Shown here: piece after piece, positions 1 through 64,000 of the stretch | Position numbering within the stretch: the first letter of the stretch is position 1 | Layout of the letters: every line of letters starts with the position of its first letter | Assembly: GCA_028382005.1 (NCBI GenBank) | Contig: JAOESH010000001.1 | Coordinates: forward strand, 224,798 to 288,797 | Source: Pseudomonadota bacterium | Lineage (GTDB): Bacteria > Pseudomonadota > Alphaproteobacteria > Puniceispirillales > Marisalimonadaceae | Length of the DNA stretch: 64,000 nt | Reading direction: 5' to 3' | Notes under the pieces: model-generated | What the model saw: the letters and a program-made list of their open reading frames with translations, nothing else | Databases searched by the model: none | What the model was told of the DNA's origin: nothing | Program-made: the position numbers and the translations under genes

Positions 1-497
1 GTTGGTTCATCAAGTAAAAGCAAATTAGGATTAACCATCAAAGCTCTAGCCATGGACAATCTTTGTTTTTCTCCACCAGAAAGCAATCTGGCAGGTTTTT
101 TTTCATAACCTTCTAATCCAACTTTATTTAAGATATTTTTAAGTAATCGATTACTTTCTTTGTTACGTAAATTTGAGACAAATTGCATGTTAGCCATAAC
201 AGTTCTTCTCAACAAAACTGGCGTTTGGAAGACCATAGCTTGTTGCTCTCTAATTTCTTGGTTATTTTCCATTAAATTAAAAGTTAATCTTCCACTTTGA
301 ACAGAAACTAATCCGTTTATAGTTTGTAAAAAAATACTTTTACCAGCTCCATTTGGCCCTAAAATTGCAGTTATTGAATTACTTTTAATTTTGCAGTTTA
401 TTTTATCTAAAATTATTTTTTGGCCCACAACAACTGATAAATTAGTGAGTTGTATTGGGGTCAAATTTTGTGCGTATTCAAAGACTTTTTTAGACAT
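1..497 (-). CDS. tupC: Tungstate-type ABC transporter ATP-binding protein (3' part missing)
   Basis: ATPase subunit of an oxyanion ABC importer, acting on the inner face of the membrane with the permease encoded just upstream. The frame runs from an ATG at 497 to the window edge, so about 165 N-terminal residues are visible. Walker A GPNGAGKS (residues 47-54), signature LSGGEKQR (139-146) and Walker B LLLLDEP (159-165) are intact. The start overlaps the last 8 bases of the permease gene, which suggests coupled translation. Substrate is inferred from the neighbouring TupA-like protein and from the formate dehydrogenase and Mo/W-cofactor genes later in the window; molybdate or another anion remains possible. 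Confidence 0.85.
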   Translation of the reverse strand, partial: MSKKVFEYAQNLTPIQLTNLSVVVGQKIILDKINCKIKSNSITAILGPNGAGKSIFLQTINGLVSVQSGRLTFNLMENNQEIREQQAMVFQTPVLLRRTVMANMQFVSNLRNKESNRLLKNILNKVGLEGYEKKPARLLSGGEKQRLSMARALMVNPNLLLLDEP

Positions 498-1197
498 ACA
501 TTCTCTGCTTAGCTCTAATTTTTAAACGTATTAAAATAAAATTCGTAAATAAGGCTATAGAAAGAAGTATAATTCCTAAAGCCAAAGCGAGTGATAAATT
601 ACCCTTAGAAGTTTCTAAAGCTATTGTTGTCGTCATCACTCTTGTTAAATGATCAATATTTCCACCTACTATAATAACCGCACCAACCTCTGATATTGCC
701 CTACCAAATCCTGCTAACATAACTGTTAATATTAAATATCTAGCTTCAAAAAGATAAGCGATGACAGCCTTGTGAGGAGGCACAACTAAAGAATAAAAAA
801 GTAATTTATATTCTTGATGGATCTCTTCTATGGTTTGGGCAGTCAATGATACTATAATCGGTATGATAAGTATCATCTGCGCTATTATCATTGCTGTAGG
901 TGTGTATAAAATTCCTAACCACCCGAAAGGTCCTGATCTTGAAATTAATAAATATACAATTAGCCCAACAACTACTGGTGGAAGTCCCATCATAGTATTA
1001 AAAAAAATTAATGTAATGTCCTTTCCCCAAAAATTTTTGATAGCCAAAAAAGTTCCCAAGGGTAACCCTATTAAAGAAGAAAAAAATAATGATAAGCAAC
1101 TAACCTTGAGTGAAAGTAACAATATTTCGTATAAATCAGTATTAAAAGTAGATACTAACTCAATTGATTGTTTGAAAGCTTCAAATAAAATATTCAT
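490..1197 (-). CDS. tupB: Tungstate-type ABC transporter permease
   Basis: Inner-membrane channel subunit of the tungstate/molybdate-type importer, 235 residues, the usual size for TupB. It is strongly hydrophobic with about five to six membrane segments. The stretch around residues 165-185 (GFGRAISEVGAVIIVGGN) is the EAA-type loop that docks onto the ATPase. It is transcribed leftward with tupC, and tupA lies divergently on the other strand. The tungstate call rests on the close resemblance of the loop and of the adjacent binding protein to TupAB; a molybdate permease (ModB) is usually arranged modABC on one strand. Confidence 0.85.
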   Translation of the reverse strand: MNILFEAFKQSIELVSTFNTDLYEILLLSLKVSCLSLFFSSLIGLPLGTFLAIKNFWGKDITLIFFNTMMGLPPVVVGLIVYLLISRSGPFGWLGILYTPTAMIIAQMILIIPIIVSLTAQTIEEIHQEYKLLFYSLVVPPHKAVIAYLFEARYLILTVMLAGFGRAISEVGAVIIVGGNIDHLTRVMTTTIALETSKGNLSLALALGIILLSIALFTNFILIRLKIRAKQRMYV

Positions 1198-1237
1198 ATA
1201 AATCTTGATTAATTATGTTTATATATGCAATATTATG

Positions 1238-1257
1238 TGTAATTTACATAAATTACA
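1238..1257. promoter_or_regulatory. Perfect 20-nt dyad in the tupA/tupBC divergent promoter region
   Basis: TGTAATTT, spacer ACAT, AAATTACA form a perfect inverted repeat 26 bases upstream of the tupA start and 41 bases upstream of the tupB start. Its place between divergently transcribed transport genes makes it a candidate operator for both, probably for a metal-oxyanion regulator. The binding protein is unknown; the two regulators at 10760-12080 are candidates. Confidence 0.5.
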
Positions 1258-1282
1258 ACTTTTTTATGATTTTGGAAACTTT

Positions 1283-2089
1283 ATGTTTAAAATATACCCT
1301 TTAATTTTATGTTTAGTTATTTTCGCTAAGCCATCCCTGGCAGATAATTCTATTGTCGTTCAATCCACCACTTCTACTTATAACTCTGGTTTTTACGACT
1401 ATATTCTTCCCTTGATGAAATCAGAGACGAATATAATGGCCCATGTTGTTTCAGTTGGTACTGGAGCCGCCCTTAAAAACGCTGCCAACTGTGATGGCGA
1501 TGTCATCATAGTTCACGCAAAGAATAGAGAATTAGAATTTGTTAAAAATGGAAACGGAGTAAATCGTCAAAATTTAATGTATAATGATTTTGTTATTATT
1601 GGCTCCAAACGAAATCCTGCCAAAATAAACATTAGCGACGATCCAATAAAAGCATTTAGTAAAATATACAATTCATCATCTGTTTTTGTTTCTAGAGGAG
1701 ACGATTCAGGAACGCATTTCAAAGAAATGAGTATATGGAGAAAAGCTAATCTAGACCCAACTCAATTTTCAGGAGGTTGGTATAGAGAAACAGGCTCTGG
1801 AATGGGAACCACTTTAAACTTAGCTAACGGAATGGAAGCCTACACATTAACGGATAGAGCTTCGTGGATAAAATTTAATAATAAAAAAAACTTAGATGTC
1901 ATAGCAGAAAAGGATAAATTGTTATTTAATCAATATGGGATAACCATGGTAAATCCTTTAAAATGCCCTAATGTTAGACTCAAAAACACAAAAATTTTTA
2001 TAAATTGGCTATTATCTGAAAAAGGACAAAAAGCTATTAAAAATTTCAAAATAAAAGGGCAACAATTATTTTTTCCAAATGCAAATTAA
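1283..2089 (+). CDS. tupA: Tungstate-binding periplasmic protein
   Basis: Periplasmic binding protein that captures tungstate (or molybdate) for the divergent TupBC complex. I place the start at the ATG at 1283 rather than the upstream in-frame start at 1205, because it opens a clean signal peptide (MFKIYPLILCLVIFAKPSLA) followed directly by the mature domain. The early VQSTTSTYNSG and the central SRGDDSGTHFKEMSIW are the oxyanion-binding signatures of the TupA/WtpA-type family. At 268 residues it has the usual length. It ends inside the stop region of the convergent Lrp-type gene (4-base overlap). Confidence 0.87.
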   Translation: MFKIYPLILCLVIFAKPSLADNSIVVQSTTSTYNSGFYDYILPLMKSETNIMAHVVSVGTGAALKNAANCDGDVIIVHAKNRELEFVKNGNGVNRQNLMYNDFVIIGSKRNPAKINISDDPIKAFSKIYNSSSVFVSRGDDSGTHFKEMSIWRKANLDPTQFSGGWYRETGSGMGTTLNLANGMEAYTLTDRASWIKFNNKKNLDVIAEKDKLLFNQYGITMVNPLKCPNVRLKNTKIFINWLLSEKGQKAIKNFKIKGQQLFFPNAN

Positions 2090-2559
2090 GCCTTGCTGCA
2101 TTGCTTCAATGGCAAAATGTGAGAATGTTTCATTTCTTGGAGAGAAATACTTGAAGACATTTTTGTAAACTCAAGTTCTCCAATCAATTTTTGTTGAAAA
2201 AAATCATAATCTTCAATACTGGGAGCAACAATTTTTAACAAGTAATCAGAATCTGATCCAGTTAACCTGTGCGTTTCAATTATTTCATCATGTTTATCTA
2301 TGATGCTTTGAAAATTAGAAATCCAATCCTTAGAATGATGGCTAACCCTAATGGATAGAAATACTACTATAGGTAGATTGATAGCTTTTCTATTAAGAAC
2401 AATAGTTCTTGCTGAAATAACTCCCCCTTCTTCCATTTTTTTTATTCTATTCCAGCACGGTGTTGGAGACACACCTACTCTCTTTGAAATCTCTGATAAA
2501 GGAAGGCCAGCATTTTTTTGAATAACTGTTAAAATTTTTTGATCTATGTTATCTATCAC
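2086..2559 (-). CDS. Lrp/AsnC family transcriptional regulator
   Basis: DNA-binding regulator of 157 residues. The N-terminal winged helix (about residues 2-60, with PLSEISKRVGVSPTPCWNRI as the helix-turn-helix) is followed by an RAM/AsnC ligand domain with the RLTGSDSDYLLKI motif. Such proteins form octamers and sense amino acids or related metabolites. It is a single gene, convergent with tupA and separated from the sugar-acid locus by about 130 AT-rich bases with no other gene. The target is unknown. Confidence 0.88.
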   Translation of the reverse strand: MIDNIDQKILTVIQKNAGLPLSEISKRVGVSPTPCWNRIKKMEEGGVISARTIVLNRKAINLPIVVFLSIRVSHHSKDWISNFQSIIDKHDEIIETHRLTGSDSDYLLKIVAPSIEDYDFFQQKLIGELEFTKMSSSISLQEMKHSHILPLKQCSKA

Positions 2560-2693
2560 AATTGCCTCATTTAGAAAATTATTCTTTTTTTTTAATATAT
2601 ATAGAACTATTTAATAAAATCAATTAAATTTTATAAAATAAAAAGAAAAATTATCTTTTTAAAAATAAAAAATAAGTCAAATACAGGATAATA

Positions 2694-3464
2694 TCATAAG
2701 GATGCTGTAATTCCACCATCAACGTAAAGTGTGTGTCCGTTGACAAAATTAGAAGCACTTGAACTTAAAAAAATACTGGCGCCTACAAGCTCCTCTACTT
2801 CTCCCCATCTACCAGCAGGAGTTCTTTTCTTAAGCCATGTTGTAAATTCGTTGTCTGAGACAAGAGCAGAATTAAGTGGTGTATCAAAATAACCTGGAGC
2901 TATAGCATTGCATTGAAGACCATATCTAGCCCAATCTGTAGCCATGCCTTTGGTTAAATTGCCAACAGCTCCTTTAGTTGCTGTATATGGAGCAATTCCC
3001 GGTCTAGCTAATAAGGTTTGGGCACTTGCTATATTAATAATTTTTCCTGATCCTCTTTTGATCATATGTTTAGCGATTACTTGACTAACATTAAATACTG
3101 AAGAAACATTCGTTCTTAATAATTGCTCAAACATTTCAGGAGGGAAGTCTTCAAGCGGCGTCCTATGTTGCATTCCAGCGTTGTTTATTAAAATATCTAT
3201 TGCTCCAAATTGATCTTCAAAGTTATTTACTGCCTCTTTTGTTTCATCATAATTAGTGACATCAAAAGATAATTGAAATAGTTTTCTATCTACTTTAAGT
3301 TTGTCCGCAGATTTATCTAATTTCTCTTTATTTCTGCCATTTAAGATAATTTCTGCTCCTGCTTCGTATAAACCCTTGGCTAATGCATATCCTATTCCTT
3401 GAGATGAACCCGTGATAAGCGCCCTTTTTCCTTTTAGGTTAAATAACTCGATGCCAATAGCCAT
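2694..3464 (-). CDS. SDR oxidoreductase, gluconate 5-dehydrogenase-like
   Basis: Cytosolic NAD(P)-dependent short-chain dehydrogenase. The cofactor motif GSSQGIG near the N terminus, NNAG in the middle and the catalytic YTATK are all present. Overall it resembles gluconate 5-dehydrogenase/IdnO, which interconverts 5-ketogluconate and gluconate. The ATG at 3464 is preferred because GGAG lies 6 bases upstream; the in-frame TTG at 3476 overlaps that ribosome-binding site. It is divergent from the idonate-dehydrogenase-like gene, so the pair probably handles one sugar acid. Exact substrate is not readable; other 2-keto or sugar substrates are possible. Confidence 0.75.
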   Translation of the reverse strand: MAIGIELFNLKGKRALITGSSQGIGYALAKGLYEAGAEIILNGRNKEKLDKSADKLKVDRKLFQLSFDVTNYDETKEAVNNFEDQFGAIDILINNAGMQHRTPLEDFPPEMFEQLLRTNVSSVFNVSQVIAKHMIKRGSGKIINIASAQTLLARPGIAPYTATKGAVGNLTKGMATDWARYGLQCNAIAPGYFDTPLNSALVSDNEFTTWLKKRTPAGRWGEVEELVGASIFLSSSASNFVNGHTLYVDGGITASL

Positions 3465-3527
3465 AGTATTCTCCAATATCTATAAAGGTAAAACATATAT
3501 AAATAATAAAAATATTGCTAATTATCT

Positions 3528-3546
3528 TTCAAAAATTTAGTTTGAA
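3528..3546. promoter_or_regulatory. Small dyad between the divergent dehydrogenase genes
   Basis: TTCAAA and TTTGAA are separated by 7 bases, between the SDR gene and the zinc dehydrogenase gene. It could be an operator for a sugar-acid regulator, but short AT-rich dyads arise easily by chance here. Confidence 0.2.
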
Positions 3547-3571
3547 TCATTGTTTTTTATAGGAGATATTT

Positions 3572-4603
3572 GTGAAAGCTTTAAAAATTCATGGAGCAAT
3601 GGACTTAAGAATTGAGGATTTTCATTTAGAAGAATTAACTCCTAATCAAGTTCAAATCTCTGTGGCAATGGGTGGTATATGCGGAACTGATCTTCATTAT
3701 TATAAACATGGTGGCTTTGGTCAAATAAAGTTAAGGGAGCCGATGGTTCTTGGTCATGAAGTTTCTGGGCATATTTCTAAATTAGGATCAAAAGTAACTA
3801 ATTTAGCTATTGGACAATTAGTTTCAGTATCTCCTTCAAGGCCATGCAACAATTGTGAATTTTGCCTAAAAGGGTCCCAAAATCATTGTTTGAACATGCA
3901 ATTTTATGGTTCTGCAATGCCCTTCCCTCACATTCAAGGAGCATTTAGAGAAACGCTTATTGCTGAAGATTATCAGTGTATTCCTGCTGATGGTTTATCA
4001 GCGGGAGAAGCTGCAATGGCTGAACCTCTTGCAGTATGTCTTCATGCAATCAATCAAGCTGGAAATATTTTTGGTAAGAAAATCCTAATAACTGGATCTG
4101 GGCCAATTGGAACATTATGCGTGTTATCAGCAAGAAGAGCTGGAGCAGAAAAAATAGTTGTTACAGATATTTCTGATAACGTTCTAGATTTTTCAAATTC
4201 TGTTGGCGCAGACATGATAATTAACACTTTAACAAATTATGATCAATTAGAGCAATTTCAAGTTGGGAAAGGGGCGTTTGATTTTGCTATAGAATGTTCT
4301 GGCTCTGCTTCTGGAATAAATGATGCTATTAAGTCCCTCAAACCTAAAGGTACTTTAATACAACTAGGGCTGGGCGGAGATATTTTAATGCCTTTAGTTG
4401 CTGTTACAACAAAAGAATTAAATATCAAAGGATCCTTTAGGTTTCACTCCGAATTCCAGTTAGCTGTAAAAATGATGCAAAAAAAGCTAATTGACGTTAA
4501 TCCACTAATTACACACAAAATCCCTTTTAAAGATGCCGAAAAAGGATTCCATATAGCAATGGACGAAAAAGAAAATAGTATGAAGGTTCATTTAGCATTC
4601 TAA
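3572..4603 (+). CDS. Zinc alcohol dehydrogenase, L-idonate 5-dehydrogenase-like
   Basis: Medium-chain zinc dehydrogenase of 343 residues, probably oxidising a sugar acid or polyol with NAD(P). Catalytic zinc ligands Cys37 and His62-Glu63 (LGHEVSG) and the structural zinc cysteines 92, 95, 98 and 106 are all present. The nucleotide-binding loop ITGSGPIG sits near residue 173. It starts with GTG at 3572, set by AGGAG at 3561-3565. The gene leads into a TRAP transporter operon. L-idonate 5-dehydrogenase is the closest type I recognise, and the adjacent IdnO-like SDR supports it; sorbitol or threonine dehydrogenase types are less likely. Confidence 0.75.
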   Translation: MKALKIHGAMDLRIEDFHLEELTPNQVQISVAMGGICGTDLHYYKHGGFGQIKLREPMVLGHEVSGHISKLGSKVTNLAIGQLVSVSPSRPCNNCEFCLKGSQNHCLNMQFYGSAMPFPHIQGAFRETLIAEDYQCIPADGLSAGEAAMAEPLAVCLHAINQAGNIFGKKILITGSGPIGTLCVLSARRAGAEKIVVTDISDNVLDFSNSVGADMIINTLTNYDQLEQFQVGKGAFDFAIECSGSASGINDAIKSLKPKGTLIQLGLGGDILMPLVAVTTKELNIKGSFRFHSEFQLAVKMMQKKLIDVNPLITHKIPFKDAEKGFHIAMDEKENSMKVHLAF

Positions 4604-4686
4604 TATCTAGCTAAACAGTTAAAATTTGACTTTTGATATAGTTAATAAATTAATTAAACATTGACACTTCCATTCAATTAACCGCA

Positions 4687-4712
4687 CCATTGGATAAATA
4701 AAAATTCAATGG
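4687..4712 (+). promoter_or_regulatory. Hairpin overlapping the dctP ribosome-binding site
   Basis: CCATTG (4687-4692) can pair with CAATGG (4707-4712), covering the first half of the GGAG ribosome-binding site (4711-4714) of the TRAP binding-protein gene. A second CCATT at about 4670 is an alternative partner, so two mutually exclusive folds exist. This is a possible translation switch; function is inferred only. Confidence 0.3.
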
Positions 4713-4721
4713 AGATTTTAA

Positions 4722-5708
4722 ATGAAAAAATTTAAGAAAATAATGTTAGGTATTTCAGCTATGGCCGTTGCCTCAACAATATCTGTAGCATCTGTAGCTG
4801 AAGAATGGCGTGGATGGAATATTCACAAGCCAGGTTACCCAAATACGGTAGCAATGGATAAATTTGCTGAACTTTTAAAACAAAAAACAGGAGGAGAGAT
4901 TACTCTCAAGATGTTTCATTCAGGTGTTTTAGGAAATCAGCCTGATGCTATTGAACAAGTTAGAGTGGGCGGACTTGCAATTGGAAACTTCAATCTTGGC
5001 CCTATAGGTCCAATGGCTGCAGAAGCAAATGTAGTATCTTTGCCTTTTATATTTAAAGACATGGGACATATGCATAGAGCTTTAGATGGAGCTGCAGGAG
5101 ATAAAATCAGCGCAGGAATGGCTAAAATTGGTATAATAGCTCTAGCTTGGTATGACTCGGGGGCTCGTTCATTTTATAACTCCAAAAAACCTATTATGAA
5201 ACCTTCTGATGTAAAAGGCTTAAAAGTAAGAGTAATGAATAATGATCTTTATTCTGGAATGATTTCTGCTTTAGGAGGTAATCCTTCGCCTATGGCTTTT
5301 TCAGAGGTTTTCCAATCACTAAAGACAGGCGTAGTTGACGGTGCTGAAAATAATTGGCCTTCTTATGAATCAACCGGTCATTTTGAAGTAGCTAAATACT
5401 ACTCACTATCCCAACATTTAATTATACCTGAGTGTGTTTGTATTAACGATAAAGTTTACAACAACTTATCAGCTAAAAATCAAAAAGCTGTAAAGGACGC
5501 TGCACGTGAATCAGCGGAATTACAAAGAGCTTTATGGGAAAAAAGGGCTATTTCAAGTCGTGATAAAGTAATGAAAGCCGGAGTTAAATTCAATGAAATT
5601 CCAAATAAACAAGCTTTTATGGATGCCATGAAACCGGTACACACAAAATATTTATCAGCAAACCCTAATTTAGTACCATTAGTAAATCTAATTAAAAACA
5701 CTAAATAA
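4722..5708 (+). CDS. dctP: TRAP transporter substrate-binding protein (DctP family)
   Basis: Periplasmic binding protein of a TRAP transporter, 328 residues with a clear N-terminal signal peptide (to about residue 26, SVAEEWRGWN). The family arginine in the GLKVRVMNND region, which salt-bridges an acid group on the ligand, is present, as is the SPMAFSEVFQSLKTGVVDGAENN stretch typical of DctP (here cut by one insertion-free read). It precedes dctQ and dctM in one operon, and the neighbours act on sugar acids, so an aldonate or uronate is the likely ligand. A strong hairpin follows the gene. Confidence 0.88.
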   Translation: MKKFKKIMLGISAMAVASTISVASVAEEWRGWNIHKPGYPNTVAMDKFAELLKQKTGGEITLKMFHSGVLGNQPDAIEQVRVGGLAIGNFNLGPIGPMAAEANVVSLPFIFKDMGHMHRALDGAAGDKISAGMAKIGIIALAWYDSGARSFYNSKKPIMKPSDVKGLKVRVMNNDLYSGMISALGGNPSPMAFSEVFQSLKTGVVDGAENNWPSYESTGHFEVAKYYSLSQHLIIPECVCINDKVYNNLSAKNQKAVKDAARESAELQRALWEKRAISSRDKVMKAGVKFNEIPNKQAFMDAMKPVHTKYLSANPNLVPLVNLIKNTK

Positions 5709-5717
5709 CTATTAAAG

Positions 5718-5750
5718 TTTTGTGGCCATATAATATGTGTGGCCACAAAA
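5718..5750 (+). promoter_or_regulatory. 11-bp hairpin between dctP and dctQ
   Basis: TTTTGTGGCCA pairs perfectly with TGGCCACAAAA across an 11-base loop. There is no proper T-run, so it is more likely a messenger-stabilising or partial-termination hairpin that keeps binding-protein levels above permease levels. A comparable hairpin lies at the same place in the second TRAP operon (42920-42949). Confidence 0.6.
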
Positions 5751-5761
5751 TTTATTAAGTT

Positions 5762-6295
5762 ATGCGGAGACTAATTATAAATAAAATTTCTGCTAAATTA
5801 ATAAATAATTACACCAACTTTTTAGACAAAGTTGCTTATCTATGTAATATTATCACTGGATTAGCTTTAGTTATAATGACAGTAATTTTTAGTTGGTTAG
5901 TTTATGGAAGATATGTATTAAATTCTACTCCAACTTGGGTAGAGCAAGTTTCTCTTTTACTTGTAGTTCTAATTGGCTTTTTAGGTGCGGCTATTGGCAT
6001 TCATAAAAAAACTCATTTGGGTGTTACGTACTTTAGAGACAGAATGCCTAGATTTTTACAAATCACTTTTGATTTGATAACTCACTTAATGCTTATAATA
6101 TTTGGTTACGTTATGATGGTTTATAGTTATAAATTAGCCGTCTTTAAATGGACTACCCAAATACCCTTAATTCACATTCCAGAAGGACTTCGTGCGGTTC
6201 CTATAATGATTTGTGGAGCTCTAATTTTACTTTTTTCAATTGGTCACATCTTAAATTACAAGAATAAAATTACTGATAACAACAATTCTGAGTAA
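5762..6295 (+). CDS. dctQ: TRAP transporter small permease (DctQ family)
   Basis: Small inner-membrane subunit, 177 residues with four predicted membrane segments (about residues 25-47, 58-77, 95-120, 137-158). The ATPTWVEQVSLLL-like stretch (here TPTWVEQVSLLLVVLIGF) is the characteristic DctQ motif after the first helix. It lies between dctP and dctM, 9 bases before dctM, and pairs with it to form the sodium-coupled channel for the periplasmic binding protein. Confidence 0.85.
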   Translation: MRRLIINKISAKLINNYTNFLDKVAYLCNIITGLALVIMTVIFSWLVYGRYVLNSTPTWVEQVSLLLVVLIGFLGAAIGIHKKTHLGVTYFRDRMPRFLQITFDLITHLMLIIFGYVMMVYSYKLAVFKWTTQIPLIHIPEGLRAVPIMICGALILLFSIGHILNYKNKITDNNNSE

Positions 6296-6304
6296 GGAAA
6301 AAAA

Positions 6305-7588
6305 ATGGGCCTATTAATAATGATGGGAATTTTTGCATTTGGAGTAATTATTGGTGTTCCTGTTGCCTTTGCTCTGGGCATTGGCGCAGTTTCCGCTTTC
6401 TACTTTGAAGGACTACCTCTAATTATTGCTTTTCAAAGAATTATATCAGGGATTAATGTTTTTTCTCTACTTGCTATTCCCTTTTTCATCTTTGCTGGTG
6501 AATTAATGTTTCATGGAGGAATTGCAGTAAGGTTAGTTAGATTGGCTTCTTCTGCAGTTGGAGCAATAAGAGGCGGGCTTGGAGTAGTTAACGTTTTTGC
6601 TTCAATGCTTTTTGGAGGAATTTCAGGATCCGCTGTTGCAGATGTATCTGCACTAGGATCAATTCTAATACCTGTTATGAAAGAAAAAGGTTACGATGAA
6701 GATTACGCAGTCAATGTAACTGTCACTTCGTCTATAGCAGGCATTATGATACCTCCAAGTCATAATATGATCTTATATGCTGTTGCAACGGGTGGAGGTG
6801 TATCTATTACACAATTATTTCTCTCTGGAATAATTCCAGGTGTAGTAATGTGTATTTGTTTAGCATTGGTTGCTTATCTTGTAGCGGTAAAAAGAGGGTA
6901 TAAGTCAGAGGTGTTTCCCGGTTATTATGCTCTATTTTTACATTTTGTAACTGCTTTACCAGGTCTTTTTACTGCCGTTATAATAGTGGGAGGTGTTTTA
7001 TCAGGTATATTTACAGTGACCGAATCTGGAGCTTTTGGGACTCTTTATGCATTTCTTGTTACCATATTTGTATATAGGGCACTTACATGGAAAAACTTTA
7101 AAATTGCTGTTGTTAATTCTGTTAAGACAACATCTATGGTAATGATACTCGTTGCTAGTGCTTCAGCTTTTGGTTATATGCTTACCTTTTACCAAGTTCC
7201 ATCCCAAATGATCACGTTTATGAATGGTATTTCAAGTAACCCTATTATTATTCTATTAATGATTAATATAATGTTGTTAATTTTAGGGATGATTATGGAT
7301 ATGGCAGCATTAATTCTAATTTGCACTCCTATTTTTCTTCCATTAGCAATTTCTCTTGGCATGGACCCTTTACAATTTGGAATGATTTTAATGATGAATT
7401 TAGGACTTGGCCTTTGCACTCCACCAGTGGGAGCTTGCTTGTTCGTAGGATGTGCAATAGGCAAAGTTCCTATTGAAAGAGTCGTTAAAACAATTTGGCC
7501 ATTTTATTTTGCTATTTTTAGTGCACTTATGCTTACTACTTTTATTCCTGCTATTTCTTTAACTTTACCAAATCTAATAGGCAGCTAA
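6305..7588 (+). CDS. dctM: TRAP transporter large permease (DctM family)
   Basis: Large transport subunit of 427 residues with about twelve to thirteen membrane segments. The motifs LLAIPFFIFAGELM and GGISGSAVADVSALGSI (the first scoop-like re-entrant hairpin) and the C-terminal GLGLCTPPVGACLF are hallmarks of DctM. It moves the substrate with sodium ions. It is the last TRAP gene of the operon, followed after 35 bases by the lactonase gene on the same strand, which links transport to sugar-acid metabolism. Confidence 0.9.
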   Translation: MGLLIMMGIFAFGVIIGVPVAFALGIGAVSAFYFEGLPLIIAFQRIISGINVFSLLAIPFFIFAGELMFHGGIAVRLVRLASSAVGAIRGGLGVVNVFASMLFGGISGSAVADVSALGSILIPVMKEKGYDEDYAVNVTVTSSIAGIMIPPSHNMILYAVATGGGVSITQLFLSGIIPGVVMCICLALVAYLVAVKRGYKSEVFPGYYALFLHFVTALPGLFTAVIIVGGVLSGIFTVTESGAFGTLYAFLVTIFVYRALTWKNFKIAVVNSVKTTSMVMILVASASAFGYMLTFYQVPSQMITFMNGISSNPIIILLMINIMLLILGMIMDMAALILICTPIFLPLAISLGMDPLQFGMILMMNLGLGLCTPPVGACLFVGCAIGKVPIERVVKTIWPFYFAIFSALMLTTFIPAISLTLPNLIGS

Positions 7589-7623
7589 GACAATATATAT
7601 TCTAATTTATTGAGGATGATAAG

Positions 7624-8523
7624 TTGAATAACATAAAAATTGATTGTGTTTTAGATGCTAAAGCAAATCTTGGAGAAGGTGCAATTTGGTCTGTGAAAGA
7701 CCAAATGCTCTATTGGGTAGATATTAATAAAGGTCTCTTATGCAAGTTTAATCCTGAAAATGGCAAGAATATATCCTTTGATTTTAAAAAACCTATTGGT
7801 TGCTTTGCATTAAAAAGTAACCTAAACGTTATTTTGGCTCTAACTGATGGCTTTTTTGAATTTGATCAAATTAAGAAAACAAAAATTTTAATAGATAACA
7901 CAGAAAGTAATATTTTAGAGAATAGATTCAACGACGGAACAGTAGATTATAACGGCCGTTTCTATGCAGGAACAATGGCTATTAATGGTTCTAATATAAA
8001 TGAAAGTGCAAAAGGTAGTCTTTATTGCCTTGAACCTTCCGGAAGAGTTAACAAAACTATGGGTGGGTTTTATACTGTTAACGGTTTGGCATTTTCACCT
8101 GATTACAAAACTGCATACGTATCAGATAGTGCTTACTGGATTAGAACGATTTGGGCATATGACTATGATTTAATTGACGGTATTTGGAGTAATAAGCGTA
8201 CTTTTTTTGATACAAAAAATGTTGCTGGCCGTCCAGATGGAGGCTGCATTGATGCCGATGGATGCTATTGGATGGCTGGAGTTTCTGGTTGGGAATTACT
8301 AAGAATTACACCACAAGGAAAAGTAGATATGACTATAAAAATGCCAATTGAAAAGCCAACTAAAATTGCATTTGGTGGCTCAAAGCTGGATACAATATAT
8401 GTTACATCTATAGGCCAAGAAAATATAACAAAGGGCACTGAAAAACAACAACCCAATGCGGGAGGTCTTTTTGCTTTTTATATTCCAGGGGTAAAAGGAA
8501 TTCAATTTCCTTGTTATGGATAA
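7624..8523 (+). CDS. SMP-30/gluconolactonase family protein
   Basis: Six-bladed beta-propeller lactonase that hydrolyses sugar lactones to aldonates in the cytosol, using one divalent metal ion. The family signatures are LGEGAIWSVKDQMLYWVDI at the N terminus, NRFNDGTVDYNGRFYAGTM in the middle, and VNGLAFSPDYKTAYVSDS and GRPDGGCIDADGCYW later; the Glu, Asn and Asp metal ligands fall in these. It starts with TTG at 7624, with a GAGGAT ribosome-binding site at 7611-7616. It is the final gene of the transporter operon, 299 residues, full length. Sugar specificity is not readable. Confidence 0.82.
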   Translation: MNNIKIDCVLDAKANLGEGAIWSVKDQMLYWVDINKGLLCKFNPENGKNISFDFKKPIGCFALKSNLNVILALTDGFFEFDQIKKTKILIDNTESNILENRFNDGTVDYNGRFYAGTMAINGSNINESAKGSLYCLEPSGRVNKTMGGFYTVNGLAFSPDYKTAYVSDSAYWIRTIWAYDYDLIDGIWSNKRTFFDTKNVAGRPDGGCIDADGCYWMAGVSGWELLRITPQGKVDMTIKMPIEKPTKIAFGGSKLDTIYVTSIGQENITKGTEKQQPNAGGLFAFYIPGVKGIQFPCYG

Positions 8524-8525
8524 AG

Positions 8526-9413
8526 TTATTGCTCAACTGCTATTGTGATTGAACCGGTGAAACTTTCGTTTGGCTTTAAAAATTGATTTTTTATATTCTC
8601 TATTTTCTTGTGTGCTAAGTTAAAACTATCAGTGGGATGACTTACAGGTTCAATGCAAAAATACTTTCCACCGTTTGGAACATGCACAATTAAATGATTA
8701 AAAACTCTATCCGCCTTAATTTTAATTTCTTTATTTTTATTAACCCAAAAAATTTGAACCTCTCCTTCAAAGTTCTCATAGCAAATAGTCTTTTCTGTTT
8801 TCCATAATTTCTTTCCATTATTAATATTGAAACTATTATCAACAAGCTTAGTTTTTGTTGGAAAGTTTTCAGGTAGGCCTATCCATTCTCTTTCGGCTTT
8901 GAACTTTAACTTAATTTCATCATCAAAATTAAAAAAAGGATGTATTCCAAAACCAAACGGCATATTAATGCTTGATTTATTTTTTAACGTTAACTTTATA
9001 GTGCATTCAGAATCTTTTAAAGAAAATGACTGTTGTGCTTGATAAGGCCAAGGCCATCCCAATTCGTTTGAATTGTGTTCATACTTTATAACTGTACTTG
9101 ATTTTGTTTTTTTTATTACATCCCAACTAACATAGTTACCATGACCATGTATCGAATGCGGAAATGCATTTGTATTAATTTTATAAAAAATATCTTCAAA
9201 ATAAAACTCTGCATTTTTTAATCTATTTGAAAAAGGAACTAAGGCAAAGGATCCTCCTTTATATGCTTCTTCTAAATTAATTTTACCTAATGGTATTGGA
9301 CGAAAAATATTAAAGTCTTCATAGGTAAAATTAATTATTTTTCCTCCATATTCAGGTGTAATATTTAATTTTAATTTACTGCTTTCAATACTTATAATTT
9401 TTAAAACTCTCAC
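8526..9413 (-). CDS. Aldose 1-epimerase (mutarotase) family protein
   Basis: Galactose-mutarotase-like enzyme of 295 residues that interconverts alpha and beta anomers of a sugar. The conserved histidines in PHSIHGHGNY and GFGIHPFF and the catalytic glutamate in FCIEPVSHP are present. GTG at 9413 overlaps the dehydratase stop codon (GTGA), so the two genes are translationally coupled and probably act on the same sugar: mutarotase feeds the dehydrogenase, lactonase and dehydratase route. Confidence 0.82.
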   Translation of the reverse strand: MRVLKIISIESSKLKLNITPEYGGKIINFTYEDFNIFRPIPLGKINLEEAYKGGSFALVPFSNRLKNAEFYFEDIFYKINTNAFPHSIHGHGNYVSWDVIKKTKSSTVIKYEHNSNELGWPWPYQAQQSFSLKDSECTIKLTLKNKSSINMPFGFGIHPFFNFDDEIKLKFKAEREWIGLPENFPTKTKLVDNSFNINNGKKLWKTEKTICYENFEGEVQIFWVNKNKEIKIKADRVFNHLIVHVPNGGKYFCIEPVSHPTDSFNLAHKKIENIKNQFLKPNESFTGSITIAVEQ

Positions 9414-10633
9414 AAATCTTTAATTGTAGTTTTTTTTATAAATGTATCTTTAGAGTTTAAAAGAGTGTCATTTAGTTCCACACCTAGTCCAATTCCATCC
9501 ATAGGAAAGGCAAATCCATTTTCTATTTTAGGTAGATGCGTAACTAAGTTTTTATAAAAACCATTATAATACGCCCTAACACTCTCTAAAATCATTGAAG
9601 TTGGAAAGGCAAGACTGATATGCAAATTTGCTATCCAAACTACAGGGCCAGTGCAATCATGTGGACACATCATTCTGTTATTTGCATGAGCTAAACCTGA
9701 GATTTTTATAGCTTCTGTAATACCACCTATCCAACCTAAATCGTAATGCATGTAATCAATAGCATTCAAAGCTAAAGCGTCACGATACCATAAAGATGTT
9801 CCTAAGGCTTCACTCCCCGCAATTGGAGCTAATGTCTTATCTCTAAACTCAGCAAGATCTTTTAGATAAGCCATATTTATAGGATCTTCATGCCAAAAAA
9901 CGTCAAAATTATCAACTTGCCTAGCTATTTTTAAAGCGGGAGCTAACTGCCATAACGAATGGTATTCAAGCATTATATCTATTTTAGAACCAACTGCTTT
10001 ACGAATTTTTTCAACACGGTCTAAACCCTTTTTAAGATTTTCGAGAGTTATAGTTTGACCTTTTGTAGGGAAAGCAAATTCATCAAAAGGCCATATTTTC
10101 ATTGCTGATATGCCATCATCTAAAAGGCTTTGCGCTAATTCACCTGGATTTAAAGCTTGTAACTCCAAATCGTCATACGATTTTTTATTATCCTTGATAC
10201 TTTTACTACCTGATCTAGATAAAGAATTTGCTTTCCAGTTATATCCATCTGCAGCGCAAGTATTATAAATTGGAATACTATCGCGACTTAAACCTCCCAA
10301 CATATCCACAACACTAAGATTACTCGCTTTAGCTTTTAAATCCCACAGAGCAATATCGACCGCAGAGTTACCTCTATATTCGACTGACCGAGTTGGGTAA
10401 CCAATATATCTATTTGCTGTCCAATTTATTAAATTATCAGCATGCTCATTTATTCTTAATGGATTACGACCAATTAAATAAGGTGCACATGTTTCATGAA
10501 TATAAGAAATTATTGCTTCTGGGTTTCTGAATGTTTCACCTAACCCGGTTAAACCTTCGTCTGTGTGAATTTTAACCCAAATTAAATTGGAATATTCTTT
10601 ATTATGTATTGTTTCAATACTTGTTATTTTCAT
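9410..10633 (-). CDS. Enolase-superfamily dehydratase (mandelate racemase group)
   Basis: Probable sugar-acid dehydratase of 407 residues: an N-terminal capping domain and a TIM barrel. Visible landmarks are MKIWPFDEFAF (basic residue of the second strand), DIMLEYHSLW, WHEDP and GSEALGTS (the three acidic magnesium ligands), and CPHDCTGP (the histidine side of the active site). The magnesium-dependent reaction removes water from an aldonate to give a 2-keto-3-deoxy acid. With the neighbouring lactonase and dehydrogenases this outlines an oxidative, non-phosphorylated sugar route. The exact substrate (gluconate, galactonate, fuconate type) cannot be read here. Confidence 0.78.
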   Translation of the reverse strand: MKITSIETIHNKEYSNLIWVKIHTDEGLTGLGETFRNPEAIISYIHETCAPYLIGRNPLRINEHADNLINWTANRYIGYPTRSVEYRGNSAVDIALWDLKAKASNLSVVDMLGGLSRDSIPIYNTCAADGYNWKANSLSRSGSKSIKDNKKSYDDLELQALNPGELAQSLLDDGISAMKIWPFDEFAFPTKGQTITLENLKKGLDRVEKIRKAVGSKIDIMLEYHSLWQLAPALKIARQVDNFDVFWHEDPINMAYLKDLAEFRDKTLAPIAGSEALGTSLWYRDALALNAIDYMHYDLGWIGGITEAIKISGLAHANNRMMCPHDCTGPVVWIANLHISLAFPTSMILESVRAYYNGFYKNLVTHLPKIENGFAFPMDGIGLGVELNDTLLNSKDTFIKKTTIKDL

Positions 10634-10643
10634 ATAAAGTACC

Positions 10644-10730
10644 TTAATAAAAAGAGGTTAGGATGTATACTTTAGCCCCTAGAAAGAAAAAAAATAAAGT
10701 TAAAACTATTGCAACACCCAATAATCCCAT
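10644..10730 (-). CDS. Possible very small membrane peptide
   Basis: An ATG at 10730 opens 28 codons reading MGLLGVAIVLTLFFFFLGAK and ending in SFY. It forms one complete membrane helix with a lysine after it. The frame stays open a few codons further upstream. There is no good ribosome-binding site and composition alone could produce such a peptide in this AT-rich stretch, so coding is uncertain. It sits between the dehydratase and the HTH-PBP regulator, transcribed in the same direction. Confidence 0.3.
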   Translation of the reverse strand: MGLLGVAIVLTLFFFFLGAKVYILTSFY

Positions 10731-10759
10731 ACCAATTGCTTTGAAGATTTTTATCCCTA

Positions 10760-11629
10760 TTAACTATTAAAATGTATTTTACCTAAATTATCAATATTAT
10801 AACCTTCGAAACTCGAAGCTAATTTTAAAAAGTCTTTAGTTTTAGAAAAATTGAGTAAAGCTTGAAATGGATTTTCAAACCAATATTTTCTGTAAACAAT
10901 TAAATCAAACCTTTCTGTTACAATTGGAATAAACTCTAAGTCAAATTTATTAGCTTCAGATTTTAAACCAAAACTTACATCTGCCTGATCTGATAATATT
11001 AAAGAAACTGCATCGTTTTCTGAGTATGCTAGATCTGAATTGATATAATCATCATAACTTAGATCTTCATTTTTCAATAAATATCGAAGATAAGTATCAG
11101 CTCCAGAACCTGGTTGCCTTATAACTAATATTTTGCCCTTAAAGTCTTTAAACGATTTCTTTTTTTTATTATTATTTGTTGATTTAAAAATCAATCCTCT
11201 TTGTCTTGTTGCCCACTCCATAAGTACAACTTGCTTCGCCTTTAACTGACTTTTAATTAAAGAAACATTCCAATTCTTCAAATTGTGGTCATAAATATGC
11301 AAACCTGACGCTATCCCCTGATTTAATTTAAATCTATCTATACCTTGAATGCTACCGTCAAAAGACATTGCAATTCCTGACTTGGAATGTTTTACAGCTA
11401 ACTCCAAAAGAGGATCATGACTTCCTAACAAAACATTTGGTATATTCTTCATTTCTGAAACGCTTTTTTCCGTACCTGAAATCCAATTCGAAATTTCTAT
11501 TTTAGAAAATAATAGCTTACCCATGACTCTTGAATGTGGGATATTACCTTTTGATATTAAGTCATAAACTTTCCTGGGTTTAATCCTTAGAAATTTTGCT
11601 AATTCATCAGTTGTAAAATAATCTGACAT
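10760..11629 (-). CDS. HTH (excisionase-type) regulator fused to a periplasmic-binding-like domain
   Basis: One-component regulator of 289 residues. Residues 1-50 are an excisionase/MerR-like DNA-binding domain (YFTTDELAKFLRIKPRKVYDLI, with RVMGKLLFSKIEISNWI as the wing). Residues about 85-280 resemble the PBP-like domain of molybdate and tungstate binding proteins (VIRQPGSGADTYLRYLL and SDQADVSFGLKSEANK). In known family members this domain senses oxyanions. It is divergent from a ModE-like gene and next to fdhD and mob genes, so metal-dependent control of the formate dehydrogenase or transporter genes is likely. Confidence 0.8.
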   Translation of the reverse strand: MSDYFTTDELAKFLRIKPRKVYDLISKGNIPHSRVMGKLLFSKIEISNWISGTEKSVSEMKNIPNVLLGSHDPLLELAVKHSKSGIAMSFDGSIQGIDRFKLNQGIASGLHIYDHNLKNWNVSLIKSQLKAKQVVLMEWATRQRGLIFKSTNNNKKKKSFKDFKGKILVIRQPGSGADTYLRYLLKNEDLSYDDYINSDLAYSENDAVSLILSDQADVSFGLKSEANKFDLEFIPIVTERFDLIVYRKYWFENPFQALLNFSKTKDFLKLASSFEGYNIDNLGKIHFNS

Positions 11630-11666
11630 AAGTCATTACCATAAAAAATATTTAGTTTATTTTAAC

Positions 11667-11681
11667 ATTATATCCTATAAT
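11667..11681. promoter_or_regulatory. Dyad ATTATA-TCC-TATAAT between two regulator genes
   Basis: A perfect 6-bp inverted repeat with a 3-base spacer. Its right half is itself a consensus -10 box (TATAAT, 11676-11681) ending 6 bases before the ATG at 11688. A regulator bound here would block that promoter, so autoregulation is plausible. No -35 box of note was seen. Confidence 0.4.
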
Positions 11682-11687
11682 TTGTTA

Positions 11688-12080
11688 ATGAAAAATAGAT
11701 CAACCGATATAAGGCGTTCTTCATTACCTCCCAGACTTTTAAAGGAAAATGAGAACGGTGTAAGAATTAAAATATATGTTCAAGGACATATGATCGGGGC
11801 TGGTAAAATGGAATTATTTCACCTGGTATCTCAAAAAGGTTCAATAAGAGCGGCGGCGGTCAGTATGGGAATGAGTACTAAAAGAGCTACACTTCTTTTA
11901 AAGACTATCCAAGAAGCATTTCCAATCCCAATTTTAGAAAAACAACTTGGCAATAAAGGTACAAAAATAACTTCTTTTGGAGAAGAGCTCTTAATTAAAT
12001 ATTTAGAATTATGCCATCACTTGTCAAAAGAATCTGAAAACTTTATTAAATGGACTGCATCCAAACAAATTATTAAATAA
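11688..12080 (+). CDS. ModE-like winged-helix regulator (LysR-type HTH only)
   Basis: DNA-binding protein of about 130 residues with the ModE N-terminal fold: KMELFHLVSQKGSIRAAAVSMGMSTKRATLLLKTIQ is the helix-turn-helix, followed by a wing (GNKGTKITSFGEELL). No molybdate-binding (MOP) domain follows, so it is the short ModE type. ATG at 11688 is chosen over the TTG at 11682, which lies in the -10 box. There is no ribosome-binding site and the -10 box is only 6 bases away, so the message may be leaderless. It begins the fdhD-mobAB operon (11 bases to fdhD). Confidence 0.75.
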   Translation: MKNRSTDIRRSSLPPRLLKENENGVRIKIYVQGHMIGAGKMELFHLVSQKGSIRAAAVSMGMSTKRATLLLKTIQEAFPIPILEKQLGNKGTKITSFGEELLIKYLELCHHLSKESENFIKWTASKQIIK

Positions 12081-12091
12081 AAGGCTAAATA

Positions 12092-12970
12092 ATGGAAAAC
12101 AATAAAGAATTTTATATTTCACCAAATTTAGAAAATGATGATTTAACAGAAACGATTAATTGTATTAATGAGGCTGGTGAAAATATACAACTTCCTGTGG
12201 TAAAAGAAATTCCATTAACAATTTACTTAAATAAACAAGAAATTGTTACTGCTATGACACTAGGGGACATGCCTGATATTTTAGCTGTAGGATATCTCCT
12301 TAATCAAAATATGTTGCAAAGAGATGATATAATTTCTGACATTGATTATGATTCCGATTTACAGGTAGTGATAATAAGAACAGAGCGAACAACTAATTAT
12401 GAAAAAAAAATGGAAAAGAAAATCAGAACAAGTGGTTGTGCTGTAGGCACTGTTTATGGCGATATAATGGATGATTTTTCTTCTGTTAACTTAAATAAAG
12501 ATGCCAAAATTAAAACATCCTGGATTTATGCAATTTCAAAAAAAGTTAATACTAGACCAAGTTTATATCTAAAGGCAGGTGCACTTCATGGCTGTGTTTT
12601 ATGTAAAAATGATTCTCCTATTATATATGTTGAAGATGTAGGCAGACATAACGCAGTTGATAAGATTGCTGGATGGATGTTTTTAAATAAAGAAAATGCT
12701 AGTGATAAAATATTCTATACTACTGGAAGACTGACATCTGAGATGGTCATCAAGACTGTCCAAATGGGTATCCCAATACTAATTTCAAGATCTGGGTTTA
12801 CTGAATCAGGAGTTCAACTTGCTAAAGAGTCTGGTCTGACCTTAATTGGGCGGGCTAAAGGTAAACGAATGATTATAGCGAACGGTATAGAAAGAGTTAT
12901 TTTTGATACTGATGTGCATTCTGTTAAAAGCGAAGATGTTGTATCTGCTCAAAGAGCACTAATTAAATAA
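12092..12970 (+). CDS. fdhD: Formate dehydrogenase accessory sulfurtransferase FdhD
   Basis: Carries sulfur from a cysteine desulfurase to the Mo/W-bis-MGD cofactor of formate dehydrogenase, an essential activation step. The C-terminal half matches the family (LHGCVLCKN, VEDVGRHNAVDKIAGW, GRLTSEMV, ISRSGFTESG). The swivelling cysteine loop reads RTSGCAVGTVYGD: Cys116 is kept, but the second cysteine of the CxxC seen in E. coli FdhD is Gly119. Single-cysteine FdhD forms are known, so activity is expected. 292 residues, in an operon with mobA-mobB. Its partner formate dehydrogenase genes start 7 kb away. Confidence 0.92.
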   Translation: MENNKEFYISPNLENDDLTETINCINEAGENIQLPVVKEIPLTIYLNKQEIVTAMTLGDMPDILAVGYLLNQNMLQRDDIISDIDYDSDLQVVIIRTERTTNYEKKMEKKIRTSGCAVGTVYGDIMDDFSSVNLNKDAKIKTSWIYAISKKVNTRPSLYLKAGALHGCVLCKNDSPIIYVEDVGRHNAVDKIAGWMFLNKENASDKIFYTTGRLTSEMVIKTVQMGIPILISRSGFTESGVQLAKESGLTLIGRAKGKRMIIANGIERVIFDTDVHSVKSEDVVSAQRALIK

Positions 12971-12983
12971 AGGTTTTAATAAA

Positions 12984-14117
12984 TTGGAATTATCAAATGA
13001 AATAGTACCATGCGTTATTTTAGCAGGAGGCAAGGGTAGAAGAATGGGTGGTAAAGAAAAAGCTCTAATTCCACTCTTAGACAGACCATTGTTATCTTAT
13101 GTTTTGGAAAAAATATCTGGCAAAGTTGCTCCAATAGCATTGAATATAAATACAAACTTAGAACAGTTTACTAAATTTGGTTACCCTATTATTGAAGACC
13201 CCATAAAAGGTCACCTAGGACCACTAGCAGGAATATTGGCATCTCTAAATTGGGCAAAAAATAATAATAATGATTGGGTCATGACTTTACCTTGTGACAC
13301 TCCATTTCTTCCAAATAATATTGTCCAATTCATGTTAAAAGCTAAAAATAGTCAACCAAATATTGATCTAGTAGTCGCTAAATCGAGAGGGTTCAATCAT
13401 CCAGTGATTGCCTTGTGGAAGTCAGAAATTAATATTAAGTTACAAAATGCATTAGACGAAGGTATTAGAAAAATAGATATTTTTACATCTCAACTTAAAA
13501 TTGCTTATGTAGATTTTGATAGCATTGACAATTCAAGTTTTGATCCTTTTACTAATTTGAACTCTCCTCGAGATCTAATAGATGCACAACAAATTCTTGG
13601 AAAGTTACCTCCTTTTTTTGGTCTCGCTGGTTGGTCAGGATCAGGAAAGACAACACTCTCTACAAAACTGATAGAAAATTTTACAAAGATTGGTATTAAT
13701 GTTGGAACTTTAAAACATGCCCATCATAAATTTGATATAGATAAACCTGGCAAAGACTCTTATAATTTAAGAAAAGCTGGGGCAAGACCAATGATTATAT
13801 CGTCAAAGGAACGGTTTGCATTAATACAAGAAAATGACCAAAACGAAGAAAAAAGTTTGTTTGAAATGCTAGAGATGTTCTCAAAAAACCCTATCAAAAA
13901 ATGTGATATAATTATAGTCGAAGGCTATAAAAATGAGAATATACCAAAACTTGAAGTATATAGACCTATTATTAACAAACCACTTTTATTTACAGAAGAT
14001 AAGAATGTTTTTGCTATAGCTACGGATAGTAAGATAGAAGCTTCAATACCATCCCTCGATTTAAATAACATTAATTCAATTACTGATTATATTATTCAAA
14101 AATACAAAATATCTTAA
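12984..14117 (+). CDS. mobAB: MobA-MobB fusion, molybdopterin guanine dinucleotide synthesis
   Basis: Two-domain cofactor protein of 377 residues. Residues 1-200 are MobA, a nucleotidyltransferase joining GMP from GTP to Mo-molybdopterin; LAGGKGRRMGGKEKAL (13-28) is the GTP-binding loop and PCDTPF (103-108) the metal site. Residues 211-377 are MobB, a GTP-binding adaptor with P-loop GWSGSGKTT (216-224) and IIIVEGYKNENIPKLEVYR. It starts with TTG at 12984 after an AAAGG site. Such fusions make the bis-MGD cofactor that formate dehydrogenase needs. Confidence 0.92.
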   Translation: MELSNEIVPCVILAGGKGRRMGGKEKALIPLLDRPLLSYVLEKISGKVAPIALNINTNLEQFTKFGYPIIEDPIKGHLGPLAGILASLNWAKNNNNDWVMTLPCDTPFLPNNIVQFMLKAKNSQPNIDLVVAKSRGFNHPVIALWKSEINIKLQNALDEGIRKIDIFTSQLKIAYVDFDSIDNSSFDPFTNLNSPRDLIDAQQILGKLPPFFGLAGWSGSGKTTLSTKLIENFTKIGINVGTLKHAHHKFDIDKPGKDSYNLRKAGARPMIISSKERFALIQENDQNEEKSLFEMLEMFSKNPIKKCDIIIVEGYKNENIPKLEVYRPIINKPLLFTEDKNVFAIATDSKIEASIPSLDLNNINSITDYIIQKYKIS

Positions 14118-14142
14118 AATACTTTATTATTGGGAGGATAAA

Positions 14143-14790
14143 GTGACTAAAAATAGCTCTAATATTACTAAACCAAATTTTTTAAATCTTTGGCCAACAC
14201 AATTTATGGAAATGTCGCTTCCTGGTTATGAAACTGCCAATGCTGTTATTGCTGATATTGTTTTATCTAACAATGCAGAACAAGAAAACATGACTGAGAA
14301 TTATGTTAGCCAAAATATTTTAAATATGGATCATCCCGCTATGTATTGGTTAAAACAATGCCTAGATAGAGCAATATATGACTATGCTCAACATTGTGGA
14401 ATTTCATATGAATTGAAATGGTCTATTCAAGGTTGGGGCAATGTAAATATGAAAGGTGACTATCATAATCTTCATAACCACCCTCACTCATGGTTATCAG
14501 GCACTTATTATATAAATGTTCCAGATCAATCGGATGCAGAGGTTTTTAGATCAGATCTTAATCCTGGATCAATAAGTTTCTTTGATCCAAGACCTCAGGC
14601 AAATATGAATTCTATTAAAGGAGATAAACAGGTTGATCCAGAACATCGAGTTTTACCAAAATCAGGTGATTTATTATTATGGCCTGCGTTTATTCATCAC
14701 TTAGTTCACCCTAACATGTCAGATTTTCCTAGAATATCTATTTCTTTTAACGTTATTGTAAAATGGGACAACAACCTTATTCCAGATTAA
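14143..14790 (+). CDS. TIGR02466-type putative 2OG-Fe(II) oxygenase
   Basis: Double-stranded-beta-helix protein of 215 residues. The family pattern is visible: LWPTQF at the N terminus, NLHNHPHSWLSGTYYINVP with the metal histidines, FFDPRP, and GDLLLWPAFIHHLVHPN with the distal histidine before the 2-oxoglutarate-binding RISISFNV. Starts with GTG at 14143, set by GGGAGG. It follows mobAB by 25 bases on the same strand and ends against moeA, so it is set inside the cofactor locus with no known role there. Members of this family are mostly uncharacterised. Confidence 0.75.
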   Translation: MTKNSSNITKPNFLNLWPTQFMEMSLPGYETANAVIADIVLSNNAEQENMTENYVSQNILNMDHPAMYWLKQCLDRAIYDYAQHCGISYELKWSIQGWGNVNMKGDYHNLHNHPHSWLSGTYYINVPDQSDAEVFRSDLNPGSISFFDPRPQANMNSIKGDKQVDPEHRVLPKSGDLLLWPAFIHHLVHPNMSDFPRISISFNVIVKWDNNLIPD

Positions 14791-14794
14791 TTAA

Positions 14795-16024
14795 TTATAA
14801 ACCTCTATGATCAAATGGGAAAAAATTTAAAAGTTCTCCCTTTACAACACTTTTATATTCCATAGGTATTTCTACTATGCCGTCTGCACCAGTTAATGAA
14901 GAAATAACTCCCGCCCCTTTTCTTCCATGAATTGTAATAAAAGTTTTTGCATTTTCGTTAATAATTTTGGCACGAAGATATTCTGCTCTACCTGTTTTTT
15001 TATTATGTGTGAAACCAGATGGTAATTTCACGCTTAAAGGATTTAAGTTAACTCCACCTGCAAGCTTAATTATCAAAGGTTTTATTAATAATTTAGTACA
15101 TACAAAGGCTGCTACAGGATTTCCAGGAAGGCAAAAAATTATTTTTTTACCCAACAATCCTATAGACATAGGTTTACCTGGTTTCATTGCTAATTGCCAT
15201 ACTATACATTTTGCACCTATATCTTTAAGCGCGTTTTGAGTGTGATCTTCTACTCCATCTGACGCTCCACCAGATGAAATTACTACATCACTTTTAGATA
15301 TGCACTCATTATACTTATTGGCTAAATCTTCTCTTATATCTTTAACTATTCCCATATCAATAGTTTCTAAATAATTAGAATTTAATAAAGAAAGTAACAT
15401 TGGCCTATTAGCATCATAAATTTGACCATTTGATCTTTCTTTGGATATAGAACTTACTAATTCATCGCCTGTAGAAATCACTGAAATTTTTATTTTATTA
15501 TAAACTTCTATTTCATTATTACCAGATGCAGCAAGTTGCCCTACATCAGCAGCATTAATAATTTTACCTTTATTTACAACTATTTCATCTTTTTTTAAAT
15601 TCTCTCCTACAGGACGGATATTTTGATTTTTAATAACATTACCTTTTATTGTTACTTGGTTACCAATTCTTTGACAATTCTCGTGCATAATTACTGTATC
15701 AATACCTTTAGGCGTAACTGCACCTGTATAAATTTCTATAGTTTCATTTGGCTGTATTGTTTTATTATAAGGGTGCCCCGCTTTTGCTATACCTACCACT
15801 GTCAATTTTAATTTGGGATTAGATACAATAATACTGTGCAAAACTCCATAACCATCTACGGCAGAATTTGCAGTTGAAGGTAAATTTATTTTACTTTTGA
15901 TTGTAGAGCAACTTACACGATCTAATGAATTCACAATTGGTACTTTTGTTTTTTCATTTTTCAAACTAATGGTTTCAATTAGTTTGTTTCTGGCATCCTC
16001 CAACTTTGTAGGTTTTATAAACAT
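14795..16024 (-). CDS. moeA: Molybdopterin molybdenumtransferase MoeA
   Basis: Inserts molybdate (or tungstate) into adenylylated molybdopterin. All domains are present over 409 residues: the N-terminal DRVSCSTIKSKINLPSTANSAVDGYG region, GENLKKDEIV, STGDELVS, SSGGASDGVEDH and GKPMSIGLLGKKIIFCLPGNP in the MogA-like domain, then the C-terminal beta barrel (GRAEYLRAKI). It ends 5 bases from the convergent oxygenase gene, and lies one base downstream of the S1C protease gene, so it probably is transcribed with the formate dehydrogenase cluster. Confidence 0.93.
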   Translation of the reverse strand: MFIKPTKLEDARNKLIETISLKNEKTKVPIVNSLDRVSCSTIKSKINLPSTANSAVDGYGVLHSIIVSNPKLKLTVVGIAKAGHPYNKTIQPNETIEIYTGAVTPKGIDTVIMHENCQRIGNQVTIKGNVIKNQNIRPVGENLKKDEIVVNKGKIINAADVGQLAASGNNEIEVYNKIKISVISTGDELVSSISKERSNGQIYDANRPMLLSLLNSNYLETIDMGIVKDIREDLANKYNECISKSDVVISSGGASDGVEDHTQNALKDIGAKCIVWQLAMKPGKPMSIGLLGKKIIFCLPGNPVAAFVCTKLLIKPLIIKLAGGVNLNPLSVKLPSGFTHNKKTGRAEYLRAKIINENAKTFITIHGRKGAGVISSLTGADGIVEIPMEYKSVVKGELLNFFPFDHRGL

Positions 16025-16025
16025 A

Positions 16026-16745
16026 TTAATTTTTCATTAGAATATCATAATTTTCAGTTATAAATTGATTAATCAATTTTATATCTATTGCAAAATTTAC
16101 ACCTGCATCAATATCTGCTTCTTTTGTATAAATAGCGTCAACCATACCAATTAACTCACCATTTTTATTTACTAACGGCGCTCCAGAAGCACCAGGATTT
16201 ACAGCTGCATCTGTTTGAATAAAATTTTCGATTGGATTAAAGCCTAAATTTTTTCTATTTTTTGCTGATATTATACCACATGACAGGCTCGGACCTAAAC
16301 CAAAGCTATTTCCAATTACACAGACTTCGTTTCCAATATCTAGGTTTTGTTCGGAAGTTTTTATTGCTAACCCATTAATTTTTGATTTTAAAATAGCTAT
16401 ATCTCTTTTTAAGTCCACTAATATTACTTCTGCTTGCTGTGTAATATTTTTATAATCTTTTATTTCTACCGCTTTTGCATTTTTTATTACATGGGCTGCT
16501 GTCATAATAAAATGTGTATTATTAACCTTTTTATCAATTAATATATAAAAACCTGTTCCTGCTGGCGCTGTTCCTGTTGGAGCTCCAAACCCAGGCCTAT
16601 TATATCCAGGCCAAGTTGGCAAAACAATTACAGTTGACTTGTATGCTTCTTTCCATGCACGGGATGCATCATCACTTTTAGCATTAAAAGAAAAAAATAG
16701 AATATTTACTAGGCAAACATAGGTAATATATTTTATTTTATTCAT
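16026..16745 (-). CDS. Exported trypsin-like (S1C/HtrA-type) serine protease
   Basis: Signal peptide (residues 1-23, MNKIKYITYVCLVNILFFSF core) followed by a chymotrypsin-fold domain with a complete triad: His85 (MTAAHVI), Asp115 (RDIAILK) and Ser187 (NPGASGAPLV; the usual GNSGGP is altered to GASGAP). There is no PDZ domain; 239 residues in all. It is likely periplasmic. It sits between moeA and the cytochrome gene of the formate dehydrogenase locus, so a role in quality control of exported redox proteins is possible but unproven. Confidence 0.8.
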   Translation of the reverse strand: MNKIKYITYVCLVNILFFSFNAKSDDASRAWKEAYKSTVIVLPTWPGYNRPGFGAPTGTAPAGTGFYILIDKKVNNTHFIMTAAHVIKNAKAVEIKDYKNITQQAEVILVDLKRDIAILKSKINGLAIKTSEQNLDIGNEVCVIGNSFGLGPSLSCGIISAKNRKNLGFNPIENFIQTDAAVNPGASGAPLVNKNGELIGMVDAIYTKEADIDAGVNFAIDIKLINQFITENYDILMKN

Positions 16746-16775
16746 TCTTTTTAATCATTAGATATATTTAATTTA

Positions 16776-16898
16776 CTATAATCTTACGTTAATACTAGAC
16801 ATAACGTTCGCAGAATCCATACCTATATTTATTAATATATAATATGCTCCAACGCCGACTATTATACTAAAAATTCCACTTGTTAATACCATTTTCAT
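16776..16898 (-). CDS. 40-residue single-span membrane protein
   Basis: ATG at 16898 is preceded by a strong AAGGAGA ribosome-binding site 6 bases away. The product begins MKMVLTSGIFSIIVGVGAYY, forms one membrane helix (about residues 4-24) and ends DSANVMSSINVRL. It lies between the protease gene and the WD40-cytochrome gene on the same strand with short gaps, so it is probably part of the formate dehydrogenase operon, as a small accessory or assembly subunit. I do not recognise a named family. Confidence 0.65.
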   Translation of the reverse strand: MKMVLTSGIFSIIVGVGAYYILINIGMDSANVMSSINVRL

Positions 16899-16912
16899 TA
16901 ATGTCTCCTTTT

Positions 16913-18262
16913 TTAATTAGTTACTTTTTTTAAATATTTAATTAAATCACGTCTATCTTCGTATTTTTTCATTCTTTGTATAGGCATTTTTGTTCCTGGT
17001 GTTACTTTATCTGGACCTTCATCAAACAATTGATGTATTGTTCCTTCATTCCAAATTAAATCTGATTTTAATAGTGCCTCAGAATATTTATATCCCTTAA
17101 GTGTTCCAGCTTTCCTTCCAAATACTTTGTATAAAGTTGGACCAGCTCTTTTTTTTCCATTTATTGACAAAGTATGACAAACACTGCACTTCCTTGCAAA
17201 TTGTTTTTCACCATTCCCTACTTCCTTAATTGGGTTAAATCTTCTTGCTGGACCTGGTCTTTCTAGTATTTCAGGTGGAAAATCAAAAATTTCCCATCTA
17301 GTTAAAAAGTCGTCTAACCCTGCTACAATTAATGAAGAATCATTTGGAAATAAAATATTATCCCATATTGGTCCATTTACAGCGTTAAAATCTCTTACCA
17401 ATGACCATTTTTTAGTATCAAGGATTATCATCCTACCTTTTGCATTTCCAAAACTTATTAAATTTTCTTTTTTTAAGTAATACATAGATAAAATTGGAGT
17501 TCTATCCTCTCCTAATTCTAATATTTTTTTATCTTTATTATATTCACTTATTATAATTTTCCCATCAATAGATCCATATGCAATGAAGTTATTTTCTTCA
17601 CTTACCTCAAATACAGATACACCCCATCCATTTTTTATAAGTGGTCTAATAAACTCTCCATTTGATCTTTTCCATAATCTAATTTCTCCGTCATAACCTG
17701 AACTATATATATATTTATTATCATCTGAAAATTTTACTGAATAAACTGGACCTTTGTGACCTTTAATAAATCTAATATTTTTTCTTTTTTTAACATCCCA
17801 GTAACCAATACTCCCGTCCCAACTAGCTGTTAGTAAGTATTTACCATCTTTTGAAAAGTCTATATCTACTACTTTTCCTTTATGTTTTCCTATAATGTTT
17901 GGAAGAATTTCACTGTTTTTCACGAGAGGTTCGCTAATTGTCCAAAGTATTACTTTACTATCATCCCCACCAGAGGCTAATAAATTATTTGATGGGGAAA
18001 ATTTGACTGTATTTACTGATGCGTCATGCCCAATCAGAGTACTATTTTCTTTTATTGGATTTAAGTTCCAAATTACAACAGAATAATCAAAGCTAGCACT
18101 TGCTAGGTACTTATTATCATTTGAAGCAGCTAGCCCTTTTACTGGACCCCCGTGAGCTGTAAATTTTTCAATGGCAAATGTATTATTTATTAATAAGAAA
18201 AAAGGCACCAAAGAAAATATTATATTTTTGATGCCTTTGTAGATGTCTAATTTAAACGTCAT
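16913..18262 (-). CDS. WD40 beta-propeller fused to a class I cytochrome c
   Basis: Exported redox protein of 449 residues. A signal peptide (1-30, cleavage after NTFA) precedes about seven WD40-like blades (31-325; clear copies KYLASASFDYSVVIW, NLLASGGDDSKVILW, KYLLTASWDGSIGYW, KYIYSSGYDGEIRLW). A mono-haem cytochrome c domain follows, with CSVCH at 359-363 and the probable distal ligand Met426 in PGTKMP. It lies 14 bases downstream of fdhC, pointing to electron transfer from, or assembly of, the formate dehydrogenase at the periplasmic face. The architecture is unusual; acceptor unknown. Confidence 0.85.
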   Translation of the reverse strand: MTFKLDIYKGIKNIIFSLVPFFLLINNTFAIEKFTAHGGPVKGLAASNDNKYLASASFDYSVVIWNLNPIKENSTLIGHDASVNTVKFSPSNNLLASGGDDSKVILWTISEPLVKNSEILPNIIGKHKGKVVDIDFSKDGKYLLTASWDGSIGYWDVKKRKNIRFIKGHKGPVYSVKFSDDNKYIYSSGYDGEIRLWKRSNGEFIRPLIKNGWGVSVFEVSEENNFIAYGSIDGKIIISEYNKDKKILELGEDRTPILSMYYLKKENLISFGNAKGRMIILDTKKWSLVRDFNAVNGPIWDNILFPNDSSLIVAGLDDFLTRWEIFDFPPEILERPGPARRFNPIKEVGNGEKQFARKCSVCHTLSINGKKRAGPTLYKVFGRKAGTLKGYKYSEALLKSDLIWNEGTIHQLFDEGPDKVTPGTKMPIQRMKKYEDRRDLIKYLKKVTN

Positions 18263-18276
18263 TATTCTTATTTTAA

Positions 18277-19338
18277 TTACTCTGCAGGTTCAGGATTTTT
18301 TTTGTTTTTTTCGTCTTCTTCCTTTACCCATAAATTATGATGTTCTTTAGCCCAATTCCTATCAACTTTACCACTATTCATTGCATCAATTGCGCCTTCC
18401 ATACCTACAGAACCTATATAGATATGTGCAATTATCATAATCATTAATCCTAGTGAAACAATACCGTGCCATAATTGATTATATTGTTGTTCTTGAATAG
18501 CTGTTAAATTAGTAGGTAAATCTAAACCAAAAATATTTAACATCGCGAATGTTTCAGAAAACATTGTAGTTTCAAATGGAAACATCAGTGCTATACCAGA
18601 CATACTTACTGATAATCCACCGATCATAGTTATCCAAAATATCATTTTTTGACCTGCATTAAACTTTTTTGCAGGTGGATGCATTCCAGCTTTAAAAATT
18701 CCACCACCTTTTTTTAGCCATTCCCAGTCAATTTTTGTTGGTATATTATGTCTTACCCATAATACAAATGCTATTGCAAGACCTATCATAAAACCAAAAG
18801 ACAAATAATTATGTATATATTTTCCAAAAACTGAAATGGCACTGAAAAACTCTGGTCCTAGAATAGGTAATAAAACATACCTTCCATACAACATATTTAA
18901 TCCAGTAAATGCTAGGAGCACAAATGAGCCTGCCATCAACCAATGAGCAAAGCGGTCAATTGTAGCAAATCTTAGAATTGTTTTACCTGTCAATCCTGAT
19001 TCAACTTTAATTTTACCTCTGTAAAGATAGAACACAATTAACAAACCAATAATTCCAGCTAAGCCAATTCCTCCAAATACAGAAACAGGACCATTTCTAA
19101 GAGCTCTCCAATTATCCCCTTCTGATTGTATCATGACAGCCGCTAACTGATCTTTCATTTGAGTAGATCCGGTATTTCCATTCCTTATAAATCTCCACAA
19201 GTCTGCGTCTGATTTTAAACCTAGTGATTGACCTGGCACTTCACCTTTTGACTGAGCTTGTGCAACATTAAAGTTAGAAATGACAGCAATATTTATTATA
19301 AATACCATCATTATCCCAGCTATTAATTTTTGTAACAT
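18277..19338 (-). CDS. fdhC: Formate dehydrogenase cytochrome b556 subunit
   Basis: Membrane anchor and quinone-reducing cytochrome b of the formate dehydrogenase. A signal peptide and a periplasmic stretch of about 55 residues come first, then one helix (about 86-106) and the four-helix di-haem core. Haem-ligand candidates are the histidines in DRFAHWLMAGSF, KYIHNYLSFG, QLWHGIVSLG and IAHIYIGSVGMEGA. 353 residues, longer than E. coli FdoI by the N-terminal extension, as in many alphaproteobacterial versions. It sits between the WD40-cytochrome and the small lipoprotein gene. Confidence 0.9.
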   Translation of the reverse strand: MLQKLIAGIMMVFIINIAVISNFNVAQAQSKGEVPGQSLGLKSDADLWRFIRNGNTGSTQMKDQLAAVMIQSEGDNWRALRNGPVSVFGGIGLAGIIGLLIVFYLYRGKIKVESGLTGKTILRFATIDRFAHWLMAGSFVLLAFTGLNMLYGRYVLLPILGPEFFSAISVFGKYIHNYLSFGFMIGLAIAFVLWVRHNIPTKIDWEWLKKGGGIFKAGMHPPAKKFNAGQKMIFWITMIGGLSVSMSGIALMFPFETTMFSETFAMLNIFGLDLPTNLTAIQEQQYNQLWHGIVSLGLMIMIIAHIYIGSVGMEGAIDAMNSGKVDRNWAKEHHNLWVKEEDEKNKKNPEPAE

Positions 19339-19365
19339 TTTTTCCTCCGAACAAATATTGATATA

Positions 19366-19557
19366 CTAGTAACTACTTTGTCTAGATGTATGCATTCTTA
19401 ATTTTGTTATTTGTTTTTCTGTGAGAGGTTTATCTTTTTTACCAAGATATACTCCCTTTTCATAATTTAAAATTCTATTTTGCTCTTCTTGTCTACATGA
19501 GCTCATTAGAAGAGTGCTAGTTGTAAACAATATTATTAATGTAATTTTATTAAGCAT
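19366..19557 (-). CDS. Small predicted lipoprotein of the formate dehydrogenase locus
   Basis: 63-residue protein starting at the ATG at 19557, which has a TTGAGGT ribosome-binding site; an upstream in-frame ATG at 19593 lies in the terminator region and is less likely. A short signal (MLNKITLIILFTTSTLLMSS) ends in the lipobox LMSSC, and the mature part reads RQEEQNRILNYEKGVYLGKK and onward. The EKGVYLGK core is reminiscent of small proteins seen next to formate dehydrogenases in Alphaproteobacteria. It precedes fdhC by 27 bases. Function unknown. Confidence 0.65.
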   Translation of the reverse strand: MLNKITLIILFTTSTLLMSSCRQEEQNRILNYEKGVYLGKKDKPLTEKQITKLRMHTSRQSSY

Positions 19558-19591
19558 TTTTACCTCAATTTTACTTAGGTATTTTAGAATC

Positions 19592-19620
19592 AAAAAAAAG
19601 GCGGGAACTTTGCTCCCGCC
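19592..19620 (-). terminator. Rho-independent terminator after fdhB
   Basis: On the minus strand GGCGGGA, a 7-base loop and TCCCGCC are followed by eight Ts. It lies 15 bases past the fdhB stop, so fdhA-fdhB transcription can end here, while the lipoprotein, fdhC and the WD40-cytochrome need read-through or their own promoter. Confidence 0.85.
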
Positions 19621-19634
19621 TCTTTATATTTTTT

Positions 19635-20225
19635 TTAACCTTTTAGTTGGTAAGCAGTTCCCCAACCCCAAGCTCCAGATCCAAAGCCACGAGCCACAAC
19701 TCTTTCTCTGAATATGTCTGCAACTTCGTCACCGTCACCAGCTAGTAATGCTTTTGTTGAACACATTTCTGCACATGATGGTAATTTTCCTTCAGCAAGT
19801 CTATTACGACCATATTTTTGGAATTCTGAACTAGACATGTCATCTTCAGGGCCACCTGCGCAAAATGTACATTTATCCATTTTTCCTCTTGAACCATAAT
19901 TACCTGCTTGTGGATATTGTGGAGCTCCAAAAGGGCATGCATAAAAACAATAGCCACAACCTATACATAGGTCCTTAGAGTGAAGTACCACACCTTGTTC
20001 AGTTTGGTAAAAACAGTCTACAGGACATACAGCCATACATGGTGCATCTGAGCAATGCATACAAGCTACTGATATTGACCTTTCACCAGGCTTACCATCC
20101 TGAATTGTGACAACTCTTCGTCTATTAATTCCCCATGGAACTTCATGCTCATTTTTACATGCCGTTACACAAGCGTTACATTCAATACATCTTTCTGCAT
20201 CGCATAAGAACTTCATTCGTGCCAT
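19635..20225 (-). CDS. fdhB: Formate dehydrogenase iron-sulfur subunit
   Basis: Electron-transfer subunit of 196 residues with four [4Fe-4S] cysteine sets: CIECNACVTACKNEHEVP, CMHCSDAPCMAVCPVDC, CIGCGYCFYACPFG and CTFC with CAEMC. It passes electrons from the catalytic subunit to cytochrome b. There is no C-terminal membrane helix, unlike E. coli FdoH, so it relies on the other subunits for anchoring. It is 12 bases downstream of fdhA and has no signal peptide of its own, consistent with joint Tat export with FdhA. Confidence 0.93.
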   Translation of the reverse strand: MARMKFLCDAERCIECNACVTACKNEHEVPWGINRRRVVTIQDGKPGERSISVACMHCSDAPCMAVCPVDCFYQTEQGVVLHSKDLCIGCGYCFYACPFGAPQYPQAGNYGSRGKMDKCTFCAGGPEDDMSSSEFQKYGRNRLAEGKLPSCAEMCSTKALLAGDGDEVADIFRERVVARGFGSGAWGWGTAYQLKG

Positions 20226-20237
20226 TTTAAGTCTCCC

Positions 20238-23129
20238 TTAAGCTAGTTCAATTTCACACAAAGAGCACTTACTCTCTTGCATTTGGGTTACAACATCATA
20301 TCCGTAAGTCATCGCTGTATTTGCGGATTCACCTAATACATAAGGATCTGAACCTTCAGGATATTTAGACCTTAGATCTTTACCTTCCATATGGCCTCCA
20401 AAATGGAAAGGCAAGAAGGCTACACCTTTTGCAACTCTTTCAGTGACTTGCGCCATCACTTTAATCCTTGCACCTTCTGGTGTTGCCACCCAAACCATTG
20501 CTCCATTTCTTATACCTTTAGAGTTAGCATCAAATGTGTTTATTTCTACAAACATATCTTGTTGCAATTCTGCTAGCCATGGATTTGATCTAGTTTCATC
20601 TCCACCACCTTCATACTCAACCAATCGTCCTGAAGTCAGAATTATTGGAAATTTCTTTGAGTGATCTACATCTTGAATAGACTTATAAAGTGTTGGTAGT
20701 CTGTAAGCCATTCTATCAGCGTAAGTAGGATAATCCGCTACAAGATCTCTTCTTGAAGTGTATAACGGCTCTCTATGCAATGGTATTGGGTCTGGGAATG
20801 TCCAAACCTTAACTCTTGCTTTTGCATTTCCAAAAGGAGCACAACCATGCTTGATTGCAACCCTCTGAATACCACCTGATAAGTCAACTTTCCAGTTTGT
20901 TTTATCTCCAGCTACTTTGTCGATGGCTGCTTTTTCTTTGGCTGTTAAATCTTTATCCCAACCGAGTTTTTTAAGCATAGCCATTGTAAACTGAGGATAT
21001 CCATCCTTAATTTCAGAACCCACAGGATAAGAACCTTCTGCCAAGAGATTATTGCCCTCATGCTCCACTCCAAATCTTGCTCTAAAACATAGTCCACCTT
21101 CTGCTACTGGTTTTGATGTATCATAAAGCAAAGGTGTTCCTGGATGCTTCATTTCTGGATTTCCCCAACAAGGCCAAGGAAGACCATAATAATCACCATC
21201 AACCTCACTACCTATAGCTTGTAAAGTAGTTCTGTCGAAAACATGTTGATTCTTCATATGAGCTTTTAATCTTTCAGGCGACTGACCAGTGTAACCGATA
21301 GTCCACATTCCTGAGTTAAACTCTCTTGTAACATCTTCAATCAACGGTTCATCGTTAGTCACCTTGATTTGCCTAAACATACGGTCTGCAAAACCAAACT
21401 TTTTAGCAAACTTATACATGATTGTATGATCTGGTAATGAATCAAATGAAGGCTCAATAACTTTCTCTCTCCACTGAAGAGACCTATTTGATGCAGTAAC
21501 TGATCCGTAAGTCTCAAACTGAGTTGTCGATGGCAATAAATATACACCATCTGTTTTGTCAGAGAGAACAGCTGAAACTGTTGGATATGGGTCAATTACA
21601 ACCATTAGGTCTAACTTCTCCATTGCAACTTTCATTTCTTTCATTCTTGTTTGAGAGTTAGGTGCATGACCCCAAAATACCATTGCCTTTAGATTGTCTG
21701 GCTGTTCTATGTTAGCTTTATTTTCTAGAACTCCATCAATCCATCTGGAGACAGGTATACCTTTTTGGTTCATAAGGCTCTTAGTCTTACCATCTTTACC
21801 TTTTATTGAAGCAAATCGTGCTTTAATCCAGTTATAGTCTTCTCCCCATACTCTAGACCAGTGCTTCCATGCACCTGCTGAGAGACCATAATATCCAGGC
21901 AATGAGTGTGACAAAATACAGAAGTCAGTGGCACCTTGAACATTATCATGTCCACGGAAAATATTTGCACCACCACCTGCAGTACCCATATTACCTAGAG
22001 CTAATTGAAATGCACAATACGCTCTAGTATTGTTATTTCCATTAGTGTGCTGAGTACCACCCATGCACCAGATAAATGTACCAGGACGACTGTTAGCCAT
22101 AATTTTAGCAACTCTTTTAAGCTGTTTTCCTGGGACACCAGTAACTCTCTCAGTTTCTTCTGGGTTCCATTTTTTAACCTCGGCTCTAACGTCATCCATT
22201 CCATAAACACGTTGCCTAATAAATTCTTTATCTTCCCATTTATTTTCAAAGATATGCCACATGAGACCCCAAATTAGAGCAACATCAGATCCTGGACGAA
22301 ATCTTACATATTCGTCTGCATGAGCAGCTGTTCTTGTAAATCTAGGATCACAAACAATTAATGGAGCGTTGTTTTGTTCTTTAGCTTTCATTAAATGCAT
22401 AAGTGAAACTGGATGAGCCTCAGCTGGATTTCCACCAATTACAAAAATTGCTTTTGAGTTATGAATATCATTATATGAGTTTGTCATCGCGCCATAGCCC
22501 CAGGTATTTGCAACACCTGCAACTGTAGTTGAGTGACAAATTCTAGCCTGATGATCTCCGTTATTAGATCCCCAATATGCATAGAATTTTCTAAACAAAT
22601 AAGATTGCTCATTATTAAATTTGGCTGAGCCTAACCAATATACTGAATCAGGACCTGATGATTTTCTTATTGATTCCATCTGATCGCCTATTTCATTTAT
22701 GGCGTCATCCCAAGACATTCTAGTCCATTTGCCGCTAACAAGCTTCATAGGATACTTAAGTCTTCTTTCTCCACTAGCTGTTTCTCTAACTGATGAACCT
22801 TTAGCACAGTGAGCTCCTAGGTTAATTGGGCTGTCCCAACCTGGCTCCTGACCAGTCCAAACACCGTTTTGAACTTCTGCAATTACAGTACATCCAACAG
22901 AACAATGTGTACAAACTGTTTTCTTTATTGATACTGCTGCATTTGAAACTGCTGCCTGAACAGGCTTTACATTCGAACCAACTAAAGCCGCAGCAGTAGC
23001 TAATCCTCCCACAGCTAATCCAGAACCTTTTAAAAAAGCTCTTCTATCGACTACTTTATCTGTAGCTTTACCGATGAAAGATGAAGTTTGGGAGCCTATC
23101 GCCACCCCGTTCGTCTTCTTTCTAAGCAT
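20238..23129 (-). CDS. fdhA: Formate dehydrogenase catalytic subunit (Mo/W-bis-MGD)
   Basis: 963-residue formate oxidase, periplasmic. The Tat signal is at residues 28-50 (DRRAFLKGSGLAVGG). The [4Fe-4S] cluster cysteines are 73, 76, 80 and 108 (CTHCSVGC and GAHCAKG). The metal ligand is Cys198 in RICHSTTVAG, so this is a cysteine, not a selenocysteine, enzyme. Bis-MGD binding and molybdopterin C-terminal domains follow. Start has a textbook AGGAGG site. The nearby tup and mob genes make tungsten or molybdenum both possible. It heads the fdhAB messenger after the Tat peptide gene. Confidence 0.95.
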   Translation of the reverse strand: MLRKKTNGVAIGSQTSSFIGKATDKVVDRRAFLKGSGLAVGGLATAAALVGSNVKPVQAAVSNAAVSIKKTVCTHCSVGCTVIAEVQNGVWTGQEPGWDSPINLGAHCAKGSSVRETASGERRLKYPMKLVSGKWTRMSWDDAINEIGDQMESIRKSSGPDSVYWLGSAKFNNEQSYLFRKFYAYWGSNNGDHQARICHSTTVAGVANTWGYGAMTNSYNDIHNSKAIFVIGGNPAEAHPVSLMHLMKAKEQNNAPLIVCDPRFTRTAAHADEYVRFRPGSDVALIWGLMWHIFENKWEDKEFIRQRVYGMDDVRAEVKKWNPEETERVTGVPGKQLKRVAKIMANSRPGTFIWCMGGTQHTNGNNNTRAYCAFQLALGNMGTAGGGANIFRGHDNVQGATDFCILSHSLPGYYGLSAGAWKHWSRVWGEDYNWIKARFASIKGKDGKTKSLMNQKGIPVSRWIDGVLENKANIEQPDNLKAMVFWGHAPNSQTRMKEMKVAMEKLDLMVVIDPYPTVSAVLSDKTDGVYLLPSTTQFETYGSVTASNRSLQWREKVIEPSFDSLPDHTIMYKFAKKFGFADRMFRQIKVTNDEPLIEDVTREFNSGMWTIGYTGQSPERLKAHMKNQHVFDRTTLQAIGSEVDGDYYGLPWPCWGNPEMKHPGTPLLYDTSKPVAEGGLCFRARFGVEHEGNNLLAEGSYPVGSEIKDGYPQFTMAMLKKLGWDKDLTAKEKAAIDKVAGDKTNWKVDLSGGIQRVAIKHGCAPFGNAKARVKVWTFPDPIPLHREPLYTSRRDLVADYPTYADRMAYRLPTLYKSIQDVDHSKKFPIILTSGRLVEYEGGGDETRSNPWLAELQQDMFVEINTFDANSKGIRNGAMVWVATPEGARIKVMAQVTERVAKGVAFLPFHFGGHMEGKDLRSKYPEGSDPYVLGESANTAMTYGYDVVTQMQESKCSLCEIELA

Positions 23130-23159
23130 AGTATTCCTCCTAAAATAGAATAATTAAAA

Positions 23160-23348
23160 TTAAAATCTTAAAGTTTCGTAATATGTTTTTACGTGCTTTG
23201 TTTTCTGGTAGCCTGAACCAGAAGTATTCATAGTCTCGTCAGCAGATACTGTTTTTGAGACAGTTGCGGCCACCGTAGCTGCGGCAGCTGTTACAGCAGC
23301 GCCTTTTAAAAAGTCTCTTCTACCGTTTTGTGGTTTTTCACTTTTCAT
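23160..23348 (-). CDS. Formate dehydrogenase region Tat-target small protein
   Basis: 62-residue protein with a twin-arginine signal: GRRDFLKGAAVTAAAATVAA. Only about 25 residues remain after the signal, ending YYETLRF. This matches the small TIGR02811-type proteins that always sit upstream of exported formate dehydrogenases; their function is unknown. It is 30 bases before fdhA on the same strand. Confidence 0.85.
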   Translation of the reverse strand: MKSEKPQNGRRDFLKGAAVTAAAATVAATVSKTVSADETMNTSGSGYQKTKHVKTYYETLRF

Positions 23349-23406
23349 TTTCTACTCCTCAATAATTAAGTTCAATTATTTGAACTCATGAAACAGGGGC
23401 CTATCG

Positions 23407-24054
23407 CTACCCCGTAACATCCATTTTGAACGACGAACGTTCAATTTCTAAAAATTCTCTTCCTATAGTGCCAACTGGCGAATAAAATACTGCAATCTTT
23501 GAACTCTCAATATCCCTCATTAATAAATCAGCCCATGGGGCAAGATGCTTATTAAAAAAATCTCTTTGCTCTCCAATAGTATAATTTCTAGTAAACTTTC
23601 CAAGAATCAGTCCAGTCATCATATCAAACAAACTAGCTATATGATCCTCAGGCTCTTTAACATCAGCTTCTATTTCAATACCTATTTCTTTCATGTCATT
23701 TCTGAGTTTCGCTAATGGCTTGTCTTTAAGAAATCCAGTCAGGTAATAAGATGCAAAAGGAAGTATTTCTCCTCTACCAACACCGATAAATATTCTAACA
23801 TATTCATCTCTAATTGATGGAAGGTCTAGAGAAGAGGCTAGTTTTGACAGAATTTTTATGGATTTTCCAATTGAAGAGTCGTCAGATTCTAAAATAGTTA
23901 TTTGTTTAATTAATTCAGCGCTAGGTTCTTTTCGAAGCAAGCTTGCCAAAAAAGAATACATGTCAGCTCTAAGCTGATCTTCGCTGTCAATTATATAAGA
24001 TTTAGCTGTACTTAATGAACTCAAAATATATCTCCCAATAATACTATTCACCAT
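23407..24054 (-). CDS. TorD/DmsD-family chaperone
   Basis: 215-residue cytosolic helical protein that should bind the FdhA Tat signal and hold the enzyme for cofactor loading before export. The family centre EPEDHIASLFDMM and the N-terminal RADMYSFLASLLRKEPSAEL are visible. It lies 58 bases upstream of the Tat-peptide gene on the same strand, probably at the start of the fdh transcription unit; a Fur-like palindrome lies about 76 bases before its start. Confidence 0.85.
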   Translation of the reverse strand: MVNSIIGRYILSSLSTAKSYIIDSEDQLRADMYSFLASLLRKEPSAELIKQITILESDDSSIGKSIKILSKLASSLDLPSIRDEYVRIFIGVGRGEILPFASYYLTGFLKDKPLAKLRNDMKEIGIEIEADVKEPEDHIASLFDMMTGLILGKFTRNYTIGEQRDFFNKHLAPWADLLMRDIESSKIAVFYSPVGTIGREFLEIERSSFKMDVTG

Positions 24055-24129
24055 AATTTGAGAAAAATAAAGTTTTTTTTAGTTAATTTGTTAATAAATA
24101 AATAAGCGTAACTATTTGATTTTGCTTGT

Positions 24130-24142
24130 GATAATCATTATC
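24130..24142. promoter_or_regulatory. Fur-box-like palindrome upstream of the torD-fdh unit
   Basis: GATAAT-C-ATTATC is a perfect 13-base palindrome equal to two of the hexamers of the classical Fur consensus. It lies upstream of the TorD-like gene and overlaps the end of the DUF3306 gene by two bases. Iron control of an iron-sulfur-rich enzyme is sensible, but no third hexamer is seen. Confidence 0.4.
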
Positions 24143-24887
24143 ATTCGTTTCTAGGTTTGAACACCATCATTTTAGGTGTAGGTTTTGCTTCAACAGTATT
24201 GTTTGATAAATCTATTGCTTTTACTGTTTCTAGTTCTGCATTATTATTTTCTAAATTCGTAGCGTCTAGATTTTGAACTTCATTTTTATTTTCATTGGGC
24301 ATTAAAGGTACTTCGTTTTTAATTTTTGATTTTGACGCTTTATTTACCTTTGCCTTAGGTTTAGAATTTGTCTTTTTGCTTTCTTTTTCTAAATTATCAT
24401 TGCTATCATCTGAAATGTCTTCATCCTGTTCTTTAATAATTTCTGAAAGATAACCTCTACCTACCTGATAGGCTGTTTGCATTCCTTCAATAACAGTGGC
24501 CGCATCTGTAAAATCTTCGTGATAATCATTTATTTCTGCATCAGCAAACCTAATGATAGGGTTTAATTTCCAAACTCTTCTAAGAGCAATCTGCCTTAGT
24601 CTGTCAGGAACTCCATCTTTGAAAAATAAATCTAATCCTTTTTCTTTTTTTATTTTTTCTGGATCTGGCAATTCAAACTTATCTAATAGCTCTTTATCAT
24701 TTAGCTCGTCGTACTGATTTTCATCGAGCTCTTCTTTAGTAGATAATTGTCTATCTTCAGATTTACTTTCTTTATCATTATCTTCTAAAGATTTATTTTT
24801 ATCTTGATCAGACTTTTCACTTGATTTTCTTTTTGACCATCTTGAGATAAACCCTTCATTCAATTTATTTTCAGTATCATCTTTCAT
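24141..24887 (-). CDS. DUF3306 formate dehydrogenase accessory protein
   Basis: 248-residue protein; the recognisable part is the N-terminal FISRWSKRKSS and the central ELPDPEKIKK-like box (here FELPDPEKIKKEKGLDLFF) with RLRQIALRRVWKLNPIIRFADAEINDYHEDFTD split over residues 90-130. The rest is highly charged and probably disordered. It is paired with DUF3305, as in other alphaproteobacterial and betaproteobacterial formate dehydrogenase clusters. Function not known; a maturation role is inferred from the context. Confidence 0.82.
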   Translation of the reverse strand: MKDDTENKLNEGFISRWSKRKSSEKSDQDKNKSLEDNDKESKSEDRQLSTKEELDENQYDELNDKELLDKFELPDPEKIKKEKGLDLFFKDGVPDRLRQIALRRVWKLNPIIRFADAEINDYHEDFTDAATVIEGMQTAYQVGRGYLSEIIKEQDEDISDDSNDNLEKESKKTNSKPKAKVNKASKSKIKNEVPLMPNENKNEVQNLDATNLENNNAELETVKAIDLSNNTVEAKPTPKMMVFKPRNE

Positions 24888-24915
24888 TTATTTATTACTC
24901 CATTAACTATTAAAG

Positions 24916-25536
24916 TTAATTATATGTATTTTTTTTATTTAATCGATCATCTCCCCCACGCCTTTTATTTTGATCTATTTCTTTTTTATCCCTTTTTCTT
25001 TTTTTAAACTCTTCAGGATGGAAATGAAACTCAACAAATTTTTCGACAAGCTCCGCAATGGGTCCATATAATGGAATTTTTTCTACTTTATCCTCTCCAC
25101 AATCTTCGTAATCTTGAATATGATATGGTGATAGAGATACTTCAGCTAAATGTATATCTATGTTATCGTTAAAATGATTATTGTCTTCTAATTCATTATT
25201 ATCGATTAGGTCGCCATCTCTTAAAACTATGTATACTGATGGATCTGATGATTGAAGATTTTCAGCATAACCTTCTGCTTCTGCGCGGTGCAAATCTATA
25301 GAAGCTTCAGCAAAGTACAAATTTTTATTTGCTCCATCTTCTTTTTTAACATCATTAATTAATGGCTTAATTCTGACGTCATTGATTGGAGGATATCCTA
25401 ATCCGTCACTTATTTCTAAGGGTATCAAATCATTGACAATCCATTTATGGTTTTCCCAAATATTATCAATTTTTCTTCTTTCTAGAATAATCCTTACAGC
25501 ATATAAGAGGTGCTTTTTACTTTCTAGATTTTTCAT
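24916..25536 (-). CDS. DUF3305 formate dehydrogenase accessory protein
   Basis: 206-residue protein with the DUF3305 pattern: an early WENHKWIVNDLIPLE, then the AEASIDLHRAEAEGYAENLQ and PSVYIVLRDG blocks, and PYHIQDYEDCGEDKVEKIP near the end. Highly charged tail KKRKRDKKEIDQNKRRGGD. It is the first gene of the leftward run, divergent from the polyferredoxin gene, 28 bases before DUF3306. Function unknown; always found with exported formate dehydrogenases. Confidence 0.82.
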   Translation of the reverse strand: MKNLESKKHLLYAVRIILERRKIDNIWENHKWIVNDLIPLEISDGLGYPPINDVRIKPLINDVKKEDGANKNLYFAEASIDLHRAEAEGYAENLQSSDPSVYIVLRDGDLIDNNELEDNNHFNDNIDIHLAEVSLSPYHIQDYEDCGEDKVEKIPLYGPIAELVEKFVEFHFHPEEFKKRKRDKKEIDQNKRRGGDDRLNKKNTYN

Positions 25537-25639
25537 AATGTTCTCTGCAAATTTAAATTATGTTAAATAAATAAAGCTGTAATCTAGCAATATTAAAAAT
25601 AAAAAAACAAATTAAAAATTTTTATGTAAACAGAATTTT

Positions 25640-25656
25640 ATTGACAATTTATCAAT
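25640..25656. promoter_or_regulatory. Dyad in the divergent DUF3305/polyferredoxin promoter region
   Basis: ATTGA and TCAAT flank 7 bases in the 157-base gap between divergent genes; TTGACA at 25641-25646 could also be a -35 box for the rightward gene. An FNR-type site is one thought, but the spacing is off by one from TTGAT-N4-ATCAA. Confidence 0.25.
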
Positions 25657-25693
25657 TTTGATCCTTTGATGCATTAATCTTGGGAGATTAAAA

Positions 25694-27724
25694 TTGGATA
25701 TTATTAATAATAAAATACTAATTTGCAATTGCGAAAAAACTATGAACATTGACGGCGATGCTCTTGCTAAAGCCTGCTCATCAGAGACAGGTTGCACGGT
25801 ACATCAAAACCTTTGTGGATCTGAAACACATATTGTACTTGATCAACTTAAGGAATCACTAAATACAAATAAAAGTTTATCAATTGGGTGCACACAAGAA
25901 CAAAAAGCATTCAATCAAATAGCAGAAGAAAATAATTTTGAAGCTCCAAAAACATTCAATATTAGAGAGTTTGCTGGTTGGTCACATGAAGGTGAAAAAT
26001 CAATGCCTAAAATAAGTTCCTTGATCAACTCTTCATTGAAAGTAAATAAACAAACTCCGAGTATAACACTTGAATCTACAGGAAGATGCTTCGTTTATGT
26101 AGATAATAATAAAGGTGGTAACCCAATTGAAGTTGCATATGATTTATGCAAAAAATTATCTTCCCATCTAGGCGTTACATTAATGATAAATAATATAAAA
26201 GATGATTTAATCTTAGAACCAAGCAATTTTAAAATAACAAAAGGTTATATAAATAAAGGTCAAGGATATTTTACAAAATTTAAATTAGAAATAAATAATT
26301 TTGCGGAGGCATTGCCAAGTAGTAGATCCAAAATAAATTTTGGAGACTTTTATAATAAAGTCGATACTGATTGCGATCTAATCATAGATCTTACTGAAAG
26401 CACTCCCATGTTTACAGGTTCACATAAACGTGATGGTTATTTTAGAGCGAGCACTAACAGCCCTTCTGATCTTTTTAATATTTATACAGAAGTAATTGAA
26501 ATGATCGGCCAATTTGAAAAACCTATTTATGTAAATTTTGATGAAAATTTATGTGCTCATTCTCGTAATGGTATAACTGGATGTACCAAGTGTTTAGATG
26601 TTTGCCCAGCTGGTGCAATTCTGTCAATTGGAGATATGGTTTCAATTGATCCAGGAATATGTGGTGGCTGTGGATTTTGTGGCTCAGTCTGTCCATCAGG
26701 AGCGATCCAAACAGATTACCCTAGTCTTGATATAATTTTGGATTCGTTATCAGAATTAAGTAATAAATTTGTTTCGGCGGGTGGAAAGGATCCTGCTTTA
26801 ATTCTTTTTGATACAATTTTTGGTAATGAAATGATTAGTTTAATTTCTAGATATGGCAAGGGATTGCCTGCTAATGTCATACCTTATGAAATGCATTCAG
26901 TTGGAAGAGTTGGTCACGATCTTCTTGTTTCTTTATTTGCATTAGGCTTTAAAAAAATATTTATTCTTATTAACCCGAAAAATAGTGAAGAATATACTTT
27001 TTTACCTAAGCAAGTTGAAATAGCAAATTCTTTACTTTCTGGAATTGGAAAGAATGATAAAAAATCAATATCAATATTAGAAGAAACCGACCCAGAATTA
27101 GTTGAAAATGAAATTTACCAAACTTCAGAATATACGAGAATAAAGCCTTCTCCTTTTATTCCTCTTGGTGCACCAAGAGGAATTTTGAGAGCCAGTATCC
27201 AAGGATTATCAAAAAGTAATAATAATAAAAACTCAATGATCCCGTTACCAGAAGGTTCACCTTACGGGAAAGTAGATGTTAACCTTGAAAGTTGTACTAT
27301 ATGCTTGTCTTGCGTAAGTGCATGTCCGGCTGGCGCCCTTCAAGATAACCCTGATGCTCCTCAATTGTTATTTAGAGAGGACGCTTGTCTGCAATGTGGT
27401 ATATGTGAAGCAACTTGTCCTGAGAAGGCGATTTCTCTTGTGCCTCAATTTAATCTTAGCGATGAGGCCATGTCCGCTGAAGTAATTATAGAAGATAAAC
27501 CTTTTGACTGTATTGAATGTGGTAAAACATTTGGAACTACTAAATCTATTGAACGAATTATCGACAAATTATCATCTCATTCAATGTTTGAAGCGGATGG
27601 CAGGACAGAAATGCTAAAAATGTGTGAGGATTGTAGAGTTGGAGCAATGTTTGCACAAAATGATAAAATGCTTGAGGCAAAAGATAGACCTAAGCCAAGA
27701 ACTACAGATGATTATTTAAACTAA
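25694..27724 (+). CDS. Multi-[4Fe-4S] ferredoxin of the formate dehydrogenase cluster
   Basis: 676-residue polyferredoxin. Four ferredoxin-type motifs are clear: CTKCLDVCPAGAI (about 294), CGGCGFCGSVCPSGAI (about 322), CTICLSCVSACPAGAL (about 536) and CLQCGICEATCPEKAI (about 567), plus additional cysteines in CIECGKTFG and CEDCRVG near the C terminus. Residues 360-450 resemble a MvhD/coenzyme-binding-type Rossmann segment, not firmly assigned. TTG start at 25694 after GGGAG. Such proteins accompany FDH accessory genes; electron delivery during maturation or to NAD-independent partners is a guess. Confidence 0.82.
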   Translation: MDIINNKILICNCEKTMNIDGDALAKACSSETGCTVHQNLCGSETHIVLDQLKESLNTNKSLSIGCTQEQKAFNQIAEENNFEAPKTFNIREFAGWSHEGEKSMPKISSLINSSLKVNKQTPSITLESTGRCFVYVDNNKGGNPIEVAYDLCKKLSSHLGVTLMINNIKDDLILEPSNFKITKGYINKGQGYFTKFKLEINNFAEALPSSRSKINFGDFYNKVDTDCDLIIDLTESTPMFTGSHKRDGYFRASTNSPSDLFNIYTEVIEMIGQFEKPIYVNFDENLCAHSRNGITGCTKCLDVCPAGAILSIGDMVSIDPGICGGCGFCGSVCPSGAIQTDYPSLDIILDSLSELSNKFVSAGGKDPALILFDTIFGNEMISLISRYGKGLPANVIPYEMHSVGRVGHDLLVSLFALGFKKIFILINPKNSEEYTFLPKQVEIANSLLSGIGKNDKKSISILEETDPELVENEIYQTSEYTRIKPSPFIPLGAPRGILRASIQGLSKSNNNKNSMIPLPEGSPYGKVDVNLESCTICLSCVSACPAGALQDNPDAPQLLFREDACLQCGICEATCPEKAISLVPQFNLSDEAMSAEVIIEDKPFDCIECGKTFGTTKSIERIIDKLSSHSMFEADGRTEMLKMCEDCRVGAMFAQNDKMLEAKDRPKPRTTDDYLN

Positions 27725-27726
27725 AT

Positions 27727-28719
27727 TTATAATAAATCAGCTAAAGGAAGATTTGTTAAAAGGTTTTGAGGTTTAAACTTTATTATTGAATTTTGTCCCA
27801 TAGCCAACCCAACATAAACCGGCTTGCCTTGCATTGATTCTTTAAATCCTTCTTTAGCCTCAAGTTGGAACAAACATAAAATTTGTTTTAACCTATCTTC
27901 ACTTACTTCTGCATCCTCATATAGATCATTTAAGATAGAAGTAGCGTCGCTGTCTAAACCTAAATGCCAAGACCATTTGTCATCTTCAATTTTTTGCATT
28001 GGTTGAACAGACACTTCAATTGATAAAAAATGAAAGATCCATTTTTCTATAACTCTTGCTAGAGCATCTAATCCAGGTTTTGTATATGCTAAATCGATAG
28101 ACGTATCAAACTTATCAGATCTTTCCCAATAATTATCAGCAGAACTTTCTCTTAAAATATCAATGTCTACCTCTAATTGATTAGATTTATTTTTACTTAT
28201 GTTTTTTTGTTCTGCTTGCAATTGAACTACAGCTTCGTCAGCTACCATAATTTCATCTTCAGCTATAGTAACAACTTGAGTTCTAAAAAATAGCTCAGAA
28301 GCCCTTACCTGTAATGCAAATGAGTTTTCATTAAGAATATTTCTTAAAATAATTTGTACCAACTGGTCAACAAATAGAGGTGGAAAATTAATAGATTGAC
28401 CTCTTGAAATTGCTAAATATGCTGCCTCTAAAGTAGAATAATTAGACAAAAAATCTCTAAACTTTAATATAACCTCATAGTTAAAAACTACATCTTTATC
28501 CTTAATTGAATCAAGATCTGTTTTGTCAACTTTTATAAAAGGTGATTCAACTAACTTTTTATGTAATCCTATTTCAGCTTCACAAGATTCCTCAATCGGA
28601 GCTACTTCTGGCCTATAAAAATATGCTCTCATGAAATCTTCTGTCGGAACAAGACAACCTGATTGATCTTTATCTAAAAGATGCCATCCAGACGTTAACC
28701 AAAAATCGTTTATTGTCAT
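27727..28719 (-). CDS. DUF6352 family protein
   Basis: 330-residue protein with the DUF6352 opening FWLTSGWHLLDKDQSGCLV and FMRAYFYRPEVAPIEESC. No catalytic motif or signal is visible; the acidic, helical make-up suggests a soluble cytosolic protein. It is the last gene of a leftward operon starting with DUF5076 at 31636, and is convergent with the polyferredoxin gene (2-base gap). I know this family only from formate dehydrogenase loci of Alphaproteobacteria. Confidence 0.78.
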   Translation of the reverse strand: MTINDFWLTSGWHLLDKDQSGCLVPTEDFMRAYFYRPEVAPIEESCEAEIGLHKKLVESPFIKVDKTDLDSIKDKDVVFNYEVILKFRDFLSNYSTLEAAYLAISRGQSINFPPLFVDQLVQIILRNILNENSFALQVRASELFFRTQVVTIAEDEIMVADEAVVQLQAEQKNISKNKSNQLEVDIDILRESSADNYWERSDKFDTSIDLAYTKPGLDALARVIEKWIFHFLSIEVSVQPMQKIEDDKWSWHLGLDSDATSILNDLYEDAEVSEDRLKQILCLFQLEAKEGFKESMQGKPVYVGLAMGQNSIIKFKPQNLLTNLPLADLL

Positions 28720-28740
28720 TTTATAAATTCCTCTTAAATT

Positions 28741-29220
28741 TTAATCTTCCTCAACAACAGTCCATATTTTTTGTTCAGCACATGAATCTGCTTTTGGTAA
28801 ATTTCTAAATCGTTCCTTTATACCCTCTTCAGACCATTCCCTTGAAATACTTAAAAGACTTCCTAATTCATGATCTTTACAAAGATCACTCATAAAGTTG
28901 ATTTCCTCAGAAGCCGCTTTTTCAGCAATTATTTTGGAAGGAGCCCCATAATACTCCATAAAATATTGACCTAAACTATACTGTAAATTTGTTAAATCAT
29001 CTTCATTAACTTTTACAAGACTAACCAATGTCGAATATCCAAAGCTAGAACACCCTATAAAACCATTGGAAAAGGCTTGCTTCACTTTACCTTTTAAGTC
29101 TTCATTTTGGATATTACTAAAACTAAAGGTTCCTACCAAAGCAAGTTCACCTTCTTCAGCAGCCACTGGAAAAATGTTTAAATCTGACTTATCAAAACGG
29201 ATAGTTCTAGCAAACTTCAT
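28741..29220 (-). CDS. DUF6505 family protein
   Basis: 159-residue protein recognised by RTIRFDKSDLNIFPVAAEEG at the N terminus. No known active site. The start overlaps the stop of the ligase-fold gene upstream (4 bases), so they are coupled. Cytosolic; function unknown. Its constant association with the DUF6352 and Mrp genes suggests one shared task. Confidence 0.78.
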   Translation of the reverse strand: MKFARTIRFDKSDLNIFPVAAEEGELALVGTFSFSNIQNEDLKGKVKQAFSNGFIGCSSFGYSTLVSLVKVNEDDLTNLQYSLGQYFMEYYGAPSKIIAEKAASEEINFMSDLCKDHELGSLLSISREWSEEGIKERFRNLPKADSCAEQKIWTVVEED

Positions 29221-29981
29221 TTTAAATCAAAATCCCCAAATTGTTCAGAAATATCTATAGGCGATAAAAACAGTTCTTTTGCATTTGACTTTACAATGGC
29301 TAGACCATTTTCATCTAACCCTACCCAAGACACTTGTTGATCATTCTTTAAAGTAATAACCTTAGTCTCTTCTCGTCTTTTGTTCCATACTTCAGTCACT
29401 GGTTTAAATCCTTCGTCTTCCCACTGACTTATCCATGCAAGAAAATGTCTAGACAAAGATTCTATTGCTCTTGTTCTGGAGACATATCCTCCTCCTTCGT
29501 CCGCTAAAGAGGTTATATCTGCATGAATTTCGTTTTCATTAATTTCAATATTATTATTTAAACGCAACTTTAGGCCAACCACCATCCAATCAGGAATTGA
29601 CTGATCGTCATTTGAGGGTGCAACCTCAATTTTAACTAATCCAGCTTCTCCTCTATTTAAAAAAATAAAACCAGGAAAGGCATAAGTCACTGCTACTTCC
29701 GGTGGTGCAAGTGCACCAATAGCGTCTCCAGAAGCAACCATCATAATATATAACATTTGATTACATTTAATTTTAGGCACTTCAGGTGATAAAATAATTG
29801 CAACTTCTACATATTCAGGATTTTCTGAATAAAGTACTGTTCCAGTTTCACTTTTGCCTGCTACGGCTATTGCTTTTGCAAAGACATCGACATTTTTGAC
29901 TACTGGAATTGGTGTTAATATAGGTGGTAATAGAGGTGGATCATTCTCATTGGCAGGATCTGGTTCATAATATAAACTCAT
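29217..29981 (-). CDS. Biotin/lipoate protein ligase-like protein (DUF4444 type)
   Basis: 254-residue protein with a truncated BPL/LplA-like fold: LLPPILTPIPVVKNVDVFAKA opens it, ASGDAIGALAPPEVAVTYAFPG replaces the usual substrate loop, and a C-terminal SRTRAIESLSRHFLAWISQW with the DUF4444-like tail KVITLKNDQQVSWVGLDENG follows. The strict GRGRRGR-type ATP loop of biotin ligases was not seen, so a real ligase activity is doubtful. It lies in the FDH accessory operon, one base from mrp. Confidence 0.7.
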   Translation of the reverse strand: MSLYYEPDPANENDPPLLPPILTPIPVVKNVDVFAKAIAVAGKSETGTVLYSENPEYVEVAIILSPEVPKIKCNQMLYIMMVASGDAIGALAPPEVAVTYAFPGFIFLNRGEAGLVKIEVAPSNDDQSIPDWMVVGLKLRLNNNIEINENEIHADITSLADEGGGYVSRTRAIESLSRHFLAWISQWEDEGFKPVTEVWNKRREETKVITLKNDQQVSWVGLDENGLAIVKSNAKELFLSPIDISEQFGDFDLK

Positions 29982-31063
29982 TATAATTCCTCTTCATCAA
30001 GCTTTATCGATTTAATAATACTTTTTGCAATTAATCTATAATTTTGTGATTGAATAGATTCAGGTTCTGATATGATTATAGGGATACCTGCATCAGAGCT
30101 TTTTCGAACGTCAACTGAAATTGGTATTTCACCTAACAAATCTATATTTCTTTTCTTAGCCTCAGCTTTCACCCCACCTTCTCCAAAAATATGATCAACT
30201 CTTCCACAATCAGGACAAGACCAATATGACATGTTTTCTATCATTCCTAAGACAGGAACGTTTGCCTTTTGAAACATTGTTAAAGCTTTCACTACATCCA
30301 ATAGAGCTATATCTTGAGGTGTTGAAACAATAACAGCACCAGCTAAATTAACTTGTTGTGCCAAAGAAATTTGGATGTCACCTGTGCCAGGAGGTAAATC
30401 TATAACTATTACATCTAAATCACCCCATGCTACCGAATTTAGCATTTGTGTAAGAGCAGATTGAACCATTGGACCTCGCCAAATCATTGCTGTATCATCT
30501 GGCACTAACAAACCCATAGACATCAAACTGATACCAAAGTTTTGAAGTGGCGCAACCATATCACCTCCAACAGATGCTGGTCTTCCACTAACGCCTAACA
30601 TTCTAGGTTGTGATGGACCATAAACATCTGCATCTAACAAACCAACACTATAACCTTCTAATTTCAGAGCTATTGCCAGGTTAACTGATGTTGTAGATTT
30701 TCCAACTCCACCTTTACCTGATCCAATTGCAACAAACCTCTTAACATTACTTTCTAAAACTTTTTCAACTTTATCTTCTTTATCTTCAGAAAATGTTGAA
30801 GTTTTTTCTTTGTTTTCATGAGCAGTGACTACAACTGTGGCGCTAGTAACACCATTAATTTTTAAAACTCTTGCTTGCGCAAGCTTTCTTACAGGTTCCA
30901 TAGAAGCGCCTCTATGAACAGGGACTTCCAAAGTTACAGCAACATTGCTATCTTTAATCGTAATACTATTTACTAAACCAAGTGAAACAATATCTTTAGA
31001 TTGTGAAGGATCTTCAATTTCTTTCAAAGCTTCTAAAATTAAATCTCTGTTAATATTAGTCAT
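29981..31063 (-). CDS. mrp: Mrp/NBP35-type iron-sulfur cluster carrier ATPase
   Basis: 360-residue P-loop protein. A DUF59 domain (1-90) precedes the MinD-like ATPase with deviant Walker A GSGKGGVGKST (about 113-123), DADVYGPSQPRMLG and VIDLPPGTGD; SCPDCG carries the paired cysteines that bridge a [4Fe-4S] cluster in the dimer. It delivers clusters to client proteins. Its place inside the FDH accessory operon suggests it loads FdhA, FdhB or the polyferredoxin. Confidence 0.93.
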   Translation of the reverse strand: MTNINRDLILEALKEIEDPSQSKDIVSLGLVNSITIKDSNVAVTLEVPVHRGASMEPVRKLAQARVLKINGVTSATVVVTAHENKEKTSTFSEDKEDKVEKVLESNVKRFVAIGSGKGGVGKSTTSVNLAIALKLEGYSVGLLDADVYGPSQPRMLGVSGRPASVGGDMVAPLQNFGISLMSMGLLVPDDTAMIWRGPMVQSALTQMLNSVAWGDLDVIVIDLPPGTGDIQISLAQQVNLAGAVIVSTPQDIALLDVVKALTMFQKANVPVLGMIENMSYWSCPDCGRVDHIFGEGGVKAEAKKRNIDLLGEIPISVDVRKSSDAGIPIIISEPESIQSQNYRLIAKSIIKSIKLDEEEL

Positions 31064-31295
31064 TTTTTTTAGGGAGCAATAATGTTGAAGTAATTGTATG
31101 ATTGAAACTTAATTCTTCAATTTTAATATTAGCTGTAATATTTAATGAAGAATTTTCGCTTAACTCACCATTTTCTATTTTTTTGTTTATAAGATTTTCT
31201 AATTCTTTATGCGTTGTAACTCCTAAGTTTTTTAAAAATTTTCTAAAACTTATTTCTGAGTCAGTCATTTCAGACATGTCTTTTTTATCTCTCAT
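31056..31295 (-). CDS. DUF6494 family small protein
   Basis: 79-residue protein. The ATG at 31295 is chosen because GGAG lies 6 bases upstream; the in-frame TTG at 31307 overlaps that site. The core ISFRKFLKNLGVTTHKELEN and the following EELSFNHTITSTLLL fit DUF6494. It overlaps mrp by 8 bases, so translation is coupled. Function unknown. Confidence 0.75.
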   Translation of the reverse strand: MRDKKDMSEMTDSEISFRKFLKNLGVTTHKELENLINKKIENGELSENSSLNITANIKIEELSFNHTITSTLLLPKKND

Positions 31296-31333
31296 AATTT
31301 TCTCCAATAATTTCTTAATAAATTTGAATAATT

Positions 31334-31636
31334 TTATAACTTTGGATCAGCCAAATGCTCTCTTAACATGTCAATAAATTGGCCTGACATGTGCTTTACA
31401 TATTCCTCGTGATTATCAATCTCTATAACGTTTTTTCCAACATGAGCTGAATAACGAGCTGCTGCATATAGCATGATATATTTTAAATCAGTAGACTTTA
31501 CTGTTTTATTTTTAGTGTTCGCAAAAGTAATGAAATGATCAGCTAGTTTTAAGAAGTTCTTTCCATCTAGGACACCTTGATCAGTTATTTTTTTTTCTGA
31601 GCTATCTGGTCGCTCATGCCATTTTGGTAAATCCAT
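31334..31636 (-). CDS. DUF5076 family small protein
   Basis: 100-residue protein with the DUF5076 pattern, DLKYIMLYAAARYSAH, YVKHMSGQFIDMLREHLADP and a proline-tryptophan start. No signal or membrane segment. It is the first gene of the leftward accessory operon (DUF5076, DUF6494, mrp, ligase-like, DUF6505, DUF6352) and is divergent from the amidase. Function unknown. Confidence 0.78.
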   Translation of the reverse strand: MDLPKWHERPDSSEKKITDQGVLDGKNFLKLADHFITFANTKNKTVKSTDLKYIMLYAAARYSAHVGKNVIEIDNHEEYVKHMSGQFIDMLREHLADPKL

Positions 31637-31774
31637 GTTTAATCTATATCTCCCCTTTAAAATGATAAACTAATTTTAAAACTTAAGATAGCCTACAAAT
31701 TTTCTTCTTTATTTAAAAATTGTTTCTTATTTATAAAATTTTAAAATAGAATAATGTTTTGTGGGAGAAATTAA

Positions 31775-33175
31775 ATGAAAGAACTTTGGAAGCTTGACGC
31801 TTTTGCAATTTCAAAATTATTTAAAAAAAGAGAAGTATCTGCTGTTGAAATTTGTGAGCAAACAATCACTCACATTCAAAATACTAATCCAAAAATAAAT
31901 GCTATTGTTATTGATACTTTTGAAGAAGCAAAAAAAACAGCTCATCTACTAGATCAAAAATTAAGTCATAATGAAAACTTAGGAGAGCTTGCTGGAGTTC
32001 CTGTAACTGTTAAAGTTAATACCGATCAAATAGGGTACGCTAATACTAATGGCCTAAGAATACAAAAAGATCTGATTGCGAAACAAGATAGTCCAGTAAT
32101 TAAAAATTTAAAAAAATCAGATGCTCTTATTGTTGGAAGAACTAATACTCCAGCTTTTAGTATACATTGGTTTACTAGAAACAGTCTACATGGACACACA
32201 TTAAACCCTCATAACAAAAACATCACTCCTGGTGGTTCTTCTGGAGGAGCGGCAGCGGCAACTGCTGCTGGAATGGGGGCTATTGGACATGGCACTGATA
32301 TAGCAGGATCAATACGTTACCCAGCTTATGCTTGTGGCATCCATGGATTAAGACCAAGCTTAGGACGCGTGCCTATGATGAATTACACAACCCCAGATAG
32401 ACATATAGGCGGACAGATAATGGCTGTCACTGGACCATTGGCTCGTTCGATAAAAGACATAGAGATTGGATTAAAGGCGATGAGCCAAGAAAATTTTGAT
32501 GATCCTTGGTGGACGCCAATACCATTCTCATTTGAAATGCCTATAAAAAAAATTGCATTAGTAACAGAAATAAAAGGGTTAAATATTGATCCCATTATCA
32601 AAGAACAATTAAAAAAAGTAGCAAAATGTTTAGAGGAATCAGGTTGGATTATAGAAGAACCTAAGGCACCAGATTTTTCTGAAGCTGCTAAATTTCAAGC
32701 TACCTTATGGCTGAGTGAATTTAGAAGAACTGGAGGAGAAGCAATAAAAAAAGAAAACGACCCAGACGCAAATTTTATTTATGATCAAATGACTAGAAGG
32801 TGTCCTGACACTAGCTTAGATAGTTTTATGGACGCACTTCAACAAAGAGCTAAAATAAGCAGGGAATGGAATACATTTTTTGACAAATATCCTTTGATAC
32901 TTTGTCCTGTTACTGGAGATTTACCTTTCCCAGATTTAAAAGATTTAGAGTCACCATCTTCATTTGATTTAGTTTTTGATTCTATGCTTCCACAAATTGC
33001 GCCTCCTTATTTAGGTCTTCCTGGATTATCTTTTGCAACTGGAAAAACAGAAACTAATATTCCATTAGGAGTTCAGTTTATTTCAAGGAAATTTAGAGAA
33101 GATATTTTATTAAAAGTAGGATATGATTTGGAAAATTATTTTCTACAAATAAAACCAGTTGTGCCTAATTTTTAA
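31775..33175 (+). CDS. Amidase-signature family hydrolase
   Basis: 466-residue enzyme of the amidase signature family, which hydrolyses C-N amide bonds with a Ser-cisSer-Lys triad. Lys in PVTVKVN (about residue 79), the glycine/serine loop TPGGSSGGAAAATAAGMGAI and the nucleophile region HGTDIAGSIRYPA are all present. Single gene with an AGGAGA-poor but good GGGAGA site. No GatB or GatC neighbours, so it is an independent amidase rather than the tRNA amidotransferase subunit; the substrate is unknown. Confidence 0.87.
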   Translation: MKELWKLDAFAISKLFKKREVSAVEICEQTITHIQNTNPKINAIVIDTFEEAKKTAHLLDQKLSHNENLGELAGVPVTVKVNTDQIGYANTNGLRIQKDLIAKQDSPVIKNLKKSDALIVGRTNTPAFSIHWFTRNSLHGHTLNPHNKNITPGGSSGGAAAATAAGMGAIGHGTDIAGSIRYPAYACGIHGLRPSLGRVPMMNYTTPDRHIGGQIMAVTGPLARSIKDIEIGLKAMSQENFDDPWWTPIPFSFEMPIKKIALVTEIKGLNIDPIIKEQLKKVAKCLEESGWIIEEPKAPDFSEAAKFQATLWLSEFRRTGGEAIKKENDPDANFIYDQMTRRCPDTSLDSFMDALQQRAKISREWNTFFDKYPLILCPVTGDLPFPDLKDLESPSSFDLVFDSMLPQIAPPYLGLPGLSFATGKTETNIPLGVQFISRKFREDILLKVGYDLENYFLQIKPVVPNF

Positions 33176-33261
33176 TGATAATTTCAAAATAAATGTTGAT
33201 AATTCAATTTATAATATTGTAGATTTTAATTAAATTGAATTAAATTTATGAAGAATTTTAT

Positions 33262-34071
33262 ATGTTAAGAACAAATATCAAAATTACATACGCAGAATCT
33301 TGGTTACCATTTCATCATAGACTTTTGATACATGTTGTAGAATTATTGTCTGCAAGAATTTCTTTAGAAAAGCGTTACAAAAACTTTATTACTCTATCTC
33401 ATAATAAAACAGGAACACATCTATGGAAACATGCATTGAGTTCAATGGGTATACAAACACCAAGGTTAGCTGCTTTACCTAAAAGAAAGAAATCAAAAGG
33501 ATTAATTATAGCTGCAAATCATCCATTTGGAGTTGCTGACGGAGTTTTTTTGTCCTGGTTTGCATCTACTTGTGACGAAAATTTTAGAGTTATAGCGCAT
33601 GGAGTACTTCAACGTGAACCAACTTTAGCAGATAATATTCTTCCAATAGATTTTAGTAATAGAAAAAATGCGATGCGTGATAATGTTGTAACCAGACAAA
33701 CAGCTATCCAAATACTTAAAAATGGTGGAGTTATAGCAATTTTCCCTGCAGGTGGGGTGGCTTGGTCTAGGAAAAAAGGTTTGCCGGTTCAAGAAGATGA
33801 TTGGAAGCCAATGCTTGGAAGATTGATAAATGACTCTAATTGTGATGTCATAATTACTAAGTTTGAAGGACAAAACTCAAAGGCCTTTCAACTAGCGTCT
33901 CGACTTCATCAAACAATAAAACAAAGTTTGTACTTATATGAAATTAAGAAGAGTTTAGATAAACCTATGAAATTTAAAATCTTGGAATATTTTAAAAATC
34001 AATCTCTTCCTAAGTTAAATGATAAAGAGCTATCTATTTATCTTCAGAAAAAATTAAATAAAAGAAATTAA
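33262..34071 (+). CDS. Lysophospholipid acyltransferase-like protein
   Basis: 269-residue PlsC-type acyltransferase. The acyl-transfer motif reads ANHPFGVADG (about residues 89-98, histidine and aspartate spaced as in the OlsB/hemolysin-type subfamily) and IAIFPAGGVAW is the substrate-binding glycine box. It has no clear membrane span, so it is probably peripheral at the inner membrane. It ends in a 4-base overlap with the convergent dioxygenase gene. Lipid substrate (ornithine lipid, phosphatidate) unknown. Confidence 0.75.
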   Translation: MLRTNIKITYAESWLPFHHRLLIHVVELLSARISLEKRYKNFITLSHNKTGTHLWKHALSSMGIQTPRLAALPKRKKSKGLIIAANHPFGVADGVFLSWFASTCDENFRVIAHGVLQREPTLADNILPIDFSNRKNAMRDNVVTRQTAIQILKNGGVIAIFPAGGVAWSRKKGLPVQEDDWKPMLGRLINDSNCDVIITKFEGQNSKAFQLASRLHQTIKQSLYLYEIKKSLDKPMKFKILEYFKNQSLPKLNDKELSIYLQKKLNKRN

Positions 34072-34922
34072 TTATTAAATAATTTACCACCCGTTTTAGA
34101 AAGTTCTGGAGGAGCTGTTGGTCTTTTTAAAAATGTATCAACGTCATTAACATCTAGAAATTTATTACCTGCTTTTATTATTTCTTCGTTTTTAAGTTTA
34201 TTTAACGGTGTGTATTTTGGATGATGGTGATCTATAAAAGGGTCGTTTCTAGCGGCATTATAGCAACACAATAATGTCCAACGTCTATTTGGAGAATTAT
34301 TTTTATCTGATCTGTGAAGAGTATTACAGTGGAAAAACAAAACATCTCCTGGATCCATCTCACAATAAACTAATTCCAATTGTTTTTTTGCTTCATCTAC
34401 TCTTTTTAGGTCAACTCCAACTTGACCACTTTCAAGCAATGCATGGTCAATTCTACCTAAATTATTGGATCCGGATAAAACTTGCAGACAACCATTTTCT
34501 TTTGTGCATTTATCTAGCGCAATCATTACAGTGGCCATTAAGGGAAATAGACACCCATTATTATACCAATAACCATAATCTTGATGCCATTCCCATGCAC
34601 CTCCTTCAAACGGTTCCTTTGCAGTGATCTTTGAGTGATAGTGGTATACCTCTCCACCAAGCAAGCCTTCCATAGTATCAACAATTTTTTCAGATCTTGC
34701 TGTTACACCGTATATACTGTCATCTGGATGATTCCATGCCATCATCTTTGTACTTAATCCTTCCGAATCTTTTCGGTCATACAAATGTTCTCTTATGGTT
34801 GGATCTTGAGTTGAAGCATTTTGTAAAAGTTGTGTTTCCTTTTTATTAAAAAAATTTTTTACAATTACAAAACCATTTTTATGAAAATCATTAGTTTCCA
34901 ACTCGTTTAAAATTGATGCCAT
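34068..34922 (-). CDS. Phytanoyl-CoA dioxygenase family protein
   Basis: 284-residue Fe(II)/2-oxoglutarate oxygenase. The iron triad is His and Asp in WEWHQDYGYWYNNG and the distal His in FHCNTLHRSDKNNS; the following RRWTLLCCYNAARND has the 2-oxoglutarate arginine. Single gene. Members hydroxylate varied small molecules, for example ectoine or halogenated compounds, so the substrate cannot be named. Confidence 0.83.
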   Translation of the reverse strand: MASILNELETNDFHKNGFVIVKNFFNKKETQLLQNASTQDPTIREHLYDRKDSEGLSTKMMAWNHPDDSIYGVTARSEKIVDTMEGLLGGEVYHYHSKITAKEPFEGGAWEWHQDYGYWYNNGCLFPLMATVMIALDKCTKENGCLQVLSGSNNLGRIDHALLESGQVGVDLKRVDEAKKQLELVYCEMDPGDVLFFHCNTLHRSDKNNSPNRRWTLLCCYNAARNDPFIDHHHPKYTPLNKLKNEEIIKAGNKFLDVNDVDTFLKRPTAPPELSKTGGKLFNN

Positions 34923-34951
34923 CTTAACTCCCTAGAAAAGTCAATTTAATT

Positions 34952-35569
34952 TTAAGACATGTTTTTTAATTTATGCCAATTCATGTAGCTTTTTTTTACA
35001 TCAGCTTCACAGGCAAACACATCAAATACTTCTTGTAAAAAAGTTATCAGGTTTTTATTTATTACTTTTTGATTTTTTAAATTATATTTATTCTTTAAAA
35101 GTTCTACCCAAATGGTCATTGCACTGTGAGTAACCGCTATTGGGATTGGATCAACATTCATTATAATCCCGCTTTTAAAGTCTTTATTTAAAGTCATAAC
35201 TAATTTTTTAAAATCCTTTTGTAAATCTAATAGTTTTTTCAACATTATTTGGGTTGAACCGTCTAGACTTTCTTTTGTGTTGGGTTCTTTCTCCCATTTT
35301 CTATCTAATAATTCTTTAATAGGTTTTGGAATTTTCTTAATTTTTGAATTTAAACTTTCAAAATCAGAACCTATTTTATTTAATAACAATATATTTTCAT
35401 CACTATTATTAATCTTAAATTTTTCGCCAGATTTATAAACATTGTAAATTAAATACATTCTTCTAGAACTCTCAATAAGTTCAGTTAAAGTAAGCTTAAG
35501 GAATACGCTTTTTTTAGCTCTTTTAATTACAGACCTCAATTCAGATTCTATTTGTTCTTGCTTCTTCAT
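34952..35569 (-). CDS. Helical protein of unknown function
   Basis: 205-residue lysine-rich, mostly helical protein (likely coiled coil at residues 75-135) with no signal, membrane segment or motif I recognise; it ends FACEADVKKSYMNWHKLKNM. The only landmark is NVDPIPIAVTHSAMTIWVELLKNKY. It follows the Sel1-repeat gene by 11 bases and is convergent-free with the dioxygenase gene, so it may share that transcript. Its function is unknown. Confidence 0.6.
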   Translation of the reverse strand: MKKQEQIESELRSVIKRAKKSVFLKLTLTELIESSRRMYLIYNVYKSGEKFKINNSDENILLLNKIGSDFESLNSKIKKIPKPIKELLDRKWEKEPNTKESLDGSTQIMLKKLLDLQKDFKKLVMTLNKDFKSGIIMNVDPIPIAVTHSAMTIWVELLKNKYNLKNQKVINKNLITFLQEVFDVFACEADVKKSYMNWHKLKNMS

Positions 35570-35580
35570 AATTATTTCAA

Positions 35581-36183
35581 CTAGAGTTTATCAATTTTTT
35601 CAATACAATTATGTAAAGTATTCCTCATACACATTTTATACATTTCTTCGGTTTTATAACGCTCGTCTTCATTCATTTTCTTTTCTAACATTTGAATGTT
35701 CTGTCTTGCACCATTTAGGTTAAGGTCTTCTGCAAAACGCCACCAAAGATGAGCCTTAATGTAATTTTTATTAACACCCTGTCCATGATAGTACATATTA
35801 CCTAATAAGAGCCTCGAGGTAGGATGACCTCTCATGGCTGAGTATTTAAATGACCTAAAGGCAGATAAATAATTTTTTTTTATACCTAAGCCCTTATAAT
35901 AAGAGTGACCTAAAGCATAATTTGCTAAAATATTTCCTTTATTTGAAGAAAGAAAAAACCATGCAAATGCTTCGTTATGATCAACAGGGACACCTAAACC
36001 TTTTTTGTACATAACACCTAAGTTATACTGAGCTTTATCATCACCTAAGTTGGCATCATAACTTAAAAAGTATAGCGCTTTCTTGTATTCTCCATTTTCT
36101 AAGGCTTGATAACCTTTTAGATTATCACTTGCTATAGTCGCTGAACTAAAATTTAATATAATTAGAAAAATTAACTTTAACAT
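35581..36183 (-). CDS. Exported Sel1-repeat (TPR-like) protein
   Basis: 200-residue protein with a signal peptide (1-18, LIFLIILNFSSATIAS) and three to four Sel1-type repeats: AQYNLGVMYKKGLGVPVDHN, ANYALGHSYYKGLGIKKNYL and SRLLLGNMYYHGQGVNKNYI. Such helical repeat proteins are periplasmic adaptors. Paired cysteines near the C terminus (CMRN and CIEK) may form a disulfide. Partner unknown. Confidence 0.83.
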   Translation of the reverse strand: MLKLIFLIILNFSSATIASDNLKGYQALENGEYKKALYFLSYDANLGDDKAQYNLGVMYKKGLGVPVDHNEAFAWFFLSSNKGNILANYALGHSYYKGLGIKKNYLSAFRSFKYSAMRGHPTSRLLLGNMYYHGQGVNKNYIKAHLWWRFAEDLNLNGARQNIQMLEKKMNEDERYKTEEMYKMCMRNTLHNCIEKIDKL

Positions 36184-36328
36184 TTAAAATTTTCCTTTTG
36201 ATCACCTTTAGCTTATCATTGTAAGATATCGAGAAAAATTACTACAAGTAATTCTAGCTTGCGCCCATTTAAAATTTTAAACAATAATATTTATAAATAT
36301 AGATAAATATTAAAGTATGGACTTATAA

Positions 36329-37219
36329 GTGTCATTCACAAAAAAATTTAATATAATTTCAAATAATTTGCCTGCGCCATTAATGGCAATTAGTTTTATG
36401 ATTATATCAGGTTTATTTTTTGTTGTAATGCATAGTGCAGTTAAATACTTATCAAAAGAAGTTCATATATTTGAAATTGCTTTTTTCCGATGTGCATTAG
36501 TTGTTTTTGTTTTGGCGCCAATTATTTTTCAGCAAGGCCGAAGTATTTTTAAAACTAAACAACCAAAAATGCAATTATTAAGGATTACTACCAACTCTGT
36601 TGCCATGTTATGTTTTTTTTATGGAATTTCTACTACCCCTTTAGCTCAGTTAACTACATTAGGGTTTACTGTACCAATTTTTGCAACAATATTGGCTGTA
36701 ACCTTTATGAAAGAAAAAATTAGATTAAGGAGAACAACTGCTTTAATTATTGGTTTCATTGGCACAATAATCGTAATGCGCCCTGATATTTCAATTGAGT
36801 TAGGTGCCTTATTAATAATTTTTTCATCATTTTTATGGTCAATTTGTCTAATTTTTATAAAAAAACTTACTCAAACTGATAGCGCTGTCACAATATCTCT
36901 TTATTTTGGTATTGGTATGATCCCAGCTACATTTGCACTTGCTTTTCCTGTTATGGAAATAATTGACCTGAGGCAATTTATTATCCTATTATTTATAGCA
37001 ATTACAGGGACTTTGGCTCAGACAATTATGAACTACGCATTAAAAAAAGGCGAACTAGCACTAATTCTCCCATTTGATTTTTTAAGATTAATATGGTCAG
37101 TATTAATTGGGTATGCTTTATTTGCTGAAGAGCCCACTTTTACTCTGTGGATAGGTGGATTTCTAATTATAAGCTCAACAAGCTATATTGCTTGGAGAGA
37201 AGCAAAATTAAAAAAATAG
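36329..37219 (+). CDS. EamA/DMT superfamily transporter
   Basis: 296-residue inner-membrane protein with ten helices in two EamA halves (about residues 15-145 and 150-290). GTG start at 36329. The TTPLAQLTTLGFTVPIFATI stretch is characteristic of RhaT/YdcZ-type exporters. Probably a metabolite exporter; substrate unknown. It ends 10 bases from the convergent pyrE. Confidence 0.8.
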   Translation: MSFTKKFNIISNNLPAPLMAISFMIISGLFFVVMHSAVKYLSKEVHIFEIAFFRCALVVFVLAPIIFQQGRSIFKTKQPKMQLLRITTNSVAMLCFFYGISTTPLAQLTTLGFTVPIFATILAVTFMKEKIRLRRTTALIIGFIGTIIVMRPDISIELGALLIIFSSFLWSICLIFIKKLTQTDSAVTISLYFGIGMIPATFALAFPVMEIIDLRQFIILLFIAITGTLAQTIMNYALKKGELALILPFDFLRLIWSVLIGYALFAEEPTFTLWIGGFLIISSTSYIAWREAKLKK

Positions 37220-37228
37220 CACATCACT

Positions 37229-37924
37229 TTAATCTGAAAGTGAGGAAGCTCCACCATGGTTTGCAGACCATGTCATTGGATCATTTAAAAAGCTCTCAAC
37301 CTCTCCAATAGCACTAGTTTCAAAATAGTTGTTATCTTTTGCAACTTTTAGAACATCCCACCAAGTTGCTAATGAATGCATTTGTAATCCAATATTATCA
37401 AGAGCTTCTCTTGTCTGAGGAAATATATCATAATAAAAAACTACAAAGGTGTGATCTACTTTAGCTCCAGCTTCTCTCAAAGCCTCACAGAATTTAATTT
37501 TACTATTTCCATCTGTTGTTAAATCTTCAACCAGAAGTATGTGAGAATCATTTTTAAAATCACCTTCTATCTGAGCGTTTCTTCCAAATCCTTTTGCTTT
37601 TTTTCGAACATACTGCATAGGTAACATTAACCTGTCAGCTATCCATGCAGCAAAAGGTATTCCAGCTGTTTCTCCACCTGCGATTGAATCAATATTTTCA
37701 AATCCAATATTTCGAGTAATAACGGAAGCTGCAAAATCCATCAATGTGTGCCTAACTCTTGGATAGGAAATCAATTTTCTGCAGTCAATATACACAGGGC
37801 TTGCCCAACCAGAGGTAAATTTAAAAGGTTCACCTGAACTAAAACGTACAGCCTCAACTTCAATTAACATTTTAGCTGTAATAGTTGAAATAACTTCTTT
37901 ATCTGGGAAACTTGTTGGAAACAT
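37229..37924 (-). CDS. pyrE: Orotate phosphoribosyltransferase
   Basis: Fifth enzyme of pyrimidine synthesis: orotate and PRPP to OMP. 231 residues. The PRPP loop [14 protein letters not shown] (residues about 133-146), the catalytic [11 protein letters not shown] flexible loop, and [14 protein letters not shown] with the orotate site are present. It is separated by a 114-base gap from the M20 gene upstream on the same strand. Located in a run with pyrD and pyrK. Confidence 0.9.
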
Positions 37925-38038
37925 TTTTTAATTTAACCTCAATTAATATGAAATATAATAAATAATAGAATTACTTCATAGTCTATTTGTACGAAAATTG
38001 CATTAAATTATTTTTTACTTTCTATTAGAAAAATGTTG

Positions 38039-39319
38039 CTAATAATCAATTATAAATTTTTTAAGAATAGATAATCCAGCCATAAAATCTTTTATATCCA
38101 TAGCTTCATAAGGGTTATGAGAGCCCTTATCATTTCTTACAAAAATCATGCCTGTTTTAATTCCAACGTTCGCAAAAACTGCCGCATCATGCCCCGCTCC
38201 ACTTGGTAAGGACGCTCGTTCAAAACCAAGAGATTCTCCAGCATCTAATAAATTTTTAATTATAACTTCATCCAATTCCGCCGGAGATGATTTTATCAAA
38301 TCATCAAATTCAAACTTTACTCCTCTTTCTCTTTCTATCGTTTTACATTCAGATTTTAATAATGCTTCAAGGGCATCTAAAGTAGCAACATCTTGACTAC
38401 GAGATTCAAAACTAAAAAAAATTTCTCCAGGAATTCTTGACATAGCATGATGATCTGAGTCTGTATGAAAAATACCTGATGTTAGAACAAGGTCTCCTCC
38501 ATGTTGTTGTATAGTATTCCAATGATCATCCATACGTGTAATCAAATCAGCTCCTGCAAAAACTGCATCTTTTCTTAAATACCTAGGAATGGTTCCCGAA
38601 TGTCCCGCAGAGCCTTTACATATTATATTATGATGACGATTATTACCTCTAATGCCTGTGACAATCGCTGCAGGCCAATTTCTATCAACTAATATTGGTC
38701 CTTGTTCAATATGTAATTCAATGAACAGCTCTATATTTTCTTTGTCTATTAAAGAAATTGAAGATTGTATTTTATTTATATCAACTCCGCAGCTTTGCAT
38801 GGCTTTGGATAATTTCTCACCCGTTTTTCTATGAGTTGAGTTTAAATCTTCTTTTGTAAGTAAACCAAAAATTGACTTTGATCCTATATAATTTCTTCCA
38901 TACCAGGCACTCTCTTCTCCTCTAAGCGCTATAACTTTTAAAGGCAAACTTAGATTTATTTTGTTTTTAGATAGATATGATAAAATAAGAAATCCGGCAA
39001 GCACTCCAGCTAAACCGTCAAAGTTTCCTCCTAAAGGTACGGAATCCATATGAGAACCTATTAACATATATCTACTATTTACAATAGGTTTGGAGGAAAA
39101 AAATACATTAGCTGCATCATCAACTTCTACATATAAACCCAGTTCAACTGCTAACTTTGATAAATAATTAATTGCATCTGTTTCGCCTTTACCATATGTC
39201 TCTCTTGAAACTCCATGTCTATCTTTCGTCAATACAGCAATATCGTCAAAGATTGTAATTGCCAATCTCTCTATCCATTTCTCATCATATATTGGAGCAT
39301 TACTAAGTTTATTGCTCAT
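38039..39319 (-). CDS. M20-family amidohydrolase (N-carbamoyl amino acid / allantoate type)
   Basis: 426-residue metal-dependent hydrolase of the carbamoylase/allantoate amidohydrolase group. The binuclear zinc site is visible: GSHMDSVPLGGNFDGLAGV, RGEESAWYGRNYIGSK, ELHIEQGPIL and GAGHDAAVFA. Known members cleave N-carbamoyl-beta-alanine, N-carbamoyl-L-amino acids or allantoate, releasing ammonia and CO2. It overlaps pyrD by 4 bases, so coexpression with pyrimidine enzymes is nearly certain; a carbamoyl substrate such as ureidopropionate or carbamoyl aspartate is a reasonable guess. Confidence 0.83.
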   Translation of the reverse strand: MSNKLSNAPIYDEKWIERLAITIFDDIAVLTKDRHGVSRETYGKGETDAINYLSKLAVELGLYVEVDDAANVFFSSKPIVNSRYMLIGSHMDSVPLGGNFDGLAGVLAGFLILSYLSKNKINLSLPLKVIALRGEESAWYGRNYIGSKSIFGLLTKEDLNSTHRKTGEKLSKAMQSCGVDINKIQSSISLIDKENIELFIELHIEQGPILVDRNWPAAIVTGIRGNNRHHNIICKGSAGHSGTIPRYLRKDAVFAGADLITRMDDHWNTIQQHGGDLVLTSGIFHTDSDHHAMSRIPGEIFFSFESRSQDVATLDALEALLKSECKTIERERGVKFEFDDLIKSSPAELDEVIIKNLLDAGESLGFERASLPSGAGHDAAVFANVGIKTGMIFVRNDKGSHNPYEAMDIKDFMAGLSILKKFIIDY

Positions 39320-40260
39320 ATGTCAATTTCCATAAGAGCAACTGTATCAGGAGTGTTTTTGTCATCAACTAAACCAATTAAGTCAGAAATTTTAGACACT
39401 TTGTTTTCTTCACAATAGTCTTTTATACCCGATAAAATTGACAACATTACATTGGGGTTAATAAAAGTTGCTGTTCCAACTTGAACAGCTGAAGATCCAG
39501 CTAGAATAAATTCTATAACATCTTCAAAATTACTAATTCCACCACATCCTATGATTGGTATATCAACAACCTTTGAGCATTGATAAACCATCCTAAGAAC
39601 AATTGGTTTTAAGCCTGGACCAGATAACCCTCCCATTATGTTTCCCAATGACGGTTTATATGTTTTAATATCAATCTGCATTGCTAGAATTGTATTTGCT
39701 ACAACTAAAGCATTAGCACCAGCATCCTGAGCAGCTTTTGCAACTTCAATTGTTTCCCCAGTGTTTGGTGTAAGTTTTGCCCATATAGGAATATTAGTTA
39801 TCGACCTAACCTTTTCTATAACTTTAAAAGTAGAATTAGGTCTCATTGCAAAAGCTTTTCCATCATCTTCGATGTTTGGACAAGAAATATTTATTTCAAT
39901 TGCATCTACACCTGGTACCGAAATTTTATCACAAATATAAGCAAAACCGTCAGCAGAAGGAGCTGAAACACTAGCTATAAATGGAGTGTTATATTCTTTA
40001 TATATTGGTAATATATTTTTCTTAAAATCTTCAATTCCCTTGCTTGGTATACCAATAGAATTTAACATATTATAACCACTTTCAGAAACGCGAGGCGTCG
40101 CGTTTCCGCTTCTTATTTCAGCAGTTATAGTTTTAGCAACATGAGCCCCTAGAAGGTCTATGTCAAATACACTAGCTAAATCCTCTGAAAATGTTCCAGA
40201 AGCCGGCATAATAGGGTTTTTAAGAATTATATCACCAATATTTGTTTTTAAATCTACCAA
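39316..40260 (-). CDS. pyrD: Dihydroorotate dehydrogenase, class 1 (NAD-linked type B) catalytic subunit
   Basis: FMN enzyme of 314 residues oxidising dihydroorotate to orotate. Class 1 features: KNPIMPASGTFSEDL, INISCPNIEDDGKAF with the catalytic base Cys, LTPNTGETIEVAKAAQDAGA, and GGLSGPGLKPIVLRMVYQ. It pairs with pyrK, which is diagnostic of type B. Most Alphaproteobacteria use the quinone-linked class 2, so this arrangement stands out. It overlaps pyrK by 7 bases. Confidence 0.88.
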   Translation of the reverse strand: MVDLKTNIGDIILKNPIMPASGTFSEDLASVFDIDLLGAHVAKTITAEIRSGNATPRVSESGYNMLNSIGIPSKGIEDFKKNILPIYKEYNTPFIASVSAPSADGFAYICDKISVPGVDAIEINISCPNIEDDGKAFAMRPNSTFKVIEKVRSITNIPIWAKLTPNTGETIEVAKAAQDAGANALVVANTILAMQIDIKTYKPSLGNIMGGLSGPGLKPIVLRMVYQCSKVVDIPIIGCGGISNFEDVIEFILAGSSAVQVGTATFINPNVMLSILSGIKDYCEENKVSKISDLIGLVDDKNTPDTVALMEIDI

Positions 40261-41069
40261 GGCAATGCCTCCGAAATTCTAAAAACTGGACCTTCATTAC
40301 ATACTCTTTTTTGAATAATTTTATCTCCAATCTCAAAGGGCCTTACACAACAAAAACACATGCCTATACCACAAGCCATTTGCTGTTCTAACGCTATTTG
40401 ACCAGGTATGTTATTCAACCCACATACTTTTTTTAATAATTTCAAAATTCTGTTTGAACCACATGTAAAAAAAGCATCAACACTTTGACTTGACATCAAA
40501 TTATTAATTAATAATTCAAGGTTAAACATAGAGCTAGATCCGTCATTATCTGTAACAGTAATAACTTTATTAGAAAGTGAGTTGAATAAATCTATAGACA
40601 TTAAATGTTCTTTAGATCTAGCACTGCAAATTACGGTTAAATTAATGCCTTTTTCAAATGCTAGATTTCCTAAAGGAGCTAATGTTGCTAAACCAACACC
40701 TCTTGCTATCAAAACTATATTCTTATAATTTTCTTCTATTACAAACCCTTTTCCTAAAGGGCCTACAATATTAAAAATATTATTTTTTTTTAAATTTGAA
40801 ATAGCTCTAGTGCCCTTGCCATGTAATTTATAAAGAAACTCAATTTGTTTTTCTTTTTTACTGAATTGATAAACACTCATCGGTCTTCTCAAAAAAGAAA
40901 TTGAACCTTCAAAGGTAGGACATTGTAGATGAAAAAACTGCCCTGGAACAATATCTAGGGCCCTAGAAGGTGCTCTAAGGACCAAGTGCTTATAGTCATT
41001 ACTTATATAATTATTTGATATAACTTCTGTATCAACTTCGTAAATTTTAATTCTACTTTTATTATCCAT
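40254..41069 (-). CDS. pyrK: Dihydroorotate dehydrogenase electron-transfer subunit
   Basis: Ferredoxin-reductase-like subunit of 271 residues that passes electrons from PyrD FMN through FAD and a [2Fe-2S] centre to NAD. FAD site is FLRRPMSVY; the iron-sulfur cysteines are in MACGIGMCFCCVRPFE and KRVCNEGP. Located 16 bases downstream of a TRAP permease gene and overlapping pyrD, so it is probably cotranscribed with both. Confidence 0.88.
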   Translation of the reverse strand: MDNKSRIKIYEVDTEVISNNYISNDYKHLVLRAPSRALDIVPGQFFHLQCPTFEGSISFLRRPMSVYQFSKKEKQIEFLYKLHGKGTRAISNLKKNNIFNIVGPLGKGFVIEENYKNIVLIARGVGLATLAPLGNLAFEKGINLTVICSARSKEHLMSIDLFNSLSNKVITVTDNDGSSSMFNLELLINNLMSSQSVDAFFTCGSNRILKLLKKVCGLNNIPGQIALEQQMACGIGMCFCCVRPFEIGDKIIQKRVCNEGPVFRISEALPW

Positions 41070-41085
41070 AATATTTTACTAACAA

Positions 41086-42366
41086 TTAGTTTCTCATTAA
41101 GTTTGGAAGAAAAGTTGAAATTTCTGGCACATACGTAATTATAAGAAGTACTATAATATTAACTAAAAGAAACGGCCATATACCACTTATAATTGTAATT
41201 ACAGATTTATTTAGGGTGGAAGATGCAACAAAAATATCTAGACCAAATGGAGGAGTAATCATCCCAATCCCTATGTTTAAAGTGACAATAAGTCCAAAAT
41301 GTATTGGGTCAATTCCAAGAGAAGCTGCAACTGGAAATAATGGAGGCACTAGTATTAAAAGTGCTGAATTAGGATCTATAAACATACCTGCAAGAAAAAA
41401 AGCAATGTTTACTACCAATAAAAAAGTGATCATACCAGCATCAATATCTAACAGAAAATCTTTGAGAATTTCTGGTACTTGAACAATAGTAATAAAAAAA
41501 GAAAGTACACTTCCCATAGCAAGCAATATAAAAATTACTGATGAAGATATTGCGCCTCTTTCTATTATTTTAAAAAAATTAGACCAATTTAGATTTTTGT
41601 AAATAATAGACTCAATTAAAAGTGCGTATATGACACTTATTGCCGCAGCTTCAGTTGGAGTAAAGAAACCTGAATAAATACCTCCTAATATTATGGCTGG
41701 CATGCCAAGCGCCCATTTTGCTTGTAAAAACTTATCTAAAATAGCACCTTTTTCTCTTTTTACATTTGAGATCAAATTGTTTTTTCGGCTTTCAAATATT
41801 ACTAAAATTGCGAATGCTAGTCCTAAGAAAATTCCTACAGCTAAACCTCCAGCAAAAAGAGCGGTAATAGACGTTCCTGTCATCCAACCGTATATGATCA
41901 TGGTTATACTTGGTGGTATTAAAATGGCTGTTTCTGCACTTGAAACAATAAGTCCAAGACTAAACTTCTCACTAAATCCAGCTTTTTTTAAATCTGGATA
42001 CATCAGTTTACCAATTGCAGCAACTGTGGCAGCGGCAGAACCTGACACTGAACCAAAAGCCATAGCACTTCCAATAGTAGTATGACCAAGGCCGCCTGTA
42101 AAATGTCCAAAACATGCTTTAATAAAATTGGTTAATCTTCTTGCAATCTCTCCAGAGGACATTATTTCTGCAGCAATTATAAAAAAAGGAATAGCAAGCA
42201 AAGTTGAATGATTAATACCACCTACCATTTTTTGAATAATCACAGTATCTGGTATGTTAGAAAAAAATATTTCTTTTACTATAAGTGCAGGAACACCAAG
42301 AACAATAAACATTTCAAAACCAAATACTAAAAGTGTTAATGCAAAGATGACTACAAGAAATATCAT
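41086..42366 (-). CDS. TRAP transporter large permease (DctM family)
   Basis: 426-residue permease with about twelve membrane segments; LLAIPFFIIAAEIMSSGEIA and FGSVSGSAAATVAAIGKLM are the DctM hallmarks, and GIGMITPPFGLDIFVAS closes it. It overlaps the small permease gene by 4 bases and is followed within 16 bases by pyrK, an unusual partner. Confidence 0.9.
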   Translation of the reverse strand: MIFLVVIFALTLLVFGFEMFIVLGVPALIVKEIFFSNIPDTVIIQKMVGGINHSTLLAIPFFIIAAEIMSSGEIARRLTNFIKACFGHFTGGLGHTTIGSAMAFGSVSGSAAATVAAIGKLMYPDLKKAGFSEKFSLGLIVSSAETAILIPPSITMIIYGWMTGTSITALFAGGLAVGIFLGLAFAILVIFESRKNNLISNVKREKGAILDKFLQAKWALGMPAIILGGIYSGFFTPTEAAAISVIYALLIESIIYKNLNWSNFFKIIERGAISSSVIFILLAMGSVLSFFITIVQVPEILKDFLLDIDAGMITFLLVVNIAFFLAGMFIDPNSALLILVPPLFPVAASLGIDPIHFGLIVTLNIGIGMITPPFGLDIFVASSTLNKSVITIISGIWPFLLVNIIVLLIITYVPEISTFLPNLMRN

Positions 42367-42896
42367 TCGTTTACCTTAATATTTTCCATTGAATTATGTT
42401 TTAGATTAAATCTATTCTTGAAGTTTAGAAAACTTAAAGCATAACGAATAGAAATAAGTAAGAAACCTAATGTAGGAGCTACATACAAAATAAACATTGG
42501 TATGTTCAATGTTGGACTAACCTGTCCAGAGTTAAAAACAAATATAGTTATTTTGAAACCTAACCAGATACAGTATAATGAAAATACAAACCCTAACAAA
42601 TCAATGATTTTACCAAAATAAAGAAAATTTTTATTAGAAAAAGAGTTTATAAAAGTAGTCATGGCTATGTGACGCCCTCTATCAAATGCAATTCCTATAG
42701 ATAAAAAAACAACCCAAACCATTAGAATACGTGATGCTTCGTCAATCCATGCAAATAGACTTGCATATTGAGGAGTAATTTCTCTAACAATAACATTTAA
42801 ACCATATAGACCTATCATAGAGACAGTAAAAAAAACAATTATAAACCGCTCTAAAAATAGAACATTTTTGATAAAAAGTTGAAGCCTATTTGACAT
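42363..42896 (-). CDS. TRAP transporter small permease (DctQ family)
   Basis: 177-residue, four-helix inner-membrane subunit. The DctQ motif is degenerate (SLFAWIDEASRILMVWVVFLSIG) but clear. It lies between the binding-protein gene and dctM, with a strong hairpin before it at 42920-42949. Confidence 0.82.
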   Translation of the reverse strand: MSNRLQLFIKNVLFLERFIIVFFTVSMIGLYGLNVIVREITPQYASLFAWIDEASRILMVWVVFLSIGIAFDRGRHIAMTTFINSFSNKNFLYFGKIIDLLGFVFSLYCIWLGFKITIFVFNSGQVSPTLNIPMFILYVAPTLGFLLISIRYALSFLNFKNRFNLKHNSMENIKVNE

Positions 42897-42919
42897 AATT
42901 AACTATATTTAAATAAAAT

Positions 42920-42949
42920 TATAACCCTCAGAAAAATCTGAGGATTATA
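42920..42949 (-). promoter_or_regulatory. 13-bp hairpin between TRAP binding protein and permease genes
   Basis: TATAACCCTCAGA and TCTGAGGATTATA pair over 13 positions with one G-T wobble, loop of four. It follows the binding-protein gene, matching the place of the hairpin in the other TRAP operon. No strong T-run was seen, so partial termination or messenger protection is more likely than full stop. Confidence 0.6.
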
Positions 42950-42961
42950 ATAATAATAAGC

Positions 42962-43987
42962 TTATTTTGTTAGTCGAGAATATTCAGTGCCATATAAAGA
43001 CATCAGTGTACTTCCTGTGTCTTTAGCTCTCTCAATATAAGCTTTTTTGGCATCGTCAAACATCATGTCTCGCATTTTCATTCTTTCTGTAGAGCCTGCC
43101 ACTCTAACGTTAATGCCAGATTTTTTAATATGATCTAGAGCTGCTTTTTGTCCTGCAATTGCACGTTTTTCAAGACCAGGTATAACTTCCTTGAAAGTAG
43201 CTCTGATAATATTTTGATAATTTTCTGGTAATTTACTCCACCAAGATGGGTTAAATAAAACAATATCCTCCATTGCACCGTGTTCTGAAACAACTAGATT
43301 TTTCTGCACTTCATAAAACTTCATAAAACGAATAGTTGTCAAAGGATTCTCTTGCCCATCAACAACTCCATTTTGAAGAGATGTATAAAGCTCCCCAAAA
43401 GGCAAAGCAATTGCTGAAGCACCTAGAGAATTAAATTGTTCAATTAAGATTTTAGAATCCATAACTCTAAATCTCTGTCCTTTAAAAGCGCTTATATCAT
43501 CTAGAGATTTATTAGAAGTAAAATTTTTGAAACCATTTGGCCACCATCCAACTGCAGTAAAACCACTTGCATCAAATGATTTTAAAAGAGCTTCACCAAA
43601 AACACCTGCTCTTAATTTACGAGCTTGGTCAATATTAGACGGTAATAAGTAAGGGATATCTAAAACAGAGATAGCAGCATTAAAACCACCTAAGAATGCT
43701 GCTGGAGAGACCGTTCCTTCTAATGTTCCCATTTGAACACCTTCATTCATCTGTCTAGCATTGCCTAATTGAGCAGATGGAAAGAGTTTAAATTCAACAG
43801 CTCCATTTGTTCTTTTTTTCACAAGATCAGCAACAATTTCTAATGTCTGATGTCTAGGTTGCTTTGCTGATTCTAAATGGCCAATTTTTGCTGTAAACTC
43901 GGCTGCATTAACATCTTCATTAATTATAAACCCAGATGAACCAAAAGTTACAAGAGCTAGTAATAAAATTAATTTTCTTATTTTCAT
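42962..43987 (-). CDS. TRAP transporter substrate-binding protein (DctP family)
   Basis: 341-residue periplasmic protein, start at the ATG at 43987 with GGAGGATATTT before it; an upstream in-frame start at 44023 would spoil the signal peptide (MKIRKLILLLALVTFGSSGF). The DctP arginine (GQRFRVMDSKIL) and IALPFGELYTSLQNGVVDGQ are present. The ligand is unknown; downstream genes suggest a pyrimidine-pathway acid. Confidence 0.88.
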   Translation of the reverse strand: MKIRKLILLLALVTFGSSGFIINEDVNAAEFTAKIGHLESAKQPRHQTLEIVADLVKKRTNGAVEFKLFPSAQLGNARQMNEGVQMGTLEGTVSPAAFLGGFNAAISVLDIPYLLPSNIDQARKLRAGVFGEALLKSFDASGFTAVGWWPNGFKNFTSNKSLDDISAFKGQRFRVMDSKILIEQFNSLGASAIALPFGELYTSLQNGVVDGQENPLTTIRFMKFYEVQKNLVVSEHGAMEDIVLFNPSWWSKLPENYQNIIRATFKEVIPGLEKRAIAGQKAALDHIKKSGINVRVAGSTERMKMRDMMFDDAKKAYIERAKDTGSTLMSLYGTEYSRLTK

Positions 43988-44068
43988 AAATATCCTCCAT
44001 TTTATTAAATAGGGATTCAGCAACTTGATAAAAGGAATGTCAATTAAAACTTTAAAAAAATTTGGTTT

Positions 44069-44827
44069 TTATAAAGAATCTCTTATGAAAAACATCTGAT
44101 TATTGTTAGATTTTTCGGGACTAAACATATATCCGTTTAAATTAAAATTTTTTAAACTTGCTTCGTCCAAAATACGATTCTGAATTATAAAACGAGCCAT
44201 CGCTCCACGCGCATTTTTTGCATAAAAGCTCACAATTTTTTCTATACCATCCTTGCGTTCTAAAAAAACTGGAGTAATCACTCTTAATGACAAAATATTA
44301 GTTTTAATTGCATTGAAATATTCATTAGAAGCACAATTAACTAATACTTTAGTTTTGATTTCTTCTCCATACTGATTTAGACTTTTAGTTATTTTTTCGT
44401 TCCAATATTCATAAAGTGAACTTCCGTGCTCTCCTCGTAATTTACTCCCCATTTCAAGTCGGTATGGTTCAATGGCATCTAAAGGTCTTAATAAACCATA
44501 CAAACCAGATAAAATTCTTAAATGCTTTTGAGCCCAAACAATGTCATTTGAACTCATTGTTTCAATATCTAGTCCCTTATAAGTATCGCCTGCAAAGGCA
44601 AAGGCTGCAGCTTTTTTTTCTTGATTGCCAAAATCCAGAAATCTTTCTCTGTTTAGCTCTGCCAGTTTTGGGCTAATATCCATAAGCTTTTGTAAATCAT
44701 CAATGGTTAAATCACGCGCTATATCAACTAGTTCATTTACATTTTTAGAAAAAAAAGGTTCCGTTTCCTTAAAATTATTAACTGAATTCATATTTAGTTT
44801 TTTTGCAGGTGAAACCACTACTAGCAT
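44069..44827 (-). CDS. yaaA: YaaA/DUF328 peroxide-stress protein
   Basis: 252-residue protein. The ATG at 44827 is taken because GGAG lies 6 bases upstream, and MLVVVSPAKKL matches the family opening; the in-frame GTG at 44839 overlaps that site. SGLYGLLRPLDAIEPYRLEMGSKL and FYAKNARGAMARFI are family signatures. In E. coli YaaA lowers free iron under oxidative stress and binds DNA. Single gene. Confidence 0.9.
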   Translation of the reverse strand: MLVVVSPAKKLNMNSVNNFKETEPFFSKNVNELVDIARDLTIDDLQKLMDISPKLAELNRERFLDFGNQEKKAAAFAFAGDTYKGLDIETMSSNDIVWAQKHLRILSGLYGLLRPLDAIEPYRLEMGSKLRGEHGSSLYEYWNEKITKSLNQYGEEIKTKVLVNCASNEYFNAIKTNILSLRVITPVFLERKDGIEKIVSFYAKNARGAMARFIIQNRILDEASLKNFNLNGYMFSPEKSNNNQMFFIRDSL

Positions 44828-44973
44828 ATTTTTCTCCACTATTTACGATATTAAAATAGTGCATATCCAAATAAATGTCTAGGTCATGAATTTAATCATA
44901 ATAAATTTAAAGCATTATAAATTTTGTGCTAGATAATTTATAAATTATTTTATTTTATAATCTTGGTTAACAA

Positions 44974-45858
44974 ATGAATTTTATTTTTTCACAAAAAATT
45001 ATAGCTGTGCTTCTCTTAATTTTATTAGTTTTAGTTTGGAGTTCAGTTTGGTCATTGTTTAGGATTGCTATGGAAGTGATCCCTCCTTTGAGTTTCAGGG
45101 TTATTATAGGCCTACCTGCTTTCATGTTGTTATTATTACTTGGGTTTAAAAAAATGAAAACCGTTAATGTTCCCTCGAATGAATGGAAGTCTCTTTTGTT
45201 AATTAGCTTTTTTAATGTAACATTGTGGCAGGTACTGATGTTATATGGAATTGGTATGCTTGGTGGAGGAAGAGCTGCTGTCTTAACTTACACTATGCCA
45301 GTTTGGGCAACTATTTTTGCATCTATATTTGGTTATGAAAAAATTAATATTTCCATAATTATTTCATTAATCTTTGGAATAATTGGTATATTTTTTCTAT
45401 CCATTGAAATAAATATTTTTGAAAATATGTTAGGTTTTTTAATAACACTCTCTGCCGGTTTAAGTTGGGCAATAGGCACAATGATTGTAAAATATGGAGG
45501 TATTAAGTCAGATGGATTAATTGTAGCAGGTTGGCAACAAATAATCGGCATACTGCCTATCATACCTTTTGCATTCTACTTTGATTTGAATAACTTTGGA
45601 TCGATTGAATTTAGACATATACTAGTGATTCTATTTGGAATCTTTTTATCAAGTGCTTATACATATTGGGCTTATTTTACCGTTTTACAAAAATTTTCAG
45701 TCAATATTACATCTATTTCTGTAATGGCTGTTCCAGTTTTAGCTGTTTTAATTGATTACATTATTATTGATGTTGAATTTTCTATTTTTGACTTATTAGC
45801 TTTAATTTTTATAGTTACAGGGATTTTTGTAGCAGCTAAAAAACCATTTAATAATTAA
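44974..45858 (+). CDS. EamA/DMT superfamily transporter
   Basis: 294-residue inner-membrane exporter with ten helices and duplicated EamA halves. The first half begins LVLVWSSVWSLFRIAMEVIPPLSFRVI and the GGGRAAVLTYTMPVWATIFA stretch marks the end of it. It is single, facing convergent recQ. Substrate unknown. Confidence 0.8.
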   Translation: MNFIFSQKIIAVLLLILLVLVWSSVWSLFRIAMEVIPPLSFRVIIGLPAFMLLLLLGFKKMKTVNVPSNEWKSLLLISFFNVTLWQVLMLYGIGMLGGGRAAVLTYTMPVWATIFASIFGYEKINISIIISLIFGIIGIFFLSIEINIFENMLGFLITLSAGLSWAIGTMIVKYGGIKSDGLIVAGWQQIIGILPIIPFAFYFDLNNFGSIEFRHILVILFGIFLSSAYTYWAYFTVLQKFSVNITSISVMAVPVLAVLIDYIIIDVEFSIFDLLALIFIVTGIFVAAKKPFNN

Positions 45859-45883
45859 TTCACCTAAAAAAAGTAACTGATTC

Positions 45884-47698
45884 TTATAAATGTTCCACAA
45901 TCTTATTTATAAATAATTCACCATATTTTTGAAACTTTGTTTCTCCTACACCGTCAATTTTAAGCATGTCTGTCTGATTGTTAGGTTTAATCTGTGACAT
46001 TTGGATTAAAGAACTATCATGGAAAATCGTATATGCTGGTAGGTTTCTCTTTTTAGCAATATTAAGTCTAAGAGCTTTAAGAGCATTGAGTAAATCTAAA
46101 TTTTCAGTAGATCTATCTTTATTTTGATATCTATTATTTTTTGTAAATTTTTTGTCTCTTTTTAATAGTATGTCTTTATAAAAAAAATTTTTTTCATTTT
46201 TTAAAATTTTTACACCAATCTCTGATATTTGAATAGCACCATATCTTTGAAAATTTATTTGTAAATGTCCATAAGCAAGTAATTGTCTTAAGAATGACTG
46301 CCAAAAATCCTTTGATTTATCTTTACCAATTCCATAAACTGATAAACGTTGATGCCCCCTTTCAACAATTTTTTTATCCTCTGACCCTCTAATGACATTT
46401 ATTACGTGAGCCTGACCAAAATACTGGCCAGTCTTATAAATTGTTGATAAGAGCTTTTGGGCTAGGACTGTTCCGTCTATTAATTTAGGTGGATTTAGAC
46501 AATTGTCACAATTATTACAACTTTTAGGCACATCGTCAAAATAAGCTAATAGAACTTTTCTTCGACACTCTGGTGTTTCAGAATAAGAAAGTAAAAAATC
46601 TAATCTTTTATTTTCCCTCAGTTTATATTCATTTTCTGAAATGCTATCTTCTATCATTCTTCTCCTTATTACTAAATCGTCTAAACCGTATATCATTAAA
46701 GTATCGGCAGGTTTGCCGTCACGGCCTGCTCTTCCAATTTCTTGATAATACGACTCCATGCTTCCTGGAAGATTTAAATGGACAACGAACCTAATATCAG
46801 GTTTATCTATTCCCATGCCAAACGCAATTGTAGCGACAACGATATGAGATTGTGCTGTCATAAATATATTTTGAACTTTTTTTCTAACTGATGCGTGTAA
46901 ACCAGCATGATAACAACTGGCATTAAAACCCTTTTTAATTAAAAAAGAAGAAACCTCTTCAGTTTTTTTTCTCGATAAGCAATATATTATACCAGATTGT
47001 TCTTTTCTAGGATTTAAGAAATCAATAATCTGTATCTTCCAATTTGTTTTTTGATTAATCGAAAGACTTAAATTTGGCCTATCAAAACCTTTAACAAATA
47101 GTTTTGCATCATTATCAAAAATCTTATTTATAATATCTAATCTTGTTGTTTTATCAGCAGTTGCGGTAAAACCAACAATATTACTCTTTGGGAAAATTAT
47201 TTTTAATTTAGATAATTTTTCGTAGTCCGGTCTAAAACTTTGACCCCATTTTGATACACAATGTATTTCATCAATTACAAACAAACCAATTTCAAATGAC
47301 TTTAAATTATTAATCATATTGTCTGTCATTAGTCTTTCAGGTGAAATATAAAGAATGTTAGTCTTGCCGTTTTTAAAATTTTCCCATGAAGAAGCTAGTT
47401 CTTCTCTTGACTGGTTAGAATGAAGCTGTTCAACGTTAACTCCACACTCTTTTAAACTAGAAACTTGATCTTCAATAAGAGCTATCAAGGGAGCAATTAC
47501 TATAGTTTTTTTTTTAGACATTACAGCTGGTAGTTGGTAACAAAGTGATTTGCCTGCACCTGTAGGCATTATAGCAAGTGTCTGTTTTTCACTCAAAATA
47601 TTTTCAACTATTTCCTTTTGTCCATACTTATAGTCGGAAAAACCAAAAATATTTTTTAATATTTTGATCGCTTTTTCATTTAATTGTAAAGAGTTCAT
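45884..47698 (-). CDS. recQ: ATP-dependent DNA helicase RecQ
   Basis: 604-residue 3'-5' helicase. Walker A MPTGAGKSLCYQLP near residue 41-54, DEIH box in VIDEIHCVSKWGQSFRPDY, motif V/VI HLNLPGSMESYYQEIGRAGRDG, then the zinc site (CRRKVLLAYFDD and SCNNCDNCLNPP), the winged helix and a short C-terminal HRDC domain (about 525-604). Complete, single gene. It is the last core gene before the island; 68 bases separate its start from the 12-nt tRNA-end copy. Confidence 0.94.
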   Translation of the reverse strand: MNSLQLNEKAIKILKNIFGFSDYKYGQKEIVENILSEKQTLAIMPTGAGKSLCYQLPAVMSKKKTIVIAPLIALIEDQVSSLKECGVNVEQLHSNQSREELASSWENFKNGKTNILYISPERLMTDNMINNLKSFEIGLFVIDEIHCVSKWGQSFRPDYEKLSKLKIIFPKSNIVGFTATADKTTRLDIINKIFDNDAKLFVKGFDRPNLSLSINQKTNWKIQIIDFLNPRKEQSGIIYCLSRKKTEEVSSFLIKKGFNASCYHAGLHASVRKKVQNIFMTAQSHIVVATIAFGMGIDKPDIRFVVHLNLPGSMESYYQEIGRAGRDGKPADTLMIYGLDDLVIRRRMIEDSISENEYKLRENKRLDFLLSYSETPECRRKVLLAYFDDVPKSCNNCDNCLNPPKLIDGTVLAQKLLSTIYKTGQYFGQAHVINVIRGSEDKKIVERGHQRLSVYGIGKDKSKDFWQSFLRQLLAYGHLQINFQRYGAIQISEIGVKILKNEKNFFYKDILLKRDKKFTKNNRYQNKDRSTENLDLLNALKALRLNIAKKRNLPAYTIFHDSSLIQMSQIKPNNQTDMLKIDGVGETKFQKYGELFINKIVEHL

Positions 47699-47765
47699 AA
47701 ATTTTATAAAAAGTATTTTAAAGGATTAATAATCAAAAAACATTATAATTACATATTGAAATTTT

Positions 47766-47777
47766 TGGCGGAGAGGA
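47766..47777. repeat. Partial duplicate of the tRNA-Ser 3' end (left island boundary)
   Basis: Twelve bases identical to positions 58292-58303, after which the sequences diverge. This is the pattern left when an element integrates in a tRNA 3' end. It lies just upstream of recQ. Confidence 0.55.
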
Positions 47778-47832
47778 CCTCCTCACCTATTCAGTATAAC
47801 TATCTGAATTATGTATGTTTTATATTTTTATT

Positions 47833-47860
47833 TTTATTCAGTCTACAATTTAGTCTACAA
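47833..47860. repeat. 28-nt arm-type repeat, copy 1
   Basis: AGTCTACAA twice with a TTT spacer (47840-47848 and 47852-47860), preceded by TTTATTC. It is identical to 50370-50397. Tandem 9-mers near a tRNA-end sequence resemble the arm sites of tyrosine integrases. Confidence 0.6.
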
Positions 47861-47866
47861 AAACAC

Positions 47867-48016
47867 TCATTCTGATGGACAAAATTCTTCTTTATTAGAT
47901 TTTATGAGAAACTTTTTTATTTCATCGCTCAGTCTATCTCGGTTAACACAAACAAAATCTTGATTTGGTTGACGTGGTAAAATTTCTAATAAATTACCCT
48001 CATAATCTCTTATTGT
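47867..48016 (-). pseudogene. C-terminal fragment of an unknown gene
   Basis: An open stretch of 49 codons on the minus strand without a start codon, reading TIRDYEGNLLEILPRQPNQD and ending NKEEFCPSE before its stop at 47867. A stop codon made by GTCTAC cuts it at 48017-48019. It looks like the tail of a gene broken by a recombination event; the family is not recognised. Confidence 0.4.
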
Positions 48017-48249
48017 CTACACGCCTTGGAAATCATTTGGGTAGTTCTGAACTCGCAATAAAAAAGGCTCTATTCGAGGCTGGAATGTTAGCAAAAGATG
48101 GTGAGGGCCGATACACAAAAAAAGTGAGTGTAGAGGGACGGCGCGAAAATGTTACATGCATTCAAGTTAGTCTCTTAATGGATATTGAAGAAATTGAGAG
48201 AGAGCCGTCCGAGGATGATGAACCTCTTGAAGACAACTTACCATTCTGA
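48015..48249 (+). pseudogene. C-terminal fragment of a phage/satellite replication protein
   Basis: Codons from about 48020 read TRLGNHLGSSELAIKKALFE, then AKDGEGRYTKKVSVEGRRENVT and a tail ending EDNLPF. The winged-helix-like fragment followed by an acidic tail ending in NLPF resembles the C terminus of phage or satellite primase/AAA replication proteins. The frame remains open upstream to a TTG at 47965, but the region left of the GTCTACA at 48014-48020 belongs to the minus-strand fragment. GGGACA/TGTCCC iterons start right at its end, fitting a replication origin. Confidence 0.4.
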
Positions 48250-48446
48250 TGTCCCACTGTCCCGTTTGTCCCAGTATATAATAGGCCCCCCAAAAAAATA
48301 TTCATCTTTTTTACTTATCAATACATAACAACTTTATAAGAGGTATATAATAATATTGGGACAGTGGGACACTTCAACTTAACTATATGATTTATATGGG
48401 ATATTAGCTGTCCCAGTTGCAATATCGTACTGGGACAATTGGGACA
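48250..48446. repeat. GGGACA/TGTCCC iteron cluster
   Basis: Eight copies in about 200 bases: TGTCCC at 48250, 48258, 48267 and 48409; GGGACA at 48358, 48366, 48432 and 48441. Spacing of 8-9 bases inside each group and both orientations suggest a replication-initiator binding region of a phage satellite or plasmid. The rest of the 48250-48625 gap holds an inverted repeat CGCAAA/TTTGCG near 48508-48532 and no gene. Confidence 0.5.
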
Positions 48447-48625
48447 CAACACCATATTTGGGAATGACCTATTGCGCGGAGGTTAAATAGCATCGTTCGC
48501 AAACCGCAGTTCTTTATTTGCGTTCCACAGCTCCTTACATAGGCTTTGACGTCTTTATAGTAGGGCTTTTCTTAGTTTAAGATTATTGTTCTCGGTAGGT
48601 AACAAGATATAGTGTTTTCACTCTC

Positions 48626-49006
48626 TTAGAGTTTGCCCCAATCTTTGCGCCAGTTCTTCTCCAAATGCCCGTAGTCAACGAACCAGGATTCTAACTCCTT
48701 AAGTTCATTTTGTATCTTGCGTCTTTTCTCAGCTATTTGTTTGGCCTTTTCACGCTCCGACTTTGTAAATCTTCCATGCTTAATTTTAGATTCTACGAGG
48801 CGTTTAAGGCCGTCCTTAGTCCTTGGTCCTGTGCTAGCGCCGCCATGTAGTCTACATCGACCCACTGGTAATTTAGCGGGTCTTTGACATAGTGTACCTC
48901 TTCTGGTTTTTGCTTTGCACCTTTGACCTGGCCAATTAGGCCCAAAACGCCAGGGTATACCTTTTAAAAGGTTTCTTTTTGTTATCTTGTGAATATTACC
49001 TATCAT
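48626..49006 (-). CDS. HGGxSTG motif protein
   Basis: 126-residue basic protein with CKAKTRRGTLCQRPAKLPVG, then CRLHGGASTGPRTKDGLKRL, a compact cysteine/histidine set (four cysteines plus histidine, possible zinc site), and a helical, lysine-rich C-terminal half. HGGxSTG proteins are common in phages and prophages; their function is not known. It supports a mobile origin for this end of the island. Confidence 0.72.
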   Translation of the reverse strand: MIGNIHKITKRNLLKGIPWRFGPNWPGQRCKAKTRRGTLCQRPAKLPVGRCRLHGGASTGPRTKDGLKRLVESKIKHGRFTKSEREKAKQIAEKRRKIQNELKELESWFVDYGHLEKNWRKDWGKL

Positions 49007-49161
49007 GAGGTTTTATTATACCACAAATTAATACACTTATCAGCAGTGTGGTTACTTGAAACTAAAGTCCATGGTCATTGGATGGTGTTACTTTGACTAT
49101 GGTTGCTTAAGGAGTAGAACTTCTTGCCTTAAAAATACTTTACTCATATTTGTTTTAATAA

Positions 49162-49599
49162 TTAAGAAGTAACATTAACAAATGAATTAACTATATTCAT
49201 GGCTATTGCTGTACCACTAATGGCAGAACCAATCATAATGGCTCTATCACTCCATTGCATTCCAACATAAATCCAACCAACAGTACTAATTAAATAAGCA
49301 ATTTGACCATAAAGTGTAAATGATGCACTTATTAAAAAAACACCCGCCACAGCTAATAACATTGACAGCCATTTAACATACCAATCAGGTGTGCCTGTAG
49401 GGGTGGTCGGTTTAATATCATCATACTCTGTTTGAAGTTCTTCTAATTCCTGCTTTAATCTTCTTTTCTCATGAGATAATTCCATGGCTAACCTACCAGC
49501 CTTTGTCATAGTGCTACCAGTAAGATTAGAACTTATTTCACTTATTTCACTAATTTCATTAGTGTCTGATTGTACTAAAGTTATATTTTTATCTTCCAT
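49162..49599 (-). CDS. Membrane protein of phage/island type, unknown function
   Basis: 145-residue protein. Residues 40-65 are a coiled coil (KRRLKQELEELQTEYDD), followed by a proline/threonine linker, then three membrane helices (about 75-95, 98-113, 118-140). No signal or motif recognised. It lies between the HGGxSTG gene and a short rightward ORF in the accessory part of the island. Confidence 0.5.
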   Translation of the reverse strand: MEDKNITLVQSDTNEISEISEISSNLTGSTMTKAGRLAMELSHEKRRLKQELEELQTEYDDIKPTTPTGTPDWYVKWLSMLLAVAGVFLISASFTLYGQIAYLISTVGWIYVGMQWSDRAIMIGSAISGTAIAMNIVNSFVNVTS

Positions 49600-49759
49600 G
49601 ATCTTAATCCATAAAAAGTTTGACTTTAAGTTTCTTTATCACAATTAATTACAATTAGATAATCAAAAAGGGAATCTAGAAATTAATAGCTTAAAGAAAT
49701 GAAAGAGCAAAACTTAGTAATTAATGTGAAACTTAGAATAGAGATAAGGATTAAATATC

Positions 49760-49966
49760 TTGAAACCTGGTGATAAATTTTATTTAATTGAAAATCTTGA
49801 TATTTATGTTGTAATTATAGATGAAAAAATTATGAACAACATTCCTCATTATAATATTGTCATTTATAGAGGTAAATCAGAGACTCAAAGTTATTTAAGC
49901 AAAATAGCAATAGAAACTTTTTATCAAAAATCTCCAATAAGAAAAAAAGGTTTTTTTGAAAGGTAA
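49760..49966 (+). CDS. Small hypothetical protein
   Basis: 68-residue ORF from a TTG at 49760; MKPGDKFYLIENLDIYVVII at the start and a basic tail GFFER. An AAGGA site lies 10-12 bases before. No family recognised. It is 30 bases before repeat copy A, and composition is AT-rich, so the coding call is modest. Confidence 0.4.
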   Translation: MKPGDKFYLIENLDIYVVIIDEKIMNNIPHYNIVIYRGKSETQSYLSKIAIETFYQKSPIRKKGFFER

Positions 49967-49995
49967 CTACAAACAAAAAAACCAAACACCATCTC

Positions 49996-50106
49996 CACCA
50001 ACCCATCCTTGAACCCTGGTCCATGCTCCACGGACTACGGTCAATGGGCAGAGCACCCCCTGACCATTGACCATTGTTGATTAGGAAAAGGGTGCAGTAA
50101 CCCTTT
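49996..50106 (+). repeat. Dispersed structured repeat, copy A
   Basis: About 110 bases, nearly identical to 58069-58181 and partly to 55009-55117. Three potential hairpins: GTCCAT/ACGGAC, GGTCAATGG/CCATTGACC (9-bp stem, 16-base loop) and AGGGT/ACCCT (6-base loop). All copies have the same orientation. No coding potential; a minus-strand ORF across it is an artefact. Confidence 0.75.
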
Positions 50107-50369
50107 ACTTTCAAAATTAGATTAACCTAATTCTAGAAAGGTAAAGTGTTTAACCTATATTTCAATATTCACCTGCACATATCTAAACAATTGACTAGCC
50201 GTCTTGTGACCACTTATTTAATTAATTATGTGGGGTAATATTTGGAGTATATTTAACGTTACTTAATAAAATGATTCAAAATCAATTACTTATGAGAGAT
50301 GGTGTCAGACCCTCCCTCCTCGTTATCTCATTTTAATCATCAGATTTAATTAGATTTTATCGAATAATA

Positions 50370-50397
50370 TTTATTCAGTCTACAATTTAGTCTACAA
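50370..50397. repeat. 28-nt arm-type repeat, copy 2
   Basis: Identical to 47833-47860. It lies 36 bases before the epimerase start, so a block of about 2.5 kb with the phage debris is bracketed by direct copies. The remaining sequence from 50107 to 50369 holds a small inverted repeat (AATTAG/CTAATT) and no gene. Confidence 0.65.
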
Positions 50398-50432
50398 CAA
50401 TATTGTTAGTAAATTATATTTTTGAGGAATAC

Positions 50433-51329
50433 ATGACAAAAGCTAAAATATTTGTAACTGGCGGAAGTGGAAAAGCTGGAAAACATCTAATCCCATATTT
50501 ATTAGAAAAAGATTATTCCGTTGTAAATGCAGACCTTGTTCCACTTGTAATGGATGGAGTTGACAATATAAACTTGGATATAACTGACTCTGGTCAAGTT
50601 TTTAATGCTTTATCTGGTTACGCAAACATACCTGAACTTAAATCAGGTGAAGGTCTAAAAAGTTTTAAAGCAGTTGTTCATTTAGCAGCAATACCAAGAA
50701 TTTTAGTCAAACCAGATAATGAAACATTTCGTATTAATACATTAGGAACTTACAATGTAATCGAAGCTGCTACAAAACTAGGGATTAAAAAAATTATCTT
50801 TGCTTCTTCAGAAACAACATACGGTTTTTGTTTTGCCCAAGGCAATCCAATTCCCAAATGGCTTCCAATTGAAGAGGACTATGAGACAAGTCCTACTGAT
50901 AGCTATGGACTTTCAAAAGTTTTAAACGAACAAACTGGTAAAGCTTTTCAAAAAAGAACTGGAATTGATATTTATGCATTAAGAATAGGAAATATCATTG
51001 AACCTGATGAATATCCCAGGTTCGAAGAATTTTGTAAAAATCCAAGTGTAAGATTAAGAAATCTTTTTAATTATATTGATGCTAGAGACTTAGCTCAAGC
51101 AATTGAACTATGTATTAAAAAAGATGGGCTTGGTTATGAGGTTTTTAATGTTACTCATGATATTAATTCAGTTAGTTTAACGACTGAGGAAATAATTAAG
51201 CAATTTTTTCCTAATACAAAAATGAGAAGAGAAATGAAAAAATATGAGTCAATACTATCTTCTAGAAAAATCAGAGATGTTCTTGGTTTTAAGCCCATGC
51301 ATGATTGGAAAAAATATTTAAAAGTTTAA
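50433..51329 (+). CDS. NAD-dependent epimerase/dehydratase family protein
   Basis: 298-residue extended short-chain dehydrogenase. Starts at the ATG at 50433 with a GAGGAAT site; the upstream in-frame start at 50403 would overlap the arm repeat. Cofactor loop GGSGKAGKH (residues 10-18), AAIPRI, and catalytic YGLSK are present. In the island, 18 bases ahead of the dienelactone-hydrolase-like gene. Likely acts on a nucleotide sugar or similar; substrate unknown. Confidence 0.8.
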   Translation: MTKAKIFVTGGSGKAGKHLIPYLLEKDYSVVNADLVPLVMDGVDNINLDITDSGQVFNALSGYANIPELKSGEGLKSFKAVVHLAAIPRILVKPDNETFRINTLGTYNVIEAATKLGIKKIIFASSETTYGFCFAQGNPIPKWLPIEEDYETSPTDSYGLSKVLNEQTGKAFQKRTGIDIYALRIGNIIEPDEYPRFEEFCKNPSVRLRNLFNYIDARDLAQAIELCIKKDGLGYEVFNVTHDINSVSLTTEEIIKQFFPNTKMRREMKKYESILSSRKIRDVLGFKPMHDWKKYLKV

Positions 51330-51347
51330 ATTAAAGGTGATAATATA

Positions 51348-52076
51348 ATGAAATTACTTGTTTTTTTGTTTTTTGTTTTGATTTCTATAAATGTTAATGC
51401 AGGTCAAAAATTAACTTATTCTTATAATAACGAAATATTTGAGGGTTATCTTAGTAATCCAAAATCACAGTCAAAGGGTTTGATTATACTTATTCATGAT
51501 TGGGATGGTTTAACAAAATACGAAGAAAAAAGAACGGATATGTTATCTTCTCTAGGATATACAGTCTTCGCTGTTGACTTGTATGGAAAAGGTAATCGTC
51601 CAAAAGAAATGAAACTTAGAAAAGCAGAAACAAGAAAGCTTTACGAGAATCGTACTAGAATGAGGGAACTAATATTAGCTGGTATTAATGAAGTTAATAT
51701 AAAAAAACAAAAAACATTTGTTATGGGTTACTGCTTTGGAGGGTCTGCGGCACTTGAATTGGCTAGGTCAGGTAAGGGAAAAAATATTGTAGGCTACGCC
51801 TCTTTTCATGGAGGTCTTAAAACTCCTGAAGGACAAAACTATACCACAAATACCCCACCAATATTTATAGCTCATGGTGGAGCTGATAAAGCAGTGAAAT
51901 TAGAAGATGTTTTTAAAATTACTAATGAATTAGAAAAAAATAAAATAATATATGAAATCAACATCTATTCTGGAGCTCCACACGCATTTACAGTCTTTAA
52001 TTCAAAAAGGTACAGAAAGAAAGCGGATGAAAAATCTTGGGAATCATTCTTAAGTTTTGTAGAAAAGGAAATGTAA
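51348..52076 (+). CDS. Exported dienelactone-hydrolase family protein
   Basis: 242-residue alpha/beta hydrolase with a signal peptide (1-18, LVFLFFVLISINVNAG). The nucleophile elbow is VMGYCFGGSA (cysteine nucleophile as in dienelactone hydrolase), with acid Asp in AHGGADKAV and His in GAPHAFTVF. It is probably periplasmic. Follows the epimerase by 18 bases. Substrate unknown. Confidence 0.83.
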   Translation: MKLLVFLFFVLISINVNAGQKLTYSYNNEIFEGYLSNPKSQSKGLIILIHDWDGLTKYEEKRTDMLSSLGYTVFAVDLYGKGNRPKEMKLRKAETRKLYENRTRMRELILAGINEVNIKKQKTFVMGYCFGGSAALELARSGKGKNIVGYASFHGGLKTPEGQNYTTNTPPIFIAHGGADKAVKLEDVFKITNELEKNKIIYEINIYSGAPHAFTVFNSKRYRKKADEKSWESFLSFVEKEM

Positions 52077-52124
52077 TTAATAAAAAATTATAAAATCATT
52101 TATTTGGATATTATAGAACTATAA

Positions 52125-52151
52125 TTACTCAGTCCAAAATTTAGTCTACAA
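52125..52151. repeat. Degenerate arm-type repeat, copy 3
   Basis: TTACTCAGTCCAAAATTTAG and onward carries one intact AGTCTACAA (52143-52151) and one changed copy (AGTCCAAAA). It follows the hydrolase gene, so the epimerase-hydrolase pair is flanked by arm repeats as a cassette of about 1.75 kb. Confidence 0.45.
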
Positions 52152-52200
52152 CTTGAGTTTTATACAAATAAAATTTGTTGTTAGAAATTATATTTAGTAC

Positions 52201-52383
52201 CTATTGTAAATAAGTAATATCGGTTTTACCTATATAATATTTATCATAACCTGCAACTAGAGAGAGGTTATCACTAATTTTATACTCAGAGCCCAAACCA
52301 ACAATTATTTTGGTTCCGTCATATTTTGCTGAGCCTGATGTGAGTGAACCAATAATTTTAGCTTTTAATTTTCTATCCGCCAT
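52201..52383 (-). pseudogene. Fragment of an outer-membrane beta-barrel protein
   Basis: A 60-codon ORF on the minus strand. Its GLGSEYKISDNLSLVAGYDK and preceding SAKYDGTKIIV are alternating beta strands of porin/Opa-like barrels. No signal peptide, no aromatic C terminus and too short for a barrel, so it is a remnant. It is 120 bases from the end of the hydrolase gene. Confidence 0.35.
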
Positions 52384-52663
52384 AATTCATAATAAAACAT
52401 AATGAAAACAATAGGTTACATAAAGATATTTCTTTCTACCCACATTAAAATAATTCTTAAACGTTTCTCCGAAATACTGGTATCAGCACCCCTACCCCCT
52501 GGATGCACCCCACTTCTCAAACTGGGAATCCTATATATATATGACTAATCTGAACGAAGGAAGGCTAAAACGGGAAATTCCAGGAGATTTAAAAAAACTT
52601 GATTAATTAATTCTTCACGTGTGTAATTAGGTTAAATTAATGTAAATTTTATAAGGATATTTT

Positions 52664-53674
52664 ATGAATATAAACACCACAATTTCAGGAAGTTTACCAA
52701 AGCCAAGCTGGCTTGCTGAAGGAGAAAAAATTTGGGCTCCTTGGAAATTATCTGGAGAAGAGCTTTTAGAAGCAAAAGCAGATGCCTTAAAAATTGCAGT
52801 TTCAGACCAAGATCTTGCAGGTATTTCTATAATATGCGATGGAGAGCAAACTAGACAACATTTTGTTACAACTTTTATAGAAGGTTTAAGTGGTGTAAAT
52901 TTTCAAGATAAAAAAACAGTTAAGATAAGAGATAGATATGATGCAGAAGTTCCAATAATTTTTGAAAAAGTTCATAGAAAAAAACCTGTTTTTTTAAATG
53001 ATGCTAAATTATTGAGATCACTTACCAAAAAACCAATTAAGTATACTCTTCCTGGTCCTATGACTATGATAGACACACTTTATGATAACTTTTATGGAAG
53101 TAGAGAAAAATTAGCTTTTGAGTTTGCTGAAATCTTAAATGAAGAAGCTAAAGAGCTTTGTGATGCAGGTGTAGATATTATTCAATTTGATGAACCTGCT
53201 TTTAATGTCTTTTTTGATGATGTTAAAAACTGGGGTATCTCGGCTCTTGAGAGAGCTTGTGAAGGATTAAATAAAACTGCGGTTCATATATGTTATGGAT
53301 ATGGGATTGAAGCTAATATTAAATGGAAAAATACATTAGGAAATGAGTGGAGACAATACGAAAACATTTTTCCAGCATTAGCAAATAGTTCTATAAATCA
53401 AGTTAGTTTAGAGTGTATAAATTCAAAAGTGCCAATTGAATTAATTAGCTTATTAAATAATAAGGAAGTTATGATTGGTGTTATTGATGTTGCTAGTAAC
53501 GAAATAGAAACTCCTGATAATATAAATCAAGTTTTAAAAAACGCTTCTAATTATATTGACAAAAAAAATATAATTGCATGTACTAATTGCGGTTTGGTGC
53601 CTCTGAAAAGGAAAGTAGCCAGGCAAAAATTAAGTGCTTTGGTTGAAGGTGCAAAAATTTTTTCTGAAAGCTAA
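52664..53674 (+). CDS. Core methionine synthase (folate-independent, MesD-like)
   Basis: 336-residue MetE C-terminal-like enzyme. GSLPKPSWLAEGEKIWAPWK at the start, DGEQTRQHFVTTFIEGLSG, QFDEPAFNVF, and zinc ligands HICYGYG and CTNCGLVP are present. The single-domain size excludes classical MetE, which is twice as long, and the signature best resembles the oxygen-dependent MesD. MesD needs a DUF1852 partner (MesX), which is not seen in the window. The methyl donor is unknown. Preceded by 280 bases without a gene. Confidence 0.72.
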   Translation: MNINTTISGSLPKPSWLAEGEKIWAPWKLSGEELLEAKADALKIAVSDQDLAGISIICDGEQTRQHFVTTFIEGLSGVNFQDKKTVKIRDRYDAEVPIIFEKVHRKKPVFLNDAKLLRSLTKKPIKYTLPGPMTMIDTLYDNFYGSREKLAFEFAEILNEEAKELCDAGVDIIQFDEPAFNVFFDDVKNWGISALERACEGLNKTAVHICYGYGIEANIKWKNTLGNEWRQYENIFPALANSSINQVSLECINSKVPIELISLLNNKEVMIGVIDVASNEIETPDNINQVLKNASNYIDKKNIIACTNCGLVPLKRKVARQKLSALVEGAKIFSES

Positions 53675-53856
53675 ATATTAATTTTAACTTTTGCCTTAAA
53701 CCATTCATTTAACCTTGAACAAAAGTTTGAAATTGGTCTCCTAAGCCTTCAAGTCCAAGCTTCATTTTAGTCCTAGGGTCATAGATAGTGGAAAGTTGTT
53801 TTTTGGTTGTGTTTTATTAGCTTTTAAATGTTTCCTTTTGTTTCTTTTTTATGATT

Positions 53857-54825
53857 TTATATTTTTATTTTATTCAGTTCTGATTTTAGAAATAATGCAA
53901 TTTCTTCCATACCATTTTTGTTGTTAATTGATTGTTTTTCAGCGTTTAAATTATAGTTTGTATTAGTATTTATATCATAGAAGATTGGAACACCATCTTT
54001 GTTCCTTATAAATTCAACTCCTGCGACTTCTATTTGATGTTTTTTTAAAAAGAGGGTTAATTCTTTGGCTAGCTCTTTATCAGGTGTCTTGTCTATAAAA
54101 AAACTAGGTTGAGAATTTTTTATATCATTTATTTCATTAACAGGACAAAATTCATCAAAGTCAATTTCACATGTATCAGCAGGGCATAATTCAAAACTAT
54201 TTTTACTATAGACTTTTAATGAGTATATAAAATTTCCTCCTACAAATTCCATTCGAGTTATAAAATCATCATTTGTAGAAATTTTTTCCTGTAACAACCA
54301 TGTGTCATCCTTAGAAGAAGTAATTAAGTTATCTTTAAGCATTGTATCAAGTTCATTAATTGTATTTATCAATTTTACACCAAAGCCTTTACCACCTTGA
54401 TTAGGTTTAACTATCATAGGATAAATATTTAAATTGGAAGCTGCTTCTTTAATTCTATTTGTTCCAACAGCAACAATTGTTTTTGGGGTTTTAAAACCAC
54501 TCTTTTTTAACAATAACTGTTGCAATACTTTAGAAAATTCTAGTTCTAAAACATTAGTCCCATTAATAACTCGTCTGTTATGATTTTCTAACCATGTTAA
54601 AATTATATTTGTACTTTGATTAGAGTGTAAGTGATTACGTGTAAAATTTGATGCGCTCATACGAGAAAAAAAAACACCATTTGGTGGAGTTTTATCAATG
54701 TTTATGATCATATCATTTAAGAGCCATTCTTCATATTGAACATCAAACTTCTTAAGAGCTTTACGTAAAGGTATCAACCATTCTTCATTTTCATGAATAA
54801 TATATGATTTTAATTGATTTTTCAT
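53857..54825 (-). CDS. ATP-grasp ligase (RimK-like)
   Basis: 322-residue ATP-grasp enzyme, which joins a carboxylate to an amine. ATP and magnesium features are KPNQGGKGFGVKLI, LLQEKI, RMEFVGGNFIYS and the C-terminal GVEFIRNKDGVPIFYDINTN. Substrates are not readable; RimK-type glutamate ligases are the closest. It is isolated in the island between the methionine synthase gene (convergent) and repeat copy B. Confidence 0.78.
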   Translation of the reverse strand: MKNQLKSYIIHENEEWLIPLRKALKKFDVQYEEWLLNDMIINIDKTPPNGVFFSRMSASNFTRNHLHSNQSTNIILTWLENHNRRVINGTNVLELEFSKVLQQLLLKKSGFKTPKTIVAVGTNRIKEAASNLNIYPMIVKPNQGGKGFGVKLINTINELDTMLKDNLITSSKDDTWLLQEKISTNDDFITRMEFVGGNFIYSLKVYSKNSFELCPADTCEIDFDEFCPVNEINDIKNSQPSFFIDKTPDKELAKELTLFLKKHQIEVAGVEFIRNKDGVPIFYDINTNTNYNLNAEKQSINNKNGMEEIALFLKSELNKIKI

Positions 54826-55008
54826 AAAACATTTTTCCTAAATAAGAGTGAATTTTTAATAAACTAATGAATAATTCTATTTTGTTAAGTTAATTGTTTT
54901 TACTTGAGATATTATTTTTAAAAAAAAATGAGACAAATATTCTTAAATTAATTAAATAAGCAATTTTTTTTTCTATTGATTTTTTTGTATTTTAAAATCC
55001 TATTTCTA

Positions 55009-55133
55009 ACCAACCCAACTACTAAACCCCCGTCCATGGTCAATGGACTAAGGTCAATGGGCAGACCACCCCTTGACCAAAGATCAATGTTGATTAGGAA
55101 AAGGGTGCAGTAACCCCGGACCAGGGGCTTTTT
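55009..55133 (+). repeat. Dispersed structured repeat, copy B, with terminator-like 3' end
   Basis: Diverged copy of the repeat. Hairpin 1 is GTCCAT/ATGGAC (5-base loop) and hairpin 2 is GGTCAA/TTGACC, paired from different bases than in copies A and C. The conserved GATTAGGAAAAGGGTGCAGT is followed by CCCC, loop GGACCA, GGGG and a T5 run at 55129-55133. The gap 54826-55234 has no gene; the repeat fills most of its centre. Confidence 0.65.
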
Positions 55134-55234
55134 CTACTGTAGACTTAGGAATTTTTTTAAAAAGTTTTTGGATTGCCATCAACAAGATTGGATTTAATAT
55201 TTGGTAAATTCTATTAATTCTTACATTTGAATAA

Positions 55235-55966
55235 CTAACTATTTAATATTCTTTTTTTGATTAATTGATTGTATTTTATGTTTTTAAATTCTGATCTTGG
55301 GTAACTCATGTTTATGATTTGAGAATTTTCTATTTCTCTAGGTTTAGTTTTTTTAATGATTAAAACACGATCTGACATACTAGTAGCTTCATTGATGTCG
55401 TGAGTTACCATAATTATAGTTAGTTTTAATGAGACCCACAATTCTTTTACATGTTGATGAAGATTTGTTTTAGTAAAGCTATCCAATGCGCTAAAAGGTT
55501 CATCAAGCAAGAGAACCTTTGGTTCTCTTACAAGGGCTCTCGCAATTGCTACTCTTTGCGCCATACCTCCAGATAGTTCTCTTGGCCATAATTGTTCGCA
55601 ATTCTCAAGACCTACTTTTTGAAGTGTTTTAGATATTTTTACTTTTTGTTCCTTCTTATTCTCATTTAGAATTGATAGCTTAATATTGTCATAAACATTG
55701 AGCCATGGCATTAATCGGGGGTCTTGGAAAACCATACCGATATTTGAGCTTGGTTTTTTAATAATCTTGTTATTTAGCTTTATAAACCCGGTAGAAGCTT
55801 TTTCAAGTCCTCCAATTATTCTAAGTAAAGTTGATTTGCCGCAGCCACTTTGACCTACTAATGAAATAATTTCATGATCGTTAATAAGTAAATTAGTTTT
55901 TTGAAGGGCGGCTAAATCTTTTTTATTATTTTTAAATATTTTAGATATGTTACTAATTTCAAGCAT
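55235..55966 (-). CDS. Sulfonate/nitrate-type ABC transporter ATP-binding protein
   Basis: 243-residue ATPase. Walker A GQSGCGKST, Q-loop VFQDPRLMPWLNVYDN, signature LSGGMAQR and Walker B VLLLDEPFSALD are intact. FQDPRLMPW is typical of SsuB/TauB/NrtD-type. Overlaps the permease gene by 8 bases. Substrate inferred from the SBP. Confidence 0.85.
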   Translation of the reverse strand: MLEISNISKIFKNNKKDLAALQKTNLLINDHEIISLVGQSGCGKSTLLRIIGGLEKASTGFIKLNNKIIKKPSSNIGMVFQDPRLMPWLNVYDNIKLSILNENKKEQKVKISKTLQKVGLENCEQLWPRELSGGMAQRVAIARALVREPKVLLLDEPFSALDSFTKTNLHQHVKELWVSLKLTIIMVTHDINEATSMSDRVLIIKKTKPREIENSQIINMSYPRSEFKNIKYNQLIKKRILNS

Positions 55967-56816
55967 TATTAGCCCCTACTTGCATTGTGTCTAATGATTC
56001 TTTCCATTTAAGAAATGGCTTAGCGGAAAGGTAAATTAGTTCATCAGTTAGCTTGCCAATAATTGCAAATAGTATTAATGCTCCAATTATCAAAGCTGGT
56101 CGACCAGTCATTTGGCCATCTATCATAAGATATCCAAGTCCCTCGCTTGCTCCCATAAGTTCTGCAGCTATAACAAACATCCATCCTAGTGCAAGGCCAC
56201 TTCTTAGTCCTGTAATCCATTCAGGTATTATGCCTGGAAGCAAAATCCATCGAATAGTTTGAAATAAATTTAGGTTATTAATATTAGCTACTTCAATCAT
56301 TCTTTTATCTATTTGTCTTATCCCCATCATTAAATTTAAATATACTGGGAAAAAAACTCCTACAGAAATTAGGGCTACCTTACTATTTTCAAAAATACCA
56401 AACCATAATATAAATAATGGAACCCAAGCTAATGAAGGTACAGCTTTTAAAGCTTGAATAGTTGGATCAAAAAGTTTTCTAATAAAAGGAGAAACACCTG
56501 TTAGAATTCCTAAAATTGTTGCTGCTATTCCTCCGCCTATAAATCCATAAAAAACTCTGGTTAAGGTAATTTGAATATGGCTAAATAACGTGTCTGCATT
56601 TGCAAGTATTAAAATTTCTTTTAAAACTTCGTTAGGTGTTGGTAATAAGCTGTTTCTTATAGTTTCGGTTACTGCTAAAAAATACCATATTAGTAATATA
56701 ATAACTGGGAGAATAATTCCAATTAATGGTTGGCTAAACTTTGCCTTAAATAAATTATATAAACTCTTAAGGAGCTTATATAATTTATTATTATTGATTT
56801 TAAAAAAAATATTCAT
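55959..56816 (-). CDS. Sulfonate/nitrate-type ABC transporter permease
   Basis: 285-residue inner-membrane permease, about six helices. TLTRVFYGFIGGGIAATILG at the start of the domain and the EAA-type GLRSGLALGWMFVIAAELMG are features of SsuC/TauC-type permeases. It lies in the middle of the ssu-like operon in the island. Confidence 0.84.
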   Translation of the reverse strand: MNIFFKINNNKLYKLLKSLYNLFKAKFSQPLIGIILPVIILLIWYFLAVTETIRNSLLPTPNEVLKEILILANADTLFSHIQITLTRVFYGFIGGGIAATILGILTGVSPFIRKLFDPTIQALKAVPSLAWVPLFILWFGIFENSKVALISVGVFFPVYLNLMMGIRQIDKRMIEVANINNLNLFQTIRWILLPGIIPEWITGLRSGLALGWMFVIAAELMGASEGLGYLMIDGQMTGRPALIIGALILFAIIGKLTDELIYLSAKPFLKWKESLDTMQVGANNA

Positions 56817-56832
56817 TTTTCATTTATAAAAT

Positions 56833-57822
56833 TTAGTTTTTTGATAAAAAGCTTGTGTCTACTAATTCGTTAATAACATCCTTAATAGAAACAGATGCTT
56901 TAATGATCCCAATTTTCTGTAAAATATTTCCTGCAGTTAAAAATGTGTTAATTTGCTTAGGCCCAATATTTGGATTAGTAATATCAGTTCTTTCGTTTAG
57001 TTGTTTTTGTGCAACTGCGCCTGATAATTTTACAGCTTTAATTAAAGATTGTTTTAATTCATTTGGATTTTTAATAGCGTGCAAACGATTTTCTTCATAG
57101 ATCTTTAAAACTTTTTTAACAAGTAATGGATATTTGGTAGAAAATTCCTCTCTAACATTAAGTATACCATAAGTATTTAAATCTGCGTTTCTATAGAATA
57201 ATGGTGTTTGAGTTTCTAATTCACCTTTGGCCATATGAGGATCAAGTCCAGCCCAAGCGTCCACTTGTCCACTTACTAGTGCTCTATATCCATCAGGATG
57301 TTGAAGAAGTACTGGTTTGATATCTTTTTCAGTAAGACCAACACTATCTAGAGCTTGTAATAAGAAAATATGAGGGTCTGTTCCTCTAGTAACTGCGACT
57401 CTTTTGCCAACAAGATCTTTTATGCCAGTAATACCACTATTTTTATTTGTTACTAAGGCTGTCCATTCTGGCTTAGAATATACATATATAGCTTTAATTG
57501 GAATTCCGTTAGCTCTACCTATTACAGCAGATGCTCCTGCAGTAGAACCAAAATCTATACTTCCTCCATTAAGATATTCAAGAGCCTTATTAGATCCTAA
57601 TGAAAGAACCCATCTAATTTTTATATTATCCTTTTTAAATGCTTTTTCTAATGAGCCTCTATCTTTCATAAGAAGACTTACAGGATTATAATATGCGTAA
57701 TCTATGTTTATAATTTTTGGAATTTCAGCATATGATTGGCTAGAAATAAGTGAAATAGTTGTTGATGCTATTATTGTGCCTATAAAAGTGCTGAAGAATT
57801 TTTTTGTTTTTCTAAATATCAT
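56833..57822 (-). CDS. Sulfonate-type ABC transporter binding protein
   Basis: 329-residue periplasmic protein. N-terminal signal (SLISSQSYA). The binding regions INIDYAYYNPVSLLMKDRGS, FGSTAGASAVIGRANG and ALVSGQVDAWAGLDPHMAKG resemble SsuA. First gene of the operon. Aliphatic sulfonates are the usual cargo, but taurine or nitrate relatives cannot be excluded. Confidence 0.85.
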   Translation of the reverse strand: MIFRKTKKFFSTFIGTIIASTTISLISSQSYAEIPKIINIDYAYYNPVSLLMKDRGSLEKAFKKDNIKIRWVLSLGSNKALEYLNGGSIDFGSTAGASAVIGRANGIPIKAIYVYSKPEWTALVTNKNSGITGIKDLVGKRVAVTRGTDPHIFLLQALDSVGLTEKDIKPVLLQHPDGYRALVSGQVDAWAGLDPHMAKGELETQTPLFYRNADLNTYGILNVREEFSTKYPLLVKKVLKIYEENRLHAIKNPNELKQSLIKAVKLSGAVAQKQLNERTDITNPNIGPKQINTFLTAGNILQKIGIIKASVSIKDVINELVDTSFLSKN

Positions 57823-58068
57823 TGTAATATCCTTTTAGATATAAAATTTTTTTTAATGTTTATTTAGATATATTTTATTTATAATCAACAAATTATGTTT
57901 ATTTTTCTTATTTATTCTTTTAATAAAGACATAAAAAGAAAATTATTCTTATATCCAATATTTACATAAAAGATAATTTTGATCAAAAGTTACTTGATCT
58001 TATTCAAAAAAACTCTACTCCGCACAATAGGATGTTTTTTTGCATCCATATTAATCCAAGCACTCAAT

Positions 58069-58181
58069 CCACCAACCCAACTACTAAACCCCCATCCATG
58101 CTCCATGGACTACGGTCAATGGGCAGAGCACCCCCTGACCATTGACCATTGTTGATTAGGAAAAGGGTGCAGTAACCCTTT
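58069..58181 (+). repeat. Dispersed structured repeat, copy C
   Basis: About 113 bases, near-identical to copy A over the last 85. Hairpin 1 TCCAT/ATGGA, hairpin 2 GGTCAATGG/CCATTGACC, hairpin 3 AGGGT/ACCCT. It lies 110 bases from the tRNA-Ser end. The gap 57823-58291 holds this repeat and the arm pair at 58217; no gene. Confidence 0.75.
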
Positions 58182-58216
58182 GAAGACAGTTTGTCTTGTT
58201 TTGATCTGATGCTTTG

Positions 58217-58237
58217 TGGTGGGTAGAATGGTGGGTA
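58217..58237. repeat. Paired 9-mers inside the right island end
   Basis: TGGTGGGTA twice (58217-58225 and 58229-58237), period 12, 54 bases before the tRNA-Ser 3' end. Same 9+3+9 design as the AGTCTACAA pairs at the left end, read on the other strand as TTGTAGACT. Possible arm-type sites for the right attachment end. Confidence 0.45.
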
Positions 58238-58291
58238 TAGATTTTATCTAATTAATAATATCAATTAAATCAACAACTTAATAGTATTTAA

Positions 58292-58381
58292 TGGCGGAGA
58301 GGAAGGGATTCGAACCCTTGAGAGGCGTTAACCCCAACACGCTTTCCAGGCGTGCGCCTTAAACCGCTCGGCCACCCCTCC
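58292..58381 (-). tRNA. tRNA-Ser(GGA)
   Basis: 90-base serine tRNA with long variable arm; anticodon GGA in stem GCACGC/GCGTGT. Acceptor stem GGAGGGG with CCTCTCC closes (one G-T pair), discriminator G, CCA encoded. T arm has GGTTCGAATCC. It serves as the right boundary of the putative island, whose element side is toward its 3' end. Confidence 0.97.
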
Positions 58382-58502
58382 GAAAAATTAGGACTGTACA
58401 TCAACAAATTTTTGCTAGCAAGTTAATATAAGCTATTATTTTATTGAAATAATAATTATAACTTTCTAATAGAGTTATTACACAATATTTTAGGAACTAA
58501 TT

Positions 58503-58883
58503 TTGATAATAGGCAGAATATTAATACTTTTAGGAATAATCTTTTTCTTACTTACTTTAACAAGCAATTACTTTGATATTGCTTTACAATTGGACAACAA
58601 AGCAGAAATTACTCAATTAGGTCAACTTTGGTTTTATTTTTCTCCAAGTAGCCTACAATTGACTGAATCTATAATTAGTAGGTACATAGATCCATGTTCT
58701 GCTTTAGACGTTTTGAATTGTTCTGGGTTTATTTGGCATCCCTTTATATCATTCATATTATCCCTGCCTGCTGCACCTTTTTTAGCTATACTAAGCTTTA
58801 TATTTATAGCATTTGGAATAAAAAAGTCTGGAAAGACCAGAGTGTTTAATAAAAGAAAAACAAATGAAGCCAATAAAATTTAG
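58503..58883 (+). CDS. Small membrane protein of unknown function
   Basis: 126-residue protein from a TTG at 58503 after TAGGA. Two membrane segments (about 3-22 and 86-107), with a periplasmic loop having two cysteines (DPCSALDVLNC). Basic tail KKSGKTRVFNKRK. Family not recognised. Its stop adjoins the lepA stop on the other strand. Confidence 0.55.
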   Translation: MIIGRILILLGIIFFLLTLTSNYFDIALQLDNKAEITQLGQLWFYFSPSSLQLTESIISRYIDPCSALDVLNCSGFIWHPFISFILSLPAAPFLAILSFIFIAFGIKKSGKTRVFNKRKTNEANKI

Positions 58884-60686
58884 TTAATTATCTCCCATCT
58901 TAAGCGCTTCAAAGAATGCATTTTGAGGTATTTCAACTTTACCAAATTGTCTCATTCTTTTTTTACCTGCTTTTTGTTTTTCAAGAAGCTTTTTTTTACG
59001 GCTAATATCACCACCATAGCATTTTGCTGTAACATCTTTCCTCATAGGGGCTATCGTCTCTCTAGCAATTACTTTTCCTCCAATTGCAGCCTGCAATGCA
59101 ACTTTAAATAATTGCCTAGGTATCAAGTCTTTTAATCTTGTGCAAATAGCACGACCTCTATTTTCAGCTTGGTCTCTATGACTAATCATAGCTAAAGCAT
59201 CAACAGGTTCTCCATTTACTAAAATTGACACACGAACAAGATTACCTTGTTTGTAACTATCTATTTGATAATCAAAACTCGCATAACCAGACGTCATGCT
59301 TTTTAATTTGTCATAAAAATCAAAAACCACCTCATTAAGTGGTAATTTATAAATTATCATAGCTCTAGTACCAGCGTAAGTTAGATCTATTTGTTCCCCT
59401 CTCCTATCAGTACATAGAGTTAAAACAGCTCCAACATACTCATCTGGCACCAAAATTGTAGCTTTAATCCATGGCTCTTCTATGAAATTGATGTGATTGA
59501 TATCCGGTAAATCTGCTGGATTGTGAAGCAACACATTTGATTCGTCAGTTTTTTGAACTTTATACACAACCGAAGGTGCCGTTGAAATTAACTCTAAGTC
59601 AAATTCCCTAGTTAACCTTTCCCTTATTATTTCCATGTGTAATAAGCCTAAAAACCCACACCTAAACCCAAAACCTAAAGCAGCAGAAGTTTCTGCTTCA
59701 TAACTGAAAGAAGCGTCATTTAAAGATAACTTACTAAGGGCTTCTTTAAGATCAGAAAATTGGGCATTATCCATCGGAAAAAGTCCACAAAACACAACAG
59801 GTACAGAAGGTTTAAAGCCTGGCAACATTGTTTGAACTGGGTTTCTTTCGTCAGTTATAGTATCTCCAACTTTACAATCTGCAACAGTTTTAACTGATGC
59901 AGTAATAAAACCAATTTCTCCTGGTCCAAGTGTGTCTACATCAATAATTTTTGGTGTAAATATTCCTAGTTTTTCAATTGTATGTGATACTTTTGTAGAC
60001 ATAAAACGAATTTTTTGACCCTTTTTTAAACTTCCTTGCACCACTCTTACTAATGTTAAAACACCTAAATATGGATCATACCAACTATCTATAAGAAGTG
60101 CCTGAAGAGAGGCATTTATATCACCTTTAGGAGGAGCAAGCTTTTCAACTAAAGAAGATAGAACTTCTTTTATTCCTTGACCAGTTTTTGCAGAAACTTC
60201 AATGCCTTCGTCACCTGGCAATCCTATTACATCTTCAATCTGTTTTCTTATTCTTTCCGGTTCAGATGCAGGCAAGTCTATTTTATTAAGAACTGTTAAA
60301 ATTTCGTGATTAACTTCGATGGCTTGGTAAACATTAGCAAGTGTCTGTGCTTCTACACCTTGAGAAGAATCAACAACTAAAAGTGAACCTTCACAAGCAG
60401 ACAAAGATCTGGAGACTTCATAAGCAAAATCAACATGACCTGGAGTATCCATTAAGTTCAGGGTATAAGTCTTATTATCAGTGTGCTTATACAACAACCT
60501 TACTGTTTGGGCCTTAATAGTTATGCCTCTTTCTCTTTCTATATCCATGTTGTCAAGAACTTGCTCTTTCATTTCTCTATCGGCCAGCCCCCTGCATTCT
60601 TGAATAAGCCTGTCAGCAAGTGTCGATTTTCCATGGTCAATATGAGCTATAATTGAAAAATTTCTTATTAGACTAGTGTCTGTCAT
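58884..60686 (-). CDS. lepA: Translation elongation factor 4 (LepA)
   Basis: Full-length 600-residue GTPase that back-translocates stalled ribosomes and helps translation under stress. G1 [14 protein letters not shown], effector [14 protein letters not shown]3 [13 protein letters not shown]4 NKIDLP, and the specific C-terminal domain ending [20 protein letters not shown] with [10 protein letters not shown] are all there. Single core gene. Confidence 0.96.
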
Positions 60687-60788
60687 TAATACCCTACAAA
60701 ATGATCTCTAATTATAAACATTTTAATGCAAAGTAGTTTTAAACATGGTAATTTGCAATATTAAAAATGTTTTATTCTTTGTTAAAAC

Positions 60789-60816
60789 TTGACTAAATAA
60801 ATACTCAATTGATAAA
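60789..60816 (+). promoter_or_regulatory. Candidate promoter of the leuA leader
   Basis: TTGACT at 60789-60794 and GATAAA at 60811-60816, spacer 16. The predicted start of transcription is about 5 bases before the leader ORF ATG, so the leader could be translated nearly leaderless. Confidence 0.4.
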
Positions 60817-60827
60817 GTCTAGATATT

Positions 60828-60932
60828 ATGAAATCAAAATATAATTCACATCATACAGAGGTTTTAACTTTATTAAGTAACCCGCGCTCTGCGGAGTTCG
60901 GGATTGTCTACTTGTTAATTAATTTAACTTGA
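60828..60932 (+). CDS. Leader peptide ORF upstream of leuA
   Basis: 34-codon ORF reading MKSKYNSHHTEVLTLLSNPR, then SAEFGIVYLLINLT, ending 30 bases before leuA. It has six leucines including a TTA-ACT-TTA-TTA run and TTG-TTA, so ribosome stalling on leucyl-tRNA shortage could control leuA by attenuation. The hairpin CCCG-CGGG with inner CTC-GAG spans the codons after the leucines. No strong ribosome-binding site; may be leaderless. Regulation is inferred. Confidence 0.5.
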   Translation: MKSKYNSHHTEVLTLLSNPRSAEFGIVYLLINLT

Positions 60933-60961
60933 GTTTTGAACTTAATAAAAGGTAAAGAATT

Positions 60962-62629
60962 ATGAATAAGAATTTTAATAAATACAACCCATATCCTCCT
61001 ATTAATATCTTAAATAGGCAATGGCCAAATAAGATAATAACTAAAGCGCCTACTTGGTGTTCAGTAGATTTAAGAGATGGTAATCAAGCCCTTATAGAGC
61101 CTATGGATGCCACAAGAAAAATGAAAATGTTTAAACAATTGATTAAAATGGGCTTTAAAGAAATAGAAATTGGTTTCCCGTCTGCATCTGAAACTGACTT
61201 TAATTTTGTTAGAGAGCTAATCGCAAACAATCACATACCTTCAGATGTAACCGTTCAAGTATTAACTCAATCTAGAAAAGAACTTATAGAGAAGACTATA
61301 GACAGTTTAGAAGGATGTAATAAAGCAATTGTCCACCTTTATAATTCTACAAGCACGTTGCAGAGGGAAGTGGTTTTTAAAGAAAGTATGGAAGGGGTCA
61401 AAAAAATTGCAACTGACGGGGCTAAAATTATTATAGACCATTTATCTAAATTGAAGAAATCAGAAATAAGGTTACAATATTCCCCAGAAAGTTTTACAGG
61501 AACAGAATTACCATATGCCCTTGAAGTGTGCGAAGCTGTTTTAGATGTTTGGAATGCGACTGAAGACAAACCAGTTATTATTAATCTACCTGCCACTGTT
61601 GAAATGTCTACTCCTAACATTCATGCTGACCAAATTGAATGGATGGGAAATAATTTTAATAACAGAAAACGTGTTATTCTATCTCTTCATCCTCATAACG
61701 ATAGAGGCACAGCGATTGCCGCAACAGAATTAGGTTTAATGGCAGGTGCAGACAGAGTTGAAGGAACTTTATTTGGAAATGGTGAAAGAACTGGCAATGT
61801 TGATCTTGTTACATTAGGGCTTAATTTATTTACTCAAGGCGTAAATCCTAATTTAGATTTTAGCAAAATAAATGATTTAATTGAAACAGCAGAATTTTGT
61901 AATAGGCTTCCCATTCACGAGCGACACCCATATGCGGGATCTTTAGTTCATACCGCATTTTCAGGCAGTCATCAGGATGCAATAAGAAAAGGGATGGACG
62001 CAATAGCTAAATCTAAAAGTGACACGTGGTCCGTTCCATATTTACCTATCGACCCTGCTGATATTGGTCGTGACTATGAAGCCATAATAAGGGTAAACAG
62101 CCAATCTGGGAAAGGTGGAACGGCGTGGATACTTGAAAATGACCATCAAATTCGTTTACCTAAAGGCGCAGAGATTGAGCTTTCTTCACAAATACAAAAA
62201 ATTGCTGATACAACAGGTAACGAAATTACAAGCGATATAATTTGGAAAACTTTCTCAGCAAATTTTATTATTGACGGACCTTTTACCTTAATTGATTTTA
62301 ATGTTGAAGGTGCAAATAGAGAGTCAAATTTAGAAATAGTTAATACTAAAATTAAACATAAAAATGAAATTTTTGAATTTTCTTCTCAAGGAAATGGTCC
62401 TATATCAGCATTTGTTAATGGAATTCGAGAAAACTTTGATTTACAATTTACATTAGAAGATTTTGGACAAAACACTAGAAGTGCAACATCAAAAGCTGAA
62501 TCTGCTGCTTATGTGGAACTAAAAATCAAAAACGGCGAAAAATCTATTTTTGGTTGTGGCATCAATACAAGTATCACATTGGCACCAATACTAGCAGTAG
62601 TGAGTGCTCTCAATAAGTTTGGAAATTAG
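60962..62629 (+). CDS. leuA: 2-isopropylmalate synthase, long form
   Basis: 555-residue enzyme joining acetyl-CoA and 3-methyl-2-oxobutanoate, the first committed step of leucine synthesis. The catalytic VDLRDGNQAL, HLYNSTSTLQREVVF and metal HPHNDRGTAIA are in the TIM barrel; the C-terminal LeuA dimer domain (about 425-555) gives leucine feedback. It is the long LeuA2-type, common in Actinobacteria and some Alphaproteobacteria. Regulated possibly by the upstream leader ORF. Confidence 0.93.
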   Translation: MNKNFNKYNPYPPINILNRQWPNKIITKAPTWCSVDLRDGNQALIEPMDATRKMKMFKQLIKMGFKEIEIGFPSASETDFNFVRELIANNHIPSDVTVQVLTQSRKELIEKTIDSLEGCNKAIVHLYNSTSTLQREVVFKESMEGVKKIATDGAKIIIDHLSKLKKSEIRLQYSPESFTGTELPYALEVCEAVLDVWNATEDKPVIINLPATVEMSTPNIHADQIEWMGNNFNNRKRVILSLHPHNDRGTAIAATELGLMAGADRVEGTLFGNGERTGNVDLVTLGLNLFTQGVNPNLDFSKINDLIETAEFCNRLPIHERHPYAGSLVHTAFSGSHQDAIRKGMDAIAKSKSDTWSVPYLPIDPADIGRDYEAIIRVNSQSGKGGTAWILENDHQIRLPKGAEIELSSQIQKIADTTGNEITSDIIWKTFSANFIIDGPFTLIDFNVEGANRESNLEIVNTKIKHKNEIFEFSSQGNGPISAFVNGIRENFDLQFTLEDFGQNTRSATSKAESAAYVELKIKNGEKSIFGCGINTSITLAPILAVVSALNKFGN

Positions 62630-62638
62630 AATTTAGTA

Positions 62639-63559
62639 ATGAAAAATAAAAGTATCTTTCTTAATAACAGAACCATTTTAAAAATATCAGGTTCTAATTA
62701 TTTAAATTTTTTAAATAAAATTTTAACCTCTGATATTACTAAACTTAAATCAAAGGAGGTTATACCTTGTGCATTGTTAACTCCACAAGGTCGTATTTTA
62801 TTTGATCTGTTAATTAGCCTAGGCCCTGTGCAAAAGATTAGCGATTTAGGATGTGTTTTAATTGAATGTGACTTTGTCCAAGCAGACAATTTATTTAAAA
62901 AAATTAATATGTATAACTTGAGAAAAGAAGTTTTAATTGAACAAACTAATTATAAAGTATTTGTAACAGATCATCCTAAAGATTATCCCTCCTCATTAAT
63001 TGATAAAAGATTTTTTGAAATAAGCATAGGCCGGATTTATAGTACTTCAAAAGTTGAAAATATAGATTTAGAAATTCATTCAATTAATCAAGAGAATGTA
63101 AACTGGTATGATTTATTAAGGTATAAAAACTGTATTCCTGAAGGACCAAAAGAAATTATATCTAACGTTTCTCTACCCTTAGAAATAAATCTAGATTTAT
63201 TAGGTGGAATTAGTTTTGAAAAAGGTTGTTTTATTGGCCAGGAGGTTAATGCAAGAGTTAAATGGAAAGGTCTAGTTAAAAAAAAATATGTTCCTATTGT
63301 ATTGAAAAATAAAGATGTCTCGACAATAAGATTAAAAGAGCCTGGCAAAAATGGTATCTATTTAAATAATGCTGAAATTGGTCAGGTTATCTCAATAACT
63401 TATGATCAAATTGATAATAAATATCATGGCATTGCAATAATAAAATTAAATAATCTATATAACTTTGAAGAAAATGCGTCTCTTGAATGTGACTTTGAAG
63501 AATCAAAGATTAATATTAAATTTCCACAATACCTGCTTCCACTACCTCGCAAACCATAA
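62639..63559 (+). CDS. ygfZ: YgfZ/GcvT-like folate-binding protein
   Basis: 306-residue protein with the KGCFIGQEVNARVKWKG signature (about residue 199-215, cysteine essential in E. coli YgfZ). It helps build or repair iron-sulfur enzymes, together with folate. LLTPQGRILFDLLISLG is the N-terminal match. 9 bases downstream of leuA, likely same transcript. Confidence 0.88.
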   Translation: MKNKSIFLNNRTILKISGSNYLNFLNKILTSDITKLKSKEVIPCALLTPQGRILFDLLISLGPVQKISDLGCVLIECDFVQADNLFKKINMYNLRKEVLIEQTNYKVFVTDHPKDYPSSLIDKRFFEISIGRIYSTSKVENIDLEIHSINQENVNWYDLLRYKNCIPEGPKEIISNVSLPLEINLDLLGGISFEKGCFIGQEVNARVKWKGLVKKKYVPIVLKNKDVSTIRLKEPGKNGIYLNNAEIGQVISITYDQIDNKYHGIAIIKLNNLYNFEENASLECDFEESKINIKFPQYLLPLPRKP

Positions 63560-63712
63560 ACTTCTTAGATTGACAAATTTACGGTTTCAAATTAATTATT
63601 AATTTTATTCACTTAATTCAAAATATTATTATATAAAACATCATTTATGTTATCATATTAATAATATAGTTTAAGTCAAAAATTTTGATTAAATTTGCAG
63701 GAGTTATATAAA

Positions 63713-64000
63713 ATGTCATCACTTCTAATGCCAAAAGCAACTGCTGTATGGTTAATAGACAATACTGCGTTAACATTTGAACAAATTGCACAGTTTTGTA
63801 ATCTTCACTTGCTTGAAGTACAAGCGATTGCAGATGGAGACGTAGGTCAAGGAATTCTTGGATTTGATCCAATATTAAATGGACAATTAACACAAGAAGT
63901 TATAGATAAATGTTGTAGTGACACCAGTCTTTTTTTAACAAAATCCTATTCTTCACTTCCAGATTCAAAGACTAGGTCAAAAGGACCCAAATATATACCA
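63713..64000 (+). CDS. trcR: TrcR/DUF1013 cell-cycle regulator (5' part only)
   Basis: First 96 residues of the TrcR family: SSLLMPKATAVWLIDNTALT then EQIAQFCNLHLLEVQAIADG, a helix-turn-helix-like block, continuing to the window edge. In Caulobacter TrcR is a CtrA-network-linked regulator that binds chromatin and RNA polymerase; the family is restricted to Alphaproteobacteria, so this gene also marks the lineage. ATG at 63713 after a CAGGAG site. Confidence 0.9.
   Translation, partial: MSSLLMPKATAVWLIDNTALTFEQIAQFCNLHLLEVQAIADGDVGQGILGFDPILNGQLTQEVIDKCCSDTSLFLTKSYSSLPDSKTRSKGPKYIP

Follow-up and report, generated by a model that had tools for sequence, protein, structure and literature searches.

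In the ICE/IME islands of streptococci, CIMEs have lost their integration genes, have kept their attachment ends and accrete in tandem (PMC5704250). The ssrA islands of Dehalococcoides lie in tandem, show direct repeats of the 3' end of the RNA gene with conserved sequence around the repeat, and include 15 islands without an integration module that carry metabolic cargo (PMC3146451). Tycheposons, as the term is used in a later paper, are tRNA-anchored metabolic cargo islands of streamlined aquatic bacteria with a tyrosine recombinase (PMC10872708), and phage satellites such as PICMI are characterized by int, alpA and a primase gene (PMC10803314).

The locus considered here belongs to an ocean bacterium of the SAR116 group and adjoins the tRNA-Ser(GGA) gene in a stretch of 64,000 nucleotides, all of which is referred to as the window. 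It resembles the CIMEs in the lost integration genes, the apparently kept ends and the probable tandem accretion at one target, and by analogy it would work like such accreted cis-mobilizable islands; integration and transfer genes are absent from the ORFs scanned in the window, and attL and attR may be represented by the two outer ends, which both have an intact core but are of two different types. The differences from CIMEs are that the relatives of the window are islands with P4-type integrases in which no conjugation gene was seen, and that the outer ends derive from two integrase types. Tandem islands at one RNA gene, 3'-end repeats and integrase-less cargo are shared with Dehalococcoides, in which a serine recombinase and a tmRNA target take the place of the tyrosine integrases and tRNA-Ser found here. 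With tycheposons, as described second-hand, the locus has in common the tRNA anchoring, the metabolic cargo and the streamlined aquatic host; however, Pfam searches of ten ORFs between the two attachment sites and tblastn with eight integrases revealed no tyrosine recombinase, as the preliminary description of this DNA had held, and the ends are composite. That description had likened the layout to tycheposons; membership is not claimed because the recombinase that goes with them in that paper is missing from the window. The original tycheposon description reportedly lists seven tRNAs as targets, along with additional hallmark genes. With respect to PICMI, the intact relatives of the locus have int and AlpA (both in the A...P islands described below) as well as a TerS-like gene, and others carry Prim-Pol/D5 primase genes; the difference is that no single locus with the full satellite set was seen and no helper phage is known, the window, in which none of int, alpA and primase was found, keeping debris only.

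The region is best read as an accretion of mobile-island remnants at the 3' end of tRNA-Ser(GGA), with a probability of roughly three in four (about 0.77). Its features, in the order of the window, are as follows:

45884-47698 (-): recQ, outside the end at 47766
47766-47860 (+): intact left end, type A, formed by the core TGGCGGAGAGGA, about 60 bp and the doublet TTCAGTCTACAATTTAGTCTACAA at 47837-47860 (E 3e-19)
47965-48249 (+): 94-aa ORF, no family assigned, preceding the HGGxSTG gene
48626-49006 (-): HGGxSTG protein (NF041373)
49162-49599 (-): DUF6552 protein (Pfam)
49982-50128 (+): decayed right end, type C, 110-bp repeat (E 2e-37)
50314-50397 (+): left end, type A, without core (profile without the window, E 1.3e-19)
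50433-51329 (+): NAD-dependent epimerase (Pfam), with copies at 89-92% identity
51348-52076 (+): dienelactone-hydrolase family protein (Pfam)
52098-52150 (+): decayed left end, type A, doublet part only (profile without the window, E 3.5e-7)
52664-53674 (+): cobalamin-independent methionine-synthase family protein (NF006589, 566 bits against a cut-off of 392)
53857-54825 (-): RimK-like ATP-grasp protein (Pfam)
54999-55123 (+): partial right end, type C, 110-bp repeat only (E 1.8e-30)
55235-57822 (-): ssuB, ssuC and ssuA, sulfonate-type ABC transporter (SsuA family above cut-off)
58057-58301 (+): intact right end, type C, with 110-bp repeat, doublet TGGTGGGTAGAATGGTGGGTA at 58217-58237 and core (E 5e-52 without the window)
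58292-58381 (-): tRNA-Ser(GGA), the attachment target, whose last 12 bases are the core

The tRNA-Ser(GGA) gene is conserved at 99-100% identity across 23 congeneric relatives. The direct repeat of its 3' end, first noted in the preliminary description, is an exact one: the 12-mer TGGCGGAGAGGA is found at 47766-47777 (+) and at 58292-58303, where it constitutes the final 12 bases of the minus-strand tRNA, CCA included. Its supposed rarity is borne out, since the 1.81-Mb genome (81% complete, all assemblies used being partial) holds the 11-base core GGCGGAGAGGA at these two sites only, and the same core read backward occurs nowhere; an abundance of the 12-mer throughout the genome, named beforehand as a sign against an island, is therefore not seen. 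The copy at 47766 is, as far as the sequence can tell, a true attachment scar left by integration. An Rfam scan returned the tRNA as the sole match above threshold and placed the 110-bp repeat in no family; the base composition does not set the island apart, except for 41% G+C at 48-49 kb.

The type A end is about 95 bp long and the 12-mer at 47766 is its opening part. The doublet TTCAGTCTACAATTTAGTCTACAA, a pair of 12-bp repeats located seventy bases inward of this copy, has further copies at 50374 and at 52128, the latter with three mismatches; at most doublet sites, in unfiltered print, a copy of the tRNA-Ser 3' end is followed by CCTCCTC, an AT-rich stretch and the doublet. Among 40 congeneric SAR116 genomes, 27 contain the last 23 bases of the doublet with at most two mismatches, and none contains the backward control. 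The A-end profile was trained on 33 ends with the window left out, and against it the reversed window gave no match under E 0.65; the training ends of the profiles were chosen by the doublet first noticed in the window and then filtered by core, so that the count of ends is biased and the comparisons of filled and empty sites are unaffected.

The repeats that space the blocks of the window are the 110-bp parts of type C ends, with copies at 49996-50103, 55009-55116 and 58071-58178. In the C end at 49982 the core is lost and the doublet is eroded, with a weak match (E 0.035) at 50233-50294. The outer ends of the region differ, the left one being of the P4-type A and the right one of type C, and the decayed inner ends lie at 49982, 50314, 52098 and 54999. 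Because left ends and right-end repeats are each present three times, the region is a composite, and the single island originally proposed is given up in favor of several. C ends were located at tRNA-Ser(GGA), at tRNA-Ser(GCT) and, in a shorter form, at tRNA-Ser(TGA). The 110-bp repeat is richer in G+C, with the inverted parts GGTCAATGG...CCATTGACC and GGGTGCAGTAACCC; its 26-base tail is found in 26 of the 40 congeneric genomes. The repeat lies within type C ends, yet also between cargo blocks without cores. The genome of the window has a second C end at tRNA-Ser(GCT) (L067:8728-9053; G000:C10), with another partial repeat 1.7 kb on.

From left to right, the A end at 47766 is followed by the HGGxSTG/DUF6552 debris, the partial C end at 49982-50128 and the core-less A end at 50314; then come the epimerase, the dienelactone hydrolase, the decayed A end at 52098, the methionine-synthase family protein and the RimK-like protein; the partial C repeat at 54999, ssuBCA and the intact C end lead to the tRNA. 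The phage or satellite debris announced in the preliminary description is represented by the HGGxSTG protein, the DUF6552 protein and one ORF without family, the 94-aa one, which occupies the position of the primase in relatives and has no sequence match to it. Copies of the HGGxSTG protein in relatives show 75-79% identity and lie near genes for Prim-Pol/D5 primase or DNA polymerase A. The metabolic cargo and the sulfonate transporter are likewise recognizable, SsuA and the methionine-synthase family protein above their cut-offs, together with the epimerase, the dienelactone hydrolase and the RimK-like protein; ssuA is present in 3 of the 40 genomes of the genus.

Intact relatives show a common order: tRNA-Ser (GGA or GCT), P4-type integrase, AlpA, a small TerS-like protein (its PHROGs matches are terminase small subunits), cargo and an A end. 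The A-type integrase, of about 393 aa, is composed of the arm-binding, central and catalytic domains Arm-DNA-bind_3, Phage_int_M and Phage_integrase; the end on its side, designated P, has its own doublet CCAGTCTACAACTCGGTCTACAA. Complete A...P islands are found at tRNA-Ser(GGA) in G017 (7.5 kb, with large cargo genes that by eye look like McrBC) and in G009 (11.2 kb, encoding a caspase/Sel1 protein). Within the genus, most named records that have the A-type integrase are SAR116 genomes, some labelled AG-xxx, which we take to be single-cell genomes. An integrase is present in six of seven A...P intervals (two pairs among the six share one integrase through tandem A ends, and a count by right end gives five with an integrase and one without) and in none of six A...C islands, which span 3.4 to 21.5 kb in six places with varied cargo; these intervals were probed with eight integrase sequences, which other kinds of integrase could escape. 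The C doublet lies in G022 beside a distinct P4-type integrase, next to a core flanked by two divergent integrase genes. In G061 a truncated relative of this C-type integrase is accompanied by a primase-type gene (DUF5906), an HGGxSTG gene and, at tRNA-Ser(GCT), a C end. A screen of 2.9 million viral contigs gave no A doublet, A end or 110-bp repeat; the A-type integrase and the Prim-Pol protein had no relatives there, and the C-type integrase had two distant ones (46% and 28%). At L292:4280-4700 (G022:C8), two divergent integrase genes stand back to back with a single tRNA-Ser(GCT)-type core between them, which is a tandem junction caught in place.

The tRNA-Ser(GGA) site is variable among relatives, in which it is adjoined by other cargo or by intact integrase-bearing islands. 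Filled and empty sites match up to the tRNA end at 110 of 119 positions (G005 and G018) and at 113 of 122 (G003 and G011); the junction in G006:C33 is identical to the sequence preceding the tRNA in G021 (119/119), so that an A element was inserted beside an older C end. C ends that meet A ends at one core are found as tandem junctions in G014, G023, G006, G003:C30 and G013. The last bases of the region before the tRNA agree with G036 at 123 of 124 positions, after which about 11 kb are inserted before the tRNA of the latter; the right boundary of the region is therefore a used target in a near relative. This G036 locus (L058:106-11715; G036:C19) includes a distinct 448-aa protein, which we regard as an integrase by position and sequence, and the doublet TGGGTACATTCTGGGTACA at the same tRNA-Ser(GGA) end; between the 448-aa gene and the tRNA lies a 1.35-kb unit that bears a 370-aa beta-lactamase-like gene as well as a core copy of its own. 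A gene order common to the relatives, the other observation that had been named in advance as adverse, is not seen, and the general proposal of an integrase-less island region anchored in tRNA-Ser(GGA) stands, given the scar at 47766 and the strongly variable place.

The left boundary is less sharp. recQ had been regarded as a fixed flank, which does not hold: no relative with the interval on one contig has recQ between eamA and the tRNA, and the gene, present in 12 of the 40 genomes (in two as fragments), lies in G001 inside a tRNA-Ser(GCT) island; in G030 it adjoins eamA on a contig that ends inside recQ. Because islands of some relatives include recQ in their cargo, 47766 may be a boundary between layers and not the chromosomal edge; the variable stretch may start right after eamA, at 45858, and recQ may belong to an older layer farther out. 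The flank at 47640-47765 has no close match among 39 relatives, and a search with the 131-bp left flank gave short AT-rich matches only, so that no exact pre-insertion state is available, which counts against accretion. Of the comparison with relatives that the preliminary description had called for, the variability of the place is supported, and a precisely empty counterpart of 47766 was not found.

Accretion probably proceeded as follows. In this SAR116 genus, elements with P4-type tyrosine integrases enter the CCA-proximal end of tRNA-Ser (GGA, GCT); the insertion leaves an unbroken tRNA on one side and, on the other, a brief duplicate of the tRNA 3' end together with the ~95-bp end of the element. 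Newcomers re-enter at the tRNA and push older elements outward, so that ends come to abut at shared cores. C and A elements in tandem could bring their integrase genes together at the inner junction, back to back as in G022, where a single deletion would remove both and generate an integrase-less A...C composite; at least two layers remain in the window, with A (left) and C (right) as outer ends and the integrase genes gone. The present composite would be fixed, or would move only together with an intact neighbouring element. The scar, the ends, the hot spot, the tandem junctions of the relatives and the lack of a recognisable integrase, on which this scheme builds, are established at the level of sequence.

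A coincidental 12-mer at 47766 among ordinary variable genes could appeal to the shortness of the repeat and to a site picked by eye; chance is no fair account of it because the 11-mer is found twice, just there, with a control of zero, and with the conserved ~95-bp end alongside and the filled and empty pairs at the same tRNA this explanation is negligible and was rejected. Under a different account, a single integrase-less A...C cargo element would span the outer ends and be moved in trans by the integrases of other elements, the inner ends being relics of earlier layers carried along. Both outer ends are indeed intact with the same core and the inner ones eroded, the left end occurs with the same first cargo genes in other contexts (G012, G023 and partly G006), and the recurrence of integrase-less A...C units in six places, with different sizes and cargo, could denote a working unit and not decay, which also weighs against accretion. 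However, the outer doublets differ in sequence and each fits another integrase type, and therefore a single integrase would need to accept a mismatched pair; the A-type integrase was not found in the available 81% of the window's genome, where a helper is perhaps missing only from the assembly because the genomes are partial, and the viral contigs offer no matching ends. One element is thus quite improbable.

It is unlikely, too, that two unrelated old insertions were followed by chromosomal turnover, with the layer from 47766 to about 50300 and the one ending at 58301 as the only mobile remnants and the middle genes entering by homologous recombination between 110-bp repeats. The repeat copies at 49996, 55009 and 58071 do flank cargo blocks, and in G036:C4, G062:C6 and G014:C22 such repeats part cargo blocks without recognisable cores; against this, the epimerase of G001 and that of L228 are likewise separated by about 35 bp from a type A doublet, and in L228 the opposite side holds a truncated integrase and a P end; for this reason the epimerase block arrived with an element. 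Beyond the accretion preferred for this locus, the A...C islands might form a genuine non-autonomous SAR116 class of 3 to 21 kb, which borrows the integrases of two co-resident families, or a single one tolerant of mixed ends, and thereby spreads metabolic genes among tRNA-Ser sites; this generalization is distinctly unlikely.

Islands make up much of the difference among uncultured, streamlined bacteria of the ocean. At the locus described here, draft and single-cell genomes suffice to read the attachment ends, two integrase types and the filled and empty pairs at one tRNA, and therefore the gain, stacking and stranding of cargo such as sulfonate uptake after integrase loss become testable. 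In the literature searched, no description of mixed ends from two integrase types was found, and the SAR116 genome papers among it mention neither 'integrase' nor 'genomic island'.

Arrays of the 110-bp repeat are also found elsewhere in the genus. At L290-L291 (G036:C4:10905-35530), at least six repeats on one strand, 2.4-6.2 kb apart, alternate with metabolic blocks, and the first of them is located about 110 bp from a tRNA-Met(cat), not a tRNA-Ser. In another array (L302, L297 and L294), the repeats stand between gene blocks that comprise Prim-Pol/D5 primase, HGGxSTG and branched-chain/urea-type ABC transporter genes.

Follow-up and report, generated by a model that had tools for sequence, protein, structure and literature searches.

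A leucine-codon leader ORF ahead of leuA in SAR116 bacteria: a candidate ribosome-operated switch on leuA translation

A short ORF carrying leucine codons precedes leuA, the 2-isopropylmalate synthase gene, in a SAR116 genome, and we consider it fairly probable that this leader acts as a ribosome-operated leucine switch on leuA translation, that is, as a translational attenuator. Comparison with related genomes supports the ORF, its leucine codons, a fixed geometry between these codons and a hairpin (H1), and conservation of the RNA rather than of the peptide. If this reading is true, a leucine-starvation switch would be readable from sequence alone in abundant uncultured marine bacteria, in which evolution would keep the codon–hairpin geometry and not the peptide.

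Leader ORF and its locus

In the window (the whole 64,000-nt stretch of DNA analysed), the leader ORF occupies positions 60828–60932 of the forward strand, from the ATG at 60828 to the TGA at 60930–60932, and encodes the 34-aa peptide MKSKYNSHHTEVLTLLSNPRSAEFGIVYLLINLT; 29 nt separate this TGA from the ATG of leuA (60962). The ORF claimed at this place by the initial annotation is confirmed as a genuine feature, with a homologous leader in all 41 upstream regions examined. The leuA gene itself (60962–62629, forward strand) encodes a 555-aa protein identified by profile matches to TIGR00970 (753 bits, cut-off 697) and NF002991 (829 bits) and passes the NCBI cut-off for the long 2-isopropylmalate synthase. 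The lepA gene is divergent from the leader and leuA, and a tRNA-Ser (GGA) lies downstream of lepA at 58292–58381 on the reverse strand. The ORF 3' of leuA (62639–63559, forward strand) gave a weak GCV_T (folate-binding) match, under the Pfam cut-off.

A promoter-like sequence was also claimed ahead of the ORF, and we find one at 60789–60818 on the forward strand, with a -35 box TTGACT (60789–60794) and a -10 box TAAAGT (60813–60818), 18 nt apart and with TG. The region holds six promoter-like matches versus 4.6 expected by chance and the match at 60789 alone is not significant, but TTGACT lies 33–39 nt ahead of the leader ATG in 40 of the 41 family leaders (49 nt in one). The transcript would start at, or a few nucleotides before, the leader ATG. 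With the transcript start this close to the ATG, the ORF probably has no 5' untranslated region or almost none; for Sinorhizobium, the available part of PMC10117765 documents a trp leader ORF that is leaderless.

Distribution within SAR116

LeuA relatives in named genomes were mostly SAR116 cluster records. A DNA search of 101 genomes with the 185-nt leader returned a match in 33, full-length with E ≤ 1.7e-18 in 28 (own genome counted). Within the family, leuA was matched in 43 of 58 genomes; two of these were left out (G030, lacking the 5' part, and G052), and the remaining 41 upstream regions, drawn from four genera (g1–g4), all contain the leader with H1.

Among the 36 loci of LeuA relatives in named genomes, 33 upstream regions were read by eye, since L057, L064 and L065 begin inside the gene. 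Seven SAR116-order loci (L039, L042, L043, L047, L054, L062 and L066) show no such leader by eye and carry another conserved block, TATACAACAATTTCT...ATTACCGCATTTAATC...GATCTTTTTTCTGTTT, possibly another leuA control. Four others (L040, L041, L046 and L058) carry CGA-CTA in a leader ORF together with a hairpin CCCGGCTC...GAGTCGGG whose loop is longer, which by eye looks like an intermediate form.

Leucine codons and hairpin H1

The leucine core TTA-ACT-TTA-TTA (Leu-Thr-Leu-Leu) lies at 60864–60875 and H1, CCCG-CG-CTC-TGCG-GAG-TT-CGGG with a pair probability of about 1, at 60881–60902, both on the forward strand. The distance from the last Leu codon (60873–60875) to H1 is exactly 5 nt in 40 of 41 leaders and 11 nt in L163, which has an unrelated stem in place of H1. 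This spacing is kept although the last Leu codon (alternating between TTA and CTA), the downstream reading frame and the stop all vary. The initial placement of a hairpin over the codons after the leucines was right, and can be refined: the conserved trait is the exact 5-nt spacing from the last core leucine. The proposed leucine codons held up in the Leu-Thr-Leu-Leu core; the later Leu-Leu pair (60912–60917) sits in a variable tail and is not conserved.

H1 is 22 nt long in 40 leaders and occurs as 18 distinct sequences. Its pair 4–19 is G-C in 29 of 40 and U-A in 11 of 40, pair 8–15 is once U-G, and the inner positions 5–18 and 6–17 are paired in only 14 and 27 of 40, respectively; in L172 the pairs run through the internal loop. 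The 5-nt spacing, read against the general geometry of the ribosome, suggests that the last Leu codon would occupy the A site when the ribosome meets H1. The leader thereby has the general make-up of an attenuator, a short ORF with codons for the end product of the pathway ahead of the cognate gene.

Conservation of RNA versus peptide

Over 28 g1/g3 leaders (L024 left out), pN/pS was 0.60 for the N-terminal part, 0.41 for the Leu core and 2.32 for the H1 codons, where amino-acid-changing substitutions predominate and nearly all changes map to the loop or the internal loop of H1. The ORF ends before H1 in 10 of 41 leaders, all of which keep H1 and the Leu codons: L024 has a TGA directly after Leu-Leu, and nine g2 leaders have a TGA before H1, eight of them after a ...NLLIL-like ending. 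Hairpin and codon spacing are thus conserved and the peptide after the leucines is not; the conserved look of the leader lies in the RNA, which argues against a stalling peptide.

Such nascent-peptide arrest, in which the leader peptide itself would stall the ribosome, had been offered initially as the second possible reading, and we regard it as highly improbable. Amino acids are strongly conserved within g1 in the stretch N-P-C-S-K-E-[SF]-G, as an arrest peptide would have it, but precisely this stretch has the high pN/pS with changes confined almost wholly to the H1 loop and internal loop, and it is missing in the ten leaders with an early stop. These are the frame-breaking changes with a retained hairpin that the initial annotation had named as speaking against a peptide, and no peptide conserved near the stall site independently of the RNA was found.

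Predicted pairing with the leuA start

Folding predicts, as a computational result, that the 5' half of the leader ORF pairs with the leuA start. The putative anti-start strand UAUAAUUC (60840–60847, forward strand; codons Tyr-Asn-Ser) would pair with GAAUUAU at 60957–60963, in GAAUUAUG (60957–60964, forward strand), which comprises the 3' end of the ribosome-binding site and the leuA start codon. A second predicted leader pairing involves the segment before and over the ribosome-binding site, GAACUUAAUAAAAGGU (60938–60953, forward strand), with the Shine-Dalgarno box AAAAGG at 60947–60952; its partner is the Leu-codon stretch 60867–60878 here, and in most relatives it is AAGUUC from the Val-Leu codons.

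In ensemble folding of 28 g1/g3 leaders at 37 °C, leader AUAAUUC and GAAUUAU at the leuA start paired with a mean probability of 0.93–0.99, CCU with AGG of the Shine-Dalgarno box with 0.58–0.79, and the segment preceding that box with AGUUC from the Val-Leu codons with 0.62–0.72. The anti-start pairs are retained in 28 of 28 leaders, and RNAalifold on the 28-leader alignment agrees with the ensemble. Since two-sided changes are nearly absent (1 of 26 pairs), support comes from the shift of letters between genera and not from column covariation. The paired strands are AUAAUUC and GAAUUAU in g1 and g3, UUUGUCA and UGACAAA or, in L168, AUCCUAU and AUAGGAU in g2, and CAUAAUU and AAUUAUG in L163 (g4); the model thus predicts the same pairing anatomy in different letters across four genera.

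When only the part before H1 was shuffled and the opening cost of the leuA start compared, the native 5' half of the ORF made the start costlier to open, with a mean z of 2.15 over 41 leaders (g1/g3 2.02, g2 2.67, g4 1.95), values that are not independent because the sequences are related. The z score was above zero in 38 of 41 leaders, in all four genera (below zero in L006, L007 and L011), versus a mean of -0.17 (sd 1.27) when 38 window ORFs of at least 250 codons were tested likewise; a spread below 0.05 was set to exclude a control, and 38 of 38 were used. For the window leader the effect is modest, with a z of 1.42 (3 of 30 shuffles as good) and a leuA opening cost of 7.5, about the control-gene median (7.4), and the AT-rich pairing with the leuA start is weak. 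Sequestration of the gene start by the leader RNA by default, the hallmark of translational attenuators, is therefore predicted at the level of the family.

Placing a modelled ribosome footprint on the Leu codons cut the mean opening cost from 9.6 to 6.8 kcal/mol in g1+g3, from 13.3 to 7.5 in g2 and from 9.8 to 9.3 in g4, with a drop of at least 1 kcal/mol in 26 of 29, 9 of 9 and 1 of 3 leaders, respectively. With the footprint moved past H1, the cost in g1+g3 was back at 9.2 kcal/mol. In g1 the lowest cost often belonged to a footprint placed short of the last Leu codon.

Two further pairings were considered and rejected by eye: a local hairpin UUAAGUUuugAACUUAA before the Shine-Dalgarno box, which is mismatched in the many g1 leaders that read AAAUUuugAACUU, and pairing of the H1 3' arm with GAACUU, which is disrupted in GAGUCC leaders.

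Proposed mechanism

On the reading we favour, the leader ORF would be translated from the 5' end of the transcript, or nearly so. With leucyl-tRNA plentiful, ribosomes would clear the Leu codons and depart, and the freed leader would pair through its 5' half with the leuA Shine-Dalgarno box and start codon, leaving little leuA translation. With leucyl-tRNA short, a ribosome would wait while a Leu codon occupies its A site, aided by H1, whose base 5 nt ahead would lie at the mRNA entry of the ribosome as a road-block; by covering the anti-start strand, the waiting ribosome would allow leuA to be translated. Leader translation, stalling, the road-block role of H1 and the leucine response are all steps that we infer. 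The leucyl-tRNA attenuation proposed in the initial annotation gains support from the comparison, in that Leu codons stand at fixed positions ahead of a cognate gene and the codon–hairpin geometry survives changes of sequence and frame; of its overall reading, leucine attenuation is supported and the stalling peptide is not.

A wider family of leuA leaders in Alphaproteobacteria

Across the class, leuA was matched in 82 of 289 genomes. We counted 78 upstream regions: of the 81 non-own leuA genes, G107 and G299 were left out, L120 (G310) stands outside the 78 and its upstream region (L173) lacks CGACTT, L130 was kept with an offset of 10 bases, and L136 and L147 are short. The 7-mer CGACTTA occurs in 51 of the 78 regions versus 1.2 expected from a first-order Markov simulation, and CGACTT in 57 (two or more copies in 31, none in 21). 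Among 91 occurrences of CGACTT, 72 are in-frame CGA-CTT (Arg-Leu) within ORFs that begin with ATG, span no more than 50 codons and stop 9–36 nt further on; the same criteria in the other two frames gave 1 and 0.

The occurrences form two groups, often seen as two tandem leader ORFs before leuA and split here, crudely, by position: uORF1 (49 occurrences, beyond -205), often reading ...LLRL[TIS].PAL before its stop, and uORF2 (42 occurrences, nearer leuA), often ...LRLIGG.RA before its stop. A stable hairpin starts within 16 nt in 42 of 49 uORF1 and 33 of 42 uORF2 occurrences versus 104 of 390 random places, its loop touching the stop codon in 27 and 19, respectively. The commonest codon–hairpin offset is 5 in both groups, as determined by stem search (simple folding gave scattered values, with weak outer pairs added). 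In L081–L159 both tandem ORFs have hairpins and carry CGA-CTT in frame, with an A next to it; most of them share this A, for which the Leu codon alone is no explanation. A +1 frameshift at CTT-A was rejected because, by eye, the other-frame products are not conserved. Pairing of CGACTTA with a downstream complement was also rejected, as no more than 9 of 78 regions contain AAGTCG.

The SAR116 module and uORF1 have the same codon–hairpin spacing and are likely homologous, LINPAS occurring in both L002 and L086. A strict hairpin regular expression gave 13 matches in 79 upstream regions versus 1 in the reversed control, and was useful though too strict. Over 289 genomes, the pattern CCCGGCTC...GAGTCGGG proved unspecific: it occurred at 14 places in 13 genomes, and by coordinates just G182 and G296 had it at leuA. 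The pattern TTCGACTTANNNNCCCG hit 15 places in 14 genomes, 9 of them at leuA upstream regions by coordinates and the others elsewhere, and this search gave no evidence of the module before genes other than leuA. The analysis covered 7 of 58 plasmid records. Among named examples, Tistrella mobilis pTM2 carries two CGACTT sites, Sinorhizobium meliloti and Rhizobium leguminosarum plasmid leuA copies have a Leu-rich ORF lacking CGACTT, and a Sphingomonas has one Leu-rich ORF with CGACTT.

Tentatively, and with somewhat less confidence than we would need to call it probable, we propose as a whole that alphaproteobacterial leuA is governed by an undescribed module family: a short, often leaderless ORF ending ...Arg-Leu (CGA-CTT then A), a GC hairpin some 5 nt beyond the Leu codon, a stop codon often in the loop, and frequent tandem pairs. 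The hairpin would park the ribosome where the Leu codon fills the A site, as a sensor made of codon and road-block; outputs would differ by lineage, and SAR116 would keep one module, wired to direct sequestration of the leuA start. The tandem leaders would offer a system for studying two ribosome sensors in series with no obvious terminator.

Termination, Rho and RNA stability

H1 could instead be a weak intrinsic terminator whose formation is blocked by a ribosome stalled 5 nt upstream. At that spacing the first H1 pairs would be overlapped by such a ribosome, T makes up about 4 of the 8 nt that follow H1, a fairly U-rich tail in an AT-rich genome, and the Caulobacter ilvBN attenuator is described in the available part of PMC4117421 as blocking a terminator hairpin. 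Nevertheless, a terminator search of 60400–61300 found none before the gene, at least 6 T in the 8 nt after H1 occur in only 2 of 41 leaders, and GC-rich relatives show by eye no T tract directly after the uORF1 hairpin. We hold this explanation to be unlikely; the usual terminator form of attenuation is not supported, and pairing of the leader 5' half with the leuA start is the better candidate.

Less likely still, leader translation might act through Rho or RNA stability, with H1 serving as a hairpin that pauses or protects and with the pairing at the leuA start as a by-product. The two leader ORFs of GC-rich relatives can stand as far as about 370 nt upstream of leuA, and by eye no obvious terminator is present, so that a mechanism other than termination may be required in those genomes; for SAR116, however, this would leave the leuA-start pairing in four genera unexplained.

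Relation to known systems

In translational attenuators of the erm/cat type, a ribosome stalled on a leader ORF in response to an antibiotic uncovers a sequestered ribosome-binding site, with no terminator involved. The leader described here resembles them in its ORF, in a stall that would expose the ribosome-binding site and in the lack of a terminator; it differs in that the proposed signal is charged tRNA-Leu and the gene is biosynthetic. Attenuators of the leu and trp operons carry regulatory codons in a leader ORF and have a terminator/antiterminator output. Regulatory codons in a leader ORF ahead of a cognate gene are common to these operons, to Caulobacter ilvBN (PMC4117421, available part) and to our leader, whereas their terminator/antiterminator was not found here. 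The uORFC-8-2 motif before cysS in Rhodobacterales, likewise an alphaproteobacterial leader ORF with cognate codons, is described in the available part of PMC8632094 with an intrinsic terminator and concerns another amino acid.

At gathering score, Rfam yielded only a tRNA and no leader family in the window; a search of 60700–61000 at E ≤ 5 gave one chance match (12 bits versus a gathering score of 60), and 20 of 79 class loci at E ≤ 1 gave no family. A literature search for SAR116 and attenuator found no paper. Class-wide leaders may have been predicted before in literature outside the open papers; Vitreschak 2004 reportedly predicts branched-chain attenuators in alphaproteobacteria. The available parts of PMC1262725, PMC10117765, PMC4117421 and PMC8632094 do not describe the leader, and that of PMC2965389, searched for leuA, gave no match.

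The related idea in PMC1262725 is the LEU element, reported there, in the part available, from Actinobacteria: a leuA leader ORF with Leu codons, folded as a pseudoknot, whose base stem pairs the leader with the leuA Shine-Dalgarno box and includes the Leu run itself. Our leader shares the Leu-codon ORF and the predicted stem with the leuA Shine-Dalgarno box, and a related long-type LeuA is encoded (Nocardia match). The Leu-codon run pairs with that box in the window's minimum-energy fold, but most relatives pair a strand 5' of the last Leu codons, which, with the 5-nt codon–H1 geometry, sets the SAR116 leader apart from the LEU element as described in that source. In Nocardia farcinica (L178), a leader ORF MQRALLLGRRDGV reminiscent of the LEU element lies about 234 nt before the assumed leuA start; after it, by eye, comes a GC-rich hairpin whose loop holds the stop. 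This leader suggests that the LEU element of Actinobacteria and the modules of Alphaproteobacteria are linked.
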